Shown here in pieces: positions 1 through 64,000 of a DNA stretch of 64,000 nt (positions are counted from its first letter, which is position 1; each line of letters starts with the position of its first letter). The notes under the pieces are model-generated. The model had not been told where the DNA came from. It made no database searches and saw only the letters and a program-made list of their open reading frames with translations. The stretch is from Pseudomonas sp. KBW05. Its GTDB lineage: Bacteria > Pseudomonadota > Gammaproteobacteria > Pseudomonadales > Pseudomonadaceae. Where the stretch lies: positions 1-64,000 of the forward strand of contig NZ_QAJM01000020.1 in the NCBI RefSeq assembly GCF_003852405.1, read 5' to 3'. The position numbers and the translations under genes are program-made.

Positions 1-10
1 GCGGTTAAAA

Positions 11-120
11 ATGTGGGAGCGGGCTTGCTCGCGAAAGCGGTGTATCAGCCGATACATGTATTGACTGACCCACCGCATTCGCGAGCAAGCCCGCTCCCAC
101 ACAAGCCCGCTCCCACATTT
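11..120. repeat. REPIN (type 1), inverted REP pair plus an extra half copy
   Basis: A REP with core GTGGGAGCGGGCTTGCTCGC starts at about 13, and its inverted partner ends near 101. A second truncated inverted copy follows directly to 120. The two REPs form a long hairpin around an AT-richer spacer. The same family recurs at 3701, 8751, 13951, 20231 and 53577. Confidence 0.9.
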
Positions 121-155
121 GGTCGATGGTGTTATCAAGTCTGTATTCCAGGCAT

Positions 156-194
156 AAAAAAACGCCGCGTATCGTGAGATACGCGGCGTTTTTT
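156..194. terminator. bidirectional rho-independent terminator downstream of acnB
   Basis: A perfect 13-bp stem (161-173 with 178-190) with a GTGA loop is flanked by an A-tract on one side and a T-tract on the other, so it can terminate from both directions. It lies just past the acnB stop codon. Confidence 0.92.
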
Positions 195-208
195 ATTGCA
201 TCAACACC

Positions 209-2818
209 TTAGGCTTGAATCACCGGGATGTTGGCGCTTGCTGCGATTTTACGGAACTCGGCAATCTGGTCGAAGTTCAGGTAGCGGTAGACGTCACTGG
301 CCATGGTGTCCAGTTTCGCTGCGTAGCCCATGTACTCTTCGACGGTCGGCAGGCGACCCAGAGTGGAAGCAACTGCCGCCAGCTCAGCCGAAGCCAGGTA
401 GACGTTCGCGCCGTCACCCAGACGGTTCGGGAAGTTACGGGTCGACGTCGACACAACAGTCGAGTTCGGTTCTACACGTGCCTGGTTACCCATGCACAGC
501 GAGCAGCCCGGCATTTCCATGCGCGCGCCAGCCTTGCCGTAGATGCCGTAGTAGCCTTCTTCGGTCAGTTGGTGAGCGTCCATCTTGGTCGGTGGCGACA
601 GCCATAGACGAGTTGGCAGCTGACCCTTGACCTGTTCCAGCAGTTTACCGGCAGCGCGGAAGTGACCGATGTTGGTCATGCACGAACCGATGAACACTTC
701 GTCGATCTTCTCGCCGGCAACGCTCGACAGCAGACGGGCATCGTCCGGGTCGTTTGGCGCGCAGAGGATAGGCTCGTTGATTTCCGACAGGTCGATCTCG
801 ATGATTTCGGCGTATTCCGCGTCGGCATCGGCTTCCATCAGCTCTGGGTTGGCAACCCAGGCTTCCATCGCTTGGGCGCGACGTTCCAGGGTACGCGGGT
901 CGCCGTAGCCTTCACCGATCATCCAGCGCAGCAGGGTGATGTTGGAGTTCAGGTACTCGGTGACGGACTCTTTCGACAGCTTGATGGTGCAACCGGCAGC
1001 CGAACGTTCAGCCGAGGCGTCTGACAGCTCGAAAGCTTGTTCCAGCGTCAGGTCGTTCAGGCCTTCGATTTCCAGGATGCGGCCGGAGAAGGCGTTTTTC
1101 TTGCCTTTCTTCTCTACAGTCAGCAGACCCGATTGGATCGCGTAGTAAGGAATGGCATGAACCAGGTCACGCAGGGTGATGCCAGGTTTCATTTTGCCTT
1201 TGAAGCGCACCAGGATCGATTCCGGCATGTCCAGTGGCATGACGCCAGTGGCTGCGGCGAACGCGACCAGGCCCGAACCGGCCGGGAACGAGATGCCCAT
1301 CGGGAAACGGGTGTGGGAGTCACCACCGGTACCGACGGTGTCCGGCAGCAGCATACGGTTCAGCCAGCTGTGGATGATGCCGTCGCCTGGACGCAGCGAT
1401 ACACCGCCACGGGTCATGATGAAGTCAGGCAGGGTGTGGTGGGTGGTCACGTCGATCGGCTTTGGATAGGCCGCGGTGTGGCAGAAGGACTGCATCACCA
1501 GATCGGTCGAGAAGCCCAGGCACGCCAGGTCTTTCAGTTCATCACGGGTCATTGGACCGGTGGTGTCCTGGGAACCCACGGTGGTCATCTTCGGCTCGCA
1601 GTAGGTGCCAGGACGAACGCCTTTGCCTTCCGGCAGGCCGCACGCCTTGCCGACCATTTTCTGTGCCAGGGTGAAGCCTTTGCCGGTGTCGACAGGTGCT
1701 TCAGGCAGCTTGAACAGGTCGGTAGGGCCCAGGCCCAGCTCGGTACGTGCCTTGTCGGTCAGGCCGCGACCGATGATCAGCGGAATACGGCCGCCAGCGC
1801 GCACTTCGTCCAACAGCACCGGGGTCTTCATTTCGAAGGTGGTGATGACTTCGTTGCTGTTGTGTTTGCAGACTTTGCCAGCATGCGGGTACAGGTCGAT
1901 CACGTCGCCCATGTTCATGTTGGTAACGTCGAATTCGATTGGCAGTGCGCCAGCATCTTCCATGGTGTTGTAGAAGATTGGAGCGATCTTGCTGCCGAAG
2001 CAGAAGCCGCCAGCGCGCTTATTCGGTACGTAAGGAACGTCGTCGCCGAAGAACCACAGTACGGAGTTGGTGGCCGATTTACGCGACGAACCGGTACCGA
2101 CCACGTCACCGACGTAGGCGATCGGGAAGCCTTGGCCGCGCATCTCTTCGATCTGCTTCATCGGGCCGGTCTTGCCTTGCTCGTCCGGCACGATGCCTTC
2201 GCGAGCCATTTTCAGCATGGCCAGGGCGTGCAGCGGGATGTCAGGACGGGACCAGGCATCGGGAGCAGGGGACAGGTCGTCGGTGTTGGTTTCGCCGGTC
2301 ACCTTGAATACGCGCAGGCTGATCTTGTCGGCCAGGGTAGGGCGGTTGCGGAACCATTCGCCGTCAGCCCAGGACTGGATCACGCCTTTGGCGTGCTCGT
2401 TGCCGTTCTTGGCTTTTTCGGCCACGTCGTGGAACGCGTCGAACATCAGCAGGGTGTGCTTGAGTTGGGCGGCGGCGACAGGTGCCAGCTCGGCATCGTC
2501 CAGCAGCTCGACCAGGGTCACGATGTTGTAGCCGCCTTGCATGGTGCCAAGCAGTTCAACAGCGCGCTGTTTGCTGATCAGGGGGGAAGTGGCTTCGCCC
2601 TTGGCCAGGGCAGACAGGAAACCGGCCTTGACGTAGGCAGCTTCGTCAACACCAGGTGGAATGCGGTTGGTGATCAGGTCAACGAGGAATTCTTCTTCGC
2701 CAGCCGGAGGATTTTTCAGCAGCTCGACCAGGCCTGCGGTTTGTTCGGCGTTAAGCGGCTGGGGAACAATACCCAGGGCTGCACGCTCTTCGATATGTTT
2801 GCGGTAGGCTTCAAGCAC
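209..2818 (-). CDS. acnB: aconitate hydratase B (bifunctional aconitase/2-methylisocitrate dehydratase)
   Basis: This is the cytoplasmic TCA-cycle enzyme interconverting citrate and isocitrate through a [4Fe-4S] cluster. AcnB family members also dehydrate 2-methylcitrate-derived substrates. The product starts [15 protein letters not shown] after the initiator, as AcnB does. It carries the cluster-ligand motifs [10 protein letters not shown] and GCSLCMGNQ near the C-terminus and the AcnB order of domains (HEAT-like, swivel, then catalytic). The frame is open further upstream, but the GTG at 2818 has a GAGGG box at good distance and gives 869 residues, the length known for P. aeruginosa AcnB. 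The gene stands alone, ending in the strong terminator at 156-194. Very sure. Confidence 0.97.
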
Positions 2819-3215
2819 AGTTATTACCCTCATCAGTGGTCCCACGGGACGCTCATCCAGAAATGAACGGCACGCATGCGCTCGGGGGCTTTTTGGGCCG
2901 CAAAGCCAGCGCTGCCGGCATTCCTCACAGAAGCTGCTTTCAAAGTTTTACGCCTGCAGAACGGGGCTGATGAGGGTTGGCGAGGGTATTGACCTACCGA
3001 GTCATTGACCATCGCCAACACCGTTCTGAAGGAACGACTGTGCTCGTGACGCTTTGAAAACAGCTTCCAGCGGATTATTGGCGCCTTACAAGGCCGGATG
3101 ATTCTACGGCAAAAAAAATCTAAAGGTAAGTTGCCTAACCAAGTTTGCAGGGTGATCAAGGTTAGACAAAGGGCTAACATGGCGCATTGTTTCGCTGATT
3201 TGCGTGTTGTTACCC
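2819..3215. other. intergenic region between acnB and the DUF1289 gene
   Basis: About 400 bp upstream of two divergent genes. A frame of 115 codons on the minus strand (2833-3180) has arginine-rich, low-similarity content and is probably not a gene. On the minus strand, a possible acnB -10 (TAGAAT) lies near 3100, after a T-rich run. Nothing else is recognisable, so the acnB leader may be long. Confidence 0.4.
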
Positions 3216-3686
3216 ATGCCCAACCAAACCATCAAGACCCCCTGCGTAGGCCTGTGCTCCACGGTCTACGGCGATCTCGTGTGCCGTGGCTGCAAGCGTT
3301 TCCACCATGAAGTGATCCAGTGGAATGGCTATAACGAAGAAGAAAAACGCGCGGTCTGGCTGCGCCTGGAGCAACTGCTGGTGCAGGTGATGGCCGGTAA
3401 GGTGGAGGTTTTCGACCCCAAGACCCTGCGCGGCCAGCTGGAGCAGCGCAAGATTCGCTTTGTGCCGCACCAGTCGGAGTATTGCTGGGCGTACCAGTTG
3501 ATTGCCCGGGGCGCGCGGGTGATCTCCAATCTGGAGGCCTATGGCATGGTGCTGTTGCCGGAGTTTCGCGAGTGGGCCTTGCCGGATTTGCGTGATGCGA
3601 TTGATCGGGAGTTTTTTATCCTGTCCGAGGCGCATTACCAGCGCTATATCGCGCCGGGGTTTCTCAAGGATGTATTTGGTGCCTGA
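3216..3686 (+). CDS. DUF1289 domain-containing protein
   Basis: A 156-residue soluble protein. The N-terminus holds the DUF1289 cysteine pattern: CVGLCS followed by CRGC, then HHEV and WNGY. This looks like a small zinc- or iron-binding knuckle. The remaining ~100 residues are a helical extension found in the Pseudomonas version of the family, which is longer than stand-alone DUF1289 proteins (~60-80 residues). The ATG at 3216 is preferred to the in-frame GTG at 3204. The function is not known and the neighbours give no clue. It is transcribed away from acnB. Confidence 0.8.
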   Translation: MPNQTIKTPCVGLCSTVYGDLVCRGCKRFHHEVIQWNGYNEEEKRAVWLRLEQLLVQVMAGKVEVFDPKTLRGQLEQRKIRFVPHQSEYCWAYQLIARGARVISNLEAYGMVLLPEFREWALPDLRDAIDREFFILSEAHYQRYIAPGFLKDVFGA

Positions 3687-3700
3687 CACCGCGCAGAGCA

Positions 3701-3796
3701 AATGTGGGAGCGGGCTTGCTCGCGAAAGCGGTGTATCAGTCACCGATTGATGTCGACTGGCCCACCGCATTCGCGAGCAAGCCCGCTCCCACATTT
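3701..3796. repeat. REPIN (type 1)
   Basis: Two inverted copies of the GTGGGAGCGGGCTTGCTCGC REP separated by about 45 bp fill the space between two convergent genes. They could act as a convergent transcription barrier. Confidence 0.9.
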
Positions 3797-3811
3797 TGAT
3801 CTCCATCACCT

Positions 3812-4675
3812 TCAGGCTTTGCCAGCCAGTTCTTCTAGATGTGCCATTAGCGTTTCAGGCTTAAGCACCAACACATCACTTTCCACCGCATCCAGCACCA
3901 CCTCCGCCGTATTGCCGATCAGCGCCCCGGAAATCCCGGTACGTCCCACGGTGCCGATAATGGTCACTGCAGCTTCTAATTTATGCACCAGATGCGGGAT
4001 CAGCACATCCGCTGGACCTTCCTCGATATGCAGATGCTTGTCGTCCACATCAAATTCAGCCTGGAACGCCCGGCACTGCTCGCGATAACGTGCCTCGATG
4101 GTTTCCTTGAGCTGAAAGGTCGGGTCCGCTGCCGACAGCATCGGCGACGGGTGGGCGCTGATCACGTGCAGTTGCGCCTTGGCCAGGCTGGCGATGTCGA
4201 AGCCATGGTCAATGATGGCGTTGTGCAGTGAGCGGTGTTCGCCGTCGCTGTTGCCCACATCGATGGCCGCCAGGATCACGCCCCCAGCCCACGGCGTAGA
4301 CGTCTTCACCAGCAGCACCGCCGTCGGGCAATAGCGCAGCAACTTCCAGTCCGCCGGCGTCAGCAATGCCTTTTTCAGCGGGCTGTCGGGAAAGTGTTGC
4401 TTGATCACCAGCCCACAACCTTCGGCCTGCTGCACATCAATGATGGTTTCATGCAGGCTGTCATTCCACGCCTGTTCGGTGGTGACGCTGTAGCCATCCT
4501 CCTGCAAGCCGGCCTTTAGCAGGCTCAACAGCGCCGAATGCTCATGCTTCCTGTCGCACACCAGCAAATGCAGGTGCGCGCCAGTGACCCCGGCAATCAG
4601 CTTGGCGCGCTTGAGGGCCAGGCTTTCCGAGTGTTCGGGCTCGATGACCACCAGGATGCTGCGGATGGCTTGCAT
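3812..4675 (-). CDS. tandem-domain universal stress protein (UspE-like)
   Basis: A 287-residue cytoplasmic protein with two consecutive Usp domains (about 1-140 and 150-287). The second has the nucleotide-binding motif G-2x-G-9x-G(S/T), seen as GTVGRTG...GNT, so it probably binds ATP. The first lacks a clear copy. Usp proteins of this kind in pseudomonads support survival under low oxygen or starvation. The start at 4675 was chosen because GGAG sits 8 nt upstream; the two in-frame starts further up lack a ribosome site. The promoter region holds a perfect ANR box (4740-4753) placed about 42 bp before the inferred transcription start, so anaerobic activation by ANR is likely. It is convergent with the DUF1289 gene. 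Confidence 0.88.
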   Translation of the reverse strand: MQAIRSILVVIEPEHSESLALKRAKLIAGVTGAHLHLLVCDRKHEHSALLSLLKAGLQEDGYSVTTEQAWNDSLHETIIDVQQAEGCGLVIKQHFPDSPLKKALLTPADWKLLRYCPTAVLLVKTSTPWAGGVILAAIDVGNSDGEHRSLHNAIIDHGFDIASLAKAQLHVISAHPSPMLSAADPTFQLKETIEARYREQCRAFQAEFDVDDKHLHIEEGPADVLIPHLVHKLEAAVTIIGTVGRTGISGALIGNTAEVVLDAVESDVLVLKPETLMAHLEELAGKA

Positions 4676-4703
4676 GTTCGGGTTCTCCATGAAAAGGGGG
4701 ACA

Positions 4704-4753
4704 TGGAACAACTATAGTTGCTGCCCGGCGCACGTCATGTTGATACACATCAA
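4704..4753 (-). promoter_or_regulatory. ANR/FNR-dependent class II promoter of the usp gene
   Basis: TTGAT-ACAC-ATCAA at 4740-4753 is an exact FNR/ANR consensus. On the minus strand, a -10 hexamer TATAGT occupies 4711-4716. A start site near 4704 would put the box centre about 42 bp upstream, the class II spacing. The box also lies about 75 bp before miaE, so an effect on miaE is possible but its geometry is less good. Confidence 0.85.
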
Positions 4754-4785
4754 GGCCAGTGGCTGGTGGTCTGCGGCGTGGTCGG

Positions 4786-4791
4786 TATAAT
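4786..4791 (+). promoter_or_regulatory. -10 hexamer upstream of miaE
   Basis: A perfect TATAAT lies 35 bp before the miaE ATG. The -35 position 17 bp upstream (CTGGTG) is poor, so either the promoter is weak or an activator is needed. Confidence 0.5.
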
Positions 4792-4826
4792 CGGCGCCCT
4801 TTTGTGATCCTTTGCCCGTGAGCCCG

Positions 4827-5429
4827 ATGAACCTGCCCGAAATCCACGAATTCCTCGGCTGCCGCACCCCCGACGCCTGGGTCCAGGCTGCCTTGGCCGA
4901 TCAGGAAACCCTGCTGATCGACCACAAGAACTGTGAATTCAAAGCCGCCAGCACCGCCTTGAGCCTGATCGCCAAGTACTACAGCCATGTCGACCTGATC
5001 AATATGATGTCGCGCCTGGCCCGGGAAGAACTGGTGCACCACGAACAAGTCATGCGCCTGATGAAAAAGCGCAAGATCGAACTGCGCCAACTGAATGCCG
5101 GGCGTTACGCCTCGGGTTTGCGCAAAGTCGTGCGCACCCACGAACCGGTCAAACTGGTGGATACGTTGGTGGTCGGCGCCTTTATCGAAGCGCGCAGTTG
5201 CGAGCGTTTCGAAGCGCTGGTGCCGCATTTGGACGAAGAACTCGGCAAGTTCTACTTCGGCCTGCTGAAAAGCGAGGCGCGGCACTTCCAGGGCTACCTC
5301 AAGTTGGCCTACCAGTACGGCGACGCCAAAGACGTGCCCCTGGTCATTGAGCGGGTGCGGGCGGCCGAGCAGGAGTTGATCGAATCACCCGACGTCGAGT
5401 TCCGCTTTCACAGTGGCGTGCCAGCCTGA
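4827..5429 (+). CDS. miaE: tRNA 2-methylthio-N6-isopentenyladenosine hydroxylase
   Basis: This enzyme hydroxylates the isopentenyl group of ms2i6A37 in tRNA, using O2 and a non-haem diiron centre. The 200-residue product shows the ferritin-like ligand set in order: Glu37, Glu68-x-x-His71, Glu121 and Glu150-x-x-His153. Residues such as IDHKNCEFKAAS and REELVHHEQV are typical of MiaE. The ATG at 4827 is preferred to the TTG at 4812. The last 45 bp overlap the end of the convergent MFS gene. Because the enzyme needs O2, the nearby ANR box more likely serves the divergent usp gene. Confidence 0.95.
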   Translation: MNLPEIHEFLGCRTPDAWVQAALADQETLLIDHKNCEFKAASTALSLIAKYYSHVDLINMMSRLAREELVHHEQVMRLMKKRKIELRQLNAGRYASGLRKVVRTHEPVKLVDTLVVGAFIEARSCERFEALVPHLDEELGKFYFGLLKSEARHFQGYLKLAYQYGDAKDVPLVIERVRAAEQELIESPDVEFRFHSGVPA

Positions 5430-6584
5430 GGCGACGGCCACGCCGATCAATGCGGTGATGCCTGCCAGCAGCAGGATCACCGTTTGCACGCCCAAGGGCG
5501 CGGCCAATACGGCAATCATCAGACCCGCCAGCGGTTGCGGCAGGTTGTTGAGCAAGGTAATCACGCCCACGGTCTTGCCGAAGTCCTGCACCGGAATCAC
5601 CTTTTGCCGCACGCTGCGCATGTACACGCTGTACATCTTGTCGAAGCCGATCACCAGCAAAAAGCCCAGGGAGTACAGCCATAGATTGGGGCTGATCGCC
5701 GTGATCAGTGCGCCCAGGGCAATCATTGCGTAGGAAAGCCCACCGAGCAGCTTCAACGGCAGGGTGGCGCGCGCCAGGTAGAACAGAATCACGATGGTCA
5801 CCAGTGCGCCGGCCGCTTGCAGCACGGCGTAGGCGTCTTTGTCGGCGGCGTACAGGCCAGTGACCATCGCTGCTGACGTGGCCAGCGTGACGCCGATGAT
5901 CAGGTTCACGCCCACCGTCAACGCAATCAGGCGCTTGAGCCCGGCGAGGTTACGGATATGCCCAAACGCAATCCGCAGCGGTTGCAGCCAGATATCCCGA
6001 TGTTGCTCGAAAACGGCCGGGACTACCGTGCTGGAACGCTGCCACACGCGCATCGCCACGTCCGCCAACATAAACAGCCCGGCAATCCCCAGCACCACCC
6101 AATGCCACGCCCAGACTTCCAGCATCAGCGCCGCCACCAGCGGCCCGAGCACCAGGCCGCTTTGGTCGGCGATCTGTGAATAGGACAGGGTCTTGGCATA
6201 GCTGTACTGCTGGAAGATATGCGGCATCAGCACTTCGCGGGCCATGATGCCCTGGGTGGTCAACACCCCGCACACGGCCGATAGCAGCACGATCCAGTAG
6301 ATGCCGTCGAACAGGCCGAACAGCGCCACTGCCAACACGCAGGCCAGCGCCCGGTAGACCTGGCTGATATGCAGGATGCGCACAGGAGGGTACTTGTCAC
6401 ACAGCGCCCCGCACAGCGGAAACGCGAGGAAGCGCGGCAGCGACTCGACGAAAAACGCCAGCCCGGCCCACGAAACACTGCCGGTGGTCTGGAAGACGAT
6501 CAACGGCACGATAAACAGCAGGATCTGATCCGCCAGCCGCGACAGGAACAGTGAGATAAAAAACGCCAGGTAATCCTTGCGCAT
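5385..6584 (-). CDS. MFS transporter, probable exporter
   Basis: A 399-residue inner-membrane protein with about 12 predicted membrane segments. It has the MFS loop motif at DKYPPVRIL (about residue 63) and family-like composition throughout. It resembles the 'enterobactin/macrolide exporter-like' MFS branch (a long first half, GLVLGPLVAAL in segment 5), but I cannot name a substrate. The start has GGGAG 6 nt upstream. Its 3' end overlaps miaE by 45 bp on the opposite strand. It is divergent from rstA. Confidence 0.85.
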   Translation of the reverse strand: MRKDYLAFFISLFLSRLADQILLFIVPLIVFQTTGSVSWAGLAFFVESLPRFLAFPLCGALCDKYPPVRILHISQVYRALACVLAVALFGLFDGIYWIVLLSAVCGVLTTQGIMAREVLMPHIFQQYSYAKTLSYSQIADQSGLVLGPLVAALMLEVWAWHWVVLGIAGLFMLADVAMRVWQRSSTVVPAVFEQHRDIWLQPLRIAFGHIRNLAGLKRLIALTVGVNLIIGVTLATSAAMVTGLYAADKDAYAVLQAAGALVTIVILFYLARATLPLKLLGGLSYAMIALGALITAISPNLWLYSLGFLLVIGFDKMYSVYMRSVRQKVIPVQDFGKTVGVITLLNNLPQPLAGLMIAVLAAPLGVQTVILLLAGITALIGVAVASGWHATVKAELDVG

Positions 6585-6698
6585 ACAACTCCCTGTGAAT
6601 GGCGTTAAAGATTGCGGGCAATTTGTTAAAAAGTCTTAAAAGCATGAAGCTTGGTCGGGCGGTGCTGGCCAGTTGCTTAAGTTGCCCAGCTTGCCACC

Positions 6699-6704
6699 TA
6701 TAAT
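6699..6704 (+). promoter_or_regulatory. -10 hexamer of the rstAB promoter
   Basis: A perfect TATAAT lies 37 bp before the rstA ATG. The -35 region (CTTAAG at 17-bp spacing) matches poorly, as expected if an activator, perhaps RstA itself, helps. Confidence 0.5.
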
Positions 6705-6740
6705 GCCTGCACTTCAATCTGCGTCGCACACTGAGAATTT

Positions 6741-7448
6741 ATGGAAAACCTGGGTCTGGGCAAGGTATTGCTCGTTGAAGACGACGAGAAACTGGCAGGG
6801 CTGATTGCACATTTTCTGTCGCAGCATGGCTTTGACGTGCGGGTGGTGCACCGGGGCGATGAGGCCTTGGCGGCGTTCCTGGATTTCAAGCCGAAGATTG
6901 TCGTGCTCGACCTGATGTTGCCGGGTCAGAGCGGCCTGCATGTGTGCCGTGGCATCCGCAACGTTTCTGATACACCCATCGTGATCCTCACCGCCAAAGA
7001 GGACGATCTGGACCATATCCTGGGCCTGGAGTCCGGCGCCGATGATTATGTGATCAAGCCGATCAAACCGCCGGTACTGCTCGCGCGGTTGCGCGCGTTG
7101 CAGCGGCGCCAGGTGCCTGAGCCAACGGTGCGTGGCTCCCTGGCGTTCGGGCGGTTGGCCATTGATCGCACTTGCCGGGTGGTCAACCTGGGCGAGGAGA
7201 AGATCGACCTCACCACCATGGAGTTCGAATTGCTGTGGTTGCTGGCCAGCCACTCGGGCACGATCCTGTCCCGCGATGACATCCTCAACCGCATGCGCGG
7301 CATCGCCTTTGACGGCCTCAATCGCAGCGTCGATGTGTACATCAGCAAGCTGCGCGGCAAGCTCAACGACAACCCCCGCGAGCCGGTGTGCATCAAGACC
7401 ATCTGGGGCAAGGGTTACCTGTTCAATCCGTTCGCGTGGGAGGTCTAG
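6741..7448 (+). CDS. rstA: OmpR-family response regulator RstA
   Basis: A 235-residue cytoplasmic DNA-binding regulator. The receiver domain (8-120) has the acidic pair at 14-15, phospho-acceptor Asp57 (VVLDLMLPG) and the Lys in YVIKPIKPP. The winged-helix domain (about 130-232) carries NRSVDVYISKLRGKL and ends KGYLFNPFAWE. That ending and HILGLESGADDY match E. coli RstA closely, which is why I name it. It is followed immediately by rstB, with the TAG touching the next ATG, so the two are cotranscribed. Its targets cannot be read from sequence; the neighbouring mipA and beta-lactamase genes are candidates. Confidence 0.92.
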   Translation: MENLGLGKVLLVEDDEKLAGLIAHFLSQHGFDVRVVHRGDEALAAFLDFKPKIVVLDLMLPGQSGLHVCRGIRNVSDTPIVILTAKEDDLDHILGLESGADDYVIKPIKPPVLLARLRALQRRQVPEPTVRGSLAFGRLAIDRTCRVVNLGEEKIDLTTMEFELLWLLASHSGTILSRDDILNRMRGIAFDGLNRSVDVYISKLRGKLNDNPREPVCIKTIWGKGYLFNPFAWEV

Positions 7449-8726
7449 ATGCTCCGGCTGTTTCTGCGCCTGTATGTGATCCTCGCGCTGGGCCTGGCGG
7501 GGGCCATCTGGCTGGTCAACTACACCTTTGACGAGTTGCTGCCCGAAGCCAACGAAACTTATAACCGCGAAGCCATGCGCGGCCCGGCGTATGGCTTGGT
7601 GGAGCAATTGCGCCCAGTGCCGGAGGCGGCCCGGGCGGCGCGCCTGGCTGAGTTGCAAAGCCACTACGGTCTGCACCTTAAGTTGGTGGCGCGCGACGAG
7701 CTGAAGCTGAGCTCGCGCGAGCAGCAATTGCTCGCGGCCGGGCAATTGGTGGTGCGTGGCGACTTTATGGAGTTCATCGCCAATATCGACGGCGGTTCGC
7801 AACTGCTGGAAATCAAATTGCCGGAAGAACCCAAGTGGTTGTACTTGTGGGCCTATGGGTTCCTCGGCCTGTGCCTGGCCATCGTCCTGTATTTCTGGGT
7901 GCGCCCGCACTGGCGCGACCTGGAGCATATCCGCCTGGCCGCGCAACGTTTTGGCGACAACGACCTTGGTTCACGCATCCTGCTACCGCGTCGCTCCACC
8001 GTGCGTGAGTTGGCCGGGCACTTCAACCAGATGGCCGAACGCATCGAGAGCCTCATCGCCAACCAGCGCGAACTGACCAACGCGGTTTCCCATGAGTTGC
8101 GCACGCCGATTGCGCGCCTGTCGTTCGAGCTCGACCAGCTCAAGCAACAGGCCGATCCGCACCTGCGCGGCGAGCTGATCACCGACATGTATGCCGACCT
8201 TGGCGAGTTGGAAGAAATGGTTTCCGAGCTGCTTACCTACGCCAGCCTGGAACGCGGCGCGACCCAGGTCACCCGGGAAAGCATCGAGGCCCACAGCTGG
8301 CTCGACAGCGTGATCGGCAGCGTCGCGCTGGAGGCCGAAGCGGCGGGTGTGCAGTTGTCGTTGCGCACCTGCGAAGTGGACTTTATCCAGATCGAACCAC
8401 GCTTTATGGCGCGGGCGGTGATCAACCTGCTGCGCAACGCCATCCGTTACGCCGAACGGCGTGTGGAAGTGTCGCTGGTCAAGTTCGGTCAGGGTTATGA
8501 AGTGCGCGTGTGCGATGACGGCCCTGGCGTGCCCGAGGAAGGGCGGGCGAAGATCTTCCAGCCGTTCATGCGCCTGGATGCCAGCCGCGACCGCCGTACC
8601 GGTGGTTTTGGTCTTGGCTTGGCGCTGGTGCAGCGGGTATCGCAATGGCATGGCGGGCAAGTGGAGGTGTTGGATTCGGAGTGGGGCGGCGCGTCGTTTC
8701 GGATGACGTGGGCGTATGCCGAGTAG
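7449..8726 (+). CDS. rstB: sensor histidine kinase RstB
   Basis: A 425-residue inner-membrane kinase partner of RstA. It has membrane segments at about 7-25 and 131-151 enclosing a ~105-residue periplasmic sensor. Next come a HAMP-type linker (about 152-205), a HisKA domain with phospho-acceptor His215 in NAVSHELRTP, and an HATPase domain with N box (LLRNAIRYA), DDGPGVP, RRTGGFGLGLAL. The overall plan and motifs such as VRPHWRDLE match E. coli RstB. Start codon is adjacent to the rstA stop, so translation is probably coupled. Confidence 0.92.
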   Translation: MLRLFLRLYVILALGLAGAIWLVNYTFDELLPEANETYNREAMRGPAYGLVEQLRPVPEAARAARLAELQSHYGLHLKLVARDELKLSSREQQLLAAGQLVVRGDFMEFIANIDGGSQLLEIKLPEEPKWLYLWAYGFLGLCLAIVLYFWVRPHWRDLEHIRLAAQRFGDNDLGSRILLPRRSTVRELAGHFNQMAERIESLIANQRELTNAVSHELRTPIARLSFELDQLKQQADPHLRGELITDMYADLGELEEMVSELLTYASLERGATQVTRESIEAHSWLDSVIGSVALEAEAAGVQLSLRTCEVDFIQIEPRFMARAVINLLRNAIRYAERRVEVSLVKFGQGYEVRVCDDGPGVPEEGRAKIFQPFMRLDASRDRRTGGFGLGLALVQRVSQWHGGQVEVLDSEWGGASFRMTWAYAE

Positions 8727-8750
8727 CGCTTTGGAAAACGCAGTAGATCA

Positions 8751-8860
8751 AAATGTGGGAGCGGGCTTGCTCGCGAAAGCGGAGTGTCAGCCAATGCATC
8801 AGGTGACTGAACCACCGCTTTCGCGAGCAAGCCCGCTCCCACACAAGCCCGCTCCCACAG
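8751..8860. repeat. REPIN (type 1) with extra half copy
   Basis: An inverted pair of type 1 REPs lies between convergent rstB and the mipA-like gene. The second REP is followed by a truncated copy, as in the element at 11-120. Confidence 0.9.
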
Positions 8861-8882
8861 TGTGTTTACAGCATGGCTCCTG

Positions 8883-9686
8883 TTAGAACGTGTATTCCAG
8901 CACCCCCATCACCGACGTCTGCAAGCGCCGCTCCACAATCGGGCTCTTGCCCGCTTCATCCGCCAGGTACTGCACATCGAGCAAGGTGGAGAACTGGGTG
9001 TGCTCGCTGATCGGCAAACTCCATACCAGGTTCATGCCATTGCTGATATTGCCTGCGCCGGCCTTGTAGGCCTTGAACCGGCTTTGTGCGGCCTGGCCAG
9101 TGGTCACGCCGTACCAGGTCTGCAGGTATTCACGGTCGCCAAAGTGGCTGCTGAGGCTGGCATCGACCGAGCCGTAGCGGCCGTCATAGAGGTTGGTGCC
9201 CAGGCTCAGTTCCAAATGGGTGTAGGCCTTGCCGGTGTCCTTGTGGTCATCGTCCTTGAGCGCGTGTTCCAGGGTGGCGCCGACGATGGCGCCGCCGAGG
9301 TTGTAGCTGGCACTCACGCCTACTTGCGCCCGCGACTTGATTTCGCCCATGCCTTTGAGGCGCTTGGAGCCGGCGTGCATCGACTCGTTCTTATCCTTGC
9401 GTGAAGCGCTGGCGCCGACATACGTGCTGAAGCTCAGGGCGTTCCCTTCGTAGCCCCAGCCCAGGCCTTTGTCGGTGTCGAGGAAAATCCCCCAGGGGCT
9501 GACGATTTTGCCGCCCAGCACCGGCGCGGTCATGCGTTCGTCGCTGCCGCTGTAGCGGGGTGCGTTGGCGACGCCGGCCTTGAGGCTGTATTGCCAGTCC
9601 TCGGCAATGGCTGCGTCGGCCGTGGCGAACAGGCACAGCGACGAGAGGGACAGGCATAGGTTTCTTGAGCGCATCAGGGTGTTCAT
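8883..9686 (-). CDS. MipA/OmpV family outer-membrane protein
   Basis: A 267-residue protein with a signal peptide (cleavage after about residue 28, TADAAIAED) and an alternating beta-strand pattern ending in the aromatic LEYTF typical of outer-membrane barrels. It belongs to the MipA/OmpV family. MipA in E. coli scaffolds peptidoglycan synthase and lytic transglycosylase, and other members sit in two-component-controlled envelope responses. It begins 5 bp after the stop of the upstream beta-lactamase-like gene, so it is probably in the same transcript. An alternative start at 9674 is also possible. Regulation by the adjacent RstAB is inference only. Confidence 0.88.
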   Translation of the reverse strand: MNTLMRSRNLCLSLSSLCLFATADAAIAEDWQYSLKAGVANAPRYSGSDERMTAPVLGGKIVSPWGIFLDTDKGLGWGYEGNALSFSTYVGASASRKDKNESMHAGSKRLKGMGEIKSRAQVGVSASYNLGGAIVGATLEHALKDDDHKDTGKAYTHLELSLGTNLYDGRYGSVDASLSSHFGDREYLQTWYGVTTGQAAQSRFKAYKAGAGNISNGMNLVWSLPISEHTQFSTLLDVQYLADEAGKSPIVERRLQTSVMGVLEYTF

Positions 9687-9691
9687 CCGTA

Positions 9692-11515
9692 TTAAAGGTT
9701 CAGGGGTGGGTGAGGCGAATGGGTGCGTTTGAAGGCGTAGCCCGACGCGCTGAGGCCATTGATCTGGCGGCTCACGGTGTCGCCCAGGCCATAGCCATTA
9801 CCGGCCAGTACGGCGTGGGCGTTATCGACGGGTAGCAGGATGTAGTCGGTCAGCGGTTCGTCGTGCAATTGGCCGCGAATCACCAGGAAGCCTTGCTCCA
9901 GGCGCACGCTGATGCCGGTCAGCGGTGCGTCGGGCTCATGGGTGTTGAGCACCTGATAGGTGCCGATGGTGTCGGCCCAGGCCTGGGGCAAGGGCGGCGG
10001 GTCGATGCGCTCGCCAATGGCGATGCGTTGGCCGTGGCTGCGGGCAGTGAGCAGTTGGCGGCCTTGCACGGTGACCATGTCCAATTGCACGCGGCCCAGC
10101 TCGCCGAGGTCCTTGAACCACAGGCCGAGCACGCGTTTTTGCGCGCGCAACCAGCCTTGTTCGTCACGCAACAGTTCGAAGTCGAACCCGGCCAGTTCGC
10201 CGAACAAACGCTCCTTTTCGTCGCGGATGCGCAATACGCCCCAGGCGGTGGCATAAAAACCGGCCAGGCGCTTGCGGTCGATGGCGGCCGGTACATGGCG
10301 CAGTTTCAACCCGTGGTTGGGTGCCTCGCAGCCGTCGCCACACACGGATTTTCCGGTTTGCGCCTGAAGCATCAGGCGCAGGGCGTCGGTGGCCAGGCGG
10401 GCGACCAGGTCTTCGGCGTTGCTGTCGTTGGCCATGATGATCACCGCCAGTTGCTGGTCGGGCAGCAAGGTCAGTTGGGCGGCAAAATCATCACCGCCGC
10501 CGCTGTGCTGGTAAGTGCGCACGCCGGCGCCGACCGGTTCGTCGCCGCAAGGGGCGAGGAACCAGCCCAGCCCCATCTGGCAATCGAAGTCGAGGGCGTT
10601 GCCGGTGTTTTGTTGGGTGAACATCGTGTCGATGGAGCGGGCGCTCAGCAGCCGTTTGCCTTTGTACTGGCCCTGGGCGAAGAGCATGTTCACGTAGTGG
10701 CCGAGGTCCTTCGGGCTGGCCCATAACCCCCCAGCGGCCAGGTCGCGCACCTGGGCATCGCTGCTGGCGCTGCCGTCCTGATAGCCCATGGCGCGGTAGC
10801 CCGTTACCGCGCCGGTGCCGATAAAGCTCGACTGGTTCATCTCCAGGGGCTTGAGCACGCTGTATTGCAGTTGGGCCTCAAAGCTTTTGCCGGTGCTGCG
10901 CTCAATGGCGGCACCCACCAGTGCATAGCCGAGATTGGAGTACGCCACTTGCGAGCCCGGCGGGCTGCTGAGCCACACGCCGGACATGCGCATTGGCATC
11001 AAGCCCATGGCGAAGGTGCTGTGGAGGTCGCGCAGGTGCTCGCTGGGCAGGCCGGACTGGTGGCTCAGCAAGCGACGCAAGGTGATATCGCGGTCTGCCG
11101 CGTCCTGGTCTGGATGAAAGCGCGAACGCACATGGAATTCGCTCAGGGTCTGCTGGATCGGTACATCCAGCCCCAGGCGCTGTTGCTCGACCAGTTGCAG
11201 TGCCGCCGTTGCAGTGAGCAGTTTGGCGATGCCGCCGGCACGAAATGCGGTGTTGGGCGTTACCGGCACACCGTGGGCCTTGTCGGCCAGGCCAAAGCCG
11301 CGGGCCCAGATCAGTTCCTGGCCGTTGACCAGGGCAATCGACAGCCCGGCTACATTCTGCCGGGCCATGTCCTGGGGAATGCGTGATTGCAGGTACCGAA
11401 GGATCGCGCCGTAATCACCCTTTTGGATGCGCGGCGCAGCGGGTGGCTGCCCCTGGCAACCGACGCTGCCGAGCAGGCAACCCAGCAGCGCGATACTGCG
11501 CAATGTGCGAAACAT
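9692..11515 (-). CDS. beta-lactamase-fold serine hydrolase lipoprotein lacking the catalytic serine
   Basis: A 607-residue class C/penicillin-binding-protein-like protein with a lipoprotein-type leader (candidate lipid-modified Cys13 or Cys20), so it is probably membrane-anchored in the periplasm. The beta-lactamase domain spans about 45-400, with YSN in the second box and HSGGG in the third. The first box, where SxxK should be, reads GGIAK (Gly95...Lys98): the nucleophile position has GGC instead of AGC. The C-terminal ~200 residues form an extra beta-rich domain seen in 'serine hydrolase' family members. The start at 11515 is tentative, since the upstream TTG (11548) and this ATG both lack a strong ribosome site. 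It is followed within 5 bp by the mipA-like gene. It may be a pseudoenzyme or sensor. Confidence 0.8.
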   Translation of the reverse strand: MFRTLRSIALLGCLLGSVGCQGQPPAAPRIQKGDYGAILRYLQSRIPQDMARQNVAGLSIALVNGQELIWARGFGLADKAHGVPVTPNTAFRAGGIAKLLTATAALQLVEQQRLGLDVPIQQTLSEFHVRSRFHPDQDAADRDITLRRLLSHQSGLPSEHLRDLHSTFAMGLMPMRMSGVWLSSPPGSQVAYSNLGYALVGAAIERSTGKSFEAQLQYSVLKPLEMNQSSFIGTGAVTGYRAMGYQDGSASSDAQVRDLAAGGLWASPKDLGHYVNMLFAQGQYKGKRLLSARSIDTMFTQQNTGNALDFDCQMGLGWFLAPCGDEPVGAGVRTYQHSGGGDDFAAQLTLLPDQQLAVIIMANDSNAEDLVARLATDALRLMLQAQTGKSVCGDGCEAPNHGLKLRHVPAAIDRKRLAGFYATAWGVLRIRDEKERLFGELAGFDFELLRDEQGWLRAQKRVLGLWFKDLGELGRVQLDMVTVQGRQLLTARSHGQRIAIGERIDPPPLPQAWADTIGTYQVLNTHEPDAPLTGISVRLEQGFLVIRGQLHDEPLTDYILLPVDNAHAVLAGNGYGLGDTVSRQINGLSASGYAFKRTHSPHPPLNL

Positions 11516-11622
11516 GAAGAGCACCCGAAGGATGGTTTGGATGCTCAAATGCTAGGGGCGCGGCGGTTGCCAGTCTTTGAGGGCTTTGTCGGGAAACTGT
11601 CAAAGACTGTTAAAGCGCGGTA

Positions 11623-12774
11623 TCAGTGCATGGCCTCCAGGATGGCGTGCGCGACCTTCACCCGCTCCCCATTCGGGTAGTTCTTGTTCGCCAGGATCAC
11701 CACGCCCATCCCCTTGCTTGGCACGTACGCGACATACGCACCAAAGCCATTGGTAGAGCCGGTCTTGTTGATCAGCGTGTCGGCGTGGAGCGGTTGTGCG
11801 GGCGTGAGCCATTTGACTGGGTGCGGTTCCATGGCCATTTGTGTCGAGTTGCCGTTGACCAGAACATCGAGTGGGACAGGGTAGGGGTACATTTCCCAGC
11901 CCAGGCCTTGGGTCATGCCATCGACGGTGTAGTAACCGGCATGGGTGGTTGCGATGGCTTGTTGCAACGGCTGCTCAAGGCGGCTCGGGTCCAGGTTGGC
12001 TTGCACGTAGTGCAGCAGGTCCGAGGCGCTGGTCTTGATGCCGTAGGCTTCACTGCCCATGGCGCCGGGGCCAACACGCACGGGGTTGCCGTCCTTGCCG
12101 TAGCCTTGGGCGTACAGGTTCATCTGGCTTTTGGGCACGGTGACAAAGGTGTGCTTGAGGCCCAGTTTTGGCAGCAGGGTCTTTTCCATTGCCTGGTCAA
12201 ACGGTTGCTTCAGGCTTTGTGCCGCCAGGTAGCCGAACAGGCCCAGGCTCGGGTTGGAATACAGGCGCTGGGTGCCGGGGGTGAAGGCGGGCGTCCAGTG
12301 CTGGAAGTAGCTGATCATGTGCTGGCTGTTGTCGGCCTCGCGCGGGAATTGCAAGGGCAAGCCGCCTGCGCTGTAGGTGCCGAGGTTGAGCACGCTGATG
12401 TGCTCGAAGGCGCTGCCACGCAGTGCTGGCAGGTACTGGCTGGCCGGTGCCGGGAGCGTGAGTTGGCCCGTGGCGACGGCATAACCCGCGAGGGTGGCGG
12501 TGAAGGTTTTGCTCACCGAACCGATCTCGAACAGGGTGTTTTCGCTGACGGGCTGCCGGGCGTCCTGGTTAGCGACGCCGTAGTTAAAGTATTGCGTCTT
12601 GCCATCCTGCAGGACGCCGACGACAAGGCCCGGAATAGACTGTTGCTGCATCAGCGGTTTGACGCTGGCGTCCACCACGGTGCGCAGATCGGTGGCGGCA
12701 AGGCATTGACCCGTGCCGAGAAGCAGGGCAATGGCACTGAAATTAAGCATTCCAAACCGGGCATGTTGGGGCAT
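11623..12774 (-). CDS. ampC: class C beta-lactamase AmpC
   Basis: A periplasmic cephalosporinase of 383 residues. The signal peptide is cleaved about after LAA (residue 27). All three active-site boxes are intact: Ser86-V-S-Lys89, YSN and KTG (INKTGSTNGFGAYVAYVP). It keeps the class C feature QGLGWEMYP. The start at 12774 has GGAAG at good distance; upstream codons in frame lack a site. It is divergent from ampR with an AmpR-type operator between, so induction by beta-lactams through peptidoglycan fragments is expected, as known for this family. Confidence 0.96.
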   Translation of the reverse strand: MPQHARFGMLNFSAIALLLGTGQCLAATDLRTVVDASVKPLMQQQSIPGLVVGVLQDGKTQYFNYGVANQDARQPVSENTLFEIGSVSKTFTATLAGYAVATGQLTLPAPASQYLPALRGSAFEHISVLNLGTYSAGGLPLQFPREADNSQHMISYFQHWTPAFTPGTQRLYSNPSLGLFGYLAAQSLKQPFDQAMEKTLLPKLGLKHTFVTVPKSQMNLYAQGYGKDGNPVRVGPGAMGSEAYGIKTSASDLLHYVQANLDPSRLEQPLQQAIATTHAGYYTVDGMTQGLGWEMYPYPVPLDVLVNGNSTQMAMEPHPVKWLTPAQPLHADTLINKTGSTNGFGAYVAYVPSKGMGVVILANKNYPNGERVKVAHAILEAMH

Positions 12775-12860
12775 GATGTCGCTTCCATGAGAGTGATCGA
12801 GTGAATGAGGCCTGCGCGGGCGCCGCCAATGTAGGCAGTTCGCAGGCGTTGGACAAACGA

Positions 12861-12880
12861 TCATATTTCGCAGCAGCCAT
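12861..12880. promoter_or_regulatory. candidate AmpR operator in the ampC-ampR intergenic region
   Basis: On the minus strand the segment reads CTGCTGCGAAATAT, close to the known AmpR core CTGCTGCAAATTT. It lies in the 127-bp gap between the divergent ampR and ampC, near the ampR start. The spacing to ampC is plausible for activation. Confidence 0.7.
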
Positions 12881-12901
12881 TAGAAAAATTTGGGCCAAAG
12901 C

Positions 12902-13780
12902 ATGCTTCGTTCCCATCTGCCCCTTAACGCCCTGCGTGCCTTCGAGGCCTCGGCCCGGCATTTGAGCTTTACCCGTGCCGCCATCGAATTGTGCGTCACC
13001 CAGGCGGCCGTCAGTCATCAAGTAAAAAGCCTGGAGGCGCAGCTCAACGTCACGTTGTTCAAGCGCCTGCCACGGGGCTTGATGCTGACCAGCGAAGGCG
13101 AAACCCTGCTGCCGGTGGTGCGTGAGTCCTTTGATCGCATCGCCCAGACCCTCAGCCAATTCGAAGGCGGGCATTACCGCGAAGTGCTCACGGTGGGCGC
13201 GGTAGGCACCTTTGCCGTGGGTTGGTTGCTGCCGCGCCTACCCGACTTTCATGCGCGTTATCCGTTTATCGACCTGCGCCTGTCCACCCATAACAACCGT
13301 GTGGATGTGGCTGCCGAGGGCCTGGATTACGCTGTGCGTTTCGGTGCCGGCGCCTGGCACGGCACCGACGCCTGCCAACTGCTGGAAGCGCCGCTGACCG
13401 TGCTGTGCGTGCCGCACCTCGCCGAGCAACTGCGCACGCCGGCCGATCTGCTCAAGCACACCTTGCTGCGCTCGTACCGCGCCGATGAGTGGAGCCTGTG
13501 GTTCCAGGCTGCCGGCTTGCCCGCTGATACCCTGGTGCCGCGCAGCATTGTGTTCGACTCATCCCTGGCGATGATGGAATCGGCCCTGCAAGGCATCGGC
13601 GTGGCCTTGGCGCCGGCGCTGATGTTTTCGCGCCAGTTGGAAAGCGATGCCATCCGCCAACCCTTCGACGTCGGCATCAGCACCGGCAGTTATTGGCTGA
13701 CCCGCTTGCAGTCGCGGGTCGAAACGTCGGCGATGCTGGCGTTCAAGGGTTGGTTGAAGGCGGTCGCAGGGGCGCATTGA
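12902..13780 (+). CDS. ampR: LysR-family regulator AmpR
   Basis: A 292-residue transcriptional activator/repressor of ampC. Its N-terminal helix-turn-helix (LSFTRAAIELCVTQAAVSHQ) is essentially that of P. aeruginosa AmpR, as are FKRLPRGLML and VGAVGTFAVGWLLPRL. The C-terminal domain binds muropeptide effectors. The ATG at 12902 matches the known N-terminus better than the TTG at 12890. It is divergent from ampC in the standard arrangement. Confidence 0.96.
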   Translation: MLRSHLPLNALRAFEASARHLSFTRAAIELCVTQAAVSHQVKSLEAQLNVTLFKRLPRGLMLTSEGETLLPVVRESFDRIAQTLSQFEGGHYREVLTVGAVGTFAVGWLLPRLPDFHARYPFIDLRLSTHNNRVDVAAEGLDYAVRFGAGAWHGTDACQLLEAPLTVLCVPHLAEQLRTPADLLKHTLLRSYRADEWSLWFQAAGLPADTLVPRSIVFDSSLAMMESALQGIGVALAPALMFSRQLESDAIRQPFDVGISTGSYWLTRLQSRVETSAMLAFKGWLKAVAGAH

Positions 13781-13878
13781 TAGGGATATCTGCGAGAGGG
13801 CGCGCACCCGCTATGAGGATTTACTGTGGGCCCCGGTGGCCATAGGTATCTGCACAACTTTGAGCATTGCTGCTGGAC

Positions 13879-13902
13879 CTGTGGCGAGGGAGCTTGCTCC
13901 CG
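13879..13902. repeat. solitary REP (type 3)
   Basis: A single copy of the CTGTGGCGAGGGAGCTTGCT repeat, without its inverted partner nearby. A complete pair of the same family lies at 62415-62521. Confidence 0.75.
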
Positions 13903-13950
13903 TGACGGCCTGGCAGTCGGGCGATTTTTACCGTGTGTAAACCGGCTCTA

Positions 13951-14107
13951 CTGTGGGAGCGGGCTTGCTCGCGAAGACGGCCTGGCAGGCGGTCTGGGTT
14001 TTTGGGTCGGAGTACATATCCGTTACCGAAGCCATGGATATGTACTCTGACCCAAAGGCTCCAGCGCCTGACACATAGCCTTCGCGAGCAAGCCCGCTCC
14101 CACATTT
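13951..14107. repeat. REPIN (type 1) containing a nested palindrome
   Basis: Outer type 1 REPs lie at about 13952-13975 and 14082-14106. The spacer, about twice the usual length, contains a second inverted repeat: 14001-14021 pairs with 14036-14056 over 21 bp with one mismatch (TTTGGGTCGGAGTACATATC against its complement). The gap between ampR and the dienelactone hydrolase (13781-14202) is otherwise made of REP debris, including a truncated type 2 REP at about 14150-14180. Confidence 0.85.
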
Positions 14108-14202
14108 GGATCGGGGTGCATCCGAAAAACCGCAGGCGCCTGTCAGGCCGCTATCGCAGGCAAGCCAGCCCACACAAGCCAGCACCTACAGTCAGATGGA
14201 TG

Positions 14203-15090
14203 TCAGGCGAGGTATTTGCGGAACCAGCCCAATGTCCTGTCCCACGCCAGATTCGCTGCCGCTTCGTCATAGCGTGGCGTCGAATCATTGTGGAAACCAT
14301 GGTTGGCGCCCTTGTAGATGTATCCCTCGTACGTGGTGCCCGCAGCCTTCAGCGCCGCTTCATACGCCGGCCAGCCTTCATTGATCCGCGTATCCAGCTC
14401 GCCAAAATGCAGCATGATCGGTGCCTTGATGCGCGGTACGTCCTTGGCGTCCGGCTGGCGCCCATAGAACGACACCGCCGCACCCAACTCCGGGTAGGCC
14501 ACCGCCGCCGCATTGGTCACGCCGCCGCCGTAGCAGAAGCCGGTGATGCCGACCTTGCCGGTGCTGCTGTCGTGGTGCATCAGCCATTCGATGGCGGCGA
14601 AGAAATCGTTCATCAGCTTGGTCGGGTCAACGGTCTGTTGCAGTGCCACGCCTTTTTCATCGTTGCCGGGGTAGCCGCCCACCGAGGTCAGGCCATCCGG
14701 TGCCAGGGCGATAAAACCGGCCTTGGCCAGGCGTCGGGCGACGTCTTCGATATACGGGTTGAGGCCACGGTTTTCATGGACAACGACCACGGCGGGCAAT
14801 TTGCCTGCGGCCTTGGCCGGGCGCACCAGATAGCCGCGTACGGTGCCGTTGCCCTTGGGCGAGGGATAGGTGATGTAGTCGGCGACGATATCCGGGTCGG
14901 TGAATTTCACCTGTTCGGCCAGCGCGTAGTTGGGGCTCAGGGCCGCCAGCAACGCCGAGGCGGTCAGGCCGCCGAAGGTGAACAGCGCGGCGCGGTCGAG
15001 AAATTCGCGGCGGTTGATCTTGCCGTGGGCATAGCCGTCGTAGAGTTCCAGCAGTTCGGGCGCAAAGTCTTTCGCGGTGAGACGAGTCAT
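14203..15090 (-). CDS. Tat-exported dienelactone hydrolase family protein
   Basis: A 295-residue alpha/beta hydrolase. A twin-arginine signal ([12 protein letters not shown], residues 26-37) followed by a hydrophobic stretch ending [10 protein letters not shown] indicates export of the folded enzyme to the periplasm. The catalytic triad fits dienelactone hydrolase: Cys in GFCYGGG, Asp in GELDTRIN, His in ANHGFHND. Family members hydrolyse dienelactone or related esters; this exported branch (YghX/dienelactone hydrolase-like) has no firmly known substrate. The start has GAGG at good spacing. It is co-directional with the thioesterase upstream at 45-bp distance, so the two may share a transcript. 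Confidence 0.88.
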
Positions 15091-15134
15091 CGGTGCAATC
15101 CTCGATTAGCGGTGGCGGTCAATGTAAACCACCT

Positions 15135-15629
15135 TCAACCCTCGCGGCCATGGGCGGTGGCGGCCAATTGGCCGGTGTCGACGCGCACGAACACCGAGTC
15201 GCCAATGGCCGTCAGCACGTTACCTGCGTACACCTCGCAGACCACGCGGCTTTTGCGCCCCACATCGCCCTCGACCCGCGCGCGCAAGGTCAAGGTGACG
15301 CCCATGGGCGTGGGCTTGATGAACTTGATACCGAGGTTGCCGGTGACGCAGTCGATGCGTGGCAGGCTGCCGGGTTCGCGCTGCTCGGCACGGTAGTGAT
15401 AGGCCATGGCCGTCCAGTTGGAATGGCAATCCACCAGCATGGCGATCAGGCCGCCGTAGACCAGGTCGGGCCAGCCGCTGTATTGGGCGTCGGGCAGGTG
15501 TTCGGCGATCAGGTGGATGCCGTCGGCGTCCCAGCGGCTCTTGATGTGCAGGCCATGGGGGTTGCTGGCGCCGCAGCCGTAGCAGATACCTTCGGGGGCG
15601 GTAATGTCCTGGAGGGAAGCAGGGTGCAT
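15135..15629 (-). CDS. PaaI/hotdog-fold thioesterase family protein
   Basis: A 164-residue cytoplasmic protein with a hotdog thioesterase pattern: an N-terminal CYGCGASNPHGL segment, then the catalytic-loop YGGLIAMLVDCHSNWTA, and a FIKPTPMG strand. Such proteins hydrolyse small acyl-CoA or aryl-CoA thioesters. The GC(G/A)xNPxGL start is characteristic of a PaaI-like subgroup. The ATG has AAGGAC 5 nt upstream. It is divergent from yceI and upstream of the hydrolase on the same strand. Confidence 0.85.
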   Translation of the reverse strand: MHPASLQDITAPEGICYGCGASNPHGLHIKSRWDADGIHLIAEHLPDAQYSGWPDLVYGGLIAMLVDCHSNWTAMAYHYRAEQREPGSLPRIDCVTGNLGIKFIKPTPMGVTLTLRARVEGDVGRKSRVVCEVYAGNVLTAIGDSVFVRVDTGQLAATAHGREG

Positions 15630-15720
15630 GAAACGTCCTTATTATTTTGGGGGGCTACTCTGTTTAGCAGGACACGGGCAGGATGGGAACACGGTGGCCT
15701 TACTTCTTGCGGAGCGTTGC

Positions 15721-16287
15721 ATGAACCTTCGACTTTTCCCAATCGTGTGGCTGGCGCTGGTCCTGGGTGGGTTTTCCAGTGCCCAGGCCGTGGAGTATCG
15801 GGACGTCAACCGCGCGGCCAGCCAGATCAGTTTCACCTTCCAGCAGTTCGGGCAGCGGGTCTACGGCACGTTCGGCGAGTTTGAAGGCACGTTGGCGTTT
15901 GACACGCAACACCCGGAGGCGGCCCATGCGCTGCTGACGATCCAGCTTGCCAGCATCGATGCTGGCAGCCCGGATGCCAACGATCAATTGCAGCGTCCGT
16001 CCTGGTTCGATACTGCGACGTATCCGCAGGGCGTCTACCAGTCCAGTGGCGCCACGGCACTGGGGGACAATCGCTTCAAGATCAACGGCGACCTCACCCT
16101 CAAAGGCATCACGCGCCCGGTGACGGTGGACGTGGTGCTCAAGGAGCAGGGCGGCATTGGTGTGTTCGACGGCGAGTTCATCCTCAAGCGCGCCGATTTC
16201 AAGATCGGCGAGGGCGAGTGGGTCGGCAACAGCGTGGTGTCGAATGACATCCACATCAAGTTCAAGATGGTCGCGCCGCAGCGCTAA
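15721..16287 (+). CDS. YceI family periplasmic protein
   Basis: A 188-residue protein with signal peptide (cleavage after SSAQA, residue 22) and the YceI lipocalin-like barrel pattern: ISFTFQQFG, LTLKGITRPVTVDV, ADFKIGEGEWVG. YceI proteins bind polyisoprenoid-like lipids in the periplasm and are induced by high pH in E. coli. GGAG precedes the ATG at 15721. The last 4 bp overlap the stop of the convergent EamA transporter gene. Confidence 0.92.
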   Translation: MNLRLFPIVWLALVLGGFSSAQAVEYRDVNRAASQISFTFQQFGQRVYGTFGEFEGTLAFDTQHPEAAHALLTIQLASIDAGSPDANDQLQRPSWFDTATYPQGVYQSSGATALGDNRFKINGDLTLKGITRPVTVDVVLKEQGGIGVFDGEFILKRADFKIGEGEWVGNSVVSNDIHIKFKMVAPQR

Positions 16288-17174
16288 CGGGCGAATTTCT
16301 TCGCGCCGGCCACACAACCGATGACCGCGACGGTGACCAGCACCATGCCCAGGCTGACCTGTTCATGCAGCAAGCCAGCCGCCAGCGCCAGGCCGAAGAA
16401 CGGTTGCAGCAATTGCAACTGGCCCACCGCCGCGATGCCGCCCTGGGCCAGGCCGCGATACCAGAATACAAAGCCGATCAGCATGCTGAACAATGCCACA
16501 TAGCCCAGGCTCAACCACGCGGGCAGGCTGATGCCACTGAGACTCGCGGGGGCAAGGATCAGGCTCAACGGCACCACCACCGGCAGCGACACCACCAGCG
16601 CCCAGCAGATCACTTGCCAGCCGCCAAGGCTGCGCGACAACTTGGCGCCCTCGGCGTAGCCCAGGCCGCACACCAGCACCGCCAACAACATCAGCACGTC
16701 ACCCGCCGGTGCAGCGCTCAAGCCTTGGGCAAACGCATAACCCATCACCAGCACGCTGCCCAGGATCGAAAACAGCCAGAACACCAGGCGCGGGCGCTCG
16801 CCGCCGCGCAGCACGCCGAACACCGCCGTGGCCAGCGGCAGCAGGCCGATAAACACGATGGAGTGGGCGGAGGTCACGTATTGCAGCGCCAGCGCGGTGA
16901 GCAAGGGGAAACCGATGACCACGCCCAGCGCGACGATCACCAAGGGCTGCCACTGGTTACGTGCGGGACGTTGCTCCCTGAACAGCGCTAACAGCATCAG
17001 CCCGAGTACGCCGGCGATGGCGGCGCGGATCATCGTCAGGAACACCGGGTCGAACTCCATCACCGCCAAGCGCGTGGCCGGCAGTGAACCGCTGAAGATC
17101 ACTACACCGATAAAGCCGTTGATCCAACCGTGGGTGCTGCTGTCCAGGGGGTTGAGGGAAGAAGTGCGTTCCAT
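16284..17174 (-). CDS. EamA/DMT family transporter
   Basis: A 296-residue inner-membrane protein with ten hydrophobic segments arranged as two EamA repeats (about 15-145 and 155-290). Typical members export metabolites or amino acids. It is divergent from a MocR-type regulator 90 bp away, a pairing that usually means the regulator controls the exporter. The start at 17174 (MERTSSLN) is preferred over upstream in-frame codons, although its ribosome site is weak. Confidence 0.88.
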   Translation of the reverse strand: MERTSSLNPLDSSTHGWINGFIGVVIFSGSLPATRLAVMEFDPVFLTMIRAAIAGVLGLMLLALFREQRPARNQWQPLVIVALGVVIGFPLLTALALQYVTSAHSIVFIGLLPLATAVFGVLRGGERPRLVFWLFSILGSVLVMGYAFAQGLSAAPAGDVLMLLAVLVCGLGYAEGAKLSRSLGGWQVICWALVVSLPVVVPLSLILAPASLSGISLPAWLSLGYVALFSMLIGFVFWYRGLAQGGIAAVGQLQLLQPFFGLALAAGLLHEQVSLGMVLVTVAVIGCVAGAKKFAR

Positions 17175-17263
17175 GGGCGGTTGCCTGAAAAAGAATGATT
17201 GCGTGCTGACCATCCTAGAGTTGAAGATTAAGACAATCAAAAAATTGTCATGGATACAGCCCT

Positions 17264-18589
17264 ATGCCACGCGCCCGCTACAAGTCGCTGGTCGATACGT
17301 TTGCCGCCGCCATCCGCAACGGTGACATGCCGCCCGGCACGCGCCTGCCGACCCATCGGCAATTGGCCGCCGAGCATGGCTTGGCGCTGGTGACAGCCAG
17401 CCGGGTGTACGCCGAGCTGGAGGCCATGGGCCTGGTCAGCGGTGAAACCGGGCGCGGCACCTTCGTGCGTGAGATCGCCTTGCCACCGGGGCAGGGCAGC
17501 GGGCAGATGAACGTTGCAACGGGCATGCTGGACCTGAACTTCAACTATCCGTCACTGCCGGGCCAGGCGGATTTGCTGCGCACGGCCCTGCGCCAGTTGG
17601 CGTTGTCCGGCGACCTGGAAGCGTTGTTGCGCTATCAACCACACGCCGGCCGCATGCATGAGCGCGCGGCGGTGGCGCGCCATCTGTTGAACCGAGGGCT
17701 GGCGGTCGAAGCCGAGCAGGTGCTGGTGGTCAGCGGCGCACAGCACGGGTTGGCGGTGACGATGATGGCGCTGCTCAAGCCGGGGGATGTGATAGCTGTC
17801 GATGCATTGACCTATTCGGGCTTCAAGGTGCTGGCCGAGACCCTGCACCTGGAAATCGTCGCGATCCCGGTCACGCCCGCCGGCCCGGACCTGCACCACC
17901 TGCAGCAGCTGTGCCGCAAGCGTCCGGTGCGTGCGGTGTACAGCATGCCGACCCTGCATAACCCGCTGGGCTGGGTCATGAGCCTGGAGCAGCGCGAGCA
18001 ATTGGTGGCCATTGCCCGTGAGCACAACCTGATGATTATCGAGGACGCGGCCTACGCGTTTCTGGCCGAAACCCCGCCGCCGCCCCTGGCGACCTTGGCG
18101 CCGGAGCGCACGGTGTACGTGGGCGGCCTGTCGAAAAGTGTCGCGACGGGACTGCGCGTCGGATTTGTCGCGGCGCCGGCTGAGTGGGCGAAGATGTTGG
18201 AGCGAACGATCATGGCCACCACCTGGAACGTGCCGGGGGTGATGTGCGCGATTGCGGTGGGCTGGATCGAAGACGGCACCGTCGCCCAGTTGGAAGCACA
18301 AAAGCGCGCGGATGCCCAGGCGCGCCAGGCGTTGGCGGCGCAAGTGCTGATGGGGCTGGATTACACCAGTCACCCGTCATCGTATTTCCTGTGGCTGCCG
18401 TTGGCGGAGGAGGTCCGCGCTGATCAGATCGCCATGACCTTGCAGCGCGAGCATATTTCCGTGTCCACCGCCGAGCCGTTTGCGGTGTCGGCCCAGGTGC
18501 CCCACGCGTTGCGCCTGGCATTGGGCTCGGTGGCCATGCCGGCGCTGCGTGAAGCGCTGATCAAGGTGCGCAAGGTGGTGGCGTGGTAA
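17264..18589 (+). CDS. MocR-type regulator (GntR wing-helix fused to aminotransferase fold)
   Basis: A 441-residue transcription factor. The GntR DNA-binding domain covers 1-75 (LPTHRQLAAEHGLALVTASRVY) and a class I aminotransferase domain covers about 85-440. PLP-binding residues are present: Lys291 (GGLSKS), Asp261 (IEDAAY), Asn233 (LHNPLGW). MocR proteins sense PLP adducts of amino acids or amines and often regulate a divergent transporter, here the EamA protein. Confidence 0.92.
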   Translation: MPRARYKSLVDTFAAAIRNGDMPPGTRLPTHRQLAAEHGLALVTASRVYAELEAMGLVSGETGRGTFVREIALPPGQGSGQMNVATGMLDLNFNYPSLPGQADLLRTALRQLALSGDLEALLRYQPHAGRMHERAAVARHLLNRGLAVEAEQVLVVSGAQHGLAVTMMALLKPGDVIAVDALTYSGFKVLAETLHLEIVAIPVTPAGPDLHHLQQLCRKRPVRAVYSMPTLHNPLGWVMSLEQREQLVAIAREHNLMIIEDAAYAFLAETPPPPLATLAPERTVYVGGLSKSVATGLRVGFVAAPAEWAKMLERTIMATTWNVPGVMCAIAVGWIEDGTVAQLEAQKRADAQARQALAAQVLMGLDYTSHPSSYFLWLPLAEEVRADQIAMTLQREHISVSTAEPFAVSAQVPHALRLALGSVAMPALREALIKVRKVVAW

Positions 18590-18590
18590 A

Positions 18591-19016
18591 TCAGTACTTG
18601 TAGGCCTGGCGCCCGATCAGCAACCATTTGCCATGCTGTTTTTGCCAGACCTGGAAGTTGTCGATGTCGGTGGGCACTTCGACGCCGCTGTTCACCGCCA
18701 GGGCGTGAAAGTGGTTGCGCACCAGGGCGGTGTCGCCGTTCAGGCTGATGGTCTGGTTCTGCATTTCCAGGGTCTTGAAGGCGCTGGTGTGGGTTTCCAG
18801 GTCGGCGATGAACTGCGCCTTGTTCTGCACTTTGCCGCTGGAATGGCCGTAGGTGAGCGTATCCGAGGTCAGCGCATGCAGTTGCTTGAGGTCCAGATGC
18901 AGCATGGCCTGGGTCAGTTGATCGACCGCTTGGGCCACGTCCTTTTCCGCTGGAGCGGCAGCCACATAGCCACTGAACAGGCACAGAAAACCGATCAACA
19001 CTTTTACGTTGGGCAT
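18591..19016 (-). CDS. exported NTF2-like (SnoaL/DUF4440) protein
   Basis: A 141-residue protein with a signal peptide (MPNVKVLIGFLCLFSGYVAA) and an NTF2-fold pattern: helices at the start, then TSDTLTYGHSSG and a C-terminal sheet ending WLLIGRQAYKY. Such small cone-shaped folds bind or isomerise small molecules; the specific role is unknown. AAGGAA before the ATG at 19016 decides the start. It ends one base from the convergent MocR gene. Confidence 0.8.
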   Translation of the reverse strand: MPNVKVLIGFLCLFSGYVAAAPAEKDVAQAVDQLTQAMLHLDLKQLHALTSDTLTYGHSSGKVQNKAQFIADLETHTSAFKTLEMQNQTISLNGDTALVRNHFHALAVNSGVEVPTDIDNFQVWQKQHGKWLLIGRQAYKY

Positions 19017-19252
19017 GGGTGTTTCCTTATTGTTGTGGGGTGAATACGACGGCTTAAGTCGTCGTACAACCATGCCGTATTTGTCAGGTCGAAATAAAGT
19101 GAAATTTGAAATATCTTGAAATTATTGGCCATATTTGCGATGGCTATTCATGTACGACGTCCTAACACATCAAATACTCAAGGCCGATTCTTCCTGGCAA
19201 AGTGGCATATCGCTATGCTGTCGCCCAAACAACAAGACGTCCGAGGAACAAA

Positions 19253-19480
19253 ATGGATTTTGACTGGCATAGCGACACCATCACCCGTACCACCCCTGTC
19301 ACTCCAAGCTATAAAAATACCCAGAATGTGCGCCGCTTCATGCTGGAACACTGCGGCCCCGGCTTCAAATTCGATCGTCCTTTCATGGCCTGGATTCGCA
19401 ACGACATCGCCAAAACCCTGGGCGATGTCGTGGACGAGTGGCGGCGCCGCAACCCTGATCGCCAGGAACCGCGTGTGTGA
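19253..19480 (+). CDS. DUF6434 domain-containing small protein
   Basis: A 75-residue basic, soluble protein beginning MDFDWHSDTITRTTPVT. The WHSDTITRxTPVTPSYKNTQNVRRF block is what I associate with DUF6434, a short domain often fused to SAP-type DNA-binding modules; here it stands alone. GAGGAAC lies before the ATG. Its stop overlaps the GTG start of the following CPBP protease gene, so the two are translationally coupled. Confidence 0.7.
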   Translation: MDFDWHSDTITRTTPVTPSYKNTQNVRRFMLEHCGPGFKFDRPFMAWIRNDIAKTLGDVVDEWRRRNPDRQEPRV

Positions 19481-20214
19481 TCACCGAAGGTATGTGGGTG
19501 CTGGCCGACTACGCCAGCCACCTGACTCCCGGCCTGCTGTTGTTCGGCCTGTGGTTTGCGCTGACACCCTCGACGCTGCCGGCGATGCGCATCCTCATTC
19601 TGCTGGCCGCGTTTGTGCTGATGCGCGACGCGATGACGCCGTTGGGTATGTGGGCGCTGGGCAGCGAGGTGCAGATCGCCTTCAGCGCCAATGCCTTTGT
19701 GCTGGCGATGCTCGGCTGGCTGTCGGTGCTGCTGATCATGCTGCTGGCCCGCATCGCACCGGACCTGTGGCGGCTGATCCGCTGGACCCTCGGCCACCCT
19801 GGCATTGGCTTGGCGTGCGGGTTGCTGGTGGGGTGCTTGATCGGCGTGCCGCTGCGGATTTACCAAGGTATCGACGCGTCGGCGATCCACGGTTATTGGG
19901 TCTGGTTGCCGGGCATGGTGGTCTTGGCGTTTGGCGCCAATGCCCTGGAGGAAGTGTTGTTTCGTGGGTTTTTGCAGGGTTATCTGGAACAACACGTCAC
20001 GCTGTTGCGCGCGGCGTTGATCAGTGGCGTGGCGTTTGCGGCGTGCCATGCTTTCCTGGCGTTGAGCGTGACGCAACTGGGCTGGCCGGTGTTGCTGTTT
20101 ACGTTGCTTGAAGGGTTGGCGTGCGCGTTGGTGCGCATGCGCTATGGCGTGTTGCCAGCGGCGGTGGCCCATGGCACGGCGATCTTGCTGATCGCGGTGC
20201 CCTACATTCCCTGA
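19477..20214 (+). CDS. CPBP family intramembrane metalloprotease
   Basis: A 245-residue membrane protein with about seven hydrophobic segments. The CPBP (Abi) motif is complete: EExxxR as NALEEVLFRG, then two conserved His residues in later segments (AACHAF, AVAHGTA). Relatives process prenylated or other membrane proteins; bacterial functions are mostly unknown. The GTG start at 19477 overlaps the DUF6434 stop (GTGA). An ATG five codons later is the alternative. Confidence 0.88.
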   Translation: MITEGMWVLADYASHLTPGLLLFGLWFALTPSTLPAMRILILLAAFVLMRDAMTPLGMWALGSEVQIAFSANAFVLAMLGWLSVLLIMLLARIAPDLWRLIRWTLGHPGIGLACGLLVGCLIGVPLRIYQGIDASAIHGYWVWLPGMVVLAFGANALEEVLFRGFLQGYLEQHVTLLRAALISGVAFAACHAFLALSVTQLGWPVLLFTLLEGLACALVRMRYGVLPAAVAHGTAILLIAVPYIP

Positions 20215-20230
20215 TTTGAAATACACAGCC

Positions 20231-20340
20231 AAAGGTGGGAGCGGACTTATGTGGGAGCGGGCTTGCTCGCGAAAGCGGTGGATCAGTCACTCAAGTATCG
20301 ACTGACACACCGCTTTCGCGAGCAAGCCCGCTCCCACAAT
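20231..20340. repeat. REPIN (type 1) with extra half copy
   Basis: A truncated REP, a full REP (from about 20250) and an inverted REP ending 20338 fill the gap between convergent CPBP and amidase genes. Confidence 0.88.
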
Positions 20341-20351
20341 TTTGACCGCGT

Positions 20352-22058
20352 TTAGGCTGTTGGCAACGGCGGCGTACGCGGCGGAACCTGGCGTTTGCTG
20401 CCCGTCGCTTCAAACGCCGCCGCAAAGCGCAGCAACGCCGAATCGTCATAGGCACGCCCGGCAAACGTCAGCCCGACCGGCATGCCAATGTCCGCCATCA
20501 CGCCCATCGGCACGGTCACCGTCGGTACGCCCAGGTGGCGGATCGCCAGGTTGCCGTTGGCCACCCAGATGCCGTTGCTCCAGGCAATATCCGCCGACGC
20601 TTCGTTCACATCCGCATCCGCCGGGCCCACATCGGCTACGGTGGGGAACAGCACGGCGTCGAGGCCGAGGCTGTCCATCCAGTCTTCCAGGTCCAGCCGC
20701 CGGGTTTGCTCCAGGCCGCGCAGGCCGTCGGGCACGGTGCTGATTTCGTTCCACGGGGTGATGCCGCGCTCGGCCATGCGCACGTACTCGTCCATGCCAG
20801 CGGCGAGGTCGTCTTCACGGTTCGGCAAGGTGCTGGGGTCGTGCGGGAAGATTTTCGGCCCGTCCACATCCGCCAGGCGGTTGAGGCTTGGGTCGCCGTT
20901 GGCACGCAGGAAATCGTCGAAGGCCCACGCGGACAATTCCCACAGCTCGTCGTGGAGGAATTCCTTGGACACCAGGCCACGGGTAAACACCGTCGGTGCA
21001 CCGGGGCGGTCGCCTTCGCAGTTGGACACCAGCGGAAAATCCACTTCGATAACTTCGGCACCGGCCGCTTCCAACGCTTGGCGCGCGGCCTGCCACAGGT
21101 CGATCACCGTGGCGCGGGTGTTGATTTTTTGCCCGGTCGGGCCGCCGATGCCGGGTTTATCGCTGGTGCCCGCGTCGGCGTCCGCGTTGATGTACATGCG
21201 CGGCACGCCGAAGCGTTTGCCGGCCAGGGAGGCGGCGTCCACCGCCAGTTCCGCGTAGGACGCGGGGCGTACCGAAGCGACGCTCGGGATCGGCACCCAG
21301 GGTTGCAGGCGCCACAGGTCGCCACGGGTGTCGGGGTCTTCGGCGACCACCACGTCGAGCACTTCCAGCAAGTCAGCCATGGTGCGCGCGTAGGGCACCA
21401 CCACGTCCATGGTCGGCGTTAGCGGCCAGTTGCCACGCACCGAAATTACCCCTCGGGACGGGGTGTAGGCACACAGGCCATTGTTGGACGCCGGACCGCG
21501 CCCGCTGGACCAGGTTTCTTCCGCCAGGCCGAACGCCGCAAAGCTCGCAGCGGTGGCAGTGCCGGCACCGTTGGACGAGCCAGAGGCAAACGGTGCGGTC
21601 AGGTAGTTGGCGTTGTAGGGGCTTTCGGCGCGGCCATACACGCCGCGTTGCATGCCGCCGTTGGCCATCGGCGGCATATTGGTCTTGCCCAGGCAGATCG
21701 CCCCACCAGCGCGTAGGCGCTCGATGGTGAACGCATCGCGGTGTGCAACGAGTTTGGCAAAGGCCGGGCTGCCGGATGCAGCCGTCAGGCCCTTGACCAA
21801 GTAGCTGTCTTTGGCGGTGTACGGAATGCCATCCAATGGCCCCAAGGTTGCGCCCTTGGCCCGGCGCGCATCGGACGCCTGGGCTTCTTCAAGGGCTTGC
21901 GGGTTACGCACGACCACGGCGTTCAACGCGGTCGCGGTCTGCGGGCCGTCATAGGCTTCGATCCGCGCCAGGTAAGCCTGGACCAGTTCAACGGCCGTGG
22001 TCTGGCCGGATTCCAGCGCAGCGCGCAATTGGGCAATGGAGACTTCGGTTACTTGCAT
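20352..22058 (-). CDS. amidase signature family enzyme
   Basis: A 568-residue amidase with the Ser-cisSer-Lys triad: Lys83 (GIPYTAKDS), cis-Ser162 (ASGSSNGAG) and nucleophile Ser185 in the WSSGRGPAS loop. The usual GTDTGGSIR is altered to EETWSSGRG, but the serine and arginine are kept. It would hydrolyse an amide in the cytoplasm; the substrate is unknown. The length and altered loop suggest a distinct branch from GatA. The start at 22058 was taken over the adjacent GTG. It lies head-to-tail with the XRE regulator gene, 57 bp downstream of it. Confidence 0.88.
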   Translation of the reverse strand: MQVTEVSIAQLRAALESGQTTAVELVQAYLARIEAYDGPQTATALNAVVVRNPQALEEAQASDARRAKGATLGPLDGIPYTAKDSYLVKGLTAASGSPAFAKLVAHRDAFTIERLRAGGAICLGKTNMPPMANGGMQRGVYGRAESPYNANYLTAPFASGSSNGAGTATAASFAAFGLAEETWSSGRGPASNNGLCAYTPSRGVISVRGNWPLTPTMDVVVPYARTMADLLEVLDVVVAEDPDTRGDLWRLQPWVPIPSVASVRPASYAELAVDAASLAGKRFGVPRMYINADADAGTSDKPGIGGPTGQKINTRATVIDLWQAARQALEAAGAEVIEVDFPLVSNCEGDRPGAPTVFTRGLVSKEFLHDELWELSAWAFDDFLRANGDPSLNRLADVDGPKIFPHDPSTLPNREDDLAAGMDEYVRMAERGITPWNEISTVPDGLRGLEQTRRLDLEDWMDSLGLDAVLFPTVADVGPADADVNEASADIAWSNGIWVANGNLAIRHLGVPTVTVPMGVMADIGMPVGLTFAGRAYDDSALLRFAAAFEATGSKRQVPPRTPPLPTA

Positions 22059-22115
22059 CACGTTTTTTTCGCCGCCTTCAAGTGGGGGTATGGCGGCAGT
22101 CTACGTACAGATATT

Positions 22116-22904
22116 TCACAAAACCAGCGCCGAATAATCCGCATAGGCGGTGCGCATTATCTGCCAGGTGTGCGGGTCAGCCGGAATCAGATGTTCGATA
22201 CGCAGGGAGGTGAGGGTGATGTCCTGGGGCATGCCAAAGGTGGTGAAGGTGGACAGGAAGTTCAGCTCGCCCTGGCTTGAGCGGATGCGGGTCAGCACCA
22301 GCGGCGGCATTTCCCGGGGCAGTTTGCTGCCCGGTGGCGCCGGTAAATCTGCAAGCAATGCGGCCAGTTGAGGATTGCCCAATGCCTCGCGTGTGGCACG
22401 TTGCCAAGCCAGGGTGCGGATCTCATCGGCATTGTTCAGGTGGTCGCCGAGGCCGCCGGGTTGCAGCAGGGTGCCCAGCAGGTTCAAGCCGGCGGCGGCG
22501 TCAGGCGGGATGCCCACCAAACCAAACAATGCGGCGGTACTCGCGTTGGCGGCCAGCACCTCCCACTGGCTGCCCAGCAGGATCGCCGGCGCGGGATTGT
22601 TGGCGTGCAGCACATGGTTGACCGCTTCGCGAATCGCCGCCATGGCAGGGGCGTCAAGCGGCGTGGCGCCGTAGCGCGGGGCGAAGCCGGCGGCGAGGAA
22701 CACACGGTTGCACTGCTCCAGCGGCGTCTCCAGTGCCGTCAGCAGATTGTGCAGCGTGCCCGGGCTGGGTTTGGCGCGGCCGGTCTCCAGGCAACTGAGA
22801 TGGCGCTGGGAAACCCCGGTGATCAAGGCCAGGTCGAGTTGGCTGAGCTTGGCCTGGCGGCGCAATTGGCGCAGCTGTTCGCCGGCGGTAGCTGGGTTGT
22901 CCAT
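22116..22904 (-). CDS. XRE-family regulator with MmyB-like ligand domain
   Basis: A 262-residue regulator. The helix-turn-helix (about 8-62: AKLSQLDLALITGVSQRHLSCLETGR) is followed by an MmyB-type PAS-like domain (about 90-260) containing ILLGSQWEVLAAN and a fatty-acid-binding-like sheet. This architecture is typical of small regulators next to enzyme genes they control. Here the target may be the amidase downstream. Confidence 0.88.
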   Translation of the reverse strand: MDNPATAGEQLRQLRRQAKLSQLDLALITGVSQRHLSCLETGRAKPSPGTLHNLLTALETPLEQCNRVFLAAGFAPRYGATPLDAPAMAAIREAVNHVLHANNPAPAILLGSQWEVLAANASTAALFGLVGIPPDAAAGLNLLGTLLQPGGLGDHLNNADEIRTLAWQRATREALGNPQLAALLADLPAPPGSKLPREMPPLVLTRIRSSQGELNFLSTFTTFGMPQDITLTSLRIEHLIPADPHTWQIMRTAYADYSALVL

Positions 22905-22987
22905 GAGCGGTTCATGACCTCCGAGGTCATTGCGAGGGGCGCAACCTTATCACTAACGTGGGCCTCCATCATTCCAAGGACGAGACC

Positions 22988-23284
22988 ATGCACAGACCCT
23001 ACATAGCCCTGGCCGCTTTACTCGGATTTACCCTGTATACCCTGTTCACGATGCTGACGGCCGAGCAGTCGCTGCTGGCGTTTGGACGGGAATTGATGGC
23101 ACGGCCGGACACGGCGCAGGTGGTGATCGACCTGTATTTGATGGCGGCGCTGGCGTGTGTGTGGATGTATCGGGATGCGCGTGGGCGAGGGCGGTCGGCG
23201 CTACCCTATATATTGCTGACGGCGGTGTTTGTGTCGGTGGGGCCGCTGCTTTACATCGTGGTGAAGGGGTTCAGGGATGAATGA
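22988..23284 (+). CDS. DUF2834-type small membrane protein
   Basis: A 98-residue protein with three hydrophobic segments (about 7-25, 40-60, 72-92) and the DUF2834-like pattern with ARPDTAQVVIDLYLMAALACVWMYRDAR. Function unknown. AAGGA lies before the ATG at 22988. Its stop overlaps the next start by 8 bp, so translation is probably coupled with the MAPEG gene. Confidence 0.75.
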   Translation: MHRPYIALAALLGFTLYTLFTMLTAEQSLLAFGRELMARPDTAQVVIDLYLMAALACVWMYRDARGRGRSALPYILLTAVFVSVGPLLYIVVKGFRDE

Positions 23285-23855
23285 TCTTTTACCGGTCTAT
23301 GCGGTGTGCGTGCTGGTGTTGTGCCTGAAGATGTTCGCGATTTCCTGTTATCAGGGATATTTCCGTATACGGGAGCGGGCGTTTACCAATCGTGAGGATG
23401 CGGCTTTTTTCAATCGCAGCGCGCAGCCTCTGGAGTTGCCGCAAGTGGCCCGGGCTGCCAGGGCGTGGGCCAATGACCTGGAGAACATCCCGCTGTTTTT
23501 TGTGCTGGGTGGGTTGTGTGTGGCGCTGGAGAGTGACAGCGCCGCGACCCTGTGGCTGTTCGGTGTTTTCACCTTGGCGCGGGTGGTGCACACCTTGGCG
23601 TATCTGATGGGATGGCAACCTTGGCGCACACTGGCCTACGGCGTGGGTGTGGCATGCCTGTTCGGCCTCGGCGCCAGGATTGTGGGGAGCACCACCGATC
23701 AACTGTGGGAGTTTTCGAGCTTTAGCGAGGCTGCGAAGGCGGCGGCACTGGTGGTAGAAATGTTGTCTGTGCCGCCGCCATCGCAGGCAAGCCAGCTCCC
23801 ACATTTGAGCGGGTTCACAAGTCGAAATGTGGGAGTGTTCGAGCTTAGGGGTTGA
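23277..23855 (+). CDS. MAPEG family membrane protein with REP-derived C-terminal tail
   Basis: A 192-residue predicted product with four membrane segments. The MAPEG core (residues 1-140) includes RERAFTNREDAAFF and ARAWANDLENIP. Family members are glutathione/eicosanoid-type membrane enzymes; bacterial roles are mostly unknown. Residues from about 143 on (LWEFSSFSEAAKAA, SQASQLPH) are encoded by REP repeat DNA at 23703-23806, giving a non-homologous tail of about 50 residues before a stop. The last 11 bp overlap the convergent sugar-binding protein gene. Confidence 0.85.
   Translation: MNDLLPVYAVCVLVLCLKMFAISCYQGYFRIRERAFTNREDAAFFNRSAQPLELPQVARAARAWANDLENIPLFFVLGGLCVALESDSAATLWLFGVFTLARVVHTLAYLMGWQPWRTLAYGVGVACLFGLGARIVGSTTDQLWEFSSFSEAAKAAALVVEMLSVPPPSQASQLPHLSGFTSRNVGVFELRG
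23703..23806. repeat. REPIN (type 2), read through by the MAPEG frame
   Basis: The left element begins CTGTGGGAGTTTTCGAGCTT and the right element is an inverted type 2 REP (CGCAGGCAAGCCAGCTCCCA). The pair is related to the array at 42561-43022. The whole element lies inside the 3' end of the MAPEG reading frame. Confidence 0.85.
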
Positions 23856-24768
23856 GGAACGCCTGGTAATTGTCCTTCGTGATCTGCTGATAAGGAATCG
23901 TCAGTTCAGCCGTATACGGTTCCTTCTTCACCATCTTCACCGCCAGATCAATCGAGCCTACCGCCTGCCCCTTGTTGTCCTGGTACACCGTCACCAGCAG
24001 TTGGCCCTTTTTCACCGCATCCAACCCAGCTGGGCCGCCGTCGCTGCCGGCCACGAGGATGTCCTTGCCCGGTTGCATGCCGGCCTGGCTGATGGCCATG
24101 GCGGCGCCAATTGCCATTTCATCGGCGTTCGCCGCCACTGCGTCGATCTTGCGCCCGGAAACGATCCAGTTGTTCATCAGGTCGATCGCCTTGTTGCGCT
24201 GCCATTCCGCGGTTTGTTCTTCGACGATCTTGATGTCCGGGTACTCCTTGAGTACGGTCTTCACCCCCAGCGTGCGGTTGTGGGTGGCGTTGTTGGACAG
24301 CAGCCCGAGCATGATCGCCAGGTTGCCTTTGCCGCCCATTTTCTCGGCCAGGTAGCGCATCTGGATCTCCCCGGCCTTGACTTCATCCGAGCCCACATAA
24401 CCCACGCCCGGCGGCAATTGCTGGGCATCCGGGCGGCGGTTGACGTAGACCAGCGGGGTCTTGGCTTGCTGGGCGTTGGTGCTCATCTTCGCCGTGGCGG
24501 CAGTGTCCACCGGGTTGACGATGATCGCGTCCATGCCCTGGGCGGTGAAGTTCTGCACCTGGTTGAGCTGGCGCACCACATCGCCCTGGGCATCTTCGAA
24601 TTGCAGGGTCACGCCGGGCAATTCCTTGGCGTGGGCCGCCATGTAGTCGCGCATCTGCGCGAGGAATACATCGTCGACCTGGGCGATGCTCACGCCGATA
24701 CGGATATCGGCCAGCGCCCACGGCGTGACAGCGAGGGTAAACAGTGCCGCAAGGAGATGCTTCTTCAT
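23845..24768 (-). CDS. sugar ABC transporter periplasmic binding protein (RbsB-like)
   Basis: A 307-residue type I periplasmic binding protein of the ribose/inositol/rhizopine group, with a signal peptide cleaved after WALA (residue 20) and motifs GMDAIIVNPVDT, YVGSDEV, GSDGGPAGLDA. The nearby IolG-like dehydrogenase suggests an inositol-type ligand, but that is inference. No ATPase or permease gene accompanies it in the locus, so it must use a transporter encoded elsewhere or act as a sensor. It is last in the SDR-PhyH-binding protein operon (43 bp after the dioxygenase stop). Confidence 0.9.
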   Translation of the reverse strand: MKKHLLAALFTLAVTPWALADIRIGVSIAQVDDVFLAQMRDYMAAHAKELPGVTLQFEDAQGDVVRQLNQVQNFTAQGMDAIIVNPVDTAATAKMSTNAQQAKTPLVYVNRRPDAQQLPPGVGYVGSDEVKAGEIQMRYLAEKMGGKGNLAIMLGLLSNNATHNRTLGVKTVLKEYPDIKIVEEQTAEWQRNKAIDLMNNWIVSGRKIDAVAANADEMAIGAAMAISQAGMQPGKDILVAGSDGGPAGLDAVKKGQLLVTVYQDNKGQAVGSIDLAVKMVKKEPYTAELTIPYQQITKDNYQAFLNP

Positions 24769-24811
24769 GGTTTTGCTCCGTTGTTATTGTTGTTGTTAAA
24801 GCAGGGGTGAT

Positions 24812-25936
24812 TCAGGCCTGGCGCTTGGCGCGCATCTGCGCCACCGCCGCCGCAAAGTCCGAGGGCGGCCAGCGTTCGCTGAGTGCCTGTTGCATCAGTT
24901 GTTGTCCGGTCTGCGGGGCCAGGCCTTTGAGCGGTGGATCGGTGTCGAGGTTGGTGGGGAAGGAATAACCGTCCGCCGTGCACGCGATCACGGCCTCGGC
25001 ATCCAGGGACGGATTGGCCAGCAGCGCCGGGTACACCGCGAGCATCATGCGGTCGCGGTCGAGGGCTTCCATGGGTTTGCCGAATGCCGAGGATATTTGC
25101 AGCAGGTTGGCCATGCGATGGCGGTCGGCGGTGCGGTTGGTGCCGGCGGCGTGGAACAGCGCCGGGTTGAAGAACAGCAGGTCGCCCTTGTTCAGCGGCA
25201 ACTGCACGGCGTGTTGCTGGAAGTAGTCGATAAAGTCCTCACGGCGCCACGCCAAGTAACCCAAGGCGTATTGCTGGGAGAATGGCAGCAGTTGGGTCGG
25301 CCCGGTTTCCAGTGGCATGTCCGTGTGGGCCACCGCGCCTTGCAGCGTCAGATACTGCGACAGCACGTGCAAGGGCAGGGGGAAGCGTTCCACCACATCG
25401 TTGGTCTGGAAACCCAGGTGGTAATCCCGGTGCGGCTGCTGCGCCTGGCCGCCGGGATGCACCACGTTGACCTGCGCCGTGACCTGAAAGCTCGGCCCCA
25501 GCCACGCTTCGGCAATCAGCCCCAGCAGCGGGTTGGCGTAGTACTCGACAAACGATTCGGGCGACTGCAACGCGGCCTTCTGCAACGAATTCCAGATGCG
25601 CCCGTTGCTGCCTGCCTTGGCAAAGTGGTCGGCGGCCACGCCTTGGGCGGCCTCATTGGCAAAGATCGCCTCGAACACCTGGCTGTGCCGGTCCACCACT
25701 TCCAGATCTTCATAGGCCCGGCGTACCACCATTACCCCCGGCCCGTCACGGAACACCCGGTGCAGTTCATTCATCACGCTGCGGCGGTCGCTGTTGCGCA
25801 GGGTCTGGGCCTGATAGATCGGCACATTGCTCAGCACTTCCTGGCACAGCGGGTAATCCTCGGCGTGCGCCCGTTGCGCGCAAAGCTGGCTGAAATCCGC
25901 CAGGCGTACGGCCTCAGCGCCGACAAACGCCGACAT
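24812..25936 (-). CDS. phytanoyl-CoA dioxygenase (PhyH) family protein
   Basis: A 374-residue Fe(II)/2-oxoglutarate-dependent oxygenase candidate. It shows an H-x-D iron pair (QQPHRDYHLG) and a distal His with downstream Arg (NPALFHAAGTNRTADRHR). Such enzymes hydroxylate small metabolites. Here it belongs to a probable inositol- or cyclitol-like catabolic operon. The frame is open upstream, but the ATG at 25936 overlaps the SDR stop (TGATG) and has AGGGGG before it. The next gene downstream is the binding protein. Confidence 0.85.
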   Translation of the reverse strand: MSAFVGAEAVRLADFSQLCAQRAHAEDYPLCQEVLSNVPIYQAQTLRNSDRRSVMNELHRVFRDGPGVMVVRRAYEDLEVVDRHSQVFEAIFANEAAQGVAADHFAKAGSNGRIWNSLQKAALQSPESFVEYYANPLLGLIAEAWLGPSFQVTAQVNVVHPGGQAQQPHRDYHLGFQTNDVVERFPLPLHVLSQYLTLQGAVAHTDMPLETGPTQLLPFSQQYALGYLAWRREDFIDYFQQHAVQLPLNKGDLLFFNPALFHAAGTNRTADRHRMANLLQISSAFGKPMEALDRDRMMLAVYPALLANPSLDAEAVIACTADGYSFPTNLDTDPPLKGLAPQTGQQLMQQALSERWPPSDFAAAVAQMRAKRQA

Positions 25937-26781
25937 CACACACCCCCTGGCAGGCTCAAGGCCTGGTGCGGTTGCGGGCTGCCACCGTCGGTGCAGCCGA
26001 CTACGCCTTGTTCCAGGTCGATCACCGAGCCGGTCATCATCCCCGATTCGCTGGACAGCAAAAACGCCACGCTGCGCGCCACTTCCTCCGGCTTGAGCAG
26101 GCGCCCGAACGGCTGTGCGCTTTCGGCCTCTGCCAGCCAACCGTCCTGGGCGCCGTGGTACTGGCGCTGGATGTCATCTTCGTGGGGCGTGTCCATCCAG
26201 CCGATATTCAAGCCGTTCACGCGGATACGGTTGCGCAGCGCACTGAACGCGACGTTCTTGGTGAGGATCGCCAGCGCGCCCTTGGACGCCGCATACGCGC
26301 TCAAAAACGATTGCCCACCATGCCCGGTAACGCTCTGGATATTCACCACGGCGCCTTCCACACCTTTACTGATCATCAGCTTCAACGCTTCCTGCATGAG
26401 GAAAAACGGCGCCCGCACATTCACCGCAAACAGCTTGTCGAACAGCTCCGGCGAGGTGTCGAGGATGGTGCCGCGATCTGACATGCCGGCGCAGTTCACC
26501 AAGCCGTGCAAGGTGCCGAAGTGGGTACGTGCCGCGTCGATGATCGCCCGGCAATCCTCGACCTGCTCAAGGTCCGCCTCGACGAAAAACGCCTGGCAAT
26601 CCAGTTGGGCCAACTGCCGCACCTGTTCCTCGCCCTGGGCACGGCGGCGGCCGCAGATGATCAGGCCGGCGGCGCCACGCCGCGCCAGGGTATGCGCGAC
26701 GGCGGCGCCCAGGCCCTGGGTGCTGCCCGTGACAACAAAGTATTGGCCGCTGAACGTGGTGGCGAGATCGGTGTTAGGCAT
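25936..26781 (-). CDS. short-chain dehydrogenase/reductase
   Basis: A 281-residue classical SDR with the cofactor motif TGSTQGLG (residues 18-25), the NCAG motif, and the catalytic SAYAASKG (Tyr and Lys). It is a cytoplasmic NAD(P)-dependent oxidoreductase, probably acting on a sugar or cyclitol alcohol in this locus. A strong AGGAG lies before the ATG at 26781. It is the first gene of the SDR-PhyH-binding protein operon and divergent from the LacI-family regulator. Confidence 0.92.
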   Translation of the reverse strand: MPNTDLATTFSGQYFVVTGSTQGLGAAVAHTLARRGAAGLIICGRRRAQGEEQVRQLAQLDCQAFFVEADLEQVEDCRAIIDAARTHFGTLHGLVNCAGMSDRGTILDTSPELFDKLFAVNVRAPFFLMQEALKLMISKGVEGAVVNIQSVTGHGGQSFLSAYAASKGALAILTKNVAFSALRNRIRVNGLNIGWMDTPHEDDIQRQYHGAQDGWLAEAESAQPFGRLLKPEEVARSVAFLLSSESGMMTGSVIDLEQGVVGCTDGGSPQPHQALSLPGGV

Positions 26782-26903
26782 GCAGTTCTCCTGATTTTTG
26801 TTGTTGTGCATCGCCCGGCTCGACGCCGGGCAAAACTGAGACTAGCATTGCGAAACCTCAGTAACGCCCAAATAAGACCTCAAAAACACCTCAGGCAAAC
26901 CCC

Positions 26904-27929
26904 ATGCTCGAACGCGCAAAACACTTCTCCATCAAGCAACTCGCGACCCAGGCGGGCGTGAGCAAAGCCACGGTCGATCGTGTGCTGCATCAACGCGGCA
27001 GCGTGCATGCGCAGACGCGGCGGCGCATCGAGCAGGCGTTGGATGAGCTGGAGTCCCAGGAGAAAAACGGCCTGGCGGTGGGGCGCACCTTTCATGTGGA
27101 CGTGATCATGCACACGCCCAAGCGCTTCAGTGCAGCGGTGCAAGCGGCCATCGTCGCGCAACTGGCCAGCCTGGCGCCGTTTCGGATTGCCCCGCGTTTT
27201 CACCTGTTCGAGGAGATCGAACCCCAGGCCATGCATGACCAACTGCTGCGCTGCCTCGACACCGGCAGCCAGGGCGTGGTGCTCAAGGCCGCCGACGAAC
27301 CGGCAGTGAACCAGGCGGTCAAGCAACTGATTGCGGCGGGCATTCCGGTGGTGACCCTGGTCACGGACTTGCCGCAAAGCGAGCGCATCGGTTACGTCGG
27401 CATGGACAACCGCACCGCTGGGCAGACCGCGGCGTACCTGATGTCGCGCTGGCTGCCGGCGTTGGCCCAGGACGTCGCCGTGGTGATCGGCAGCGAGCTG
27501 TTCCGTGGCGAAGAAGAACGCGAGATGGGCTTTCGCGCCTGGCTGCGTGGGCGTGCGCCGCACCTGCGGGTGCTGGATGTGAGTGGCGGTTATGGCGTTT
27601 ACGAGCGCACCTTCGAGCGCGTGACCCAGGCACTTAAACACCATCCGGAGCTGAAGGCGGTGTACAGCGTCGGCGGCGGCAACCGCGCGATTGTCGATGC
27701 CTTCGCCGCCCTCGAACGCCCGCTGGACGTGTTTATCGGCCACGACCTCGACGAAGAAAACCGCCAGTTGCTGCGCGAAGAAAAAGTCGCCGCGATCATC
27801 GACCACAACCTGCAGATCGACGCGCGCAGCGTGTTCCTGCACATCCTGCAATTTCATCGGCTGTGGAAGGCCGGGCCGATTGCGCCGTCACAGGTGCAAA
27901 TCGTCACGCCGTTCAACCTGCCGGACTGA
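26904..27929 (+). CDS. LacI-family transcriptional regulator
   Basis: A 341-residue regulator with an N-terminal helix-turn-helix (FSIKQLATQAGVSKATVDRVL) and a periplasmic-binding-protein-like effector domain (about 65-330, with GVVLKAADEP and YVGMDNRTAG). It sits between two divergent catabolic units and likely represses both. The dehydrogenase gene follows after 35 bp. I could not identify a convincing operator palindrome in the 122-bp gap to the SDR gene. Confidence 0.92.
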   Translation: MLERAKHFSIKQLATQAGVSKATVDRVLHQRGSVHAQTRRRIEQALDELESQEKNGLAVGRTFHVDVIMHTPKRFSAAVQAAIVAQLASLAPFRIAPRFHLFEEIEPQAMHDQLLRCLDTGSQGVVLKAADEPAVNQAVKQLIAAGIPVVTLVTDLPQSERIGYVGMDNRTAGQTAAYLMSRWLPALAQDVAVVIGSELFRGEEEREMGFRAWLRGRAPHLRVLDVSGGYGVYERTFERVTQALKHHPELKAVYSVGGGNRAIVDAFAALERPLDVFIGHDLDEENRQLLREEKVAAIIDHNLQIDARSVFLHILQFHRLWKAGPIAPSQVQIVTPFNLPD

Positions 27930-27964
27930 ATCTCTCCCCAACAACAAAACTAGGAGTGTTCACC

Positions 27965-28969
27965 ATGCTACGAATCGCCGTTCTAGGTGCCGGGCGCATC
28001 GCCAAGATCCACGCCGCCAACGTCGCCGCCCACCCCAATGCCACGCTGGTGCTGGTGGCCGATCCCTGGCGTGAAGGGGTCGATGCGCTAAGCACGCAAT
28101 TGGGCTGCGAGGCGGCTTACGATTGCGCCGCCGTGCTCAGCCGTGACGATATCGACGCCGTGGTCATCGGCACGCCCACCGACACCCATATCGACCTGCT
28201 GCTGGCAGCGGTGGCTTCGGGCAAGGCGGTACTCTGCGAGAAACCCATCGACCTCGATATCGCAAAGGCGCGCAGCGCAGCAAAGGCCGTAGAACGCCAG
28301 GGCGGCCTGGTGATGCTCGGCTTCAACCGGCGTTTCGACCCCGACATGCTGCGCCTGCGCCAAGCCCTGGACGCCGGGCAGATCGGCGCCGTGCGCCAGG
28401 TGATCATCACCAGCCGCGACCCCGGCCTGGCGCCGCGTGACTACCTGGCCCACTCCGGCGGCATCCTGCGCGACATGACCATCCACGACTTCGACACCGC
28501 GCGCCACCTGCTCGGCGAAGAACCGGTGGAAGTCAGCGCCATCGCCAGCCGCCTGGTGGACCCTAGCCTGGCCGAGATCGACGATTACGACAGCGTGATG
28601 GTCTTGCTGCGCACCGCCTCGGGCAAGCAATGCCATATCAACTGCTGCCGCCAGGCGGTGTATGGCTACGACCAGCGCGTCGAAGTGTCCGGCGCCAGCG
28701 GCGTGCTGCTCACCGATAACCATCGCCCCAGTACCTTGCGACACTGGAGCGCGGCGCACACCGAGGCGCTGGAGCCGTTGCAGCATTTTTTCCTGGAGCG
28801 GTATGCGGATGCTTATCGCAATGAGCTGACGCAGTTCATTGATGCGCTGAACGGCGGCCAGCCGTTGCCTACCACTATGCGCGACGGTTTGTACGCGTTG
28901 CACCTGGCGGACTGCGCGCTGGAGTCGGTGAAGAGTGGGCGGAGTGTGGCGGTGAGTTACGATCTCTAA
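27965..28969 (+). CDS. Gfo/Idh/MocA family oxidoreductase, inositol 2-dehydrogenase-like
   Basis: A 334-residue NAD(P)-dependent dehydrogenase. The Rossmann motif GAGRIAKIHA (7-16), the catalytic-lysine motif CEKPIDLDI, and GFNRRFDPD plus ITSRDPG are the pattern of IolG (myo-inositol 2-dehydrogenase). The dehydrogenase step converts inositol to 2-keto-inositol. IolG assignment is moderate, since scyllo-inositol or other cyclitol dehydrogenases share these motifs. TAGGAG lies before the ATG. It is co-directional with the LacI regulator. Confidence 0.88.
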   Translation: MLRIAVLGAGRIAKIHAANVAAHPNATLVLVADPWREGVDALSTQLGCEAAYDCAAVLSRDDIDAVVIGTPTDTHIDLLLAAVASGKAVLCEKPIDLDIAKARSAAKAVERQGGLVMLGFNRRFDPDMLRLRQALDAGQIGAVRQVIITSRDPGLAPRDYLAHSGGILRDMTIHDFDTARHLLGEEPVEVSAIASRLVDPSLAEIDDYDSVMVLLRTASGKQCHINCCRQAVYGYDQRVEVSGASGVLLTDNHRPSTLRHWSAAHTEALEPLQHFFLERYADAYRNELTQFIDALNGGQPLPTTMRDGLYALHLADCALESVKSGRSVAVSYDL

Positions 28970-28983
28970 CGGTAGGCGTTGGT

Positions 28984-29028
28984 GGGGAAATGGGGACGGA
29001 CCCCATTTCTCCGACCCCATTTCTCCCG
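28984..29028. repeat. GAAATGGGG palindromic repeat, distal end of the immunity region
   Basis: GAAATGGGG (28987-28995) pairs with CCCCATTTC (29001-29009) around ACGGA, followed by a second CCCCATTTCT copy. It is followed at 29030 by CGTTACGAGTCGCGGTTA, which recurs at 29556 next to a sister palindrome. Confidence 0.85.
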
Positions 29029-29044
29029 GCGTTACGAGTCGCGG

Positions 29045-29431
29045 TTAAAGCAAACCGAGCTTAATGGCTATGCCCAAGGTCATCATGACCGCTATCAGCC
29101 CGAGCGCGCTCCATTGCAGACGCACGAGTTTAAGTTTGAGCGCGACCGGAAAGCCCGCGAGCTCTTCGGTGCTCAACATACCTCTTTTGATGTGGCGCTT
29201 TGGAAATGTGACGATTCCAGAAATGCTACCGATCACCAGCAATTTCCCCCATGGCCCCCCGTACCGAAAAGTCGCCCAAAATGCGACTATCGAACTGTTT
29301 TTCAGGTGTTCCAGGATGAGGTCCATTTTTGTATAGGCAAGGTGCAGACAAATACCAAGCCATAGAAAAATGCCGGCAAAATCTGCCAAGGCAATAACCA
29401 AAAACACCTTGTCGCCTATGCTCAGGCTCAT
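29045..29431 (-). CDS. probable second immunity protein (small membrane protein, paralogue A)
   Basis: A 128-residue protein with three hydrophobic segments (about 8-33, 59-77, 105-128). It is about 60% identical by hand count to the neighbouring paralogue at 29571-29957 (shared blocks DFAGIFL, GICLHLAYT, LEHLKNS, GIAIKLGL). Its ATG overlaps by 4 bp the stop of a 31-codon toxin-tip fragment, just as the paralogue overlaps the full effector. I infer protection against a variant of the effector's membrane-active domain; the family has no name I recognise. Confidence 0.75.
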   Translation of the reverse strand: MSLSIGDKVFLVIALADFAGIFLWLGICLHLAYTKMDLILEHLKNSSIVAFWATFRYGGPWGKLLVIGSISGIVTFPKRHIKRGMLSTEELAGFPVALKLKLVRLQWSALGLIAVMMTLGIAIKLGLL

Positions 29432-29523
29432 TTAACCACCTCATAAATCTTTTCCCCTATCCGTTCACCCGTTGCCCCACCTACAGCTCCGGCGGTGGCG
29501 GAGGCAGTTCCAACTGCGACGAC
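29428..29523 (-). pseudogene. orphan C-terminal fragment of a PAAR-effector toxin domain
   Basis: 31 codons plus stop in the frame that overlaps the start of paralogue A by 4 bp. The fragment ends GERIGEKIYEVVK; the last residues of the intact effector are GGWVGEKIYEAAE. By hand alignment 15 of 31 residues are identical, and glycine spacing matches. It has no start codon of its own. Upstream it ends at the palindromic repeat (29525-29551). Confidence 0.8.
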
Positions 29524-29524
29524 C

Positions 29525-29551
29525 GGGAAATGGGGACGGCCCCCATTTCCC
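29525..29551. repeat. GGGAAATGGGG palindromic repeat between the two immunity genes
   Basis: An 11-bp stem (29525-29535 with 29541-29551) with loop ACGGC. It is a sister of the element at 28984 and separates immunity gene B from the toxin-tip fragment. It is followed at 29556 by CGTTACGAGTCGCGGTTA, exactly 526 bp from the same motif at 29030. Confidence 0.85.
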
Positions 29552-29570
29552 ACAGCGTTACGAGTCGCGG

Positions 29571-29957
29571 TTAGATCAATCCGAGCTTAATGGCTATGCC
29601 AAAGGTCATCATGACCAGCAAGAGGCCGATCATGGACCACTGCAAAAATGCCAATTTGCGTTTGAGGGCGGCGGGGAAACCCGCTAAGTCTTCAGCGCTC
29701 AATTGACCTTTTCTGAGTTGGTAGCTTGGGAACGTGATGAGCCCGCAAACGCCGCCTATGAACATCAGTTTTCCCCAGGGGCCGGCGTGTAGGATCGGTG
29801 CCCAAGTCATGATTGCCGGACTGTTTTTGAGGTGTTCCAGCATCACGTCTGCTTGGGTATAAGCCAGGTGCAGGCAGATGCCAATACAAAGGAAAATCCC
29901 GGCAAAGTCGACTAGCGCAATGGTCAAAAGAACTGTATCGCTCGTGCTCAGCGTCAT
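29571..29957 (-). CDS. probable immunity protein (small membrane protein, paralogue B)
   Basis: A 128-residue inner-membrane protein with three hydrophobic segments, paralogous to the protein at 29045-29431. The ATG overlaps the PAAR effector stop by 4 bp (ATGA), a typical effector-immunity layout. The likely role, by inference, is to neutralise the glycine-rich membrane-active C-terminus of the effector. The rapidly changing segment (about residues 46-58 and 74-86) would be the candidate specificity region. Confidence 0.78.
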   Translation of the reverse strand: MTLSTSDTVLLTIALVDFAGIFLCIGICLHLAYTQADVMLEHLKNSPAIMTWAPILHAGPWGKLMFIGGVCGLITFPSYQLRKGQLSAEDLAGFPAALKRKLAFLQWSMIGLLLVMMTFGIAIKLGLI

Positions 29958-31363
29958 TCAGCGGCCTCGTAGATTTTCTCGCCTACCCACCCGCCAAATG
30001 CGCCGCCCATGGTGCCTCCTGCGACAGAGCCTGCGCCAACCACGACGAGGCCGCATACCAAAGGAGCTATCCCTACGGTTGGTACACCCAACCCGACACA
30101 CAGGCCACCGACGACAGCACTTGATAGTGCCGCACCCGCCCAGGCACCACCACCTAGCGACCCGACAAAACTACCTGTTTCCGAAAACTTGATCTTCTCG
30201 CAGGCTTCTTGGTTACCCGCAGAACACACGTTTTTCACCTTCATATAAGAAGCCCCACCCCCAATCGCTGTACCGACCCAGCCTCCACGTTTGATCACCG
30301 TCGAAGCTTTCGCCAACTGTTGGATGTGGGTCGCGTAACCAGGTATCTGGCCCGGTGCCCCGGCCTGCGACCACCGATGAACAAGACTGCGGCTTGATAT
30401 TCCCAGCGCGGTTTTCAGATGGGGATGGTCGGGAATGCCGGCGCTTCTGCGGGTCAGGGCGGTGAGGTGGGTATCAAGCCAAGCCAGCGGGTTTTTGCGT
30501 TCGGCGAAGAATTCCGGTGATCGCAAGTGTCCGTCCTTGAGGAATGCTTTTTGGTGCAGTGCCTCGATGTCCTGCAAGATTGTTTTCAAGTTATCCAGGT
30601 TCCTGGCGAGTATGGTTTCACCCGCTCCGATAGCGGTTGAACTGTGGGCCAGGAAGCTTTGGATCTGCTCGCGATGGCGCATCATGAAGTCCGCATCGGC
30701 TGCACTAAGCGGGTTTATAGCGTCATGGGTGAGTGCCGCGGCTTCCAGTAAGTGGTTTTCTTCTTTGCTGCATTGAAAGTTGTTTGGATCGCCAAGCACG
30801 ATCAATGAGCCGGCTTTAACGTTGTCTGTTCGAGGGTTGAGCGTTCGGAACTTGGCCATTACCGCTGGGTCTGGCGTTGGAAATAACGTGGCCTCCAAAG
30901 CGTCGCGGGTCGTGCTTTGGGGCACGATATAGAAGCCGGGTTCTACACCTTGTGGGCTGTTAAGCGCAGAGGGCGTCCAATGACTCGAAGGACGGTACGT
31001 CGACTGATTCTGTGCCGCCGAACTGCGGGCCTGAGCCACTGGCGCCGGTTCAGCGGCGCGTCTCATGGCCGGCCGTTCGTAGCTTTCGTTGCGGTAGATC
31101 GCCGTGTAGATCGAGGGAATGAATCTTGCTCGGCAGGGGCAACTGCTGAAGCTGTCCAGCGTGCCAGCCATCAGCCTGCCATGGCTGTTCATGTGTGAAA
31201 TACCGCCGAGTATTTTATATATGCCCGGGTGCTTTCCACATGTCACGCGGTCTCCCTCACAGGCGTGGAGGAGGCCATAGATGTTTATGCTGGGGTCGCC
31301 ATCCAGGACTTTCCCGCCGCAGGTGGTTTTGTCACCCAAGCCAATGAAGTGTCCGTCACTCAT
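29954..31363 (-). CDS. PAAR-domain protein with LysM-like segment and glycine-zipper C-terminus; probable type VI secretion effector
   Basis: A 469-residue protein. Residues 1-85 are a PAAR-type spike tip (MSDGHFIGLGDKTTCGGKV, then HMNSHGRLMAG and CPCRARF). Residues about 141-192 resemble a LysM unit (YIVPQS...LNPRTDNVKAGSLIVLGDP). A helical middle (about 200-355) follows. Residues 360-460 are glycine- and alanine-rich with several GxxxG-like repeats and two hydrophobic stretches (about 405-432 and 433-460), suggesting membrane insertion. AAGGA precedes the start. It is followed by two paralogous small membrane proteins. No VgrG, adaptor or structural T6SS gene is in the window, so it would be an orphan effector loaded by machinery elsewhere. 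Effector function is inference from architecture. Confidence 0.82.
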   Translation of the reverse strand: MSDGHFIGLGDKTTCGGKVLDGDPSINIYGLLHACEGDRVTCGKHPGIYKILGGISHMNSHGRLMAGTLDSFSSCPCRARFIPSIYTAIYRNESYERPAMRRAAEPAPVAQARSSAAQNQSTYRPSSHWTPSALNSPQGVEPGFYIVPQSTTRDALEATLFPTPDPAVMAKFRTLNPRTDNVKAGSLIVLGDPNNFQCSKEENHLLEAAALTHDAINPLSAADADFMMRHREQIQSFLAHSSTAIGAGETILARNLDNLKTILQDIEALHQKAFLKDGHLRSPEFFAERKNPLAWLDTHLTALTRRSAGIPDHPHLKTALGISSRSLVHRWSQAGAPGQIPGYATHIQQLAKASTVIKRGGWVGTAIGGGASYMKVKNVCSAGNQEACEKIKFSETGSFVGSLGGGAWAGAALSSAVVGGLCVGLGVPTVGIAPLVCGLVVVGAGSVAGGTMGGAFGGWVGEKIYEAAE

Positions 31364-31540
31364 TCAAAATGTCCTTTTTATGCAGTCAGTAAACGTGCGT
31401 TTATTACGCAGTTACCCTGATAATTTGGATATTCGAAGTACAGTCGGACGCTTCCGGCCATCACTTAGGAAAAGTCAGCTGGATACGTAGGGATGGTGCA
31501 GATGGGGTCGCTGTACGGTGAAAATCACCCTGAGCGACGA

Positions 31541-32707
31541 TTAGCCAAACGAACTCGCTCCAGTCCGATCCACCAACCGAATGCTGTCACGCCCACCGCG
31601 CTTGGTTTCATACAGCGCGGTGTCCCCTTGTTCGATCAATTCCGTCAGGCTTGCCGGCGGCTGGTCGAACAGGTTGGCGCCGATGCTCAGGGTGACCGCT
31701 GTCGGGGTCGCAAAGGTTTGCGCGGTGAATTGAAAAAATTGCCCGCGCAGGCGGCTGCCGAGGTCGACGATTTGCTCGGTGGAGGCCGGGTGCAGCAGGA
31801 TTACAAACTCATCACCGCCCAAGCGCGCGACCAGTGCGCCACGGGGCACCACTGCACGGATCATCTCGCTCAAGGCGATCAGCAGGCGGTCGCCGGCGAT
31901 GTGGCCGTAGAGGTCGTTGACCGGCTTGAAGTTGTCGATGTCGATCAACAACAGCGCGCCCGGACGGGCCGGGGACACCTGGGCCAGCAAGCGCGGCGCA
32001 CGCAGATCCAGGGCGCGGCGGTTGTAGAGGGCGGTCAGCGGGTCGCGGGCGGCGAGGCGGGCGATCTGCTGTTCGCGGCGATAACGTTCCGAGCCGGTCA
32101 TCGACAAGGCGATCAGCATGATCGCCATTGCGCCTTCCACCAGGGACACCTGGATGATCTCGCCCTTGAACGCCGCCAGGTCGATCAAGGTGCCGGGGAT
32201 CAACACCGACAGCGCCTTGGCCACGTAGAACGAGCCGTGGATCAGCAGCACATAGCGCAGTTGCACCGCGCCGATGCTCAATGACTTGCCGTGGGGCCGC
32301 AGCAGGCTGCTGGCACATAAGGTCGGTGCCGCCACCAACAGGGACTGCACCGCCAGCATGGCTTTGGACCACGGCAAGTCGGCCGGCAATAGCAACATGC
32401 CGAGCCACACGACGGGCATCAGCAGCCACCACCGCGACAGCCGCGCCTGGGTGAACCGTGCTACGCCGAGCAAGAACAGGAAGTGGGCGATCACCAGCAA
32501 GCCATTGGCGAACCAGATGCCGATCATCAAGAAGCCGCTGCTGCGCAGCAAGGCGAGGGTGGAGCCGATGCTGATGGTCGCGAAACCGGCGCTCCAGCAC
32601 AGCAGCGACGGTTCGCGCACGCTGCGCCATTCAACGGCGAGGTACAGGGCAGCAGCAGCGGCGAGGGCCACGGTGAGGGCCAAAATCGTAGGAGGGTCGA
32701 GCGTCAT
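31541..32707 (-). CDS. membrane-bound diguanylate cyclase (GGDEF)
   Basis: A 388-residue inner-membrane protein. The N-terminal ~210 residues hold about six or seven hydrophobic segments as a membrane sensor. A GGDEF domain follows (DPLTALYNRRAL, DIDNFKPVNDLYGH, ARLGGDEFVIL). The GGDEF motif is intact, so c-di-GMP synthesis is expected. The inhibitory RxxD I-site at the usual distance is absent (PRGA in its place). It is convergent with nothing obvious; the PAAR gene upstream on the same strand is 177 bp away. Confidence 0.92.
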   Translation of the reverse strand: MTLDPPTILALTVALAAAAALYLAVEWRSVREPSLLCWSAGFATISIGSTLALLRSSGFLMIGIWFANGLLVIAHFLFLLGVARFTQARLSRWWLLMPVVWLGMLLLPADLPWSKAMLAVQSLLVAAPTLCASSLLRPHGKSLSIGAVQLRYVLLIHGSFYVAKALSVLIPGTLIDLAAFKGEIIQVSLVEGAMAIMLIALSMTGSERYRREQQIARLAARDPLTALYNRRALDLRAPRLLAQVSPARPGALLLIDIDNFKPVNDLYGHIAGDRLLIALSEMIRAVVPRGALVARLGGDEFVILLHPASTEQIVDLGSRLRGQFFQFTAQTFATPTAVTLSIGANLFDQPPASLTELIEQGDTALYETKRGGRDSIRLVDRTGASSFG

Positions 32708-32814
32708 GTCTTGCCGGGTCTGCCTGGTGTGCGTTTAAACCGGGATTGTAAGCGCACACGCAGGTTTTCAGAACACTCATCGTCATGGCATTGCGCCAGC
32801 CGATGAGTGGCAGG

Positions 32815-34029
32815 TCAGACGCCCTTGGTGGACGGCAGCAATATTGTCAGGATGCCCACCAGCGGCAGGAACGAACACAGCTTGTAGACATACTCGATGC
32901 CGTGGTTATCCGCGAGCAACCCGAGCAGCGCGGCGCCAATCCCGCTGAAGCCGAACATCAGGCCGAAGAAGATCCCGGCGATCATGCCGACGTTGCCGGG
33001 CACCAGCTCCTGGGCGAACACCACGATGGCGGAGAAGGCCGAGGCGAGGATAAAGCCGATCACCACGCTGAGCACGGCGGTCCAGAACAGATCGACGTAG
33101 GGCAGGGCGAGGGTGAACGGCGCGGCGCCGAGGATCGAGAACCAGATGACTTTCTTGCGGCCGATCTTGTCGCCAATCGGCCCGCCGGCAAAGGTACCCA
33201 CGGCCACTGCACCGAGGAACAGGAACAGGTACATCTGCGAACTGGCGACCGACAGCTGGAACTTCTCGATCAGGTAGAAGGTGAAGTAGCTGGTGAGGCT
33301 GGACATGTAGAAGTACTTGGAGAACACCAGCACGGCCAACACCACCAAGGCAAAGGTCACGCGGCCCTTGGACAAGCCATGGGTAGCTTTGCCGCCTTGC
33401 TTGAGCTTGAACAGGCTGAGGTGGTTGCGATACCAACGGCTCAAACCGTAGAGCACCAGAATGGCAAACACCGCAAACAGGCCGAACCAGGCGACATGGC
33501 CCTGGCCGTAGGGAATGATGATCGCCGCCGCGAGCAACGGGCCGAGGGCGCTGCCGGTGTTGCCGCCGACCTGGAAGGTCGATTGCGCCAGGCCAAAGCG
33601 GCCGCCGGAGGCCAGGCGCGCAACGCGCGAGGTTTCCGGGTGGAAGGTCGAGGAACCCACGCCCACCAGGCCTGCGGCGAGCAGGATCGCCGGGAAGCTG
33701 CCGACAAACGCCAGCATCAGGATGCCGACCAAGGTGCAGACCATGCCGGCGGGCAGCAGCCATGGTTTGGGATGGCGGTCGGTGTGGTAGCCGATCCACG
33801 GTTGCAGCAGGGAGGCGGTCAGCTGGAAGGTCAGGGTAATCAGGCCGACCTGAGCAAAACTCAGGCCGTAGTTGGCCTTGAGCATCGGGTAGATCGACGG
33901 CAGTACGGCCTGGATCAAGTCATTGATCAGGTGCGCCAAGGCACAGGCGCCGAGAATGCGCATGACCAAGGGGCTGGCGTGGGGCGTGGCGGTGGTAGCA
34001 GCAGCGGGTGACGCGGTCAGGGTCGACAT
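32815..34029 (-). CDS. fsr: MFS transporter of the fosmidomycin-resistance (Fsr) type
   Basis: A 404-residue inner-membrane protein with 12 predicted membrane segments. Motifs such as AHLINDLIQAVLPSIYPML, TASLLQPWIGYHTDR, HPETSRVARLASGGRFG and VGGNTGSALGPL are characteristic of Fsr, which exports fosmidomycin and related compounds. The start at 34029 has GGAA before it; an in-frame start lies 14 codons upstream. It is divergent from an AraC-family regulator, a common pairing for drug exporters. Confidence 0.9.
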   Translation of the reverse strand: MSTLTASPAAATTATPHASPLVMRILGACALAHLINDLIQAVLPSIYPMLKANYGLSFAQVGLITLTFQLTASLLQPWIGYHTDRHPKPWLLPAGMVCTLVGILMLAFVGSFPAILLAAGLVGVGSSTFHPETSRVARLASGGRFGLAQSTFQVGGNTGSALGPLLAAAIIIPYGQGHVAWFGLFAVFAILVLYGLSRWYRNHLSLFKLKQGGKATHGLSKGRVTFALVVLAVLVFSKYFYMSSLTSYFTFYLIEKFQLSVASSQMYLFLFLGAVAVGTFAGGPIGDKIGRKKVIWFSILGAAPFTLALPYVDLFWTAVLSVVIGFILASAFSAIVVFAQELVPGNVGMIAGIFFGLMFGFSGIGAALLGLLADNHGIEYVYKLCSFLPLVGILTILLPSTKGV

Positions 34030-34161
34030 GCAGGCATTCCATACAGGGTGGCGAGTACTTGGGCTCGCCATCTATTTCAAAATGATTCGGCGTTCATGCT
34101 AGATTTGCGGAAAATGCCTGTCTCGCGAAATTCGGGCAGCAATCATCGCAAAAAGGGCGAA

Positions 34162-34935
34162 ATGATCAAATCACTGGATAAATTTCTACAGGAAATCGAC
34201 GAGGGCGACTGGGCAGTGATCAGTTCGGCCACCGACTACCCCGAGAACTGGGTCATCCCCGAGCACAGTCACGAGAAACACCAATTACTCTACGCCATCG
34301 AAGGCGTGATGGTGGTGCACTCGGCGCAAAGCCAATGGACGGTACCGTCCAACCGTGGGTTCTGGATGCCGTGCGGGCAGGTTCACTCGCTGCGGTGCGT
34401 AGGGACGTTGAAAATGCGCAGCGTGTTCGTGCGCCCCGATGTATTCCCCAACCTGCCGAGTGAAACCAAGGCGGTGAGTATCTCGCCGTTGTTGAGCGAA
34501 CTGATCAAGGCGTCGGTGAGCCTGAAACCGCCGTATGCCGAAGACTCGCGGGATGCGCGGATCATGCACCTGATCCTTGATGAACTCGCGTTGCTGCCGG
34601 CCTTGCCGCTCTCGTTGCCGCAGCCGGCTGACCCGCGTATCCAGCAGATCTGCGCGGCGTTGCAGGACGACCCGGGCGATGCCTCCACCGTGGCCGATTG
34701 GAGTGAACGCCTGGGCCTGGACCAGAAGACCATCCAGCGCCTGTTCCGCAAGGAGACCGCCATGACCTTCGGCCAATGGCGCCAGCAGGCGCGCTTGTTG
34801 CTGGCGCTGGAGCGCATTGCGGTGGGGGAGAAGATTATCGATGTGGCGCTGGAGCTGGGTTATGAAAGCCCCAGCGCCTTTACCAGCATGTTCAAGAAAC
34901 AGTTTGGCAAGACGCCGAGTCAGTTTTTCAGGTAG
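34162..34935 (+). CDS. AraC-family transcriptional regulator
   Basis: A 257-residue regulator with a cupin-like N-terminus (PEHSHEKHQLLYAIEG, HSAQSQWTVPSNRGFWMP) and a C-terminal double helix-turn-helix (LGLDQKTIQRLFRKE and VALELGYESPSAFTSMFKKQFGKTPSQF). The ATG at 34162 with AAGGG just upstream is preferred; the longer frame overlaps the fsr leader. It is divergent from fsr and probably controls it. Confidence 0.9.
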   Translation: MIKSLDKFLQEIDEGDWAVISSATDYPENWVIPEHSHEKHQLLYAIEGVMVVHSAQSQWTVPSNRGFWMPCGQVHSLRCVGTLKMRSVFVRPDVFPNLPSETKAVSISPLLSELIKASVSLKPPYAEDSRDARIMHLILDELALLPALPLSLPQPADPRIQQICAALQDDPGDASTVADWSERLGLDQKTIQRLFRKETAMTFGQWRQQARLLLALERIAVGEKIIDVALELGYESPSAFTSMFKKQFGKTPSQFFR

Positions 34936-34951
34936 GAGCGCGCTGTCGAAG

Positions 34952-35455
34952 TCACTGATCACTGGTTAAATTGGCGTAGAAAATACAGCCAATCAGTCGC
35001 GCAAACAGGCTCAGGGTTTCTGGCAGGTTGGGGTCGTCAAACAGCATCGCCCTTGAATCCAGGGCGCAAAGCGCGCCATACAGGCGGCCGTCGGGCAGGA
35101 AGATCGGGGCCCCCGCATAGCTTTCGATTTCAAATTGTTTGACCACTGGGCGGGCGGCAAAGCGGCCGTTCTTGCTGATTTCGGGAATGAACAACGCCTG
35201 GGGGTTGATGCAGAACTCGCTGCACAGGGTGGTTTCCAGATCCAGCACGTCGTGGACGTTGATGCCCATTTGCAAGGGGTCGTAGACCGAACACACCACC
35301 CATTCCAGGTCGGTGAACTTGGCGATGCCGGCGAAACGCATGCCGGTCAGGCGGGTGACCAGGTGAAGGATGCTGGTGGTGGCTTCGATTTCGGCGATGG
35401 CGGCGCGTTCTTCGGCGCTGAGTAATGATTGTGCTGCTGTGACGCTTGGAACCAT
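34952..35455 (-). CDS. GAF domain-containing protein
   Basis: A 167-residue cytoplasmic protein consisting almost wholly of one GAF domain (about 20-165; RFAGIAKFTDLEWVVCSVYDP, LYGALCALDSR). No output domain follows. GAF-only proteins of this size may bind small ligands or regulate a partner. GGAG precedes the ATG at 35455. It is 51 bp downstream of proP on the same strand, so it may share the transcript. Confidence 0.82.
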   Translation of the reverse strand: MVPSVTAAQSLLSAEERAAIAEIEATTSILHLVTRLTGMRFAGIAKFTDLEWVVCSVYDPLQMGINVHDVLDLETTLCSEFCINPQALFIPEISKNGRFAARPVVKQFEIESYAGAPIFLPDGRLYGALCALDSRAMLFDDPNLPETLSLFARLIGCIFYANLTSDQ

Positions 35456-35506
35456 ACGGAACACTCCAAAGGCGTGGCGACCAGGGCCGCCACGCACGGT
35501 CAGGCC

Positions 35507-37009
35507 TTAATTGATCCGCGGATGCTGCTGCACCAGGTTCTCGCGCTTGGCTTCCAGTTCGGCAATCTCGGCATCGATGTCTTCGATCTTCTGCTCGATA
35601 TTGTCGTGATGCTCCTGCAACAACTCCTTGGCTTCGGCCATGTCCGACGCCGCCGGTGCTGCACCGCGCAGGGGTTTGTTGGCGGTTTCCTTCATGGTCA
35701 GGCCGGTGATCAGGCCGACCACGGCAAACACCATCAGGTAGTAGGCGGGCATGTACAGGTCGTTGGTGCTTTCCACCAGCCAGGCCACGGCCGTCGGGGT
35801 CAGGCCGGCGATCAGCACCGAGACGTTGAACGCACTGGCCAGCGCACTGTAGCGCAGGTGGGTGGGGAACATCGCCGGCAGGGTCGAGGCCATCACGCCG
35901 ATAAAGAAGTTCAGCACGATGGCGAGGATCAGCAGCCCGGCGAAGATCAAGCCGATCTTGCCGCTGGTGATCAGCATGAAGGCCGGGATCGACAGCACCA
36001 ACAGGCCGATGCTGCCCGCGATGATGAAGGGCTTGCGGCCGATCTTGTCGCTGACAAAACCAATGAACGGCTGCACGAAGAGCATGCCGACCATGATGGC
36101 GATGATGATCAGTACGCCGCTGTTTTCTTTGTAATGCAGGTTATGGGACAGGTAGCTCGGCATGTAGGTGAGCAGCATGTAGTACGTCACGTTGGTCGCG
36201 GCGACGATGCCGATACAGGTCAACAGGCTGCGCCAGTGCTTGGTCGCGACTTCCTTGAAGGAGACTTTTGGCCCGTGGCTGAGGCCTTCGCGGTCGCCTT
36301 GTTCGAGCTTGTCCATGTGTTGCTGGAACGCCGGGGTTTCTTCCAGGGCGTGGCGCAGGTACAGGCCGATGATGCCCAGGGGCAGGGCGAGGAAGAACGG
36401 CAGGCGCCAGCCCCACGATTCAAATTGCTCTTCACCCAGCACGCTGGAGATCAACACCACCACGCCCGCACCAAGGACGAAACCGGCGATGGAGCCGAAG
36501 TCCAGCCAGCTGCCAAGGAAGCCGCGCTTGCGGTCGGGTGCGTATTCGGCAACGAAGATCGACGCACCGGTGTACTCACCGCCCACCGAGAAACCCTGGG
36601 CCATTTTGCACAGCAACAGCAGGATCGGTGCCCAGATGCCAATCGTGGCGTAACCAGGGATCAGGCCGATGGCAAAGGTGCTCAGGGACATGATCACGAT
36701 GGTGGCGGCGAGGACTTTTTGTCGCCCGTATTTATCGCCAAGCGCACCAAAGAACAGGCCACCCAGCGGGCGGATCAGGAACGGCACGGAGAAGGTGCCC
36801 AGCGCGGCAATCATCTGCACGCTGGGGGAGGCATCGGGGAAGAACACCTTGCCGAGCACGTAGGCGACGAACCCGTAGACGCCAAAGTCGAACCATTCCA
36901 TGGCATTGCCCAATGCGGCGGCGGTGATCGCCTTGCGCATCTTGGTGTCATCGACAATGGTGATGTCTTTCAATCCGATGGGGTTGACACGTTTCTTGCG
37001 AGATTTCAT
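35507..37009 (-). CDS. proP: glycine betaine/L-proline transporter ProP
   Basis: A 500-residue proton-coupled osmolyte symporter of the MHS branch of MFS. Motifs include AALGNAMEWFDFGVYGF, the MFS loop GALGDKYGRQKVL, and the second GFVSDKIGRKPF. The C-terminal heptad region (about 458-495, EAKELLQEHHDNIEQKIEDI) is the coiled coil characteristic of ProP osmosensing. The start at 37009 gives the known family length. Expected to be induced by osmotic stress. Confidence 0.93.
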   Translation of the reverse strand: MKSRKKRVNPIGLKDITIVDDTKMRKAITAAALGNAMEWFDFGVYGFVAYVLGKVFFPDASPSVQMIAALGTFSVPFLIRPLGGLFFGALGDKYGRQKVLAATIVIMSLSTFAIGLIPGYATIGIWAPILLLLCKMAQGFSVGGEYTGASIFVAEYAPDRKRGFLGSWLDFGSIAGFVLGAGVVVLISSVLGEEQFESWGWRLPFFLALPLGIIGLYLRHALEETPAFQQHMDKLEQGDREGLSHGPKVSFKEVATKHWRSLLTCIGIVAATNVTYYMLLTYMPSYLSHNLHYKENSGVLIIIAIMVGMLFVQPFIGFVSDKIGRKPFIIAGSIGLLVLSIPAFMLITSGKIGLIFAGLLILAIVLNFFIGVMASTLPAMFPTHLRYSALASAFNVSVLIAGLTPTAVAWLVESTNDLYMPAYYLMVFAVVGLITGLTMKETANKPLRGAAPAASDMAEAKELLQEHHDNIEQKIEDIDAEIAELEAKRENLVQQHPRIN

Positions 37010-37138
37010 GGGGGCCACTCTAAATCTGAACAGGGGAGGTGCCATCGCCGCGATGGCACCGCTCTGAAAGGTCAGATACAAGCGGACACGAAATAATTCA
37101 CCCGATGGGGCATTTTTTATTGTCTTGCGCAAAAACAG

Positions 37139-37226
37139 GTGGGAGCTGGCTTGCCTGCGATGGCGGTCTGTCAGTGAAAAATCTGAGGCTGACCCACCGC
37201 TATCGCAGGCAAGCCAGCTCCCACAG
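37139..37226. repeat. REPIN (type 2)
   Basis: Inverted GTGGGAGCTGGCTTGCCTGC REPs around a ~45-bp spacer, between divergent proP and exuT-like genes. Confidence 0.88.
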
Positions 37227-37316
37227 TTGAGCGGTGCGTGGAGTAATCAGGATTGTCATCCTACAACTGCTTTTGCCTTGTGCATCACATACCTCAATAA
37301 ACCGCAATCTTTCAGA

Positions 37317-37384
37317 TTGACAGCCCGTAGGACGCCCGCTATAAAAGTCACAGTTGTACGACGACATATGACGTAACGTATGTC
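37317..37384 (+). promoter_or_regulatory. promoter and candidate operator of the hexuronate-type transporter gene
   Basis: A perfect -35 TTGACA (37317-37322), 17-bp spacer and -10 TATAAA (37340-37345) give a start near 37352. Directly downstream, GACATA (37363-37368) and TATGTC (37379-37384) form an inverted repeat with a 10-bp gap, well placed for a repressor. Confidence 0.75.
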
Positions 37385-37413
37385 CTACCTAACAAAAATA
37401 AAAAAGTGATGCC

Positions 37414-38817
37414 ATGAACTTGAACGAGCCCATCAACGCCCAGCGCGTTGGCCAAGCGGTAGGCAACTATCGCTGGACCATCTGCGCGATGCTGTTCTTT
37501 GCCACCACCGTCAACTACCTCGACCGCCAGGTGCTCAGCCTCCTGGCGCCACAGCTGTCCACGCAGTTTGGCTGGAGCAACACCGACTACGCGAACATCG
37601 CGGCGGTGTTCCAGTTTGTCTACGCCATCTCCATGCTGTTTGCCGGGCGCCTGGTCGATAAGATCGGCACCAAGACCGCTTATGTGGTGGCGATTGGCAT
37701 CTGGTCCACGGGCGCCATCATGCATGCGTTCTCGGTGCCGATGGGCGAGGGCATCGCCGCCGTCAGCGGGGCGATTGGCTTGGCGGTGATTCCGGTGTCG
37801 ATTGCCGGTTTCATGCTGTCCCGTGCGGTATTGGCGATTGGCGAGGCGGGTAACTTTCCGATTGCGATCAAGGCCACGGCGGAGTACTTCCCCAAGAAAG
37901 AGCGCTCATTCGCCACCGGCATTTTCAACTCCGGGGCCAACGTCGGTGCGATCCTGGCGCCGATTTGCGTGCCGTTGATTGCAGGCCTCTGGGGCTGGGA
38001 AGCGGCGTTTATCGTGATTGGTGCGCTGGGTTTTGTATGGGTGGCGGTGTGGATCGCGCTCTACGAGAAACCCGAGCAGCAAAAGCGCCTGTCGGCGGCG
38101 GAACTGGCCTACATCCGCAGTGACGAGACCGTACAGCCGTTCACCCCGGCGCCTACCGGAGCCGTGGAGAAAAAAGTCTCGTGGTTCAAGCTGCTGACCT
38201 ACCGTCAGACGTGGGCATTTGCCTTCGGCAAGTTCATGACCGACGGCGTGTGGTGGTTCTTCCTGTTCTGGCTGCCTACGTACCTGGCGGCGCAATACGG
38301 CATGAAAGGCGCCGATATCGTGATGCCGCTGGCGGTGCTGTACAGCATGACCATGGTCGGCAGCATCGGTGGCGGCTGGTTCCCCAGCTACTTCATGGCC
38401 CGGGGCGATGCGCCGTATGACGGGCGCATGAAGGCGATGTTGATCATCGCGCTGTTCCCGCTGGTGGTGTTGCTGGCGCAGCCGTTGGGCTATATCAGCT
38501 TCTGGGTGCCGGTGTTGCTGATCGGCGTAGGCGCTTCAGCGCACCAGGCGTGGTCGTGCAATATCTTCACCACCGTGTCCGACATGTTCCCGCAGAAAAC
38601 CGTGGCCTCGGTGGTCGGCATTGGCGGCATGGCCGGTGGCCTGGGCGGCGTGGTGATGACCAAGATCGGCGGCTGGGTGTTCGACTACTACAAGTCGATC
38701 AACGATATCCACACTGGCTACATGATCATGTTCGCGATCTGTGCACTGGCGTACCTGGTGGCCTGGAGCGTGATGAAGACGCTGGTGCCACGCCACAAGG
38801 AAATCACTGACCTTTAA
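37414..38817 (+). CDS. MFS transporter of the ACS family, ExuT-like (hexuronate/sugar acid)
   Basis: A 467-residue inner-membrane protein with 12 predicted segments. NYLDRQVLSLLAPQLS, GIGEAGNFPIAIKA and ATGIFNSGANVGAILAP are typical of anion:cation symporters such as ExuT, which import galacturonate or glucuronate. No uronate catabolic gene lies next to it, so the substrate remains open. It is driven by the strong promoter at 37317-37345. Confidence 0.85.
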   Translation: MNLNEPINAQRVGQAVGNYRWTICAMLFFATTVNYLDRQVLSLLAPQLSTQFGWSNTDYANIAAVFQFVYAISMLFAGRLVDKIGTKTAYVVAIGIWSTGAIMHAFSVPMGEGIAAVSGAIGLAVIPVSIAGFMLSRAVLAIGEAGNFPIAIKATAEYFPKKERSFATGIFNSGANVGAILAPICVPLIAGLWGWEAAFIVIGALGFVWVAVWIALYEKPEQQKRLSAAELAYIRSDETVQPFTPAPTGAVEKKVSWFKLLTYRQTWAFAFGKFMTDGVWWFFLFWLPTYLAAQYGMKGADIVMPLAVLYSMTMVGSIGGGWFPSYFMARGDAPYDGRMKAMLIIALFPLVVLLAQPLGYISFWVPVLLIGVGASAHQAWSCNIFTTVSDMFPQKTVASVVGIGGMAGGLGGVVMTKIGGWVFDYYKSINDIHTGYMIMFAICALAYLVAWSVMKTLVPRHKEITDL

Positions 38818-38825
38818 TGCGAAGC

Positions 38826-38851
38826 TTCCCGCGCTGCCGGCAGCGCGGGAA
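38826..38851. terminator. perfect palindrome between convergent genes, possible terminator
   Basis: A 26-bp uninterrupted palindrome (TTCCCGCGCTGCC and its complement) lies between convergent exuT-like and MarR-GNAT genes. No T-tract follows on either side, so termination would be weak or need Rho. Confidence 0.5.
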
Positions 38852-38855
38852 TGTT

Positions 38856-39788
38856 TCACAGGTCCCGCGCCCAGGTCTGGCTGATCAATTCTTTCCCGAA
38901 GCTTGCAGTGGGCTCCTCTTCAACCAATTCAAACCCCGCCTTCTGGTACAGCTTGCGTGCATCCACCAGCGCGCTCATCGTCCACAGCACCATGCGTTTA
39001 TAGCCGGCGTGCCGGGCGAACCGCAGGCACTCATCCACCAGGCGCTGGCCGATGCCCATGCCACGCGCGCTGGCATCCACGTAGAGCATGCGCAGCTTGG
39101 CGGTGCTGTCGTCATGGCGCACCACAAACACCGATCCCACCACCTCGCCGTCCTTTTCCGCGATCCAGCAGCGCTCGCAGCTCGGGTCAAATTCGCGCAA
39201 ATACTTGGCGACGATCTCCGCCACCAACGCTTCAAACTCCCAATTCCAGTGGTACTCACGCGCATAAAGGGCGGACTGGCGCTGCACCACCAGGCCCATG
39301 TCGCCAGGCTGCGGATCGCGCAGCAGGAATCTGGGCGGCGTGCCTTGCAGCAGGGTCTGGATACGCTGCATGGCGGCGGTCAGTTGCTGCTGTTGCGGTT
39401 CGGGCAGGGCCTCCAGCAAGGCGATCACTTCGTCCTGGGTCTTTTGCTCCAGGGGCGTCAATACCGAGCGGCCGAGGTCGCTGAGGTGCAGTTGTACTGC
39501 GCGGGCGTCGGTGGTGGAGCGGACCTTCTGGATCAGGCCTTGCCTTTCGAGCCCGCTGATCAGCCGGCTCAGGTAGCCCGCATCCAGGCCGAGCATCTGG
39601 CACAGATCGGCGCTGGTCAGGTCGCCACGGGAAGACAGCTCGTACATCACGCGGATTTCGGTGAGCGAGAAGGCGCTTTGCAGCAGGTGTTCCTGCAATA
39701 CACCGATCTGGTGCGTGTAGAAACGATTGAAGCCACGGATGATGCCGGCGCGTTCGACAAGGGAGGTGGAAGACATGATGGAGTCCAT
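38856..39788 (-). CDS. MarR-GNAT fusion: regulator with N-acetyltransferase domain
   Basis: A 310-residue two-domain protein. Residues 5-140 are a MarR winged helix (LTSADLCQMLGLDAGYLSRLISGLERQGLI); residues about 150-305 are a GNAT acetyltransferase with the acetyl-CoA loop ARGMGIGQRLVDEC. Fusions of this type are widespread but poorly studied. M1 has AAGGG at good spacing; M5 is an alternative. The promoter carries two matching palindromes, so autoregulation is likely. It is convergent with the exuT-like gene. Confidence 0.9.
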   Translation of the reverse strand: MDSIMSSTSLVERAGIIRGFNRFYTHQIGVLQEHLLQSAFSLTEIRVMYELSSRGDLTSADLCQMLGLDAGYLSRLISGLERQGLIQKVRSTTDARAVQLHLSDLGRSVLTPLEQKTQDEVIALLEALPEPQQQQLTAAMQRIQTLLQGTPPRFLLRDPQPGDMGLVVQRQSALYAREYHWNWEFEALVAEIVAKYLREFDPSCERCWIAEKDGEVVGSVFVVRHDDSTAKLRMLYVDASARGMGIGQRLVDECLRFARHAGYKRMVLWTMSALVDARKLYQKAGFELVEEEPTASFGKELISQTWARDL

Positions 39789-39792
39789 ATAG

Positions 39793-39835
39793 TTGCCCTT
39801 GGCAATTATATTGTTGCCTTAGGCAAGCATGTCAA
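39793..39835 (-). promoter_or_regulatory. promoter with two operators for the MarR-GNAT gene
   Basis: On the minus strand: -35 TTGACA (39830-39835), 19-bp spacer, -10 TATAAT (39805-39810). One palindrome TTGCCTAAGGCAA (39814-39826) fills the spacer and a near copy TTGCCAAGGGCAA (39793-39805) overlaps the -10 and start. Their centres are 21 bp apart (two helical turns), so two dimers would bind the same face. Confidence 0.82.
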
Positions 39836-39915
39836 TGGACAAATCCACTGAACCTCCTGGGTTGCGTCGCACCTAACCCCGTATCATCCCGTCCTTATCT
39901 CCGCCAGGCACTCCC

Positions 39916-40944
39916 ATGACTCATCCACGCATCGGCTTTGCATGCCAATACAAGCATCCCGAACGCCTGCTCTCGGCCAGTGCCCTGAAGTTGATCGAAG
40001 GCCCGTACAACCCGCGTACCACCACCCTGCGCTGGATGGACGGGGTCACGCCCAAAGTGGCCCGCGCCAAGCTGGTGGAAGTGGTCACCCATAACCTCGC
40101 CGCGCAATTGCACCTGCTGCGCTACGTCGCCGGGTTGCCGCCGACCTTGCGCATGCTGCGCCTGAGCAGCGATTTGTTGCCGTTCTACAGCCACCCGAAA
40201 GTCGCCGCGGTGTACCAGGACCCGGCCATCGCGCAGCAGTTGATCGAGGGTTTTGCCGCCATCGGCGAACTGGCGCGGGGGGCGGATATCCGCCTGTCGT
40301 TTCACCCTGGGCAATATTGCGTGCTCGGCTCGGAAAACCCCGGCGTGGTGGAAAACAGTCTGGCCGAATTCGAATACCACGCTGACATGATCCGTATGAT
40401 GGGCTATGGCCGGCAGTTCCAGGACCTCAAGTGCAATGTGCACATCGCCGGCCGCCTGGGGGTGGAGGGCACGCGTGCGGTGTGGGCGCGCTTGTCGCAA
40501 GTGGCGCGTAATTGCATCACCTTCGAGAACGACGAGAAGACCTACGGCCTCGACCACTGCCTGCAAGTCGCCGACCTGGCGCCGGTGGTGCTGGATATCC
40601 ACCACTGCTGGATCAACGAAAACGACTACATCGACCCCCACTCGGAACGAGTCGCGCGAGTCATCGACAGTTGGCGCGGGGTGCGCCCGACGATGCATTA
40701 CTCCCAGCCGCAGGAGAGCTTGCAAGAGTTGGGCTTTGACGCGGACCACAAGCTGGAAATGGATGCGCTGATGCAGGTGGTGTCCAAACGCGATTTGTAC
40801 GGCCATAGCGCGCAGATGTGGAACCGCTGGACCAATGACTACGCGCTGCAGTTTCTCGACCGTTTCGACATCATGCTGGAGGCCAAGGATAAGAACGTCG
40901 CATCACTGGCGTTCTACGAACATTGGCAGCGGCGCCTGGCTTGA
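39916..40944 (+). CDS. uvsE: UV DNA damage endonuclease (UvsE/UvdE)
   Basis: A 342-residue TIM-barrel endonuclease that nicks DNA 5' to UV photoproducts and starts an alternative excision repair. Family signatures are visible: RIGFACQY, LRLSSDLLPFYSH, LSFHPGQYCVLGS (metal His), NVHIAGRLG, ENDEKTY and DIHHCWIN. Length agrees with the family. It is a single gene, divergent from the MarR-GNAT gene. Confidence 0.95.
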   Translation: MTHPRIGFACQYKHPERLLSASALKLIEGPYNPRTTTLRWMDGVTPKVARAKLVEVVTHNLAAQLHLLRYVAGLPPTLRMLRLSSDLLPFYSHPKVAAVYQDPAIAQQLIEGFAAIGELARGADIRLSFHPGQYCVLGSENPGVVENSLAEFEYHADMIRMMGYGRQFQDLKCNVHIAGRLGVEGTRAVWARLSQVARNCITFENDEKTYGLDHCLQVADLAPVVLDIHHCWINENDYIDPHSERVARVIDSWRGVRPTMHYSQPQESLQELGFDADHKLEMDALMQVVSKRDLYGHSAQMWNRWTNDYALQFLDRFDIMLEAKDKNVASLAFYEHWQRRLA

Positions 40945-40950
40945 CGGCGG

Positions 40951-41901
40951 TCATTTCTTGCCATTCAGAGGGATGACCAGCGACACCCACATGTTCCAGC
41001 CATCGGGGCGGTTCTTGGCGTCGAACTCGTAGTAGCCCTTGATATTGGCGTACCACAACTCATCGCTCACCTTGAAGAAATGCCCGGCCTGCGGGCCAAT
41101 CCCGGCGACCCGTGATTTGAAATCCCCCAGCGTCGCGCCGCTGCCACTGTCGCCGGTGACTTGTTCGAAGTAGTAGCCGACCAGGCCGACCAGGGTTTGT
41201 GAGGTGAAGAAGTGCGAGGCGCTCAGGTCGAGGTGGGCGTCGATGCCGTTCTGGTAGCGGGTGTCGGTGTTTTCCCAGTTGTAGGTCATGCCGGCCACGG
41301 CGGAAAACTCGTTGGTCTTGTCGAAGTAGGTGTAGCCACCGCCGGCATCCAGGGCGGCGTGGCCCAGGCCGATATTCACCAGGCGATCCGGGTCATAGGC
41401 GCCGATGGGAATGTTGCCCATGGTGTAGGCCATGAAGTTGTGCACGCCGTGGTTCCATTTCAGGGTGCCGAGCAGATAAAGGTCGCTGCCGCCCTTGAGG
41501 CTGTCGTTGGTTCCGCCGGAGAACGAGCGGCCGCGCGGGCCGGTCACCGTTGCATCGATACTGGCTTCGGAGCGCGCCACCGCTCCCACCGCTGAAATCG
41601 CTGCCTGGGCGCCACCCAGCACTGGCGTTTCAAAGGTGTAGGTGGGGCTGGCGAAGAGCAGGTCCGCCTCCGCATCCAGCCCGACCACGGTACGCCCGCC
41701 GCGTGGGAAGGCCTTGTTTTTGTTATCGCTGGCTTTGACGTGGTAGTAGATCAGCGGCAGGCTCCAGCCCGGGGTGACCGGGGCGGCGGCGAGTGCGCCG
41801 AACTGGCCGGGCAGCCAGAAGCTGATGCCGCCATCGTCGGCGTGGGCCAAGGCCAGGGGGAGCAGGGCGATCAGGCCCAATACGCTTGTCTGTCTGGTCA
41901 T
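40951..41901 (-). CDS. COG4313-type outer-membrane protein (phenol/MetA-pathway-like transporter family)
   Basis: A 316-residue protein with signal peptide (cleaved after LAHA, residue 20) and beta-strand-rich sequence (GLGHAALDAGGGYTYFDK, YYFEQVTGDSGSGATLGDFKSRVAGIGPQAGHFF) ending WVSLVIPLNGKK. It fits the 'transporter' family COG4313/SphA-like barrels, thought to take up hydrophobic or aromatic compounds. AGGAAG precedes the ATG at 41901. Convergent with uvsE. Confidence 0.78.
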   Translation of the reverse strand: MTRQTSVLGLIALLPLALAHADDGGISFWLPGQFGALAAAPVTPGWSLPLIYYHVKASDNKNKAFPRGGRTVVGLDAEADLLFASPTYTFETPVLGGAQAAISAVGAVARSEASIDATVTGPRGRSFSGGTNDSLKGGSDLYLLGTLKWNHGVHNFMAYTMGNIPIGAYDPDRLVNIGLGHAALDAGGGYTYFDKTNEFSAVAGMTYNWENTDTRYQNGIDAHLDLSASHFFTSQTLVGLVGYYFEQVTGDSGSGATLGDFKSRVAGIGPQAGHFFKVSDELWYANIKGYYEFDAKNRPDGWNMWVSLVIPLNGKK

Positions 41902-42070
41902 AGGACTTCCTATCCAAAAGGCCATGGCTGGCGGCAGGCGCCACCGCTCTCAGTGCCTTCGGACGCACTGCGCTCCCAATGGCTGCTTGAGCATAGTCCA
42001 GGGATTGAAGAGTGTTGCCCGGCCACGCATCGCCGGGCATGCTCTGTGACCGACACAAGGAAACGTCTCC

Positions 42071-42556
42071 ATGCCTACCCTGCACCTGCTCTGCGGCAAG
42101 ATCGCCTCCGGTAAATCCACGCTCGCCAACCGCCTCGCTGCGGAGCACGCCGCCATTGTGCTCAGCGAAGACCATTGGTTGGCACAGCTCTATCCGGGGG
42201 AAATCCTCGCCATTGCGGACTACCTGCGCAGCGCCCAGCGTATCCGCGGCGTGCTGGGGCCACTGGTGATCCGCCTGCTGCAATCGGGGGTCAACGTGGT
42301 GCTGGACTTTCCGGCCAACACTCTGGCCAACCGCGAATGGCTGCGCGGCCTGGCGCAGACGGCCCAGGTGCCGCATTGCCTGCACTACCTGGAACTGGAC
42401 GATGCGACGTGTCGCGCCCGGCTGCATGCCAGGAATGCCCGCGGCGAGCATGATTTTGCGGCAACCGATGCTGAGTTCGACCTGATTACTCGTCACTTTT
42501 GTGTGCCGAGTGAGGAGGAGGGGTTGGTGATTGAGGTGCATCGCCCGGCGATGTGA
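42071..42556 (+). CDS. P-loop ATPase/kinase-like protein
   Basis: A 161-residue soluble protein with a Walker A motif GKIASGKST (9-17) and a Walker B-like VVLDFP (75-80), plus an arginine-rich lid region (TCRARLHARN). It resembles the AAA_33 group of small kinases that phosphorylate nucleosides, sugars or antibiotics. The substrate is unknown. Followed directly by the 144-bp REP array. Confidence 0.85.
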   Translation: MPTLHLLCGKIASGKSTLANRLAAEHAAIVLSEDHWLAQLYPGEILAIADYLRSAQRIRGVLGPLVIRLLQSGVNVVLDFPANTLANREWLRGLAQTAQVPHCLHYLELDDATCRARLHARNARGEHDFAATDAEFDLITRHFCVPSEEEGLVIEVHRPAM

Positions 42557-42560
42557 TTGC

Positions 42561-43022
42561 GGTGGCACAGGCGAAACCTCTATTGCCTGACCCACCGCTT
42601 TCGCAGCCTCGCTAAAGCTCGACAGCTCCCACAGGGGATTGGGTTTGCAGGTGGGTGCAGGTGTACTCAGTTCAAAATGTGGGAGCTGGCTTGCCTGCGA
42701 AGACGGCGGCACAGGCGAAATCTCCGTTGCCTGACCCGCCACTTTCGCAGCCTCGCTAAAGCTCGACAGCTCCCACAGGGGATTGGGTTTGCAGGTGGGG
42801 GCAGGTGTACACCGTCCAAAATGTGGGAGCTGGCTTGCCTGCGAAGACGGCGGCACAGGCGAAATCTCCGTTGCCTGACCCACCGCTTTCGCAGCCTCGC
42901 TAGAGCTCGACAGCTCCCACAGGGGATTGGGTTTGCAGGTGGGTGCAGGTGTACACCGTTCAAAATGTGGGAGCTGGCTTGCCTGCGAAGACGGTGGCAC
43001 AGGCGAAACCTCTGCTCCCACA
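42561..43022. repeat. tandem array of a 144-bp REP-containing unit (three copies plus a partial)
   Basis: Unit starts at 42561, 42705, 42849 and a truncated one at 42993. Each unit contains a variant REP (TTCGCAGCCTCGCTAAAGCT), a linker (GGGGATTGGGTTTGCAGGTG) and a type 2 REP (GTGGGAGCTGGCTTGCCTGC). Copies differ by only a few bases. The unit length is a multiple of three, so long meaningless frames run through it on both strands. This fills the gap between the P-loop gene and the chemoreceptor. Confidence 0.95.
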
Positions 43023-43039
43023 GAGGATCGGCGCAAGGC

Positions 43040-44980
43040 TCAGGACTTGAACCGCCCCACCAACCCATTCAACTCATCCGACAGGTTCGACAGCCGACCC
43101 GAGTCGTCCTGTGCCGAGTTCGCCAGGCTTTCCACCAGTCGCGCTTCGTCGTAGATCTGCTGGATATGCCGGTTGATCTCTTCCGCTACGCTGTGTTGTT
43201 CCTCGGCGGCGGCCGAGATCTGCAGGTTCTGGTCGCGGATTTCGTTGACCGACAATTGGATGCCCTCGAAGCTGTCCCGCGCGCTTTCGATGGACGACAC
43301 GCTGGCGCGCGACAGGTCCAGGCAACTGCCCATTTTCTGGGTGACTTCCTGGGTCTTGGTTTCCAGGGTGCCGAGCAGGTTTTCGATCTCGCCGGTGGAG
43401 TCCGATGTGCGCTTGGCCAAGGCCCGTACCTCGTCGGCTACCACGGCAAAACCACGGCCTTGATCGCCGGCCCGGGCGGCTTCGATGGCGGCGTTGAGGG
43501 CCAGCAAGTTGGTCTGTTCGGCAATGGCGCGGATGGTGCCGAGGATCTGGTTAATGCTGCGGCTGCCGGCTTCCAGTTCGACCATGGCCTGGGACGATTC
43601 GGTCAGGCGACGGCCCAGGCGGTTGACGTTGTCGGTGGTCACTTCGATCTGCTGTTTGCCTTCGGCGACGCGGCGATGGCCGTTCTCGGCTGACTCGGCT
43701 GCGCCGCTGCACGAGCGGGCAACTTCGTTGGCCGTGGCGACCATCTCGTTGAACGCCGTAGAGACCAATTCCACCGCCTCGCGCTGGCGCCCCGCAGCGT
43801 CGTTCATATTATTAGCCACTTCACTGTTGACCCGTGAAGCATCCTGCAGATTGGCCGATGCGGCGCCGATGTGCTGGATCAGCTGGCGGATCGCCGCGAG
43901 AAATTTGTTGAACCAGCCGGCCAGTTCGGCGGTTTCGTCCTTGCCCTGCACGTGCAGCTCATGGCGCAAGTCGCCTTCACCCTGGGCGATGGACTGCAAG
44001 CCGGTGCTGACCTGGCCGATGGGTTTGACGATGACCTTGGAGAACGCTGCCGCCACCAGCCCGAAGATCAGCACCAGCACCGCGACGATCGCGCTGGTGA
44101 GGTAGGTCATGCGCGTGGCCTCGGCCATCACTTCGCTGTATTCGATCAGGCCGACATACCGCCAGCCCAGGCCGGGCGAGGTCCAGATATTGGCCATGTA
44201 GCGCACGCCATTGATCACCACTTCGGTGGAACCCTGGGCGGTATTGGCCAATTGTGCGTAGGGCTCGCCAAGGTCTTTGAGGGGCTTGAAGTTGTGCGCG
44301 TTGTCGCGCGGGTCCACCAGCACCACGCCGTCTTCGATCAGCATCACGTAGCCGCTTTCACCGAGCTTGATGCTCTTGACCAGCTCGGTGAGATTCTTCA
44401 GCGAGACGCTGACCACAAACACGCCCTTGGCCTTGCCGGTGTTGTCCAGCAACGCGCGCGCGGTGCCCACCAGTGCTACATCGTCTTTGTCGTAGTAATA
44501 CGCCGGGGTGCGCACGGTCTTGCCGGGGCTGGCCATTGCCGCCTTGTACCAAGGGCGCGTGCGCGGGTCATATTTGGCCAGTTGCGGGTCATCGGGCCAT
44601 TTGGCGTAGGTGCCGTCTTCCAGGCCGATGGACAGGATCGCAGCGGCGGGGTGCGTCGCGCCATAGCGCGCAAAGTGCTCGATCACCTGTTGCGCCTCGG
44701 CCGGCATCGGCTGGCTGGCGGCGTTGGCGGGTTGGTAATCCTTGAGGGTGTTCACGGAAGTGTATACAGGATCGGCGGACAATTGATCGACGTTCTGCGT
44801 CGTGCCGTCGAAAAACTGCCGGATGTTGCCATCGATCTGGCGTATTTCCCGGGTGCTGCCATCGATGAATTGGTCGACCGCCTGGGTCCGCGTGTTCATG
44901 ACGGAGATCACCGCAACCAGGCTGACCGGGATAAAAGCGACGGAAACGAAAGCAAGGACCAGCTTATTTTTTATTTTCAT
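43040..44980 (-). CDS. methyl-accepting chemotaxis protein with dCache sensor
   Basis: A 646-residue chemoreceptor. A membrane segment (about 7-28) leads to a ~260-residue periplasmic dCache domain ([28 protein letters not shown]), then a second segment (about 291-315), HAMP, and a signalling domain with the conserved tip [28 protein letters not shown]. The YDPRTRPWY motif is typical of dCache receptors for amino acids, amines or organic acids; the ligand cannot be named. The start at 44980 (MKIKNKLV) fits receptor N-termini; the ATG at 44992 is an alternative. Confidence 0.93.
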
Positions 44981-45198
44981 CGAGACGACCATCAGCGGGG
45001 AGGGCGGCCAAATCGTCGCGTCAGGGTGGGAGGCGGCGATTTGCTATCACCGCTATGTCGGCCTGTAGGTCGAGAACCTTTAGCGATTTTTTGTCTACAA
45101 GTCTTATCGCGTATTGTCCTAACGTGGGTTTGCCTGTTTTCCGGGCAGTCGTGCCGGGTAAGATGCCGCCTGCACCTCATCTTGATCAAGGACATGAC

Positions 45199-45642
45199 AT
45201 GGCGCTCATCACGGAACGCGTAGAACTGGCTCGCAACGGTGCCAATGACAAGGTTATCTGCCGCATGGCCTCAGGCTGGGCGGTGATGGGCGATGTGCAA
45301 TTTCTGCCGGGGTACTGTCTGTTGTTGCCCGACCCGGTGGTGGCCAGCCTCAACGACCTGGATGCGCAAGCCCGCGCCACGTACTTGCTGGACATGGCGC
45401 GCCTCGGCGACGCCGTGCTGCAAGCCACCGATGCCTTGCGCATGAACTACGAGATCCTCGGCAATTCCGAGCCGGAACTGCATTGCCATATCTTCCCGCG
45501 TTATGCCTCGGAGCCCGACGACAAGCGGCGGATGCCGGCCTGGTTTTACGACTGGAAAAACGCGCCGCCCTACGCCGAGGCGCTGCACGGCCCGCTGCGC
45601 AAGGCTCTGGCGCAACTGCTGGAGGCACCGGCCAATGCGTGA
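45199..45642 (+). CDS. HIT family hydrolase
   Basis: A 147-residue protein of the histidine triad superfamily, with LPGYCLLLP and the triad-like region ELHCHIFPRY (H-x-H present). Members hydrolyse nucleotide phosphoramidates or dinucleotides. AAGGAC precedes the ATG. It overlaps the Nudix gene by 8 bp, so the two nucleotide-hydrolase genes are coupled. Confidence 0.88.
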   Translation: MALITERVELARNGANDKVICRMASGWAVMGDVQFLPGYCLLLPDPVVASLNDLDAQARATYLLDMARLGDAVLQATDALRMNYEILGNSEPELHCHIFPRYASEPDDKRRMPAWFYDWKNAPPYAEALHGPLRKALAQLLEAPANA

Positions 45643-46081
45643 GCGCAAGGCTTCGCGGCTCTTGGTGATCAGCCCCGCCCACGAAGTGCTGCTGTTCCGC
45701 TTTGTGCACAAGGACGGCGCCTTGGCCGGGCAAAACTACTGGGCCACTCCCGGCGGCGGTGTTGAAGAGGGAGAAACCTTCGAAGCCGCAGCGATACGCG
45801 AACTGCGCGAAGAGACTGGCCTTGTATGCAATAGCGTTGGCGTATGCGTGGCCGACCGCCGCGTTGTCTTGATGCTGCCCTGTGGCGAAACAGTGCTGGC
45901 CATCGAGAAATATTTTGTCGTGCACGCGCCCAGCACCGCGCTGTCAAAAGCCGAGTGGACCCTGTCAGAAACCAAAGTCATGGCCGATCACCATTGGTGG
46001 TCCGTCAGCGACCTGAGCACCACCAGCGACACGGTCTGGCCTGAAGCGCTGCTCCAGATGCTGCAAGACGCAGGCATCTGA
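45635..46081 (+). CDS. Nudix hydrolase
   Basis: A 148-residue protein with a complete Nudix box (G-x5-E-x7-REUxEExGU): GGVEEGE then RELREETGL. Nudix enzymes cleave nucleoside diphosphates linked to another moiety. The start at 45635 (MRERKAS) overlaps the HIT stop. Substrate unknown. The pairing with a HIT protein suggests joint clearance of nucleotide derivatives, which is inference. Confidence 0.92.
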   Translation: MRERKASRLLVISPAHEVLLFRFVHKDGALAGQNYWATPGGGVEEGETFEAAAIRELREETGLVCNSVGVCVADRRVVLMLPCGETVLAIEKYFVVHAPSTALSKAEWTLSETKVMADHHWWSVSDLSTTSDTVWPEALLQMLQDAGI

Positions 46082-46087
46082 CCCCAC

Positions 46088-47626
46088 TCAGCGCGTGTAC
46101 CCTGGCACTAGTCGAAACGCCTCGGCGACACGCGTTGGATTCGGCAACGCGAGCACTCGGCGGTACAGCTCTTGGTGGGCTTTGCACACCTCAGCGGGGG
46201 CATGTTGGGTCGGGTTTCGATAGGCGTCGTAGGTGCCGGGCTCGGCGTGGGTGAACACGCGGTTCAGATCGGCCCGGGCCTGGGCGGTCGGGGTCACGTC
46301 ACCCGTGACCTCGGCGGCGGCCTTGACCAGTTCGCGTCGGCTGTCCCGTGTGGCCGTGAACAGCGCAAGCAAGGTGTCTGGCATTGCGCTGTAACCCCCG
46401 GGGTAGACGCCGCTGAGGTAGAACGCGCAAATCTGCTCGTCGCCTTGCCCCACGGCGTTCACGAGCGCCGCCTGGGCTTGCCAGAATCGCAACAGTTGCG
46501 GGGCAGGGGCCTTGCGCAGGGCTTCCTGGATCAGCCAGGTGTCGTGATCCCGCGTGAGCTTATCGAACGCGGTAAAAGTTGAGGCCTTATCCAGGGCTTT
46601 TTGTGCCTTGGCTTTTTCCACCTCGTACTGCGCAGGCGCGTCTTCGGCCAGGGTGTTGAGCTGGAAATACTTGCGCAGGTGGGCGTCCAGTTGTCCGGGT
46701 TCCCGCAGCCTCGCCAGGCGCGCATCGGTGAAGTCCCGGCTATCTACGGTGGCGGTAATGATGTGCTCATGCTTGAGTTCAGTGATGTCGGGGAACCACA
46801 TGTCTTCACGGCCGGTCGCCAGCACTTTGTCGACGAACTGCCTGGAGGCGCCGTGTTTGAGCAGGGCATCACGATACTGCTCGACGACGGCCGTTGATGC
46901 CTCGCCCGATTCGAACAGCGTCGCGGCATGAAAGCCCAGCTTGCCCTCAGCACCGAGCAAACGCTGCTTGCCGGACATGAACACCAACGCGCAGGCACTC
47001 ACGCACTCGTGGTTGGTATAGGTGTTCAGGCCCTTGTCTTCGATGAGCCGCGCGATGGCCCGGGCTTCGCCGAACAGGCCGCCCGGGCTGTCCAGTTGGA
47101 TTGTGGTGACGTTGGGGTGGTCCGCCACTGCCTGCTCGAAGGCTGAAAAGCTGCCGGGCGCGATGCCGCCGTTGAATTCCAATTCAGTGTCGCTGAGTGC
47201 GGTAATGCGATAGGAGGGCAGCGCATTGGGATCCATGGCCAGGCGCAACGCCGCCTTGAACGCGGGGACCACATCGAACAACGAGTAAGCCGTCTGCACC
47301 GCGCCGACGATCACCAGTATGCGCACCACGGTGACCCAGCGGGACTTGCCGCCGCGCTGGCGGTGGTGCCGGGCCGAACGCCACACGCCCACCCCTTGCC
47401 AGAGTGTGACGGCCAGCGCGGCGCCCATGAACGGCACGCCCATCATCAGCAAGCCGGTGGGGCTTGGCGGGTTGCGCACCAGCAGGAAGTACAGCGGCGA
47501 TGTCGCGAGCAGGCACACCAGGCTGAGCAACACTTCGTTGATCCAGAATGAGTGGGCCAGCGAGAACTCGCCGCGCCAGTGGCGGATCAAGTAATTGCGC
47601 GGTGTTGGCGCGACGGCTTCACTCAT
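46088..47626 (-). CDS. membrane protein with ClpP-like serine protease domain
   Basis: A 512-residue protein. Three hydrophobic segments lie at about 30-50, 58-78 and 98-118. They are followed by a ClpP/SppA-fold domain (about 140-290): the oxyanion region LDSPGGLFGEA (SPGG 180-183), candidate nucleophile Ser210 in CVSACALVF, and candidate His233 (GKLGFHAA) 23 residues later, close to the 25-residue ClpP spacing. The remaining ~220 residues are helical and unassigned. It is probably a membrane-tethered periplasmic or cytosolic protease of the COG3904 type. It overlaps the upstream gene by 8 bp. Confidence 0.8.
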   Translation of the reverse strand: MSEAVAPTPRNYLIRHWRGEFSLAHSFWINEVLLSLVCLLATSPLYFLLVRNPPSPTGLLMMGVPFMGAALAVTLWQGVGVWRSARHHRQRGGKSRWVTVVRILVIVGAVQTAYSLFDVVPAFKAALRLAMDPNALPSYRITALSDTELEFNGGIAPGSFSAFEQAVADHPNVTTIQLDSPGGLFGEARAIARLIEDKGLNTYTNHECVSACALVFMSGKQRLLGAEGKLGFHAATLFESGEASTAVVEQYRDALLKHGASRQFVDKVLATGREDMWFPDITELKHEHIITATVDSRDFTDARLARLREPGQLDAHLRKYFQLNTLAEDAPAQYEVEKAKAQKALDKASTFTAFDKLTRDHDTWLIQEALRKAPAPQLLRFWQAQAALVNAVGQGDEQICAFYLSGVYPGGYSAMPDTLLALFTATRDSRRELVKAAAEVTGDVTPTAQARADLNRVFTHAEPGTYDAYRNPTQHAPAEVCKAHQELYRRVLALPNPTRVAEAFRLVPGYTR

Positions 47627-48206
47627 GATCGGTACCGATGCTCACGCTCAGGCCTGCCTGGCGGGCCAATTCGAGGGTGTACTCAACGCGGTCGGCATCC
47701 ACGATAAACCCGACGTAATCGTCATCGCCTGAGTCCAGGTGCAGGTAGCGTTTGTCGAAACCGGTGAGCCACTGATCAAAGCTCACCAGCACTTCCAGCA
47801 TCGGCCGGGTGCCGGTGTGTTCATAGTGGTAGGGCGTTTGCACACCGCTGGCCGCCACAAGGTACGGCGCCTGGTATTCAAACACGTCGAAGCCACGCCA
47901 ATCGACGCCGAGCAAGGCAAGGTCGGCGAGCTTTTGACCTCTGGAGGTGTCGAGCAAACCTTCGGTCAATGCGCTGGCGGGGGCTTGGTTCACGGCATAT
48001 TTACGCAGGACGCGGCGCACGAGCCTCGCGCTTTCTGCCTCAGGCACACGCGCCAGAAGGGTTTCGGTGAACACCTTGAGTGCCTGTTTTTGCGCCACAG
48101 ATTCGGGCGAGCGCATCTCGCGCATGATCGCTGCATGGCTGGCGTTTGTTTCATCGGGTGGCGGCATAGTGAAGCGGCCACCGAACAACCGATCTAAAAA
48201 GCCCAT
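47619..48206 (-). CDS. conserved hypothetical protein paired with the ClpP-like membrane protease
   Basis: A 195-residue soluble, acidic protein of no family I recognise. Features: a short amphipathic N-terminus (MGFLDRLFGGRF), a helical middle (about 40-100), and a mixed alpha/beta end with YHYEHTGTRPMLEVLVSFDQW and DSGDDDYVGFIVDADR. GAGGGAA decides the start at 48206. Its stop overlaps the protease start by 8 bp, which suggests a functional pair. Confidence 0.7.
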   Translation of the reverse strand: MGFLDRLFGGRFTMPPPDETNASHAAIMREMRSPESVAQKQALKVFTETLLARVPEAESARLVRRVLRKYAVNQAPASALTEGLLDTSRGQKLADLALLGVDWRGFDVFEYQAPYLVAASGVQTPYHYEHTGTRPMLEVLVSFDQWLTGFDKRYLHLDSGDDDYVGFIVDADRVEYTLELARQAGLSVSIGTDHE

Positions 48207-48328
48207 CGCATTCCCTCGCTGTAGACCTGTTGCAAAAGGCGCGACCATAGCGTTTTTTTATAGGCTGGCCAACCGGCATCACCGTTTGTCGTTAAACTGC
48301 GCGCCCAAAATTCGGCAAGGAAGCGCTC

Positions 48329-48910
48329 ATGAAGATGCAGCAGTGGTTCAAAACGTGGGAATGGGCTGTTCTTTTTTGCGTGGTGGTTGCGATTGTTGTG
48401 TACGCGAAAACCGTGTCCATCAGTGAGTGGCCACTGGCTACGGGTGGCTTTCTGTGTGTGGTCGCCGTACTGCTGTTCGGCCTGCTCCTGGATATGAAGA
48501 CCCTGCGCGTGCGTAAAGGGATATTGATTATCGGGCTGGGCGTGATCACGTCGATGGTCTACAAGTTTGGCGTCGCGGAGTACGTGAAGTGCGCGCTTGA
48601 GCTGACTCACGCATCTGGTACGTGCAAGGTCGATGTGCCGCCTTCTGTATTTATCACCGCCAATACCATCGATACCGTGGTCTTGCTGCTATCCATCGCA
48701 TGCGGCGGTGTCGGCGGCAGCATCCTGGCCGCTCACGGCGATGTCACCGCTACGGATGCGAAAAGCGCACCACCGGCAAATCCCGGCGATATTCACACCT
48801 TGCTCGAGTCGATCGACAGCAAGCTGGACCGCCATAACGCCAAGCTGAACCTGGTCTGCGCTGGCGCATTCGGGGTATTGCTGCTGGTGATCGTGCGCGT
48901 GTTCTCCTGA
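48329..48910 (+). CDS. hypothetical membrane protein
   Basis: A 193-residue protein with five hydrophobic segments (about 12-27, 37-55, 63-80, 105-132 and 170-190). Between the last two is a hydrophilic stretch (HGDVTATDAKSAPPANPGDIHTLLESIDSKLDRH) that resembles a short coiled coil. Not recognised. AAGGA precedes the ATG. It is transcribed away from the ClpP-like unit. Confidence 0.65.
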   Translation: MKMQQWFKTWEWAVLFCVVVAIVVYAKTVSISEWPLATGGFLCVVAVLLFGLLLDMKTLRVRKGILIIGLGVITSMVYKFGVAEYVKCALELTHASGTCKVDVPPSVFITANTIDTVVLLLSIACGGVGGSILAAHGDVTATDAKSAPPANPGDIHTLLESIDSKLDRHNAKLNLVCAGAFGVLLLVIVRVFS

Positions 48911-48920
48911 GCTCAACGCA

Positions 48921-49541
48921 CTAGCGCCGGCTCAACGCCAACTTCGCGGCAAACAACACAAAGATCATCCCGGTGGTACGGTCCATCCACTGGATGACCT
49001 TTTCCCGGCGCAAGAACCCGGACAGCGGCTGAGTGGCGCCGATCAACACCAGCGACCACGCCAGCCCCAGCACCACATGGATGCTCACCAGGCCAAAGGT
49101 CCAGGCGATCAGCGATTGGCCTTGGGGAATGAACTGCGGCAGGAACGACACGTAGAAGATCCCCACCTTGGGGTTCAGCACATTGCCCAGCATGCCTTTG
49201 ACAAACCAGTTGCCGCCGGTTTTGCCCTCCACCTCGGCTGACGCCAGCGAGCGCCGTGGACGCAGCAGCATGTTCAGCCCCAGCCAGGCCAGGTAAGCCG
49301 CGCCGCAGTATTTGAGCAGGTTGAAGGCCACTTCCGAGACCGCAATCAGCGCCCCCAAACCGAACGCCACGGCCGCGCCCCACAGCAGGCAGCCTGCGTT
49401 GATCCCGAGTGTGGCCTGCAAGGCCTGGCGCTTGCCTTCCACCGTGGCGGTCCTGAGCACCAATGCAGTGTCGAGCCCAGGTGTAAGCGTCAGCAGCGTG
49501 GCGGCGAAGGTAAAGGCGAGGAGGTTATCGGCGATGGACAT
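48921..49541 (-). CDS. LysE/RhtB family amino acid exporter
   Basis: A 206-residue inner-membrane protein with about six hydrophobic segments and the LysE signature (LTPGLDTALVLRTA near residue 20, GMLGNVLNPKVGIFYVSFLPQF near 115). Family members export amino acids or homoserine lactones. Convergent with the hypothetical membrane protein gene. Confidence 0.9.
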   Translation of the reverse strand: MSIADNLLAFTFAATLLTLTPGLDTALVLRTATVEGKRQALQATLGINAGCLLWGAAVAFGLGALIAVSEVAFNLLKYCGAAYLAWLGLNMLLRPRRSLASAEVEGKTGGNWFVKGMLGNVLNPKVGIFYVSFLPQFIPQGQSLIAWTFGLVSIHVVLGLAWSLVLIGATQPLSGFLRREKVIQWMDRTTGMIFVLFAAKLALSRR

Positions 49542-49589
49542 GGCGCTGGCATCCGCAAGAGACAGACGTGGACGTTAGCGCATGCAAAG

Positions 49590-49608
49590 GCGCCCTGTAA
49601 AAGGGCGC
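49590..49608. terminator. terminator hairpin downstream of aer
   Basis: GCGCCC (49590-49595) pairs with GGGCGC (49603-49608). On the aer (minus) strand the stem is followed by CTTTG, a weak T-stretch. Confidence 0.6.
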
Positions 49609-49622
49609 GTGAAGGGAAGGGC

Positions 49623-51188
49623 TCAGCGATTGAAGCGGGCGACCAACGCGTATTGGGTGGCCGCGGTATTGGTCAGTTCTTTGCTCAAGTCGGTGGACTG
49701 ATGAGCCTGGATAGACGTCTGGTCAGCCAGCCCGGCAATAGTGGTGATATTGCGGCTGATTTCCTCGGCCACCGCGCTCTGCTCCTCGGTGGCGGCGGCG
49801 ATTTGCGTGGTCATGTCGGTGATGTGCGACACGGCCTCGCTGATGCCAACGAGTGCCTGGTCCGCCTCCAGCACCCACGCCACGCCTTCCTGGGCTTGGC
49901 GCTGGCCGTTTTCCATGCTGTGTACGGCGTTGTTGGAGGACGCCTGCAATTGCGTGATCAACGCATGGATCTGCGTGGTGGATTGTGAGGTGCGTTGGGC
50001 CAGTTGGCGCACTTCGTCGGCCACCACCGCAAAGCCTCGGCCCATGTCGCCGGCGCGAGCCGCTTCGATGGCGGCGTTGAGGGCCAGCAGGTTGGTTTGA
50101 TCGGCAATGCCTTTGATCACGTCCACCACGCTGCCGATTTCGTCGCTGTCGCGGGCCAATTGGGCGACGGTCACCCCGGTTTCGCCGACCACGGCGGACA
50201 GGCGCTCGATGGCTTCGCGAGTATCGCGTGCCACCTCGCGGCCGCGTCCGGTGAGGGCGTTGGCTTGCTGGGTGGCATCGGCGGTGCGCTGCACGTGGCT
50301 GGCGACTTCCTGGGTGGTGGCGGCCATCTGGTTGACGGCTGCCGAGACTTGTTCGGTTTCCACGCGCTGGCGGTCCAGGCCTTGGGCGCTGGCGCTGGCC
50401 AACTGATCGGATTGGCCGGCGAGGGCGCTGAGTTGTTCGGCGCTGTCCTGCAGGCGCGTGAGGCAGGTTTTCAGGCGCGCGGCCTGGCTGAGGAACGCGG
50501 TTTCCAGGCGCCCTTGGGGGCCACGGGCGTCGCTGTACATCTGCGCGATCAACGCGTCTGACGTCGAAGGCTCCACGCCGCGCAACAAGTGCAAGGTACT
50601 GGCCTGGCGCATACGCGCGCAAAGCACGCCGACCGGTATCGCCACGGCGACGGCCACGGCCAGGGCGAGAGGCGCACTGAGCAACAGGCCCGCCAGGCTC
50701 CCGGCTACGCCGGTTGCCACGTAGGGCACGCAGTTCAGCGCCGCTGGCAGCCACGCGTCCTGGCGTGGCACGCCGGGTTTGCCGGCGCTGATACGCCGGT
50801 ACAGCGCCTGGGCGCGCCGGATCTCATCGGCGCTGGGCTTGACCCGTACCGATTCGAAACCGACCACCGTGCTGCCGTCGAAGATCGGCGTGACATAGGC
50901 GTTGACCCAATAGTGGTCGCCGGTCTTGGAGCGGTTCTTGACGATGCCCATCCACGGCAGGCCCTGCTTGAGCGCACTCCACATGTGCGCGAAAACCGCG
51001 GGTGGTACATCGGGGTGACGCACGATATTTTGCGGTGCGCCGATCAGGTCGGCGCGTTCAAAACCGCTGATTTCAACGAAGGCGTCGTTGCAGTAGGTGA
51101 TCACACCTCTAACGTCGGTGGCGGAAATAAGTTTTTGCTGAGGCGCGAGTGAAATCTCGCGCTGTGTTACTGGCTGGTTGTTGCGCAT
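49623..51188 (-). CDS. aer: aerotaxis receptor Aer (PAS-containing methyl-accepting protein)
   Basis: A 521-residue energy/oxygen-taxis receptor, the length of Pseudomonas Aer. The PAS domain (about 10-120: [65 protein letters not shown]) binds FAD in the family. A hydrophobic hairpin (about 155-190) anchors it, and the signalling tip reads [27 protein letters not shown] decides the start at 51188. It lies divergent from the OsmC-YcaO gene. Confidence 0.94.
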
Positions 51189-51350
51189 TCCGACTACTCC
51201 CTGGTTGCACTCAGCCAATCGGCCTCAGCTGGGAAAAGATTAATCTACATTGGCTATTTCGCCAGCCATTGGTCAAAAGCCTGAAACTTCCCGAGGAAAA
51301 ACCTCATAATGGCGGCCATTTTTGTTTAGCCGTTATTCTGGTGTGCCCGC

Positions 51351-53549
51351 ATGGAAATCAAGGTCAACTTTCTCGACAACCTTCGACTTGAAGCCAAGTT
51401 CGACGACTTCACGGTTATTGCCGACCAGCCCATTCGCTACAAAGGCGATGGTTCGGCACCGGGGCCGTTCGATTACTTCCTGGCTTCGTCGGCGTTGTGT
51501 GCGGCGTACTTCGTGAAGTTGTATTGCTCCACCCGCGATATCCCCACGGACAATATTCGCCTGTCACAGAACAACATCGTTGACCCGGAAAACCGCTATA
51601 ACCAGATCTTCAAGATCCAGGTCGAATTGCCGGCGGACATCTCCGAGAAAGATCGCCAGGGCATCCTGCGTTCCATTGACCGTTGCACCGTGAAGAAAGT
51701 GGTGCAGGCCGGTCCTGAGTTCATCATCGAAGAAGTGGAAAACCTCGACGCCGATGCCCAGGCCTTGTTGATGCCCAATTCCACCTCCGCAGCGGGCACT
51801 TATATAGCGGGCAAGGACCTGCCGCTGGAGCAGACCATTGCCAACATGTCGGCGATTCTCGCCGGCCTGGGCATGAAGATTGAAATCGCGTCGTGGCGCA
51901 ATATCGTGCCCAACGTGTGGTCGCTGCATATCCGCGACGCCCATTCGCCGATGTGCTTTACCAACGGCAAGGGCGCGACCAAGGAAGGCGCTTTGGCGTC
52001 GGCGTTGGGCGAGTTTATCGAGCGGCTCAACTGCAACTTCTTCTATAACGATCAATTCTGGGGTGAAGAACTGGCCAACGCGCCGTTCGTGCATTACCCG
52101 GATGAGCGCTGGTTCCAGCCCGGCCCGCAGGATGAGCTGCCGGCGGAAATCCTCGATGCCTACTGCCTGAAGGTCTACAACCGCGACGGCGAACTGCGCG
52201 GTTCGCACTTGTACGACACCAACTCGGGCAACGAAGCGCGCGGCATCGTGTCACTGCCGTTCGTGCGCCAGTCCGACGGTGAGGTGGTGTACTTCCCGTC
52301 CAACCTGATCGAAAACCTCTACCTCAGCAACGGCATGAGCGCCGGCAACACCTTGGCCGAAGCCCAGGTGCAGTGCCTGTCGGAGATTTTCGAGCGGGCG
52401 GTGAAGCGCGAAATCATCGAAGGCGAATTCGCCCTGCCGGATGTCCCGGCCGACGTGCTGGCCAAGTACCCGGGGATCCTCGCCGGTATCCAGGGCCTGG
52501 AGGCCCAGGGTTTCCCGGTGCTGGTCAAGGATGCATCCCTGGGCGGTGAGTTCCCGGTGATGTGCGTGACCCTGATGAACCCGCGCACTGGCGGCGTGTT
52601 CGCCTCGTTTGGCGCGCACCCAAACCTGGAAGTAGCGCTGGAGCGCAGCCTTACCGAGCTGCTGCAAGGTCGCAGCTTCGAAGGCTTGAACGATCTGCCG
52701 GCGCCGACCTTTGAAGGCCAGGCGGTGACCGAACCGAACAACTTCGTCGAGCACTTCATCGATTCCAGCGGTGTGGTGTCGTGGCGCTTCTTCAGCGCGC
52801 AGTCGGACTACGAATTTGTCGAATGGGACTTCTCCGGTGAAGGCGCCGACTCCAATGCGCAGGAAGCCGCGACCCTGTTTGGCATTCTGGAAGGCATGGG
52901 CAAAGAGTCCTATATGGCGGTGTACGAACACCTCGGCGCCACCGCCTGCCGCATCCTCGTGCCGGACTACTCGGAAATCTATCCGGTGGATGACCTGATC
53001 TGGGACAACACCAACAAGGCGCTGTTTTTCCGTGCCGACATCCTCAACCTGCACAGCCTTGACGATGCCGAACTCAACGCCCTGGTGGAGCGCCTGATCG
53101 AAAGCGAGCTGGACGACTACACCGACATCACCACCTTGATCGGCATCGAGTTCGACGACAACACGGCCTGGGGCCAGTTGACCATCCTCGAATTGAAGCT
53201 GCTGATCTTCCTCGCCTTGCAGCAACATGAGGAAGCCAAGGAGTGCGTAGAGATGTTCCTGCAATACAACGACAACACCGCCGATCGTGGCCTGTTCTAC
53301 CAGGCGATGAATGCGGTGCTGGAGATGGAACTGGACGACGACCTGGAACTGGCGGATTACGAAGCCAACTTCCGCCGCATGTTTGGCAATGAGCGGATGG
53401 ACGCGGTGATTGGCTCGGTCAATGGCAGTGTGCGGTTCCATGGTTTGACGCCGACCAGCATGAAGCTGGAAGGGCTGGATCGGCATCAGCGCTTGATTGA
53501 GAGCTACAAGAAGCTGCATGCGGCGCGGGCGAACGTTACCTCAGCTTGA
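51351..53549 (+). CDS. ycaO: OsmC/YcaO domain protein
   Basis: A 732-residue cytoplasmic protein. An N-terminal OsmC-like domain (about 1-135; GDGSAPGPFDYFLASSALCAAYFVK) is fused to a YcaO domain (about 150-560; ATKEGALASALGEFIERLNC, LAEAQVQCLSEIFERAVKREI) and a C-terminal helical, TPR-like part. YcaO proteins can phosphorylate backbone amides with ATP; the E. coli homologue takes part in RimO-dependent beta-methylthiolation of ribosomal protein S12. No azoline or RiPP precursor gene is nearby, so a housekeeping role is more likely. Confidence 0.93.
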   Translation: MEIKVNFLDNLRLEAKFDDFTVIADQPIRYKGDGSAPGPFDYFLASSALCAAYFVKLYCSTRDIPTDNIRLSQNNIVDPENRYNQIFKIQVELPADISEKDRQGILRSIDRCTVKKVVQAGPEFIIEEVENLDADAQALLMPNSTSAAGTYIAGKDLPLEQTIANMSAILAGLGMKIEIASWRNIVPNVWSLHIRDAHSPMCFTNGKGATKEGALASALGEFIERLNCNFFYNDQFWGEELANAPFVHYPDERWFQPGPQDELPAEILDAYCLKVYNRDGELRGSHLYDTNSGNEARGIVSLPFVRQSDGEVVYFPSNLIENLYLSNGMSAGNTLAEAQVQCLSEIFERAVKREIIEGEFALPDVPADVLAKYPGILAGIQGLEAQGFPVLVKDASLGGEFPVMCVTLMNPRTGGVFASFGAHPNLEVALERSLTELLQGRSFEGLNDLPAPTFEGQAVTEPNNFVEHFIDSSGVVSWRFFSAQSDYEFVEWDFSGEGADSNAQEAATLFGILEGMGKESYMAVYEHLGATACRILVPDYSEIYPVDDLIWDNTNKALFFRADILNLHSLDDAELNALVERLIESELDDYTDITTLIGIEFDDNTAWGQLTILELKLLIFLALQQHEEAKECVEMFLQYNDNTADRGLFYQAMNAVLEMELDDDLELADYEANFRRMFGNERMDAVIGSVNGSVRFHGLTPTSMKLEGLDRHQRLIESYKKLHAARANVTSA

Positions 53550-53576
53550 CGCAATTCTCCCTGTGAATGCGGGCTA

Positions 53577-53669
53577 GTGTGGGAGCGGGCTTGCTCGCGA
53601 ATGCGGTGTGTCAGTCAAAGATAGGTTCACTGATCCACCGCTTTCGCGAGCAAGCCCGCTCCCACATTT
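53577..53669. repeat. REPIN (type 1)
   Basis: An inverted pair of type 1 REPs between the convergent ycaO and cystathionine gamma-lyase genes. Confidence 0.9.
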
Positions 53670-53686
53670 TTGATCGGCGACTAGCT

Positions 53687-54853
53687 TTAGATATGTGCCA
53701 GGGCCTGGGCCAGGTCCGCGCGCAAATCCTCCACATCCTCAACCCCCACCGACAACCGCACCAACCCATCGCCAATCCCGAGCTGCGCGCGGGTGGCGGC
53801 GGGGATGCTCGCATGGGTCATGATCGCCGGGTGCTCGATCAGGCTTTCCACGCCTCCCAGGCTTTCGGCCAGGGCGAAAATCTTTACGTTTTCCAGGAAG
53901 CGTGTGGCGCCCGCCAGGTCGGTGTTCAAATCCACCGAAATCATCCCGCCAAACCCGCGCATTTGCCGGCGGGCCAGTGCGTGCTGTGGGTGGGAAGCCA
54001 GGCCGGGGTAGTAAACCCGCGAGACTTGCGGCTGTTGCTCCAGCCAGGTGGCCAGGTCGAGTGCGTTGCTGCAATGGCGCTCCATGCGCAGGGCCAGGGT
54101 TTTCACGCCGCGCAGGGTAAGGAAAGCGTCGAACGGCCCGGCGATGGCGCCCACGGAGTTCTGCAGGAAACCCACGCGTTCCGCCAGTTCAGGGTTGTCG
54201 CCAACCACGGCAATGCCGCCGATCACATCCGAGTGGCCGTTGAGGTACTTGGTGGTGGAATGCACCACCACGTCGAACCCCAACTCCAGCGGCCGCTGAA
54301 TCCACGGGCTGGCGAAGGTGTTGTCGGCCACGCAGATAATCCCCCGCGCCCGGCAGATACGCGCGATGGCGCTGAGGTCGGTGAGGCTGAGCAACGGGTT
54401 GCTGGGCGTCTCGACCCAGACCATACGCGTATCGTCCTGCAATGCGGCTTCGAACGCTGACACATCGCTTAAATCCACAAAGCTGAAACGGTGCCCGGCG
54501 CTGCGTTGGCGCACCTTGTCGAACAGGCGGAAGGTGCCGCCATACAAGTCATTGCCGGAGACGATGTGGGCGCCGGCGTCCAGCAACTCCAGCACCGTGG
54601 AAATCGCGGCCAGCCCGGAGGCGAAGGCAAACGCCTGGGTGCCACCTTCCAGATCCGCCACGCAACGCTCCAGGGCAAACCGCGTGGGGTTGTGGGAGCG
54701 CCCGTAATCGAAGCCCTTGTGCACGCCGGGGCTGTCTTGCAGGTAGGTGGAGTTGGCGTAGATCGGTGGCATCAGCGCGCCCGTGGTCGGGTCGGGGCTT
54801 TGCCCGGCGTGGATCACACGGGTGGCAAACGCGCTTTTATCGGGCAGGCTCAT
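53687..54853 (-). CDS. cystathionine gamma-lyase (Cys/Met metabolism PLP enzyme)
   Basis: A 388-residue PLP enzyme of the gamma family with the binding lysine at Lys202 (HSTTKYLNGHSD) and the FDYGRSHNPTR block. Being directly downstream of a cystathionine beta-synthase gene with a 4-bp overlap, it most likely cleaves cystathionine to cysteine, completing reverse transsulfuration. A cystathionine gamma-synthase role would be the alternative on sequence alone. Confidence 0.9.
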   Translation of the reverse strand: MSLPDKSAFATRVIHAGQSPDPTTGALMPPIYANSTYLQDSPGVHKGFDYGRSHNPTRFALERCVADLEGGTQAFAFASGLAAISTVLELLDAGAHIVSGNDLYGGTFRLFDKVRQRSAGHRFSFVDLSDVSAFEAALQDDTRMVWVETPSNPLLSLTDLSAIARICRARGIICVADNTFASPWIQRPLELGFDVVVHSTTKYLNGHSDVIGGIAVVGDNPELAERVGFLQNSVGAIAGPFDAFLTLRGVKTLALRMERHCSNALDLATWLEQQPQVSRVYYPGLASHPQHALARRQMRGFGGMISVDLNTDLAGATRFLENVKIFALAESLGGVESLIEHPAIMTHASIPAATRAQLGIGDGLVRLSVGVEDVEDLRADLAQALAHI

Positions 54854-56226
54854 GCAAGGGTTCTCCGTAGATGGTTGAGCAGATCGACGCGGGTGATCAG
54901 GCCATGGAAGCCGGAGGCGTCGGCAATGATTGCCACCAGGCCACGATCCAGTTCTTCCTGGAGTTCGGCGAGGCTGGCACTGGGGGCGAGGGTTTCAAGG
55001 CGACCGGTCATGGCGCTGGCAACCACCATGCCGAAATCCGCAGCGTCATGGTGTATGCCCAGCAGGATGTCGGATTCGTCGATCACGCCCACCAGTTCAC
55101 GGCCGTCCACCAGCACCGGCAGTTGCGAGACATCTGCCAGGCGCATGCGCTGGAAGGCGGTGAGCAAGGTGTCATCGGGGCTTACGCTGATCACGCGGCC
55201 GTCTTCGAAGCGGCGCGCGATCAGGTCGCGCAGGTCGCCGTAGTGCTTGTATTGCAGCAGGCCGGCGTCGTTCATCCACTGGTCGTTGTAGACCTTCGAC
55301 AGGTAGCGCGTGCCGGTGTCGCAGACAAAGGTGACCACGCGCTTGGGCGAGGTCTGTTCGCGGCAGTAGCGCAAGGCGGCGGCGAACAGGGTGCCAGTGG
55401 ATGAACCGCCGAGAATGCCTTCGGCCTTGAGCAGTTGGCGGGCGTGGTCGAAGCTTTCTGCATCGCTGATGGAGTAGGCGTGGCGCACGCTGGACAGGTC
55501 GGCAATCGAAGGGATGAAGTCTTCGCCAATGCCTTCCACGGCCCACGAGCCGGGTGTTGGCAGGGTGCCGCTGCGGCTGTATTCGGCCATCACCGAGCCC
55601 ACCGGATCGGCCAGCACCATTTCCAGTTCCGGTTGCACGTGCTTGAAGAAGCGGGTCAGGCCGGTGAGGGTGCCGGCCGAGCCGACGCCCACCACGATCG
55701 CGTCCAGGTCGTGCGCCGTTTGCGCCCAGATTTCCGGGGCGGTGCCGGTCTCGTGGGCCAGGGGGTTGGCGGGGTTGTTGAACTGGTCGGCGAAGAATGA
55801 ACCGGCAATGCCTTTCGCCAGGCGCGCGGCGACGTCCTGGTAATACTCGGGATGGCCCTTGCCCACGTCCGAGCGGGTGATATGCACCTCGGCGCCCATG
55901 GCCTTGAGGTGCAGCACCTTTTCCGTGGACATCTTGTCGGGCACCACCAGGACCACGCGGTAGCCCTTGGCCCGGCCCACCAGCGCCAGGCCCAGGCCGG
56001 TGTTGCCGGCGGTGGCCTCAATGATGGTGCCGCCGGGGCGCAGGCGGCCGTCGCGTTCGGCGGCGTCGATCATGGCCAGGCCAATGCGGTCCTTGATCGA
56101 GCCGCCTGGGTTTTGGGATTCAAGCTTGAGAAACAGTGTGCAGGGGCCGGTGTCGAAGCGACTGACCCGAACCAGCGGCGTGTTGCCGATCAGGTCGAGC
56201 ACGGCGGGGCGGGACAGGCTGGGCAT
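54850..56226 (-). CDS. cystathionine beta-synthase with C-terminal CBS domains
   Basis: A 458-residue PLP enzyme joining homocysteine and serine. The PLP lysine is Lys45 (NPGGSIKDRIG). The phosphate loop is seen in EATAGNTGLG. Two CBS regulatory domains (about 335-458) follow. There is no N-terminal haem domain. AGGTGA precedes the ATG at 56226, while the frame extends upstream without a site. It overlaps the lyase gene by 4 bp, so the pair is an operon. Confidence 0.93.
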   Translation of the reverse strand: MPSLSRPAVLDLIGNTPLVRVSRFDTGPCTLFLKLESQNPGGSIKDRIGLAMIDAAERDGRLRPGGTIIEATAGNTGLGLALVGRAKGYRVVLVVPDKMSTEKVLHLKAMGAEVHITRSDVGKGHPEYYQDVAARLAKGIAGSFFADQFNNPANPLAHETGTAPEIWAQTAHDLDAIVVGVGSAGTLTGLTRFFKHVQPELEMVLADPVGSVMAEYSRSGTLPTPGSWAVEGIGEDFIPSIADLSSVRHAYSISDAESFDHARQLLKAEGILGGSSTGTLFAAALRYCREQTSPKRVVTFVCDTGTRYLSKVYNDQWMNDAGLLQYKHYGDLRDLIARRFEDGRVISVSPDDTLLTAFQRMRLADVSQLPVLVDGRELVGVIDESDILLGIHHDAADFGMVVASAMTGRLETLAPSASLAELQEELDRGLVAIIADASGFHGLITRVDLLNHLRRTLA

Positions 56227-56347
56227 GGTGTCACCTGTTACGGGAATCGTAGGTGGGACAACAAAGTGCAAGGCATGCCTTGGACCATAGGCCTGGATCG
56301 CACGGCTCGCAACCGGGCGGCTCGCCGCGTGTCTGTTTCTTGGCACA

Positions 56348-57211
56348 TCAGCCGGCTAGCTTGCACACCTGCTGCAAGCGCCTGACCGCCGCCTCGCTGG
56401 CAGCTTGCATCGGCGCGCGCAATTCGCTGTTGATCAAGCCTTCCAGGGCCAGTGCCGCCTTGACTGGCGCCGGGTTCGGCTCGATAAACATAGTGTTTAT
56501 CAGTGGCAACAGTTTGAAGAACGTCCCACGGGCCTCGACCAGCTGGTTATCCCGCACCTGTTGCCACAGCGCCACGAAGTGTTCGGTGTGCACATGGGCC
56601 GACGCTGCAATCGCACCGCTGGCGCCCAGGCACAGCGCGTTGAAGATTTGCAGGTCTTCGCCGCACAACACATCCACCTCACCGCTGGCGAGTAATGCCA
56701 GAGTGTTGGCCAGGTTGCCGCCGCAATCCTTGATGGCTTGGATGCGCGGATGGCTGACGATATTCAGCAAGGTCTGCTGCTCGAAGGTCACGCCGGTGCG
56801 ATAGGGAATGTCATAGAGGATGACGGGCACGCTGGAAGCATCCGCCACCGTGCGGAAGAACGCTTCCAGCCCCGCCTGGGACGGGCGGATATAACTCGGC
56901 GCCGGCACCAGCAAACCCGCGACCGGGCGCTGGAGGATGTCCTTCTGGAACTGCAGCAATTCAATCTGGTTGTTGCCCGACAACCCCATCACCACGCGCT
57001 GCGCGGGCACCAGCTGCAGCACCGTATCCAGCACGGCCAGTTGTTCCTGGCGGCTCAGCGCGGCGGCTTCGCCGGTGGTGGTGCACACCATGATCCCGGC
57101 CACGTGCTTTTCCAGCAGATGGCTGACCAGGCGGCGCAGGCCGATAAAATCAATGGCGCCATCCTGGAACGGCGTGACCACGGGAACCCAGATACCTTGA
57201 AACGCTGACAT
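56348..57211 (-). CDS. DapA-family aldolase (dihydrodipicolinate synthase-like)
   Basis: A 287-residue class I aldolase of the DapA/NAL family. The Schiff-base Lys161 (AIKDCGG), Tyr133 (YDIPYRTG) and the TTGE motif (about 45-48) are present. Whether it is the biosynthetic DapA or a paralogue for another 2-keto acid cannot be told. Its place beside cbs-cth, away from other lysine genes, favours a paralogue. Gap to cbs is 121 bp. Confidence 0.87.
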   Translation of the reverse strand: MSAFQGIWVPVVTPFQDGAIDFIGLRRLVSHLLEKHVAGIMVCTTTGEAAALSRQEQLAVLDTVLQLVPAQRVVMGLSGNNQIELLQFQKDILQRPVAGLLVPAPSYIRPSQAGLEAFFRTVADASSVPVILYDIPYRTGVTFEQQTLLNIVSHPRIQAIKDCGGNLANTLALLASGEVDVLCGEDLQIFNALCLGASGAIAASAHVHTEHFVALWQQVRDNQLVEARGTFFKLLPLINTMFIEPNPAPVKAALALEGLINSELRAPMQAASEAAVRRLQQVCKLAG

Positions 57212-57295
57212 GCACTTTCTCCTGATGATTGACCGATCAAGTCACCGTCAGAAGGGCAGAGGGAATTGTGCAAGGGGGGAGACCGTCGCGCTCAA

Positions 57296-57322
57296 TGTCC
57301 TGTCAGCTCATCTGACGGGACA
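57296..57322. promoter_or_regulatory. inverted repeat upstream of the DapA-like gene
   Basis: TGTCCTGTCAG pairs with CTGACGGGACA across a 5-nt loop (one G-T pair). It lies about 85 bp before the DapA-like start, with no T-tract. It could be an operator or a processing hairpin. Confidence 0.45.
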
Positions 57323-57333
57323 GCGCGCCCCGG

Positions 57334-57438
57334 TCACATGAGCGACTGTTTCTTCGATTTGAGGGCGTGCGCCACGCAACCTTGCGCCTTGGCAATCGAG
57401 CCAATGACGGAAAGGTTAACCAGCGACTTAGTAGACAT
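57334..57438 (-). CDS. candidate small protein (34 aa)
   Basis: An ATG-started frame encoding 34 residues, basic, beginning MSTKSLVNLSVIGSIAKA and ending SKKQSLM. The nearest AGGG is about 11 nt before the ATG, which is long. No relatives are known to me. It could be chance. It lies just upstream of the hairpin at 57296-57322. Confidence 0.25.
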   Translation of the reverse strand: MSTKSLVNLSVIGSIAKAQGCVAHALKSKKQSLM

Positions 57439-57574
57439 GAATTGTCACACCCTGAATGAGATGGCCATCTTCAGGGGATGTGAGCGAGTGTGTCAAGCCC
57501 AGGCTATGGCGGTTGCTCAATGGCGCAGTGACCGGGATGCGCCCGCTCACTGCTGATGCGCGGCTTTTATCCCG

Positions 57575-60016
57575 TCAGAAACTGTACTTCGCCGTGACCG
57601 TAAAGTTGCGCGGGTCGCCGTACACATCATACGGGCTCCACGTGGAGTTGCTGGCAATCCCCTGGTAGTACTTTTTGTCGAACATGTTGTTGATGTTCAG
57701 CTGGGTGTCCAGGTGTTTATTGACCTGATACCCGGCCATCAACCCCACCAAGGCATAGGCCTGCTGCTCGATATGGAAGTTGCCGAACACATTGCGGCCC
57801 TTGTTGTAGGTGCTGCTCTGGCTGTAGAGGTTGGCGCCGATCCGCCAGCGGTTCAGCTCGCCTTGCAGGCGATAGGTGGTGTTGGCCTTGAACATATGGC
57901 GCGGTACGTCAGTGTCGAACAGGGTGCCTTCCTTGGCGGCGTCGGCATCTTTCTCGTACTTGGCCTGGGCGAAGGTGTAGCCGGCGCCTACTTGCCAGTT
58001 CGGGGTCAGTGCGCCGTTGATCTCCAGCTCCACGCCCTGGCTGCGCACTTTGCCCGCGGCCTCGTAGCACGCGTAGGCGCCGACAGGGATGAATTTGCAA
58101 GTTGTGGCGTCTGCCACTTCTGCCGCGCGGTTGAGCTGGTCGATCTGGAACACCGAGGCGCTGGCATTCAGTGCGCCGCCAAAGTATTCGCCCTTGATGC
58201 CCACTTCGTAGTTTTCCCCGGTGATGGGCTTGATCCCGCCCCCGTCGCCGTTCTTTTCGGTCTGGGGCTGGAAGATGTCGGTGTAGCTGGCGTACACCGA
58301 GTGGTTGTCGTCCAGGTCGTAGATGACACCGGCATACCGGGTGAGGTGGCGTACCTCGCGGGTTTTGCCTGAGGTGTAGTACTGGTCGTTGATCTGGTCG
58401 TAGATCGAGGTCGCGTCGTACCAATCCAGGCGGGCGCCGAGGATGACTTTCAGCGGGTCGGCGAGGTTCCAGCGGGTGGTGACATAGAGCCCTTCCTGAT
58501 CGACTTTCTCGCTGAGGGTGTAGATGTCCGGCACGCTCGGCCGCGCCAGGCCGCCGGGGTTGAAACGGTTGATGTCGATATTGTTGACGAATACCGTGCC
58601 GCCAGCGGCCTCGGTCTTGAGTTGGCGCTTGCTGGCGCCCACCACCAGTTCATGTTGGCGGCCAAGGAGGGCGAAGGGGCCGCTGGCGAAGAAATCGTAG
58701 GTGGACTGGTCGAAGTCGCGGCCCTGGTTGAACACGCGTTGGCGGTAGCTGGCGTCGTTGTTACGTTCCAGTACGGCGCCCATCATCTTGAACTCGGACC
58801 AGTTTTTCGAAGCGCCCAGGTGCAGGCGCCAGTCGTTGTCGAAGCGCTGATCGAGCTCGACGAACAGGGTCTTGTTGTCGATGTCCTGGTGTGACCAGCT
58901 GTAGCCGAAGGTCTTCGAGCGCGAAAAGCCCATGTGGCTGCCATTAGGGTTCACCGGCAAGCCACCCCAGTTGATGTTGTTATTGTCGTTCTGCTCGGAG
59001 GCACCAACGGTCAGGGTGGTGCTGTCGTTCAGGTCGAACTCGCTGACGCCGTAGAACACGCCGCGTTCGCGGCCGGCGTAATCCTGATAGCTGTCCTTGT
59101 CGTTGTATGCGCCGACAAAACGGCCACGCAAGGTGCCGCTGTCGTTGACCGGGCCGCCAACGTCCAGCTCGCTGCGGTAGTTGTCCCAGCTGCCGGCGCT
59201 GGCGGTGATGCTCGCCTGGTAAGCCTGGGTGGGACGCTTGCGCACCATGTTGATGGCGGCCGAGGGGTTGCCGGCGCCTTGCATCATGCCGGTGGCGCCG
59301 CGTACCACTTCGACACGGTCGTACGGGGCCAGGTCGGCGGTGGCGACCCAGTCGGCGTTGTAGGTGGTAGGCAGGCCGTCGAACATCAGGTTGGTGATGG
59401 GGAAACCCCGGGCGAAGAATTCGCTGTTGGCCGGGCGCGCGGCGGCCAAGCGCAGCCCGGGTGTGGCCTGGACCACATCGTCGAGGCTGCGCATACCTTG
59501 GTCGTCCATGCGTTGACGGGTAATCACGGTGACCGACTGCGGCGTTTCCCGCAGGGACAATGGCAGCTTGGTCGCGGTCTGCATGGCGCCGGTGGTGTAG
59601 GAGCCGCTGTTTTCAGTCGTAGCCCCGAGGTTCAGGCCGCTGATGTTGGTGGCGCCCAACTCAAGCGCCCCGGAATTGCCGCCGCGCGGTACCAGCAGGT
59701 AGTTGCCGCTGGCGCTGCGCATCACGCTCAGGCCGCTGTCGTCCAGCAGGCGGCTGAGACCATCATGTACGTCGTAGTCCCCGCGCAGTGCCGGGGCGCG
59801 CTTGCCTTGCACCAGCGCCGGGTCGAAGGGCAGGGTGATCCCGGCCGCCTGGGCAAAACGGTTGAGCGATTCTTCCAGTGGCCCGGCGGCCAATTCGTAA
59901 TGACGACTGTCAGCTTGCGCGGACTGCACCGCAACACCGGCCAGTAGAATGCCCTGGAGGGCAAGTGCAAGGGCACTGCGGGGCAGTGGCCGAGGGGAAA
60001 TCACAGCAGAGGACAT
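57575..60016 (-). CDS. TonB-dependent siderophore receptor with signalling domain (FpvA/FecA-type)
   Basis: An 813-residue outer-membrane receptor. Order: signal peptide (about 1-35), STN signalling domain (about 38-105; LAAGPLEESLNRFAQAAGI), plug (about 135-250; TPQSVTVITRQRMDDQGM, VEVVRGATGMMQGAG), and a 22-strand barrel ending in a C-terminal Phe (VTAKYSF). This is the ferric-siderophore receptor of a cell-surface signalling system with the FecR and ECF sigma genes just upstream. The ligand is not predictable. AAAGGAG precedes the ATG. Confidence 0.93.
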   Translation of the reverse strand: MSSAVISPRPLPRSALALALQGILLAGVAVQSAQADSRHYELAAGPLEESLNRFAQAAGITLPFDPALVQGKRAPALRGDYDVHDGLSRLLDDSGLSVMRSASGNYLLVPRGGNSGALELGATNISGLNLGATTENSGSYTTGAMQTATKLPLSLRETPQSVTVITRQRMDDQGMRSLDDVVQATPGLRLAAARPANSEFFARGFPITNLMFDGLPTTYNADWVATADLAPYDRVEVVRGATGMMQGAGNPSAAINMVRKRPTQAYQASITASAGSWDNYRSELDVGGPVNDSGTLRGRFVGAYNDKDSYQDYAGRERGVFYGVSEFDLNDSTTLTVGASEQNDNNNINWGGLPVNPNGSHMGFSRSKTFGYSWSHQDIDNKTLFVELDQRFDNDWRLHLGASKNWSEFKMMGAVLERNNDASYRQRVFNQGRDFDQSTYDFFASGPFALLGRQHELVVGASKRQLKTEAAGGTVFVNNIDINRFNPGGLARPSVPDIYTLSEKVDQEGLYVTTRWNLADPLKVILGARLDWYDATSIYDQINDQYYTSGKTREVRHLTRYAGVIYDLDDNHSVYASYTDIFQPQTEKNGDGGGIKPITGENYEVGIKGEYFGGALNASASVFQIDQLNRAAEVADATTCKFIPVGAYACYEAAGKVRSQGVELEINGALTPNWQVGAGYTFAQAKYEKDADAAKEGTLFDTDVPRHMFKANTTYRLQGELNRWRIGANLYSQSSTYNKGRNVFGNFHIEQQAYALVGLMAGYQVNKHLDTQLNINNMFDKKYYQGIASNSTWSPYDVYGDPRNFTVTAKYSF

Positions 60017-60111
60017 GAACGACGAGCTCCTTTCGAATCACAGGGTATGTTCTGTTTGTCGAAGGCCCCGGAAAAACCCGTAAACTTTTTTGCGATTATT
60101 TCTCATCCGGC

Positions 60112-61083
60112 TCAACGAGCTACGACGCGGGTCCAGAGTGGCGTAAATCGCTCGATGCGTACCGGCAATGAGTCGCCAAGCGCGCTCAACGCGCGATCGA
60201 TGTCATCCAGTTGGAAGACGCCCGAGACCTCTAGCTGCGCGATGGCGGGATCGCAGCGCAGCCAGCCGTGACGATAACGCGACAATTCGGCCGTCAGGTC
60301 GCCCAGGCGCATGCGCTTGGCCACCAACTGCCCCTGTGTCCAGGCGCTGGCGTTCAGGGTGCTGGTCTGGACACGTTGACTGTCGTTGATACTGATCAGG
60401 TATTCCTCGCCGGCGGCGATCAGGACCGGTTCACCCCTGCCGTGAATCGCCACCACGCCGTCCTCGACCCGAACCCGTGTGCCGCGTTGCTCATCACGCA
60501 CGCCGAAGGCGGTGCCGATGGCCTGCAACTGCGCGTGCCGAGTACTGACCCAGAAGCTGCGACGCCCATCGGGCGCGGTGCCGTCCTTGCCGGTATCGAC
60601 GAAGATCTCGCCGCGCCGCAGGCTGATCAGCCGGCGCCGCGCGGTGAATTCGACGTCGACTGAACTGGCGGTGTTCAGTTGCAGGCGCGTGCCATCCTGC
60701 AACAGGAACTGACGCCGTTCGCCCACCCCGGTGGCATAGTCCGCGCCCCAGGGCAGCTGTGTGCTGTCGCGCAACTGCCAGCCGGTAACCCCCGTGATGA
60801 CCACTCCCACCCCCAGCAATTTGAGCGCTTGGCGCCGGCTGTGATGGCCGCTGTGCAAGCGCTCCAAGGTATCCAGCGCCACCGTGCCCGGCAGCGCGGC
60901 CAGCCCTTGGAAGGCCGCGTCGCTTTTATGCAGCGCTTGCCAGGCTGTTTCATGCAGCTTGTCGGCTTGGCGCCAACGAAGGCACGCCTCCAGGGTTTGA
61001 GGGTTTGAACCGTCGGATTCGATCCGCACCCGCCAGCCGATGGCTTGGTCGAGCACGGTATCGGGCAATGGCTGTGTGCTCAT
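60112..61083 (-). CDS. FecR-type anti-sigma regulator with twin-arginine motif
   Basis: A 323-residue inner-membrane regulator linking the receptor to the ECF sigma factor. The N-terminal DUF4880 region (about 8-50, AIGWRVRI, CLRWRQAD) binds sigma. A single membrane segment (about 90-110) is preceded by SRRQALKLLG, a twin-arginine-like signal seen in some FecR proteins. The periplasmic FecR domain follows (about 112-205, QFLLQDGTRLQLNTASSVDV). Its ATG overlaps the sigma stop (ATGA). Confidence 0.9.
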   Translation of the reverse strand: MSTQPLPDTVLDQAIGWRVRIESDGSNPQTLEACLRWRQADKLHETAWQALHKSDAAFQGLAALPGTVALDTLERLHSGHHSRRQALKLLGVGVVITGVTGWQLRDSTQLPWGADYATGVGERRQFLLQDGTRLQLNTASSVDVEFTARRRLISLRRGEIFVDTGKDGTAPDGRRSFWVSTRHAQLQAIGTAFGVRDEQRGTRVRVEDGVVAIHGRGEPVLIAAGEEYLISINDSQRVQTSTLNASAWTQGQLVAKRMRLGDLTAELSRYRHGWLRCDPAIAQLEVSGVFQLDDIDRALSALGDSLPVRIERFTPLWTRVVAR

Positions 61084-61595
61084 TGCTGAGCCAGATAGCA
61101 ATGGCGAATGGCACAGGCCATGTACTTCTCCACCGACCCGAGGCTCACGCCCAAGCGCCCGGCGATCTCCTTGTAGCTGAGCCCCTCCAGGCGCGACAGC
61201 AGAAAGGCCATGCGCACCTTGGGGCGCAGGCCATCGAGCAAGGCGTCTACGCGCGCCAGGGTTTGCAGCAGGATCAACTGTGATTCCGGCGACGGCACCT
61301 CAGCTTCCGGCAGGTGAGCAATGGCCTCCAGATAAGCCCGCTCGACCCGCTGGCGGCGCACCCGATCAACCAACAAACCATGGGCCACCGTACTCAACCA
61401 GGCCCGTGGCTGGCGCAACTCCTGCAACCGCTCCGGCTTGCCGAGGATGTGTACAAACGTATCCTGGGCCAGGTCGGCGGCGCTGTCACCGTGGTGCAGC
61501 CGTTTGCGCAACCAGCCCAGCAGCCAGGCGTGATGATCGATGTACAACGCGCGAATATCGGCGTGCGGAGCCGGGGGAGTGGATGACGACGACAC
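61080..61595 (-). CDS. ECF sigma factor, FecI-type
   Basis: A 171-residue sigma factor. Region 2 (about 15-80; DIRALYIDHHAWLLGWLRKRL, DLAQDTFVHIL) and region 4 (about 110-165; LDGLRPKVRMAFLLSRLEGLSYKEIAGRLGVSLGSVEKYM) match FecI family members. The GTG at 61595 has an AGAGG box 6 nt upstream and is preferred over the GTG 7 codons earlier. First gene of the sigma-FecR-receptor unit. I found no convincing Fur box upstream. Confidence 0.9.
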   Translation of the reverse strand: MSSSSTPPAPHADIRALYIDHHAWLLGWLRKRLHHGDSAADLAQDTFVHILGKPERLQELRQPRAWLSTVAHGLLVDRVRRQRVERAYLEAIAHLPEAEVPSPESQLILLQTLARVDALLDGLRPKVRMAFLLSRLEGLSYKEIAGRLGVSLGSVEKYMACAIRHCYLAQQ

Positions 61596-61692
61596 GGAAA
61601 GCCTCTGCAAGAACACAGTGCATTTGAGAATTCATCGCATCCTAGTGTCTGCAAGCCGTGGTCAGCAAGTAAAGACTGTGTTTATTCCTGGC

Positions 61693-62313
61693 TTATGCCC
61701 GCCGCGCCATCAACAACACCGTTGCCGCCGCCGACAACAACCCTGCGCAGCAGCGATTGAATATCCGCTTGCCACGCGGCTCGGCAAACCAGCGGCGCAT
61801 GTGCAGGCCCATATAGGCGTAGGCGCTGATGGCGATCCATTCCAGTACCAGGAACATCGCGCCCAGCACGGCGAATTGCGGGGTGATAGGTTGGCCGGGG
61901 ACGACGAATTGCGGGAGGAACGCGGTGAAGATGAGGATGGCTTTTGGATTGCCCGCCGCCACCAAAAACTCCTGCCGCGCCAACGCCCACAAGCCTACCT
62001 TGGCCGTCGCCGCCTCCGATTCCCCCTGCGGACTCGCCCGCCACAACTGAAACGCCAGGTAAAACAGGTACGCCGCCCCGAGGATCTTGATCCCGTAGAA
62101 CAACAACTCCGAGGTTTGCAGCACCACCGCGAGGCCGGCGGAGGCGAGGGCGATCATGCCGGCGAACGCCAGCAGGCGGCCGATGCCAGCCAGGCAGGAG
62201 GTGCGGTAGCCGTAGCGGGTCGAGTTGCTCACCGACAACAGGTTGTTGGGGCCGGGCGCCATGTTCAAGGCGAAGCAGGCGGGGAGGAAAAGGGCGAGGG
62301 TGGCGAGGTCCAT
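61693..62313 (-). CDS. LysE family transporter
   Basis: A 206-residue inner-membrane protein with about six hydrophobic segments, the LysE N-terminus NMAPGPNNLLSVSNSTRYGYR and FLVAAGNPKAILIFTAFLPQF. Probably exports an amino acid. GGAG precedes the ATG at 62313; the frame is open upstream without a site. Distinct from the other LysE protein at 48921. Confidence 0.9.
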   Translation of the reverse strand: MDLATLALFLPACFALNMAPGPNNLLSVSNSTRYGYRTSCLAGIGRLLAFAGMIALASAGLAVVLQTSELLFYGIKILGAAYLFYLAFQLWRASPQGESEAATAKVGLWALARQEFLVAAGNPKAILIFTAFLPQFVVPGQPITPQFAVLGAMFLVLEWIAISAYAYMGLHMRRWFAEPRGKRIFNRCCAGLLSAAATVLLMARRA

Positions 62314-62414
62314 GGCGGCTCCGGGGTCGCGTGGCTGGGGAGGCTGAAGAGTAAAGAGAGGAAGTTGCCTGGGCAATCCTAAATGCCAGTCAGTCAAAGA
62401 CGAACACTGCATCT

Positions 62415-62521
62415 GTGGCGAGGGAGCTTGCTCCCGCTGGGTTGCGAAGCGACCCCAGTTCTTTGTTTAAAAGGCTGGGACCGCTGCGCAGTCCAACGGG
62501 AGCAAGCTCCCTCGCCACGGA
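62415..62521. repeat. REPIN (type 3)
   Basis: CTGTGGCGAGGGAGCTTGCT at the left and its inverted copy ending CTCCCTCGCCACGG at the right, with a ~60-bp spacer. It is the complete form of the solitary element at 13879. Confidence 0.9.
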
Positions 62522-62550
62522 GGGCAATCGGGTTGTACTGGGGATTAAGG

Positions 62551-62569
62551 TAGCTAAGCAAGTTAGCTA
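62551..62569. promoter_or_regulatory. palindromic operator candidate upstream of the MarR regulator
   Basis: TAGCTAA and TTAGCTA form a perfect 7-bp inverted repeat with a 5-bp gap, ending about 42 bp before the MarR start. MarR repressors typically bind such palindromes near their own promoter. Confidence 0.7.
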
Positions 62570-62611
62570 TATGTTAATTTCTCGCTTCTCCAAACCACCA
62601 GAGCCCCACCC

Positions 62612-63097
62612 ATGATGTCCCCCCAATCCCTCGCCGAGGACCCACGCACCCTGCAAATCGCCAGCGATCCGGTCGGCCAGCAGTTGCAACAGATCGCCAT
62701 CCTGTCGCGCAAATCCGCAGGCCACCTAGGCGCGGCGCTGGGCATCAACCAGACCGACATGGCCGCGCTGGAGCACCTGATCACCGACGGCCCGCTGCCG
62801 CCGACCGAGCTCGCCGCGCGCCTCTCGGTGACCACCGCAGGCATCACCCAGGTCATCGACCGGTTGGAACGCGCGGGGCATGTGGTGCGCGAGCGGCAGC
62901 TGGAGGACAAGCGCCGGGTATTGGTGTGTCCGCTGCCCGCATCCGTGGCACAGGCATATCGGCATATTGCGCCGATGCTCGGCGGGCTGAGCACGGTACT
63001 CGGTGCGCTGGAAGGCCAGGATCGCGCGGTGGTCGAGGCGTTTCTGGGGCAGGTGATCGAGGTCTACCGCAACACGTTGCCGGGGGAGCAGTCATGA
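62612..63097 (+). CDS. MarR-family transcriptional regulator
   Basis: A 161-residue winged-helix regulator with LGINQTDMAALEHLITDGPLPPTELAARLSVTTAGITQVIDRLERAGHV and the wing RQLEDKRRVLV. M1 or the adjacent M2 may start it. Its stop overlaps the flavin monooxygenase start by 4 bp (ATGA). It probably represses its own operon through the palindrome at 62551 and responds to an aromatic or drug ligand. Confidence 0.92.
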   Translation: MMSPQSLAEDPRTLQIASDPVGQQLQQIAILSRKSAGHLGAALGINQTDMAALEHLITDGPLPPTELAARLSVTTAGITQVIDRLERAGHVVRERQLEDKRRVLVCPLPASVAQAYRHIAPMLGGLSTVLGALEGQDRAVVEAFLGQVIEVYRNTLPGEQS

Positions 63098-64000
63098 CCT
63101 CTAAAAAGGTATTGATCAGCGGCGCCAGCATCGCCGGCCCCGCGTTGGCGTATTGGTTGGCCCGGCAGGGCATGGACGTGACGGTGGTCGAGAAGGCGCC
63201 GGCGTTTCGCGATGGCGGGCAAACCATCGACGTGCGGGGAGCAGGGCGGGTGGTGGTGCAACGTATGGGCTTGGAGGCACTGATTCGGGCCAATAGCACC
63301 CAGGAACAAGGCATCGCCTTTGTGGACCAAGGCAATCGGACCAAGGCGTTCATTGGTGTAAACGCCTTCGACGGGGACGGCCCGATTGCCGAGCTGGAAA
63401 TCCTGCGCGGCGAACTCGCCAAGCTGTTGATCCAACAAAGCGAGGATCGGGTCACGTACCGCTTCGGTGACAGCATCAATGCCCTGGAAGACGATAGCGA
63501 CCAGGTGCACGTGCGCTTCGAGCAGGGTGTTGAGCAGGTTTACGATCTGGTCATCATTGCCGAAGGGATTGGTTCAGCGACGCGCAATCACGTGTTCGGC
63601 AACGAAGTCGAGCGCCGCTCCCTGGATCTCTACACCGCGTATTTCACTGTGCCACGCGCGCCGAGCGATGGCCAGGTGATGCGCTGGCACAACCTGCCCG
63701 GTGGCCGTTGTATCTGTTTGCGCCCGGACAACCTGGGCACCACGCGCGCCTTCTTGTCGTTTCAGCAAGCGCCCAGCGGTTACGAAAAGCTCACAAGGGA
63801 CGCACAAGTCGCATTGCTCAAGCGCGTGTTTGCCGATGCCGGCTGGGAGGCGCCCCGCGTACTCGCCGCGCTGGAACACGCCAGCGATCTTTATCTGGAT
63901 GCGGTGGGCCAGGTCAAAATGCCCCGCTGGTCCAAGGGCCGCATTGCGTTGGTTGGGGACGCCGCCTATTGCGCATCGCCCATCAGCGGCATGGGCACTA
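63094..64000 (+). CDS. FAD-dependent monooxygenase, TetX-like (partial, continues past window)
   Basis: The first 302 codons of a flavoprotein hydroxylase. The FAD-binding motif GASIAGPALAYWLARQG (10-26) and the GD-containing motif RIALVGDAAYCASPISGMG near the end of the available sequence are those of class A monooxygenases such as TetX/PobA relatives. It hydroxylates an aromatic or antibiotic-like substrate, which the neighbouring MarR regulator probably senses. The 3' end lies outside the window. Confidence 0.9.
   Translation, partial: MTSKKVLISGASIAGPALAYWLARQGMDVTVVEKAPAFRDGGQTIDVRGAGRVVVQRMGLEALIRANSTQEQGIAFVDQGNRTKAFIGVNAFDGDGPIAELEILRGELAKLLIQQSEDRVTYRFGDSINALEDDSDQVHVRFEQGVEQVYDLVIIAEGIGSATRNHVFGNEVERRSLDLYTAYFTVPRAPSDGQVMRWHNLPGGRCICLRPDNLGTTRAFLSFQQAPSGYEKLTRDAQVALLKRVFADAGWEAPRVLAALEHASDLYLDAVGQVKMPRWSKGRIALVGDAAYCASPISGMGT

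Follow-up and report, generated by a model that had tools for sequence, protein, structure and literature searches.

A toxin-tip relict ahead of an orphan immunity gene in a Pseudomonas PAAR effector locus, probably left behind by displacement among alleles of one toxin family

In the stretch of Pseudomonas sp. KBW05 DNA analysed here (64,000 nucleotides, hereafter the window), a PAAR effector gene is followed by two immunity genes, and a short frame resembling the end of the effector lies between them. This arrangement raises the question of where the toxin fragment comes from, to which immunity gene it belongs and why it is still present. All elements lie on the minus strand in the order effector, immB, fragment, immA. 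The effector (29954..31363, 469 aa) displays the PAAR motif at residues 9-66 (Pfam PAAR_motif PF05488, E 5.5e-9); PAAR effectors ride the spike of the type VI secretion system (T6SS). Its stop codon overlaps by ATGA with the start of its immunity gene immB (29571..29957, 128 aa). In the same way, the relict toxin tip (29428..29523, 31 codons and a stop) overlaps with the orphan immunity gene immA (29045..29431, 128 aa), the product of which is 62% identical to that of immB. Inside the E-V codons of the fragment, 5 bases before the ATG of immA, a putative Shine-Dalgarno-like site of this gene is found (GAGGTG, 29437..29442, minus strand). The module made of the fragment and immA is flanked by a direct repeat on the minus strand, of which copy 1 (29525..29616) consists of the immB 3' tail and a hairpin at 29525-29551 with an 11-bp stem, and copy 2 (28985..29090) of the immA 3' tail and a hairpin at 28985-29011.

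The whole cassette (28970..31540) is bordered by a Gfo/Idh-type gene and a GGDEF gene, the ends of which converge on it. Among 29 Idh loci (L146-L174), these two genes adjoin without the effector in 10, with a gap of about 75 bases in L153; in one further locus, L154, they lie about 1 kb apart and the effector is absent, one (L146, from strain CBZ-4) carries the cassette, and for the other 17 no GGDEF gene was present inside the fetched flank of 1.5 kb. The hairpin was also considered as a dispersed repeat and this was rejected: at up to 3 mismatches it occurs nowhere else in the window's genome (2 places, each on both strands), and exact matches to a looser form came from 8 of 221 loci, each being the window or the CBZ-4 locus. 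Promoter and terminator scans were uninformative (0 promoter-like sites vs 1.5 expected; 2 terminator-like sites vs 2.9 expected). Two more homologues of the C-terminal part of the effector are encoded in the window's genome (G000:C65:180353-181258 and G000:C29:36967-37794, 32-34% identity).

The initial annotation had read the fragment, VVAVGTASATAGAVGGATGERIGEKIYEVVK, as a homologue of the last 31 residues of the effector. The ungapped alignment agrees with this reading: 15 of 31 residues are identical, GEKIYE is exactly shared, and the ATGA overlap is present at both immunity starts, that of immB with the effector and that of immA with the fragment. The description of the fragment as fused to the second immunity gene was corrected to a 4-base overlap. 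At the DNA level both units, from the tip through the immunity gene, align without gaps. The open frame around the fragment counts 41 codons (29428-29553), of which the first 10 lie in or beside the hairpin. A tip HMM trained on 62 intact effectors, the window excluded, gave the fragment a score of 42.9 bits, while the best of 600 control gene starts, 32 of which showed any match, reached 10.8 bits. The homology of the fragment to the effector tip is thus beyond chance. Among the 62 other tips, 30 end in GExIYE, 52 in a looser form and 7 in GEKIYE itself. Since this ending is a feature of the family, the shared GEKIYE indicates membership of the same family and not descent from the neighbouring effector.

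The family itself could be characterized as follows. PF05488 was detected at E 0.1 or better in 41 of 60 aligned effector homologues. When 399 genomes of the genus were sampled, 205 contained a match to the C-terminal part of the effector at E 1e-20. The toxin end, immA and immB had no counterpart among the Pfam and NCBIfam models at E 1. When 74 immunity proteins and 60 effectors were scanned more widely against Pfam, the matches other than PAAR were few and weak and formed no pattern (best E 0.0065). Effector residues about 142-190, EPGFYIVPQSTT...LNP...VKAGSLIVL, contain a stretch which we take to resemble a LysM-type domain; Pfam gave no match for it at E 1. The AlphaFold model of the effector is confident only in the PAAR part and in parts of the middle, the pLDDT of the C-terminus being about 40. 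For immA an all-helical protein was predicted (mean pLDDT 81), and a fold search with this model found nothing better than E 2. A sequence search of the PDB returned no relative of the effector and, for the immunity profile, two non-significant matches above E 0.4. The C-terminus of the effector is glycine-rich, with hydrophobic stretches at residues 407-425 and 430-448 and several GxxxG motifs, which suggests a membrane toxin; the small hydrophobic immunity proteins, immB displaying one hydrophobic segment per end, suggest a membrane antidote. Pore-forming T6SS effectors such as Ssp4, Ssp6, Tse4 and Tse5 are presented, in the part of the source used here, as membrane toxins with a small downstream immunity gene (PMC12669606). 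They are a likely analogue for the working of the effector.

Relatives were surveyed in 121 loci (L065-L144, L183-L221, L035 from CBZ-4 and 12 kb of the window). For this, 120 regions around relatives were fetched, L182 was dropped as a duplicate of L035, and CBZ-4 and the window were added; the loci were chosen from the best matches to immA and to the effector, which biases the sample to close kin. From 209 immunity matches, the 177 domains with intact start and end were kept. An intact effector precedes 101 of these, a recognisable tip with no intact effector precedes 36 (hereafter orphans), and the other 40 have neither, or only a weak tip, before them. The last two groups make up 76 domains, 8 being second domains of fused double proteins and 68 separate. 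A relict tip with an orphan immunity gene is a recurrent arrangement in this Pseudomonas toxin family. Among the 36 orphans, 13 have no preceding immunity gene, and several of these are effectors broken in place. Nine of the 36 relicts are split into several frames, and six of those nine are effectors broken in place. For the 23 orphans located behind another immunity gene, relict lengths from about 13 to 334 codons were estimated from the profile, 8 of the 23 having at most 31; these estimates are approximate, the window's 31 codons being given as 39.

Tips and immunity genes of the orphans were compared with those of the 101 intact pairs. The mean within-orphan rank correlation of tip similarity and immunity similarity was 0.447 for the 36 orphans (permuted mean 0.208, maximum 0.366 in 1000 permutations), kinship among strains not being corrected for in this and the following permutations. 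The immunity gene of the best-tip effector was in the top 5 of 101 for 24 of 36 orphans (permuted mean 3.5, maximum 12 in 2000). When own-locus pairs were left out, the correlation was 0.443 (permuted maximum 0.325) and the top 5 was reached by 23 of 36 (permuted maximum 11). With the same exclusion, the 23 orphans behind another immunity gene gave 0.440 (permuted maximum 0.332 in 1000) and 15 of 23 in the top 5 (permuted maximum 9 in 2000). The immunity gene of the best-tip effector lay outside the top 5 for 12 of 36 orphans, with ranks down to 98. In the 17 orphans that share their locus with an intact effector, the tip of that effector was the best in 5 and its immunity gene the best in 6. 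By sequence similarity, a relict tip thus tends to go with the effector to which its immunity gene is cognate.

Fused double immunity domains (254-281 aa) were observed in 8 of the 121 loci (L105, L107, L110, L213, L215, L084, L100 and L221), and four of them (L105, L107, L213 and L215) have a right flank in common. Such frames may be orphan immunity genes joined to their neighbour. In two other loci, L195 (G375) and L201 (G326), two intact family effectors stand in tandem, together with relict tips and further immunity genes; these loci are possible stages before or between displacements.

The origin of the window's fragment was traced by the same comparison. Among the 101 intact effector-immunity pairs, the best tip for the fragment is that of L188 (G372), with 20 of 31 residues identical, and the best match of immA among the 101 paired immunity genes is also that of L188 (0.67 identity; immB reaches 0.61). 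The window's own effector ranks 22nd of 101 by tip and immB 5th of 101 by immunity. The second-best tip belongs to L183, the immunity gene of which is the 4th for immA (0.63). Because the best tip and the best immunity match coincide in L188, the fragment and immA appear to belong together and to derive from another allele of the family. This agrees with the reading of the fragment as a toxin-tip relict accompanied by its own immunity gene and not by that of the neighbour, a foreign pair topping both rankings. The proposal that an intact effector with such a tip should be paired with an immunity gene like immA holds at the level of the family. No effector near-identical to the fragment and no direct donor was found among the 101 pairs, the closest intact source being 65% (tip) and 67% (immunity gene) alike. 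In a tree of 137 immunity proteins, immA is nearest to L188; immB falls in a set of three rows with 98% SH-aLRT, together with its nearest rows, CBZ-4's immB and that of L183 (G342), and immA is absent from this set. Constraining immA and immB to stand together was not rejected at 5% (p-AU 0.07, from few columns and a quick tree).

Loci grouped by their right-flank DNA allowed displacement to be followed at related sites. L108 (G274) carries an effector, here called Y, and its immunity gene. In L097 (G275), an effector W and its immunity gene are followed by a relict tip Z and immunity gene Z and, after these, by a relict tip Y and immunity gene Y. The right flanks of the two loci are 88% identical over 557 bases from the first base on, and the alignment running from inside tip Y through immunity gene Y into the flank of L097 is 91% identical over 1110 bases to the intact effector end, immunity gene and flank of L108. 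Over 580 bases, the Z module shares 90% identity with an intact effector end and immunity gene in L093, and the end of the active effector W with its immunity gene is 90% identical over 464 bases to the relict module of the same L093. A second group is formed by L193 and L066, with matching flanks. The relict tip and immunity gene of L193 are 93% identical over 430 bases to the active ones of L066, and the end of its active effector, together with the immunity gene, aligns at 87% identity over 412 bases with the second immunity gene of L066 and the end upstream of it, which is too eroded to score as a tip (only 7.2 bits). Read from these alignments, displacement in place is seen in two locus groups. 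The comparison of sister strains that had been suggested for the window's locus fits displacement in these other loci of the family.

At the window's own site, a search of genome contigs with immB gave the sister strain CBZ-4 (L035) as the only match. Its DNA is 94.5% and 94.8% identical to the window over about 8.5 kb; the effector and immB are present, and the fragment and immA are absent. No intact effector with the fragment's tip was found at this site, CBZ-4 being the sole other strain found with the site, and without the relict. The end of the immunity gene with the hairpin, GGGAAATGGGG...CCCCATTTC, which stands on both sides of the fragment and immA in the window, occurs as one copy in CBZ-4. 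Over its final 45 nt, immA shares 91% identity with immB and 93% with CBZ-4's immB; before that point the values are 66% and 65% (p 3e-4 for immA and immB), and the tail of immA is only 60% identical to that of L188. The 3' end of immA thus looks exchanged with the resident tail. By eye, the tail in CBZ-4 resembles immB as far as the last sense codon, and this codon itself resembles immA, a weak sign from few bases. In the comparison of the window with CBZ-4 (window 29954-31363 vs L035:2595-4001 for the effector), dS amounted to 0.067 for effector residues 1-200, 0.273 for residues 201-469 and 0.332 for immB. The neighbouring GGDEF, MFS and Idh genes gave 0.145-0.190 and two further genes 0.217-0.223. 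The jump inside the effector has a p of 4e-5, and the toxin end with immB differs from GGDEF, MFS and Idh at p 6e-4. A recombination boundary inside the effector is likely on these values, which point to different histories of the PAAR part and the toxin end.

The last codons of the toxin point to a possible reason for the persistence of relicts. In 61 of the 101 intact effectors, the YE motif is followed by three residues, and its glutamate is encoded by GAG in 58 cases and by GAA in 3, while the background is 43% GAG among 1708 other Glu codons of the same gene ends (p 8e-18). Within the final 20 codons of these tips, other glutamates use 50 GAG and 83 GAA (n=133), and where four residues follow the glutamate the count is 14 GAG vs 7 GAA. 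In the three-residue group, the GAG occupies positions 11 to 9 upstream of the immunity start, the usual place of a Shine-Dalgarno sequence; the bias is as expected if this codon is the Shine-Dalgarno sequence of the immunity gene. The NTGA overlap is kept in 34 of 36 orphans. A YE motif running into the NTGA overlap stands before the immunity domain in 80 of 101 pairs, in 28 of 36 orphans and in 9 of the other 40 domains. Of 1032 control genes, 1 shows this motif, and 496 have an NTGA overlap of some kind. Some relicts hardly exceed the YE motif and the overlap, the shortest having about 8 codons, as for the second immunity gene of L188 which is preceded by EVVYESHK alone; what relicts have in common is therefore the last codons and not a toxin-sized protein. 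The glutamate is lost in the relict tips of L193 and L065, and no YE motif with overlap stands before 31 of the 68 separate immunity genes without an intact effector upstream. A Shine-Dalgarno function of the GAG codon may explain the survival of tips, and loss of the last tip codons would then silence the immunity gene.

Several other explanations of the fragment were weighed. Glycine-rich tips are low in complexity, so that a chance likeness had to be considered; it is refuted by the profile score, well above that of any control, and by the motif with overlap in front of 37 of 76 immunity domains without an intact effector, and its probability is practically nil. Hardly more credible than an accident of composition is a stand-alone small coding or leader sequence that never was part of a lost effector. 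In its favour, a regulatory element, the ribosome-binding site, seems to lie in the last codons, which is a leader-like role. Against it, the 23 orphans that come after another immunity gene have relicts spanning about 13 to over 300 effector codons, and tips tend to match the effector that is paired with their type of immunity gene. Conservation of the fragment as a stand-alone sequence without a matching effector was seen in none of the loci examined, and this reading was set aside. A tandem duplication in place of the tip, immunity gene and hairpin, followed by divergence, would explain why both units have the same order, length and hairpin and align without gaps, and the tree that joins immA and immB is not rejected at 5%. 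This origin is disfavoured, and we hold it to be very improbable: immB belongs to a strongly supported set without immA, the fragment and immA are both closest to L188, and the immunity proteins are only 62% alike, yet CBZ-4, with flanks 94-95% alike, lacks the second unit.

A more substantial competitor is a late addition, in which a foreign tip with immA recombined downstream of immB through homology of the immunity-gene tails and no resident effector was displaced. CBZ-4 looks like the state before such an insertion, the last 45 nt of immA are resident-like, and the module has a copy of the hairpin and tail on either side. Against it, the relict in two related locus groups has kept the old site and the old flank, which is what displacement predicts, and the mosaic tail of CBZ-4, weak as it is, fits a deletion between the repeats. 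Both a loss in CBZ-4 between the repeats and a late gain in the window are consistent with a CBZ-4 locus free of the relict, and we regard the late addition as rather unlikely. The idea of tip exchange put forward in the initial annotation is therefore retained in part: the relict is the tip of another allele and related loci show displacement, while at this very site an old tip may have been pushed downstream.

We consider it probable that the fragment derives, by erosion, from the 3' end of a different PAAR effector allele of this family, and that it stayed with its immunity gene immA after displacement and was kept for the ribosome-binding site of immA. According to this scenario, recombination would have brought in a different effector C-terminus together with immB; the old effector would have been lost for the most part, and immA with the last 31 toxin codons would have stayed. 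As an orphan immunity gene, immA would probably guard against neighbours with an L188-like effector tip. We infer that the relict is kept not as a protein: its last codons would hold the ribosome-binding site of immA, and its stop overlaps with the immA start. Since both lie there, these few tip codons could not be removed without silencing immA.

Exchange in Rhs and CDI systems consists in the swapping of unrelated tips behind a conserved marker, the VENN motif in the case of CDI. The displacement of Rhs C-termini was reportedly described by Jackson et al. in 2009. The comparison with Rhs and CDI exchange made in the initial annotation does not hold in this respect, as the tips considered here are mutually homologous and represent divergent alleles of one family. 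In the part of the CDI literature drawn on here (PMC3150448), orphan cdiA-CT/cdiI modules are described behind an intact toxin gene, and these orphans correspond to intact pairs found in other strains; one orphan immunity gene is said to have its own Shine-Dalgarno sequence, its toxin fragment lacking start signals. The present family is alike in that orphan toxin ends with immunity genes match intact pairs elsewhere. According to the same portion of PMC3150448, the toxin domain can be retained in CDI orphans from the VENN motif onwards, and such orphans can work as toxins, whereas the relict in the window is too short for a toxin.

The closest likeness is with the T6SS of V. cholerae. The sections of Kirchberger et al. 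(2017, PMC5361080) considered here describe how a new effector-immunity module displaces an effector and the former immunity gene persists downstream; in one of the steps described, the 3' end of the former effector persists as well. Successive displacements build immunity arrays, and duplication is argued against. As in the array described there, an effector 3' end precedes an extra immunity gene behind an intact pair in the window, and this relict and immA match a foreign pair better than the resident pair, at moderate identity (20/31 and 0.67). Two differences from that account, which concerns different effector types and T6SS clusters, are that alleles of one PAAR toxin family are involved here and that the relicts are often very short and appear to hold the ribosome-binding site of the immunity gene. 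For recombination at agrobacterial vgrG loci, the portion of PMC8546570 referred to here describes no tip relicts and does not tell duplication and acquisition apart. Displacement with a retained relict is thus already in print for the V. cholerae T6SS and for CDI, in the parts of these sources cited. Among the top-listed titles and abstract beginnings of the literature searches, which give no proof of absence, none described this family or placed a ribosome-binding site within a relict; the dual-use tail was thus not met in these searches.

Displacement with a retained immunity gene is a known route for bacteria to accumulate spare protection against toxins injected by rivals. Orphan immunity genes are hard to assign to toxins, and the attached tip often points to the toxin here, the order of relicts being readable as an order of replacement. 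As a reading that is about as likely as not, we propose that the last codons of the toxin are of dual use, encoding the YE...K tail and carrying the ribosome-binding site of the immunity gene, and that they would thereby set the smallest piece of toxin travelling with this gene, so that orphans are often barcoded by their source effector. If this is true, the past toxins of a strain's ancestors and the order of their displacement would be readable from sequence.
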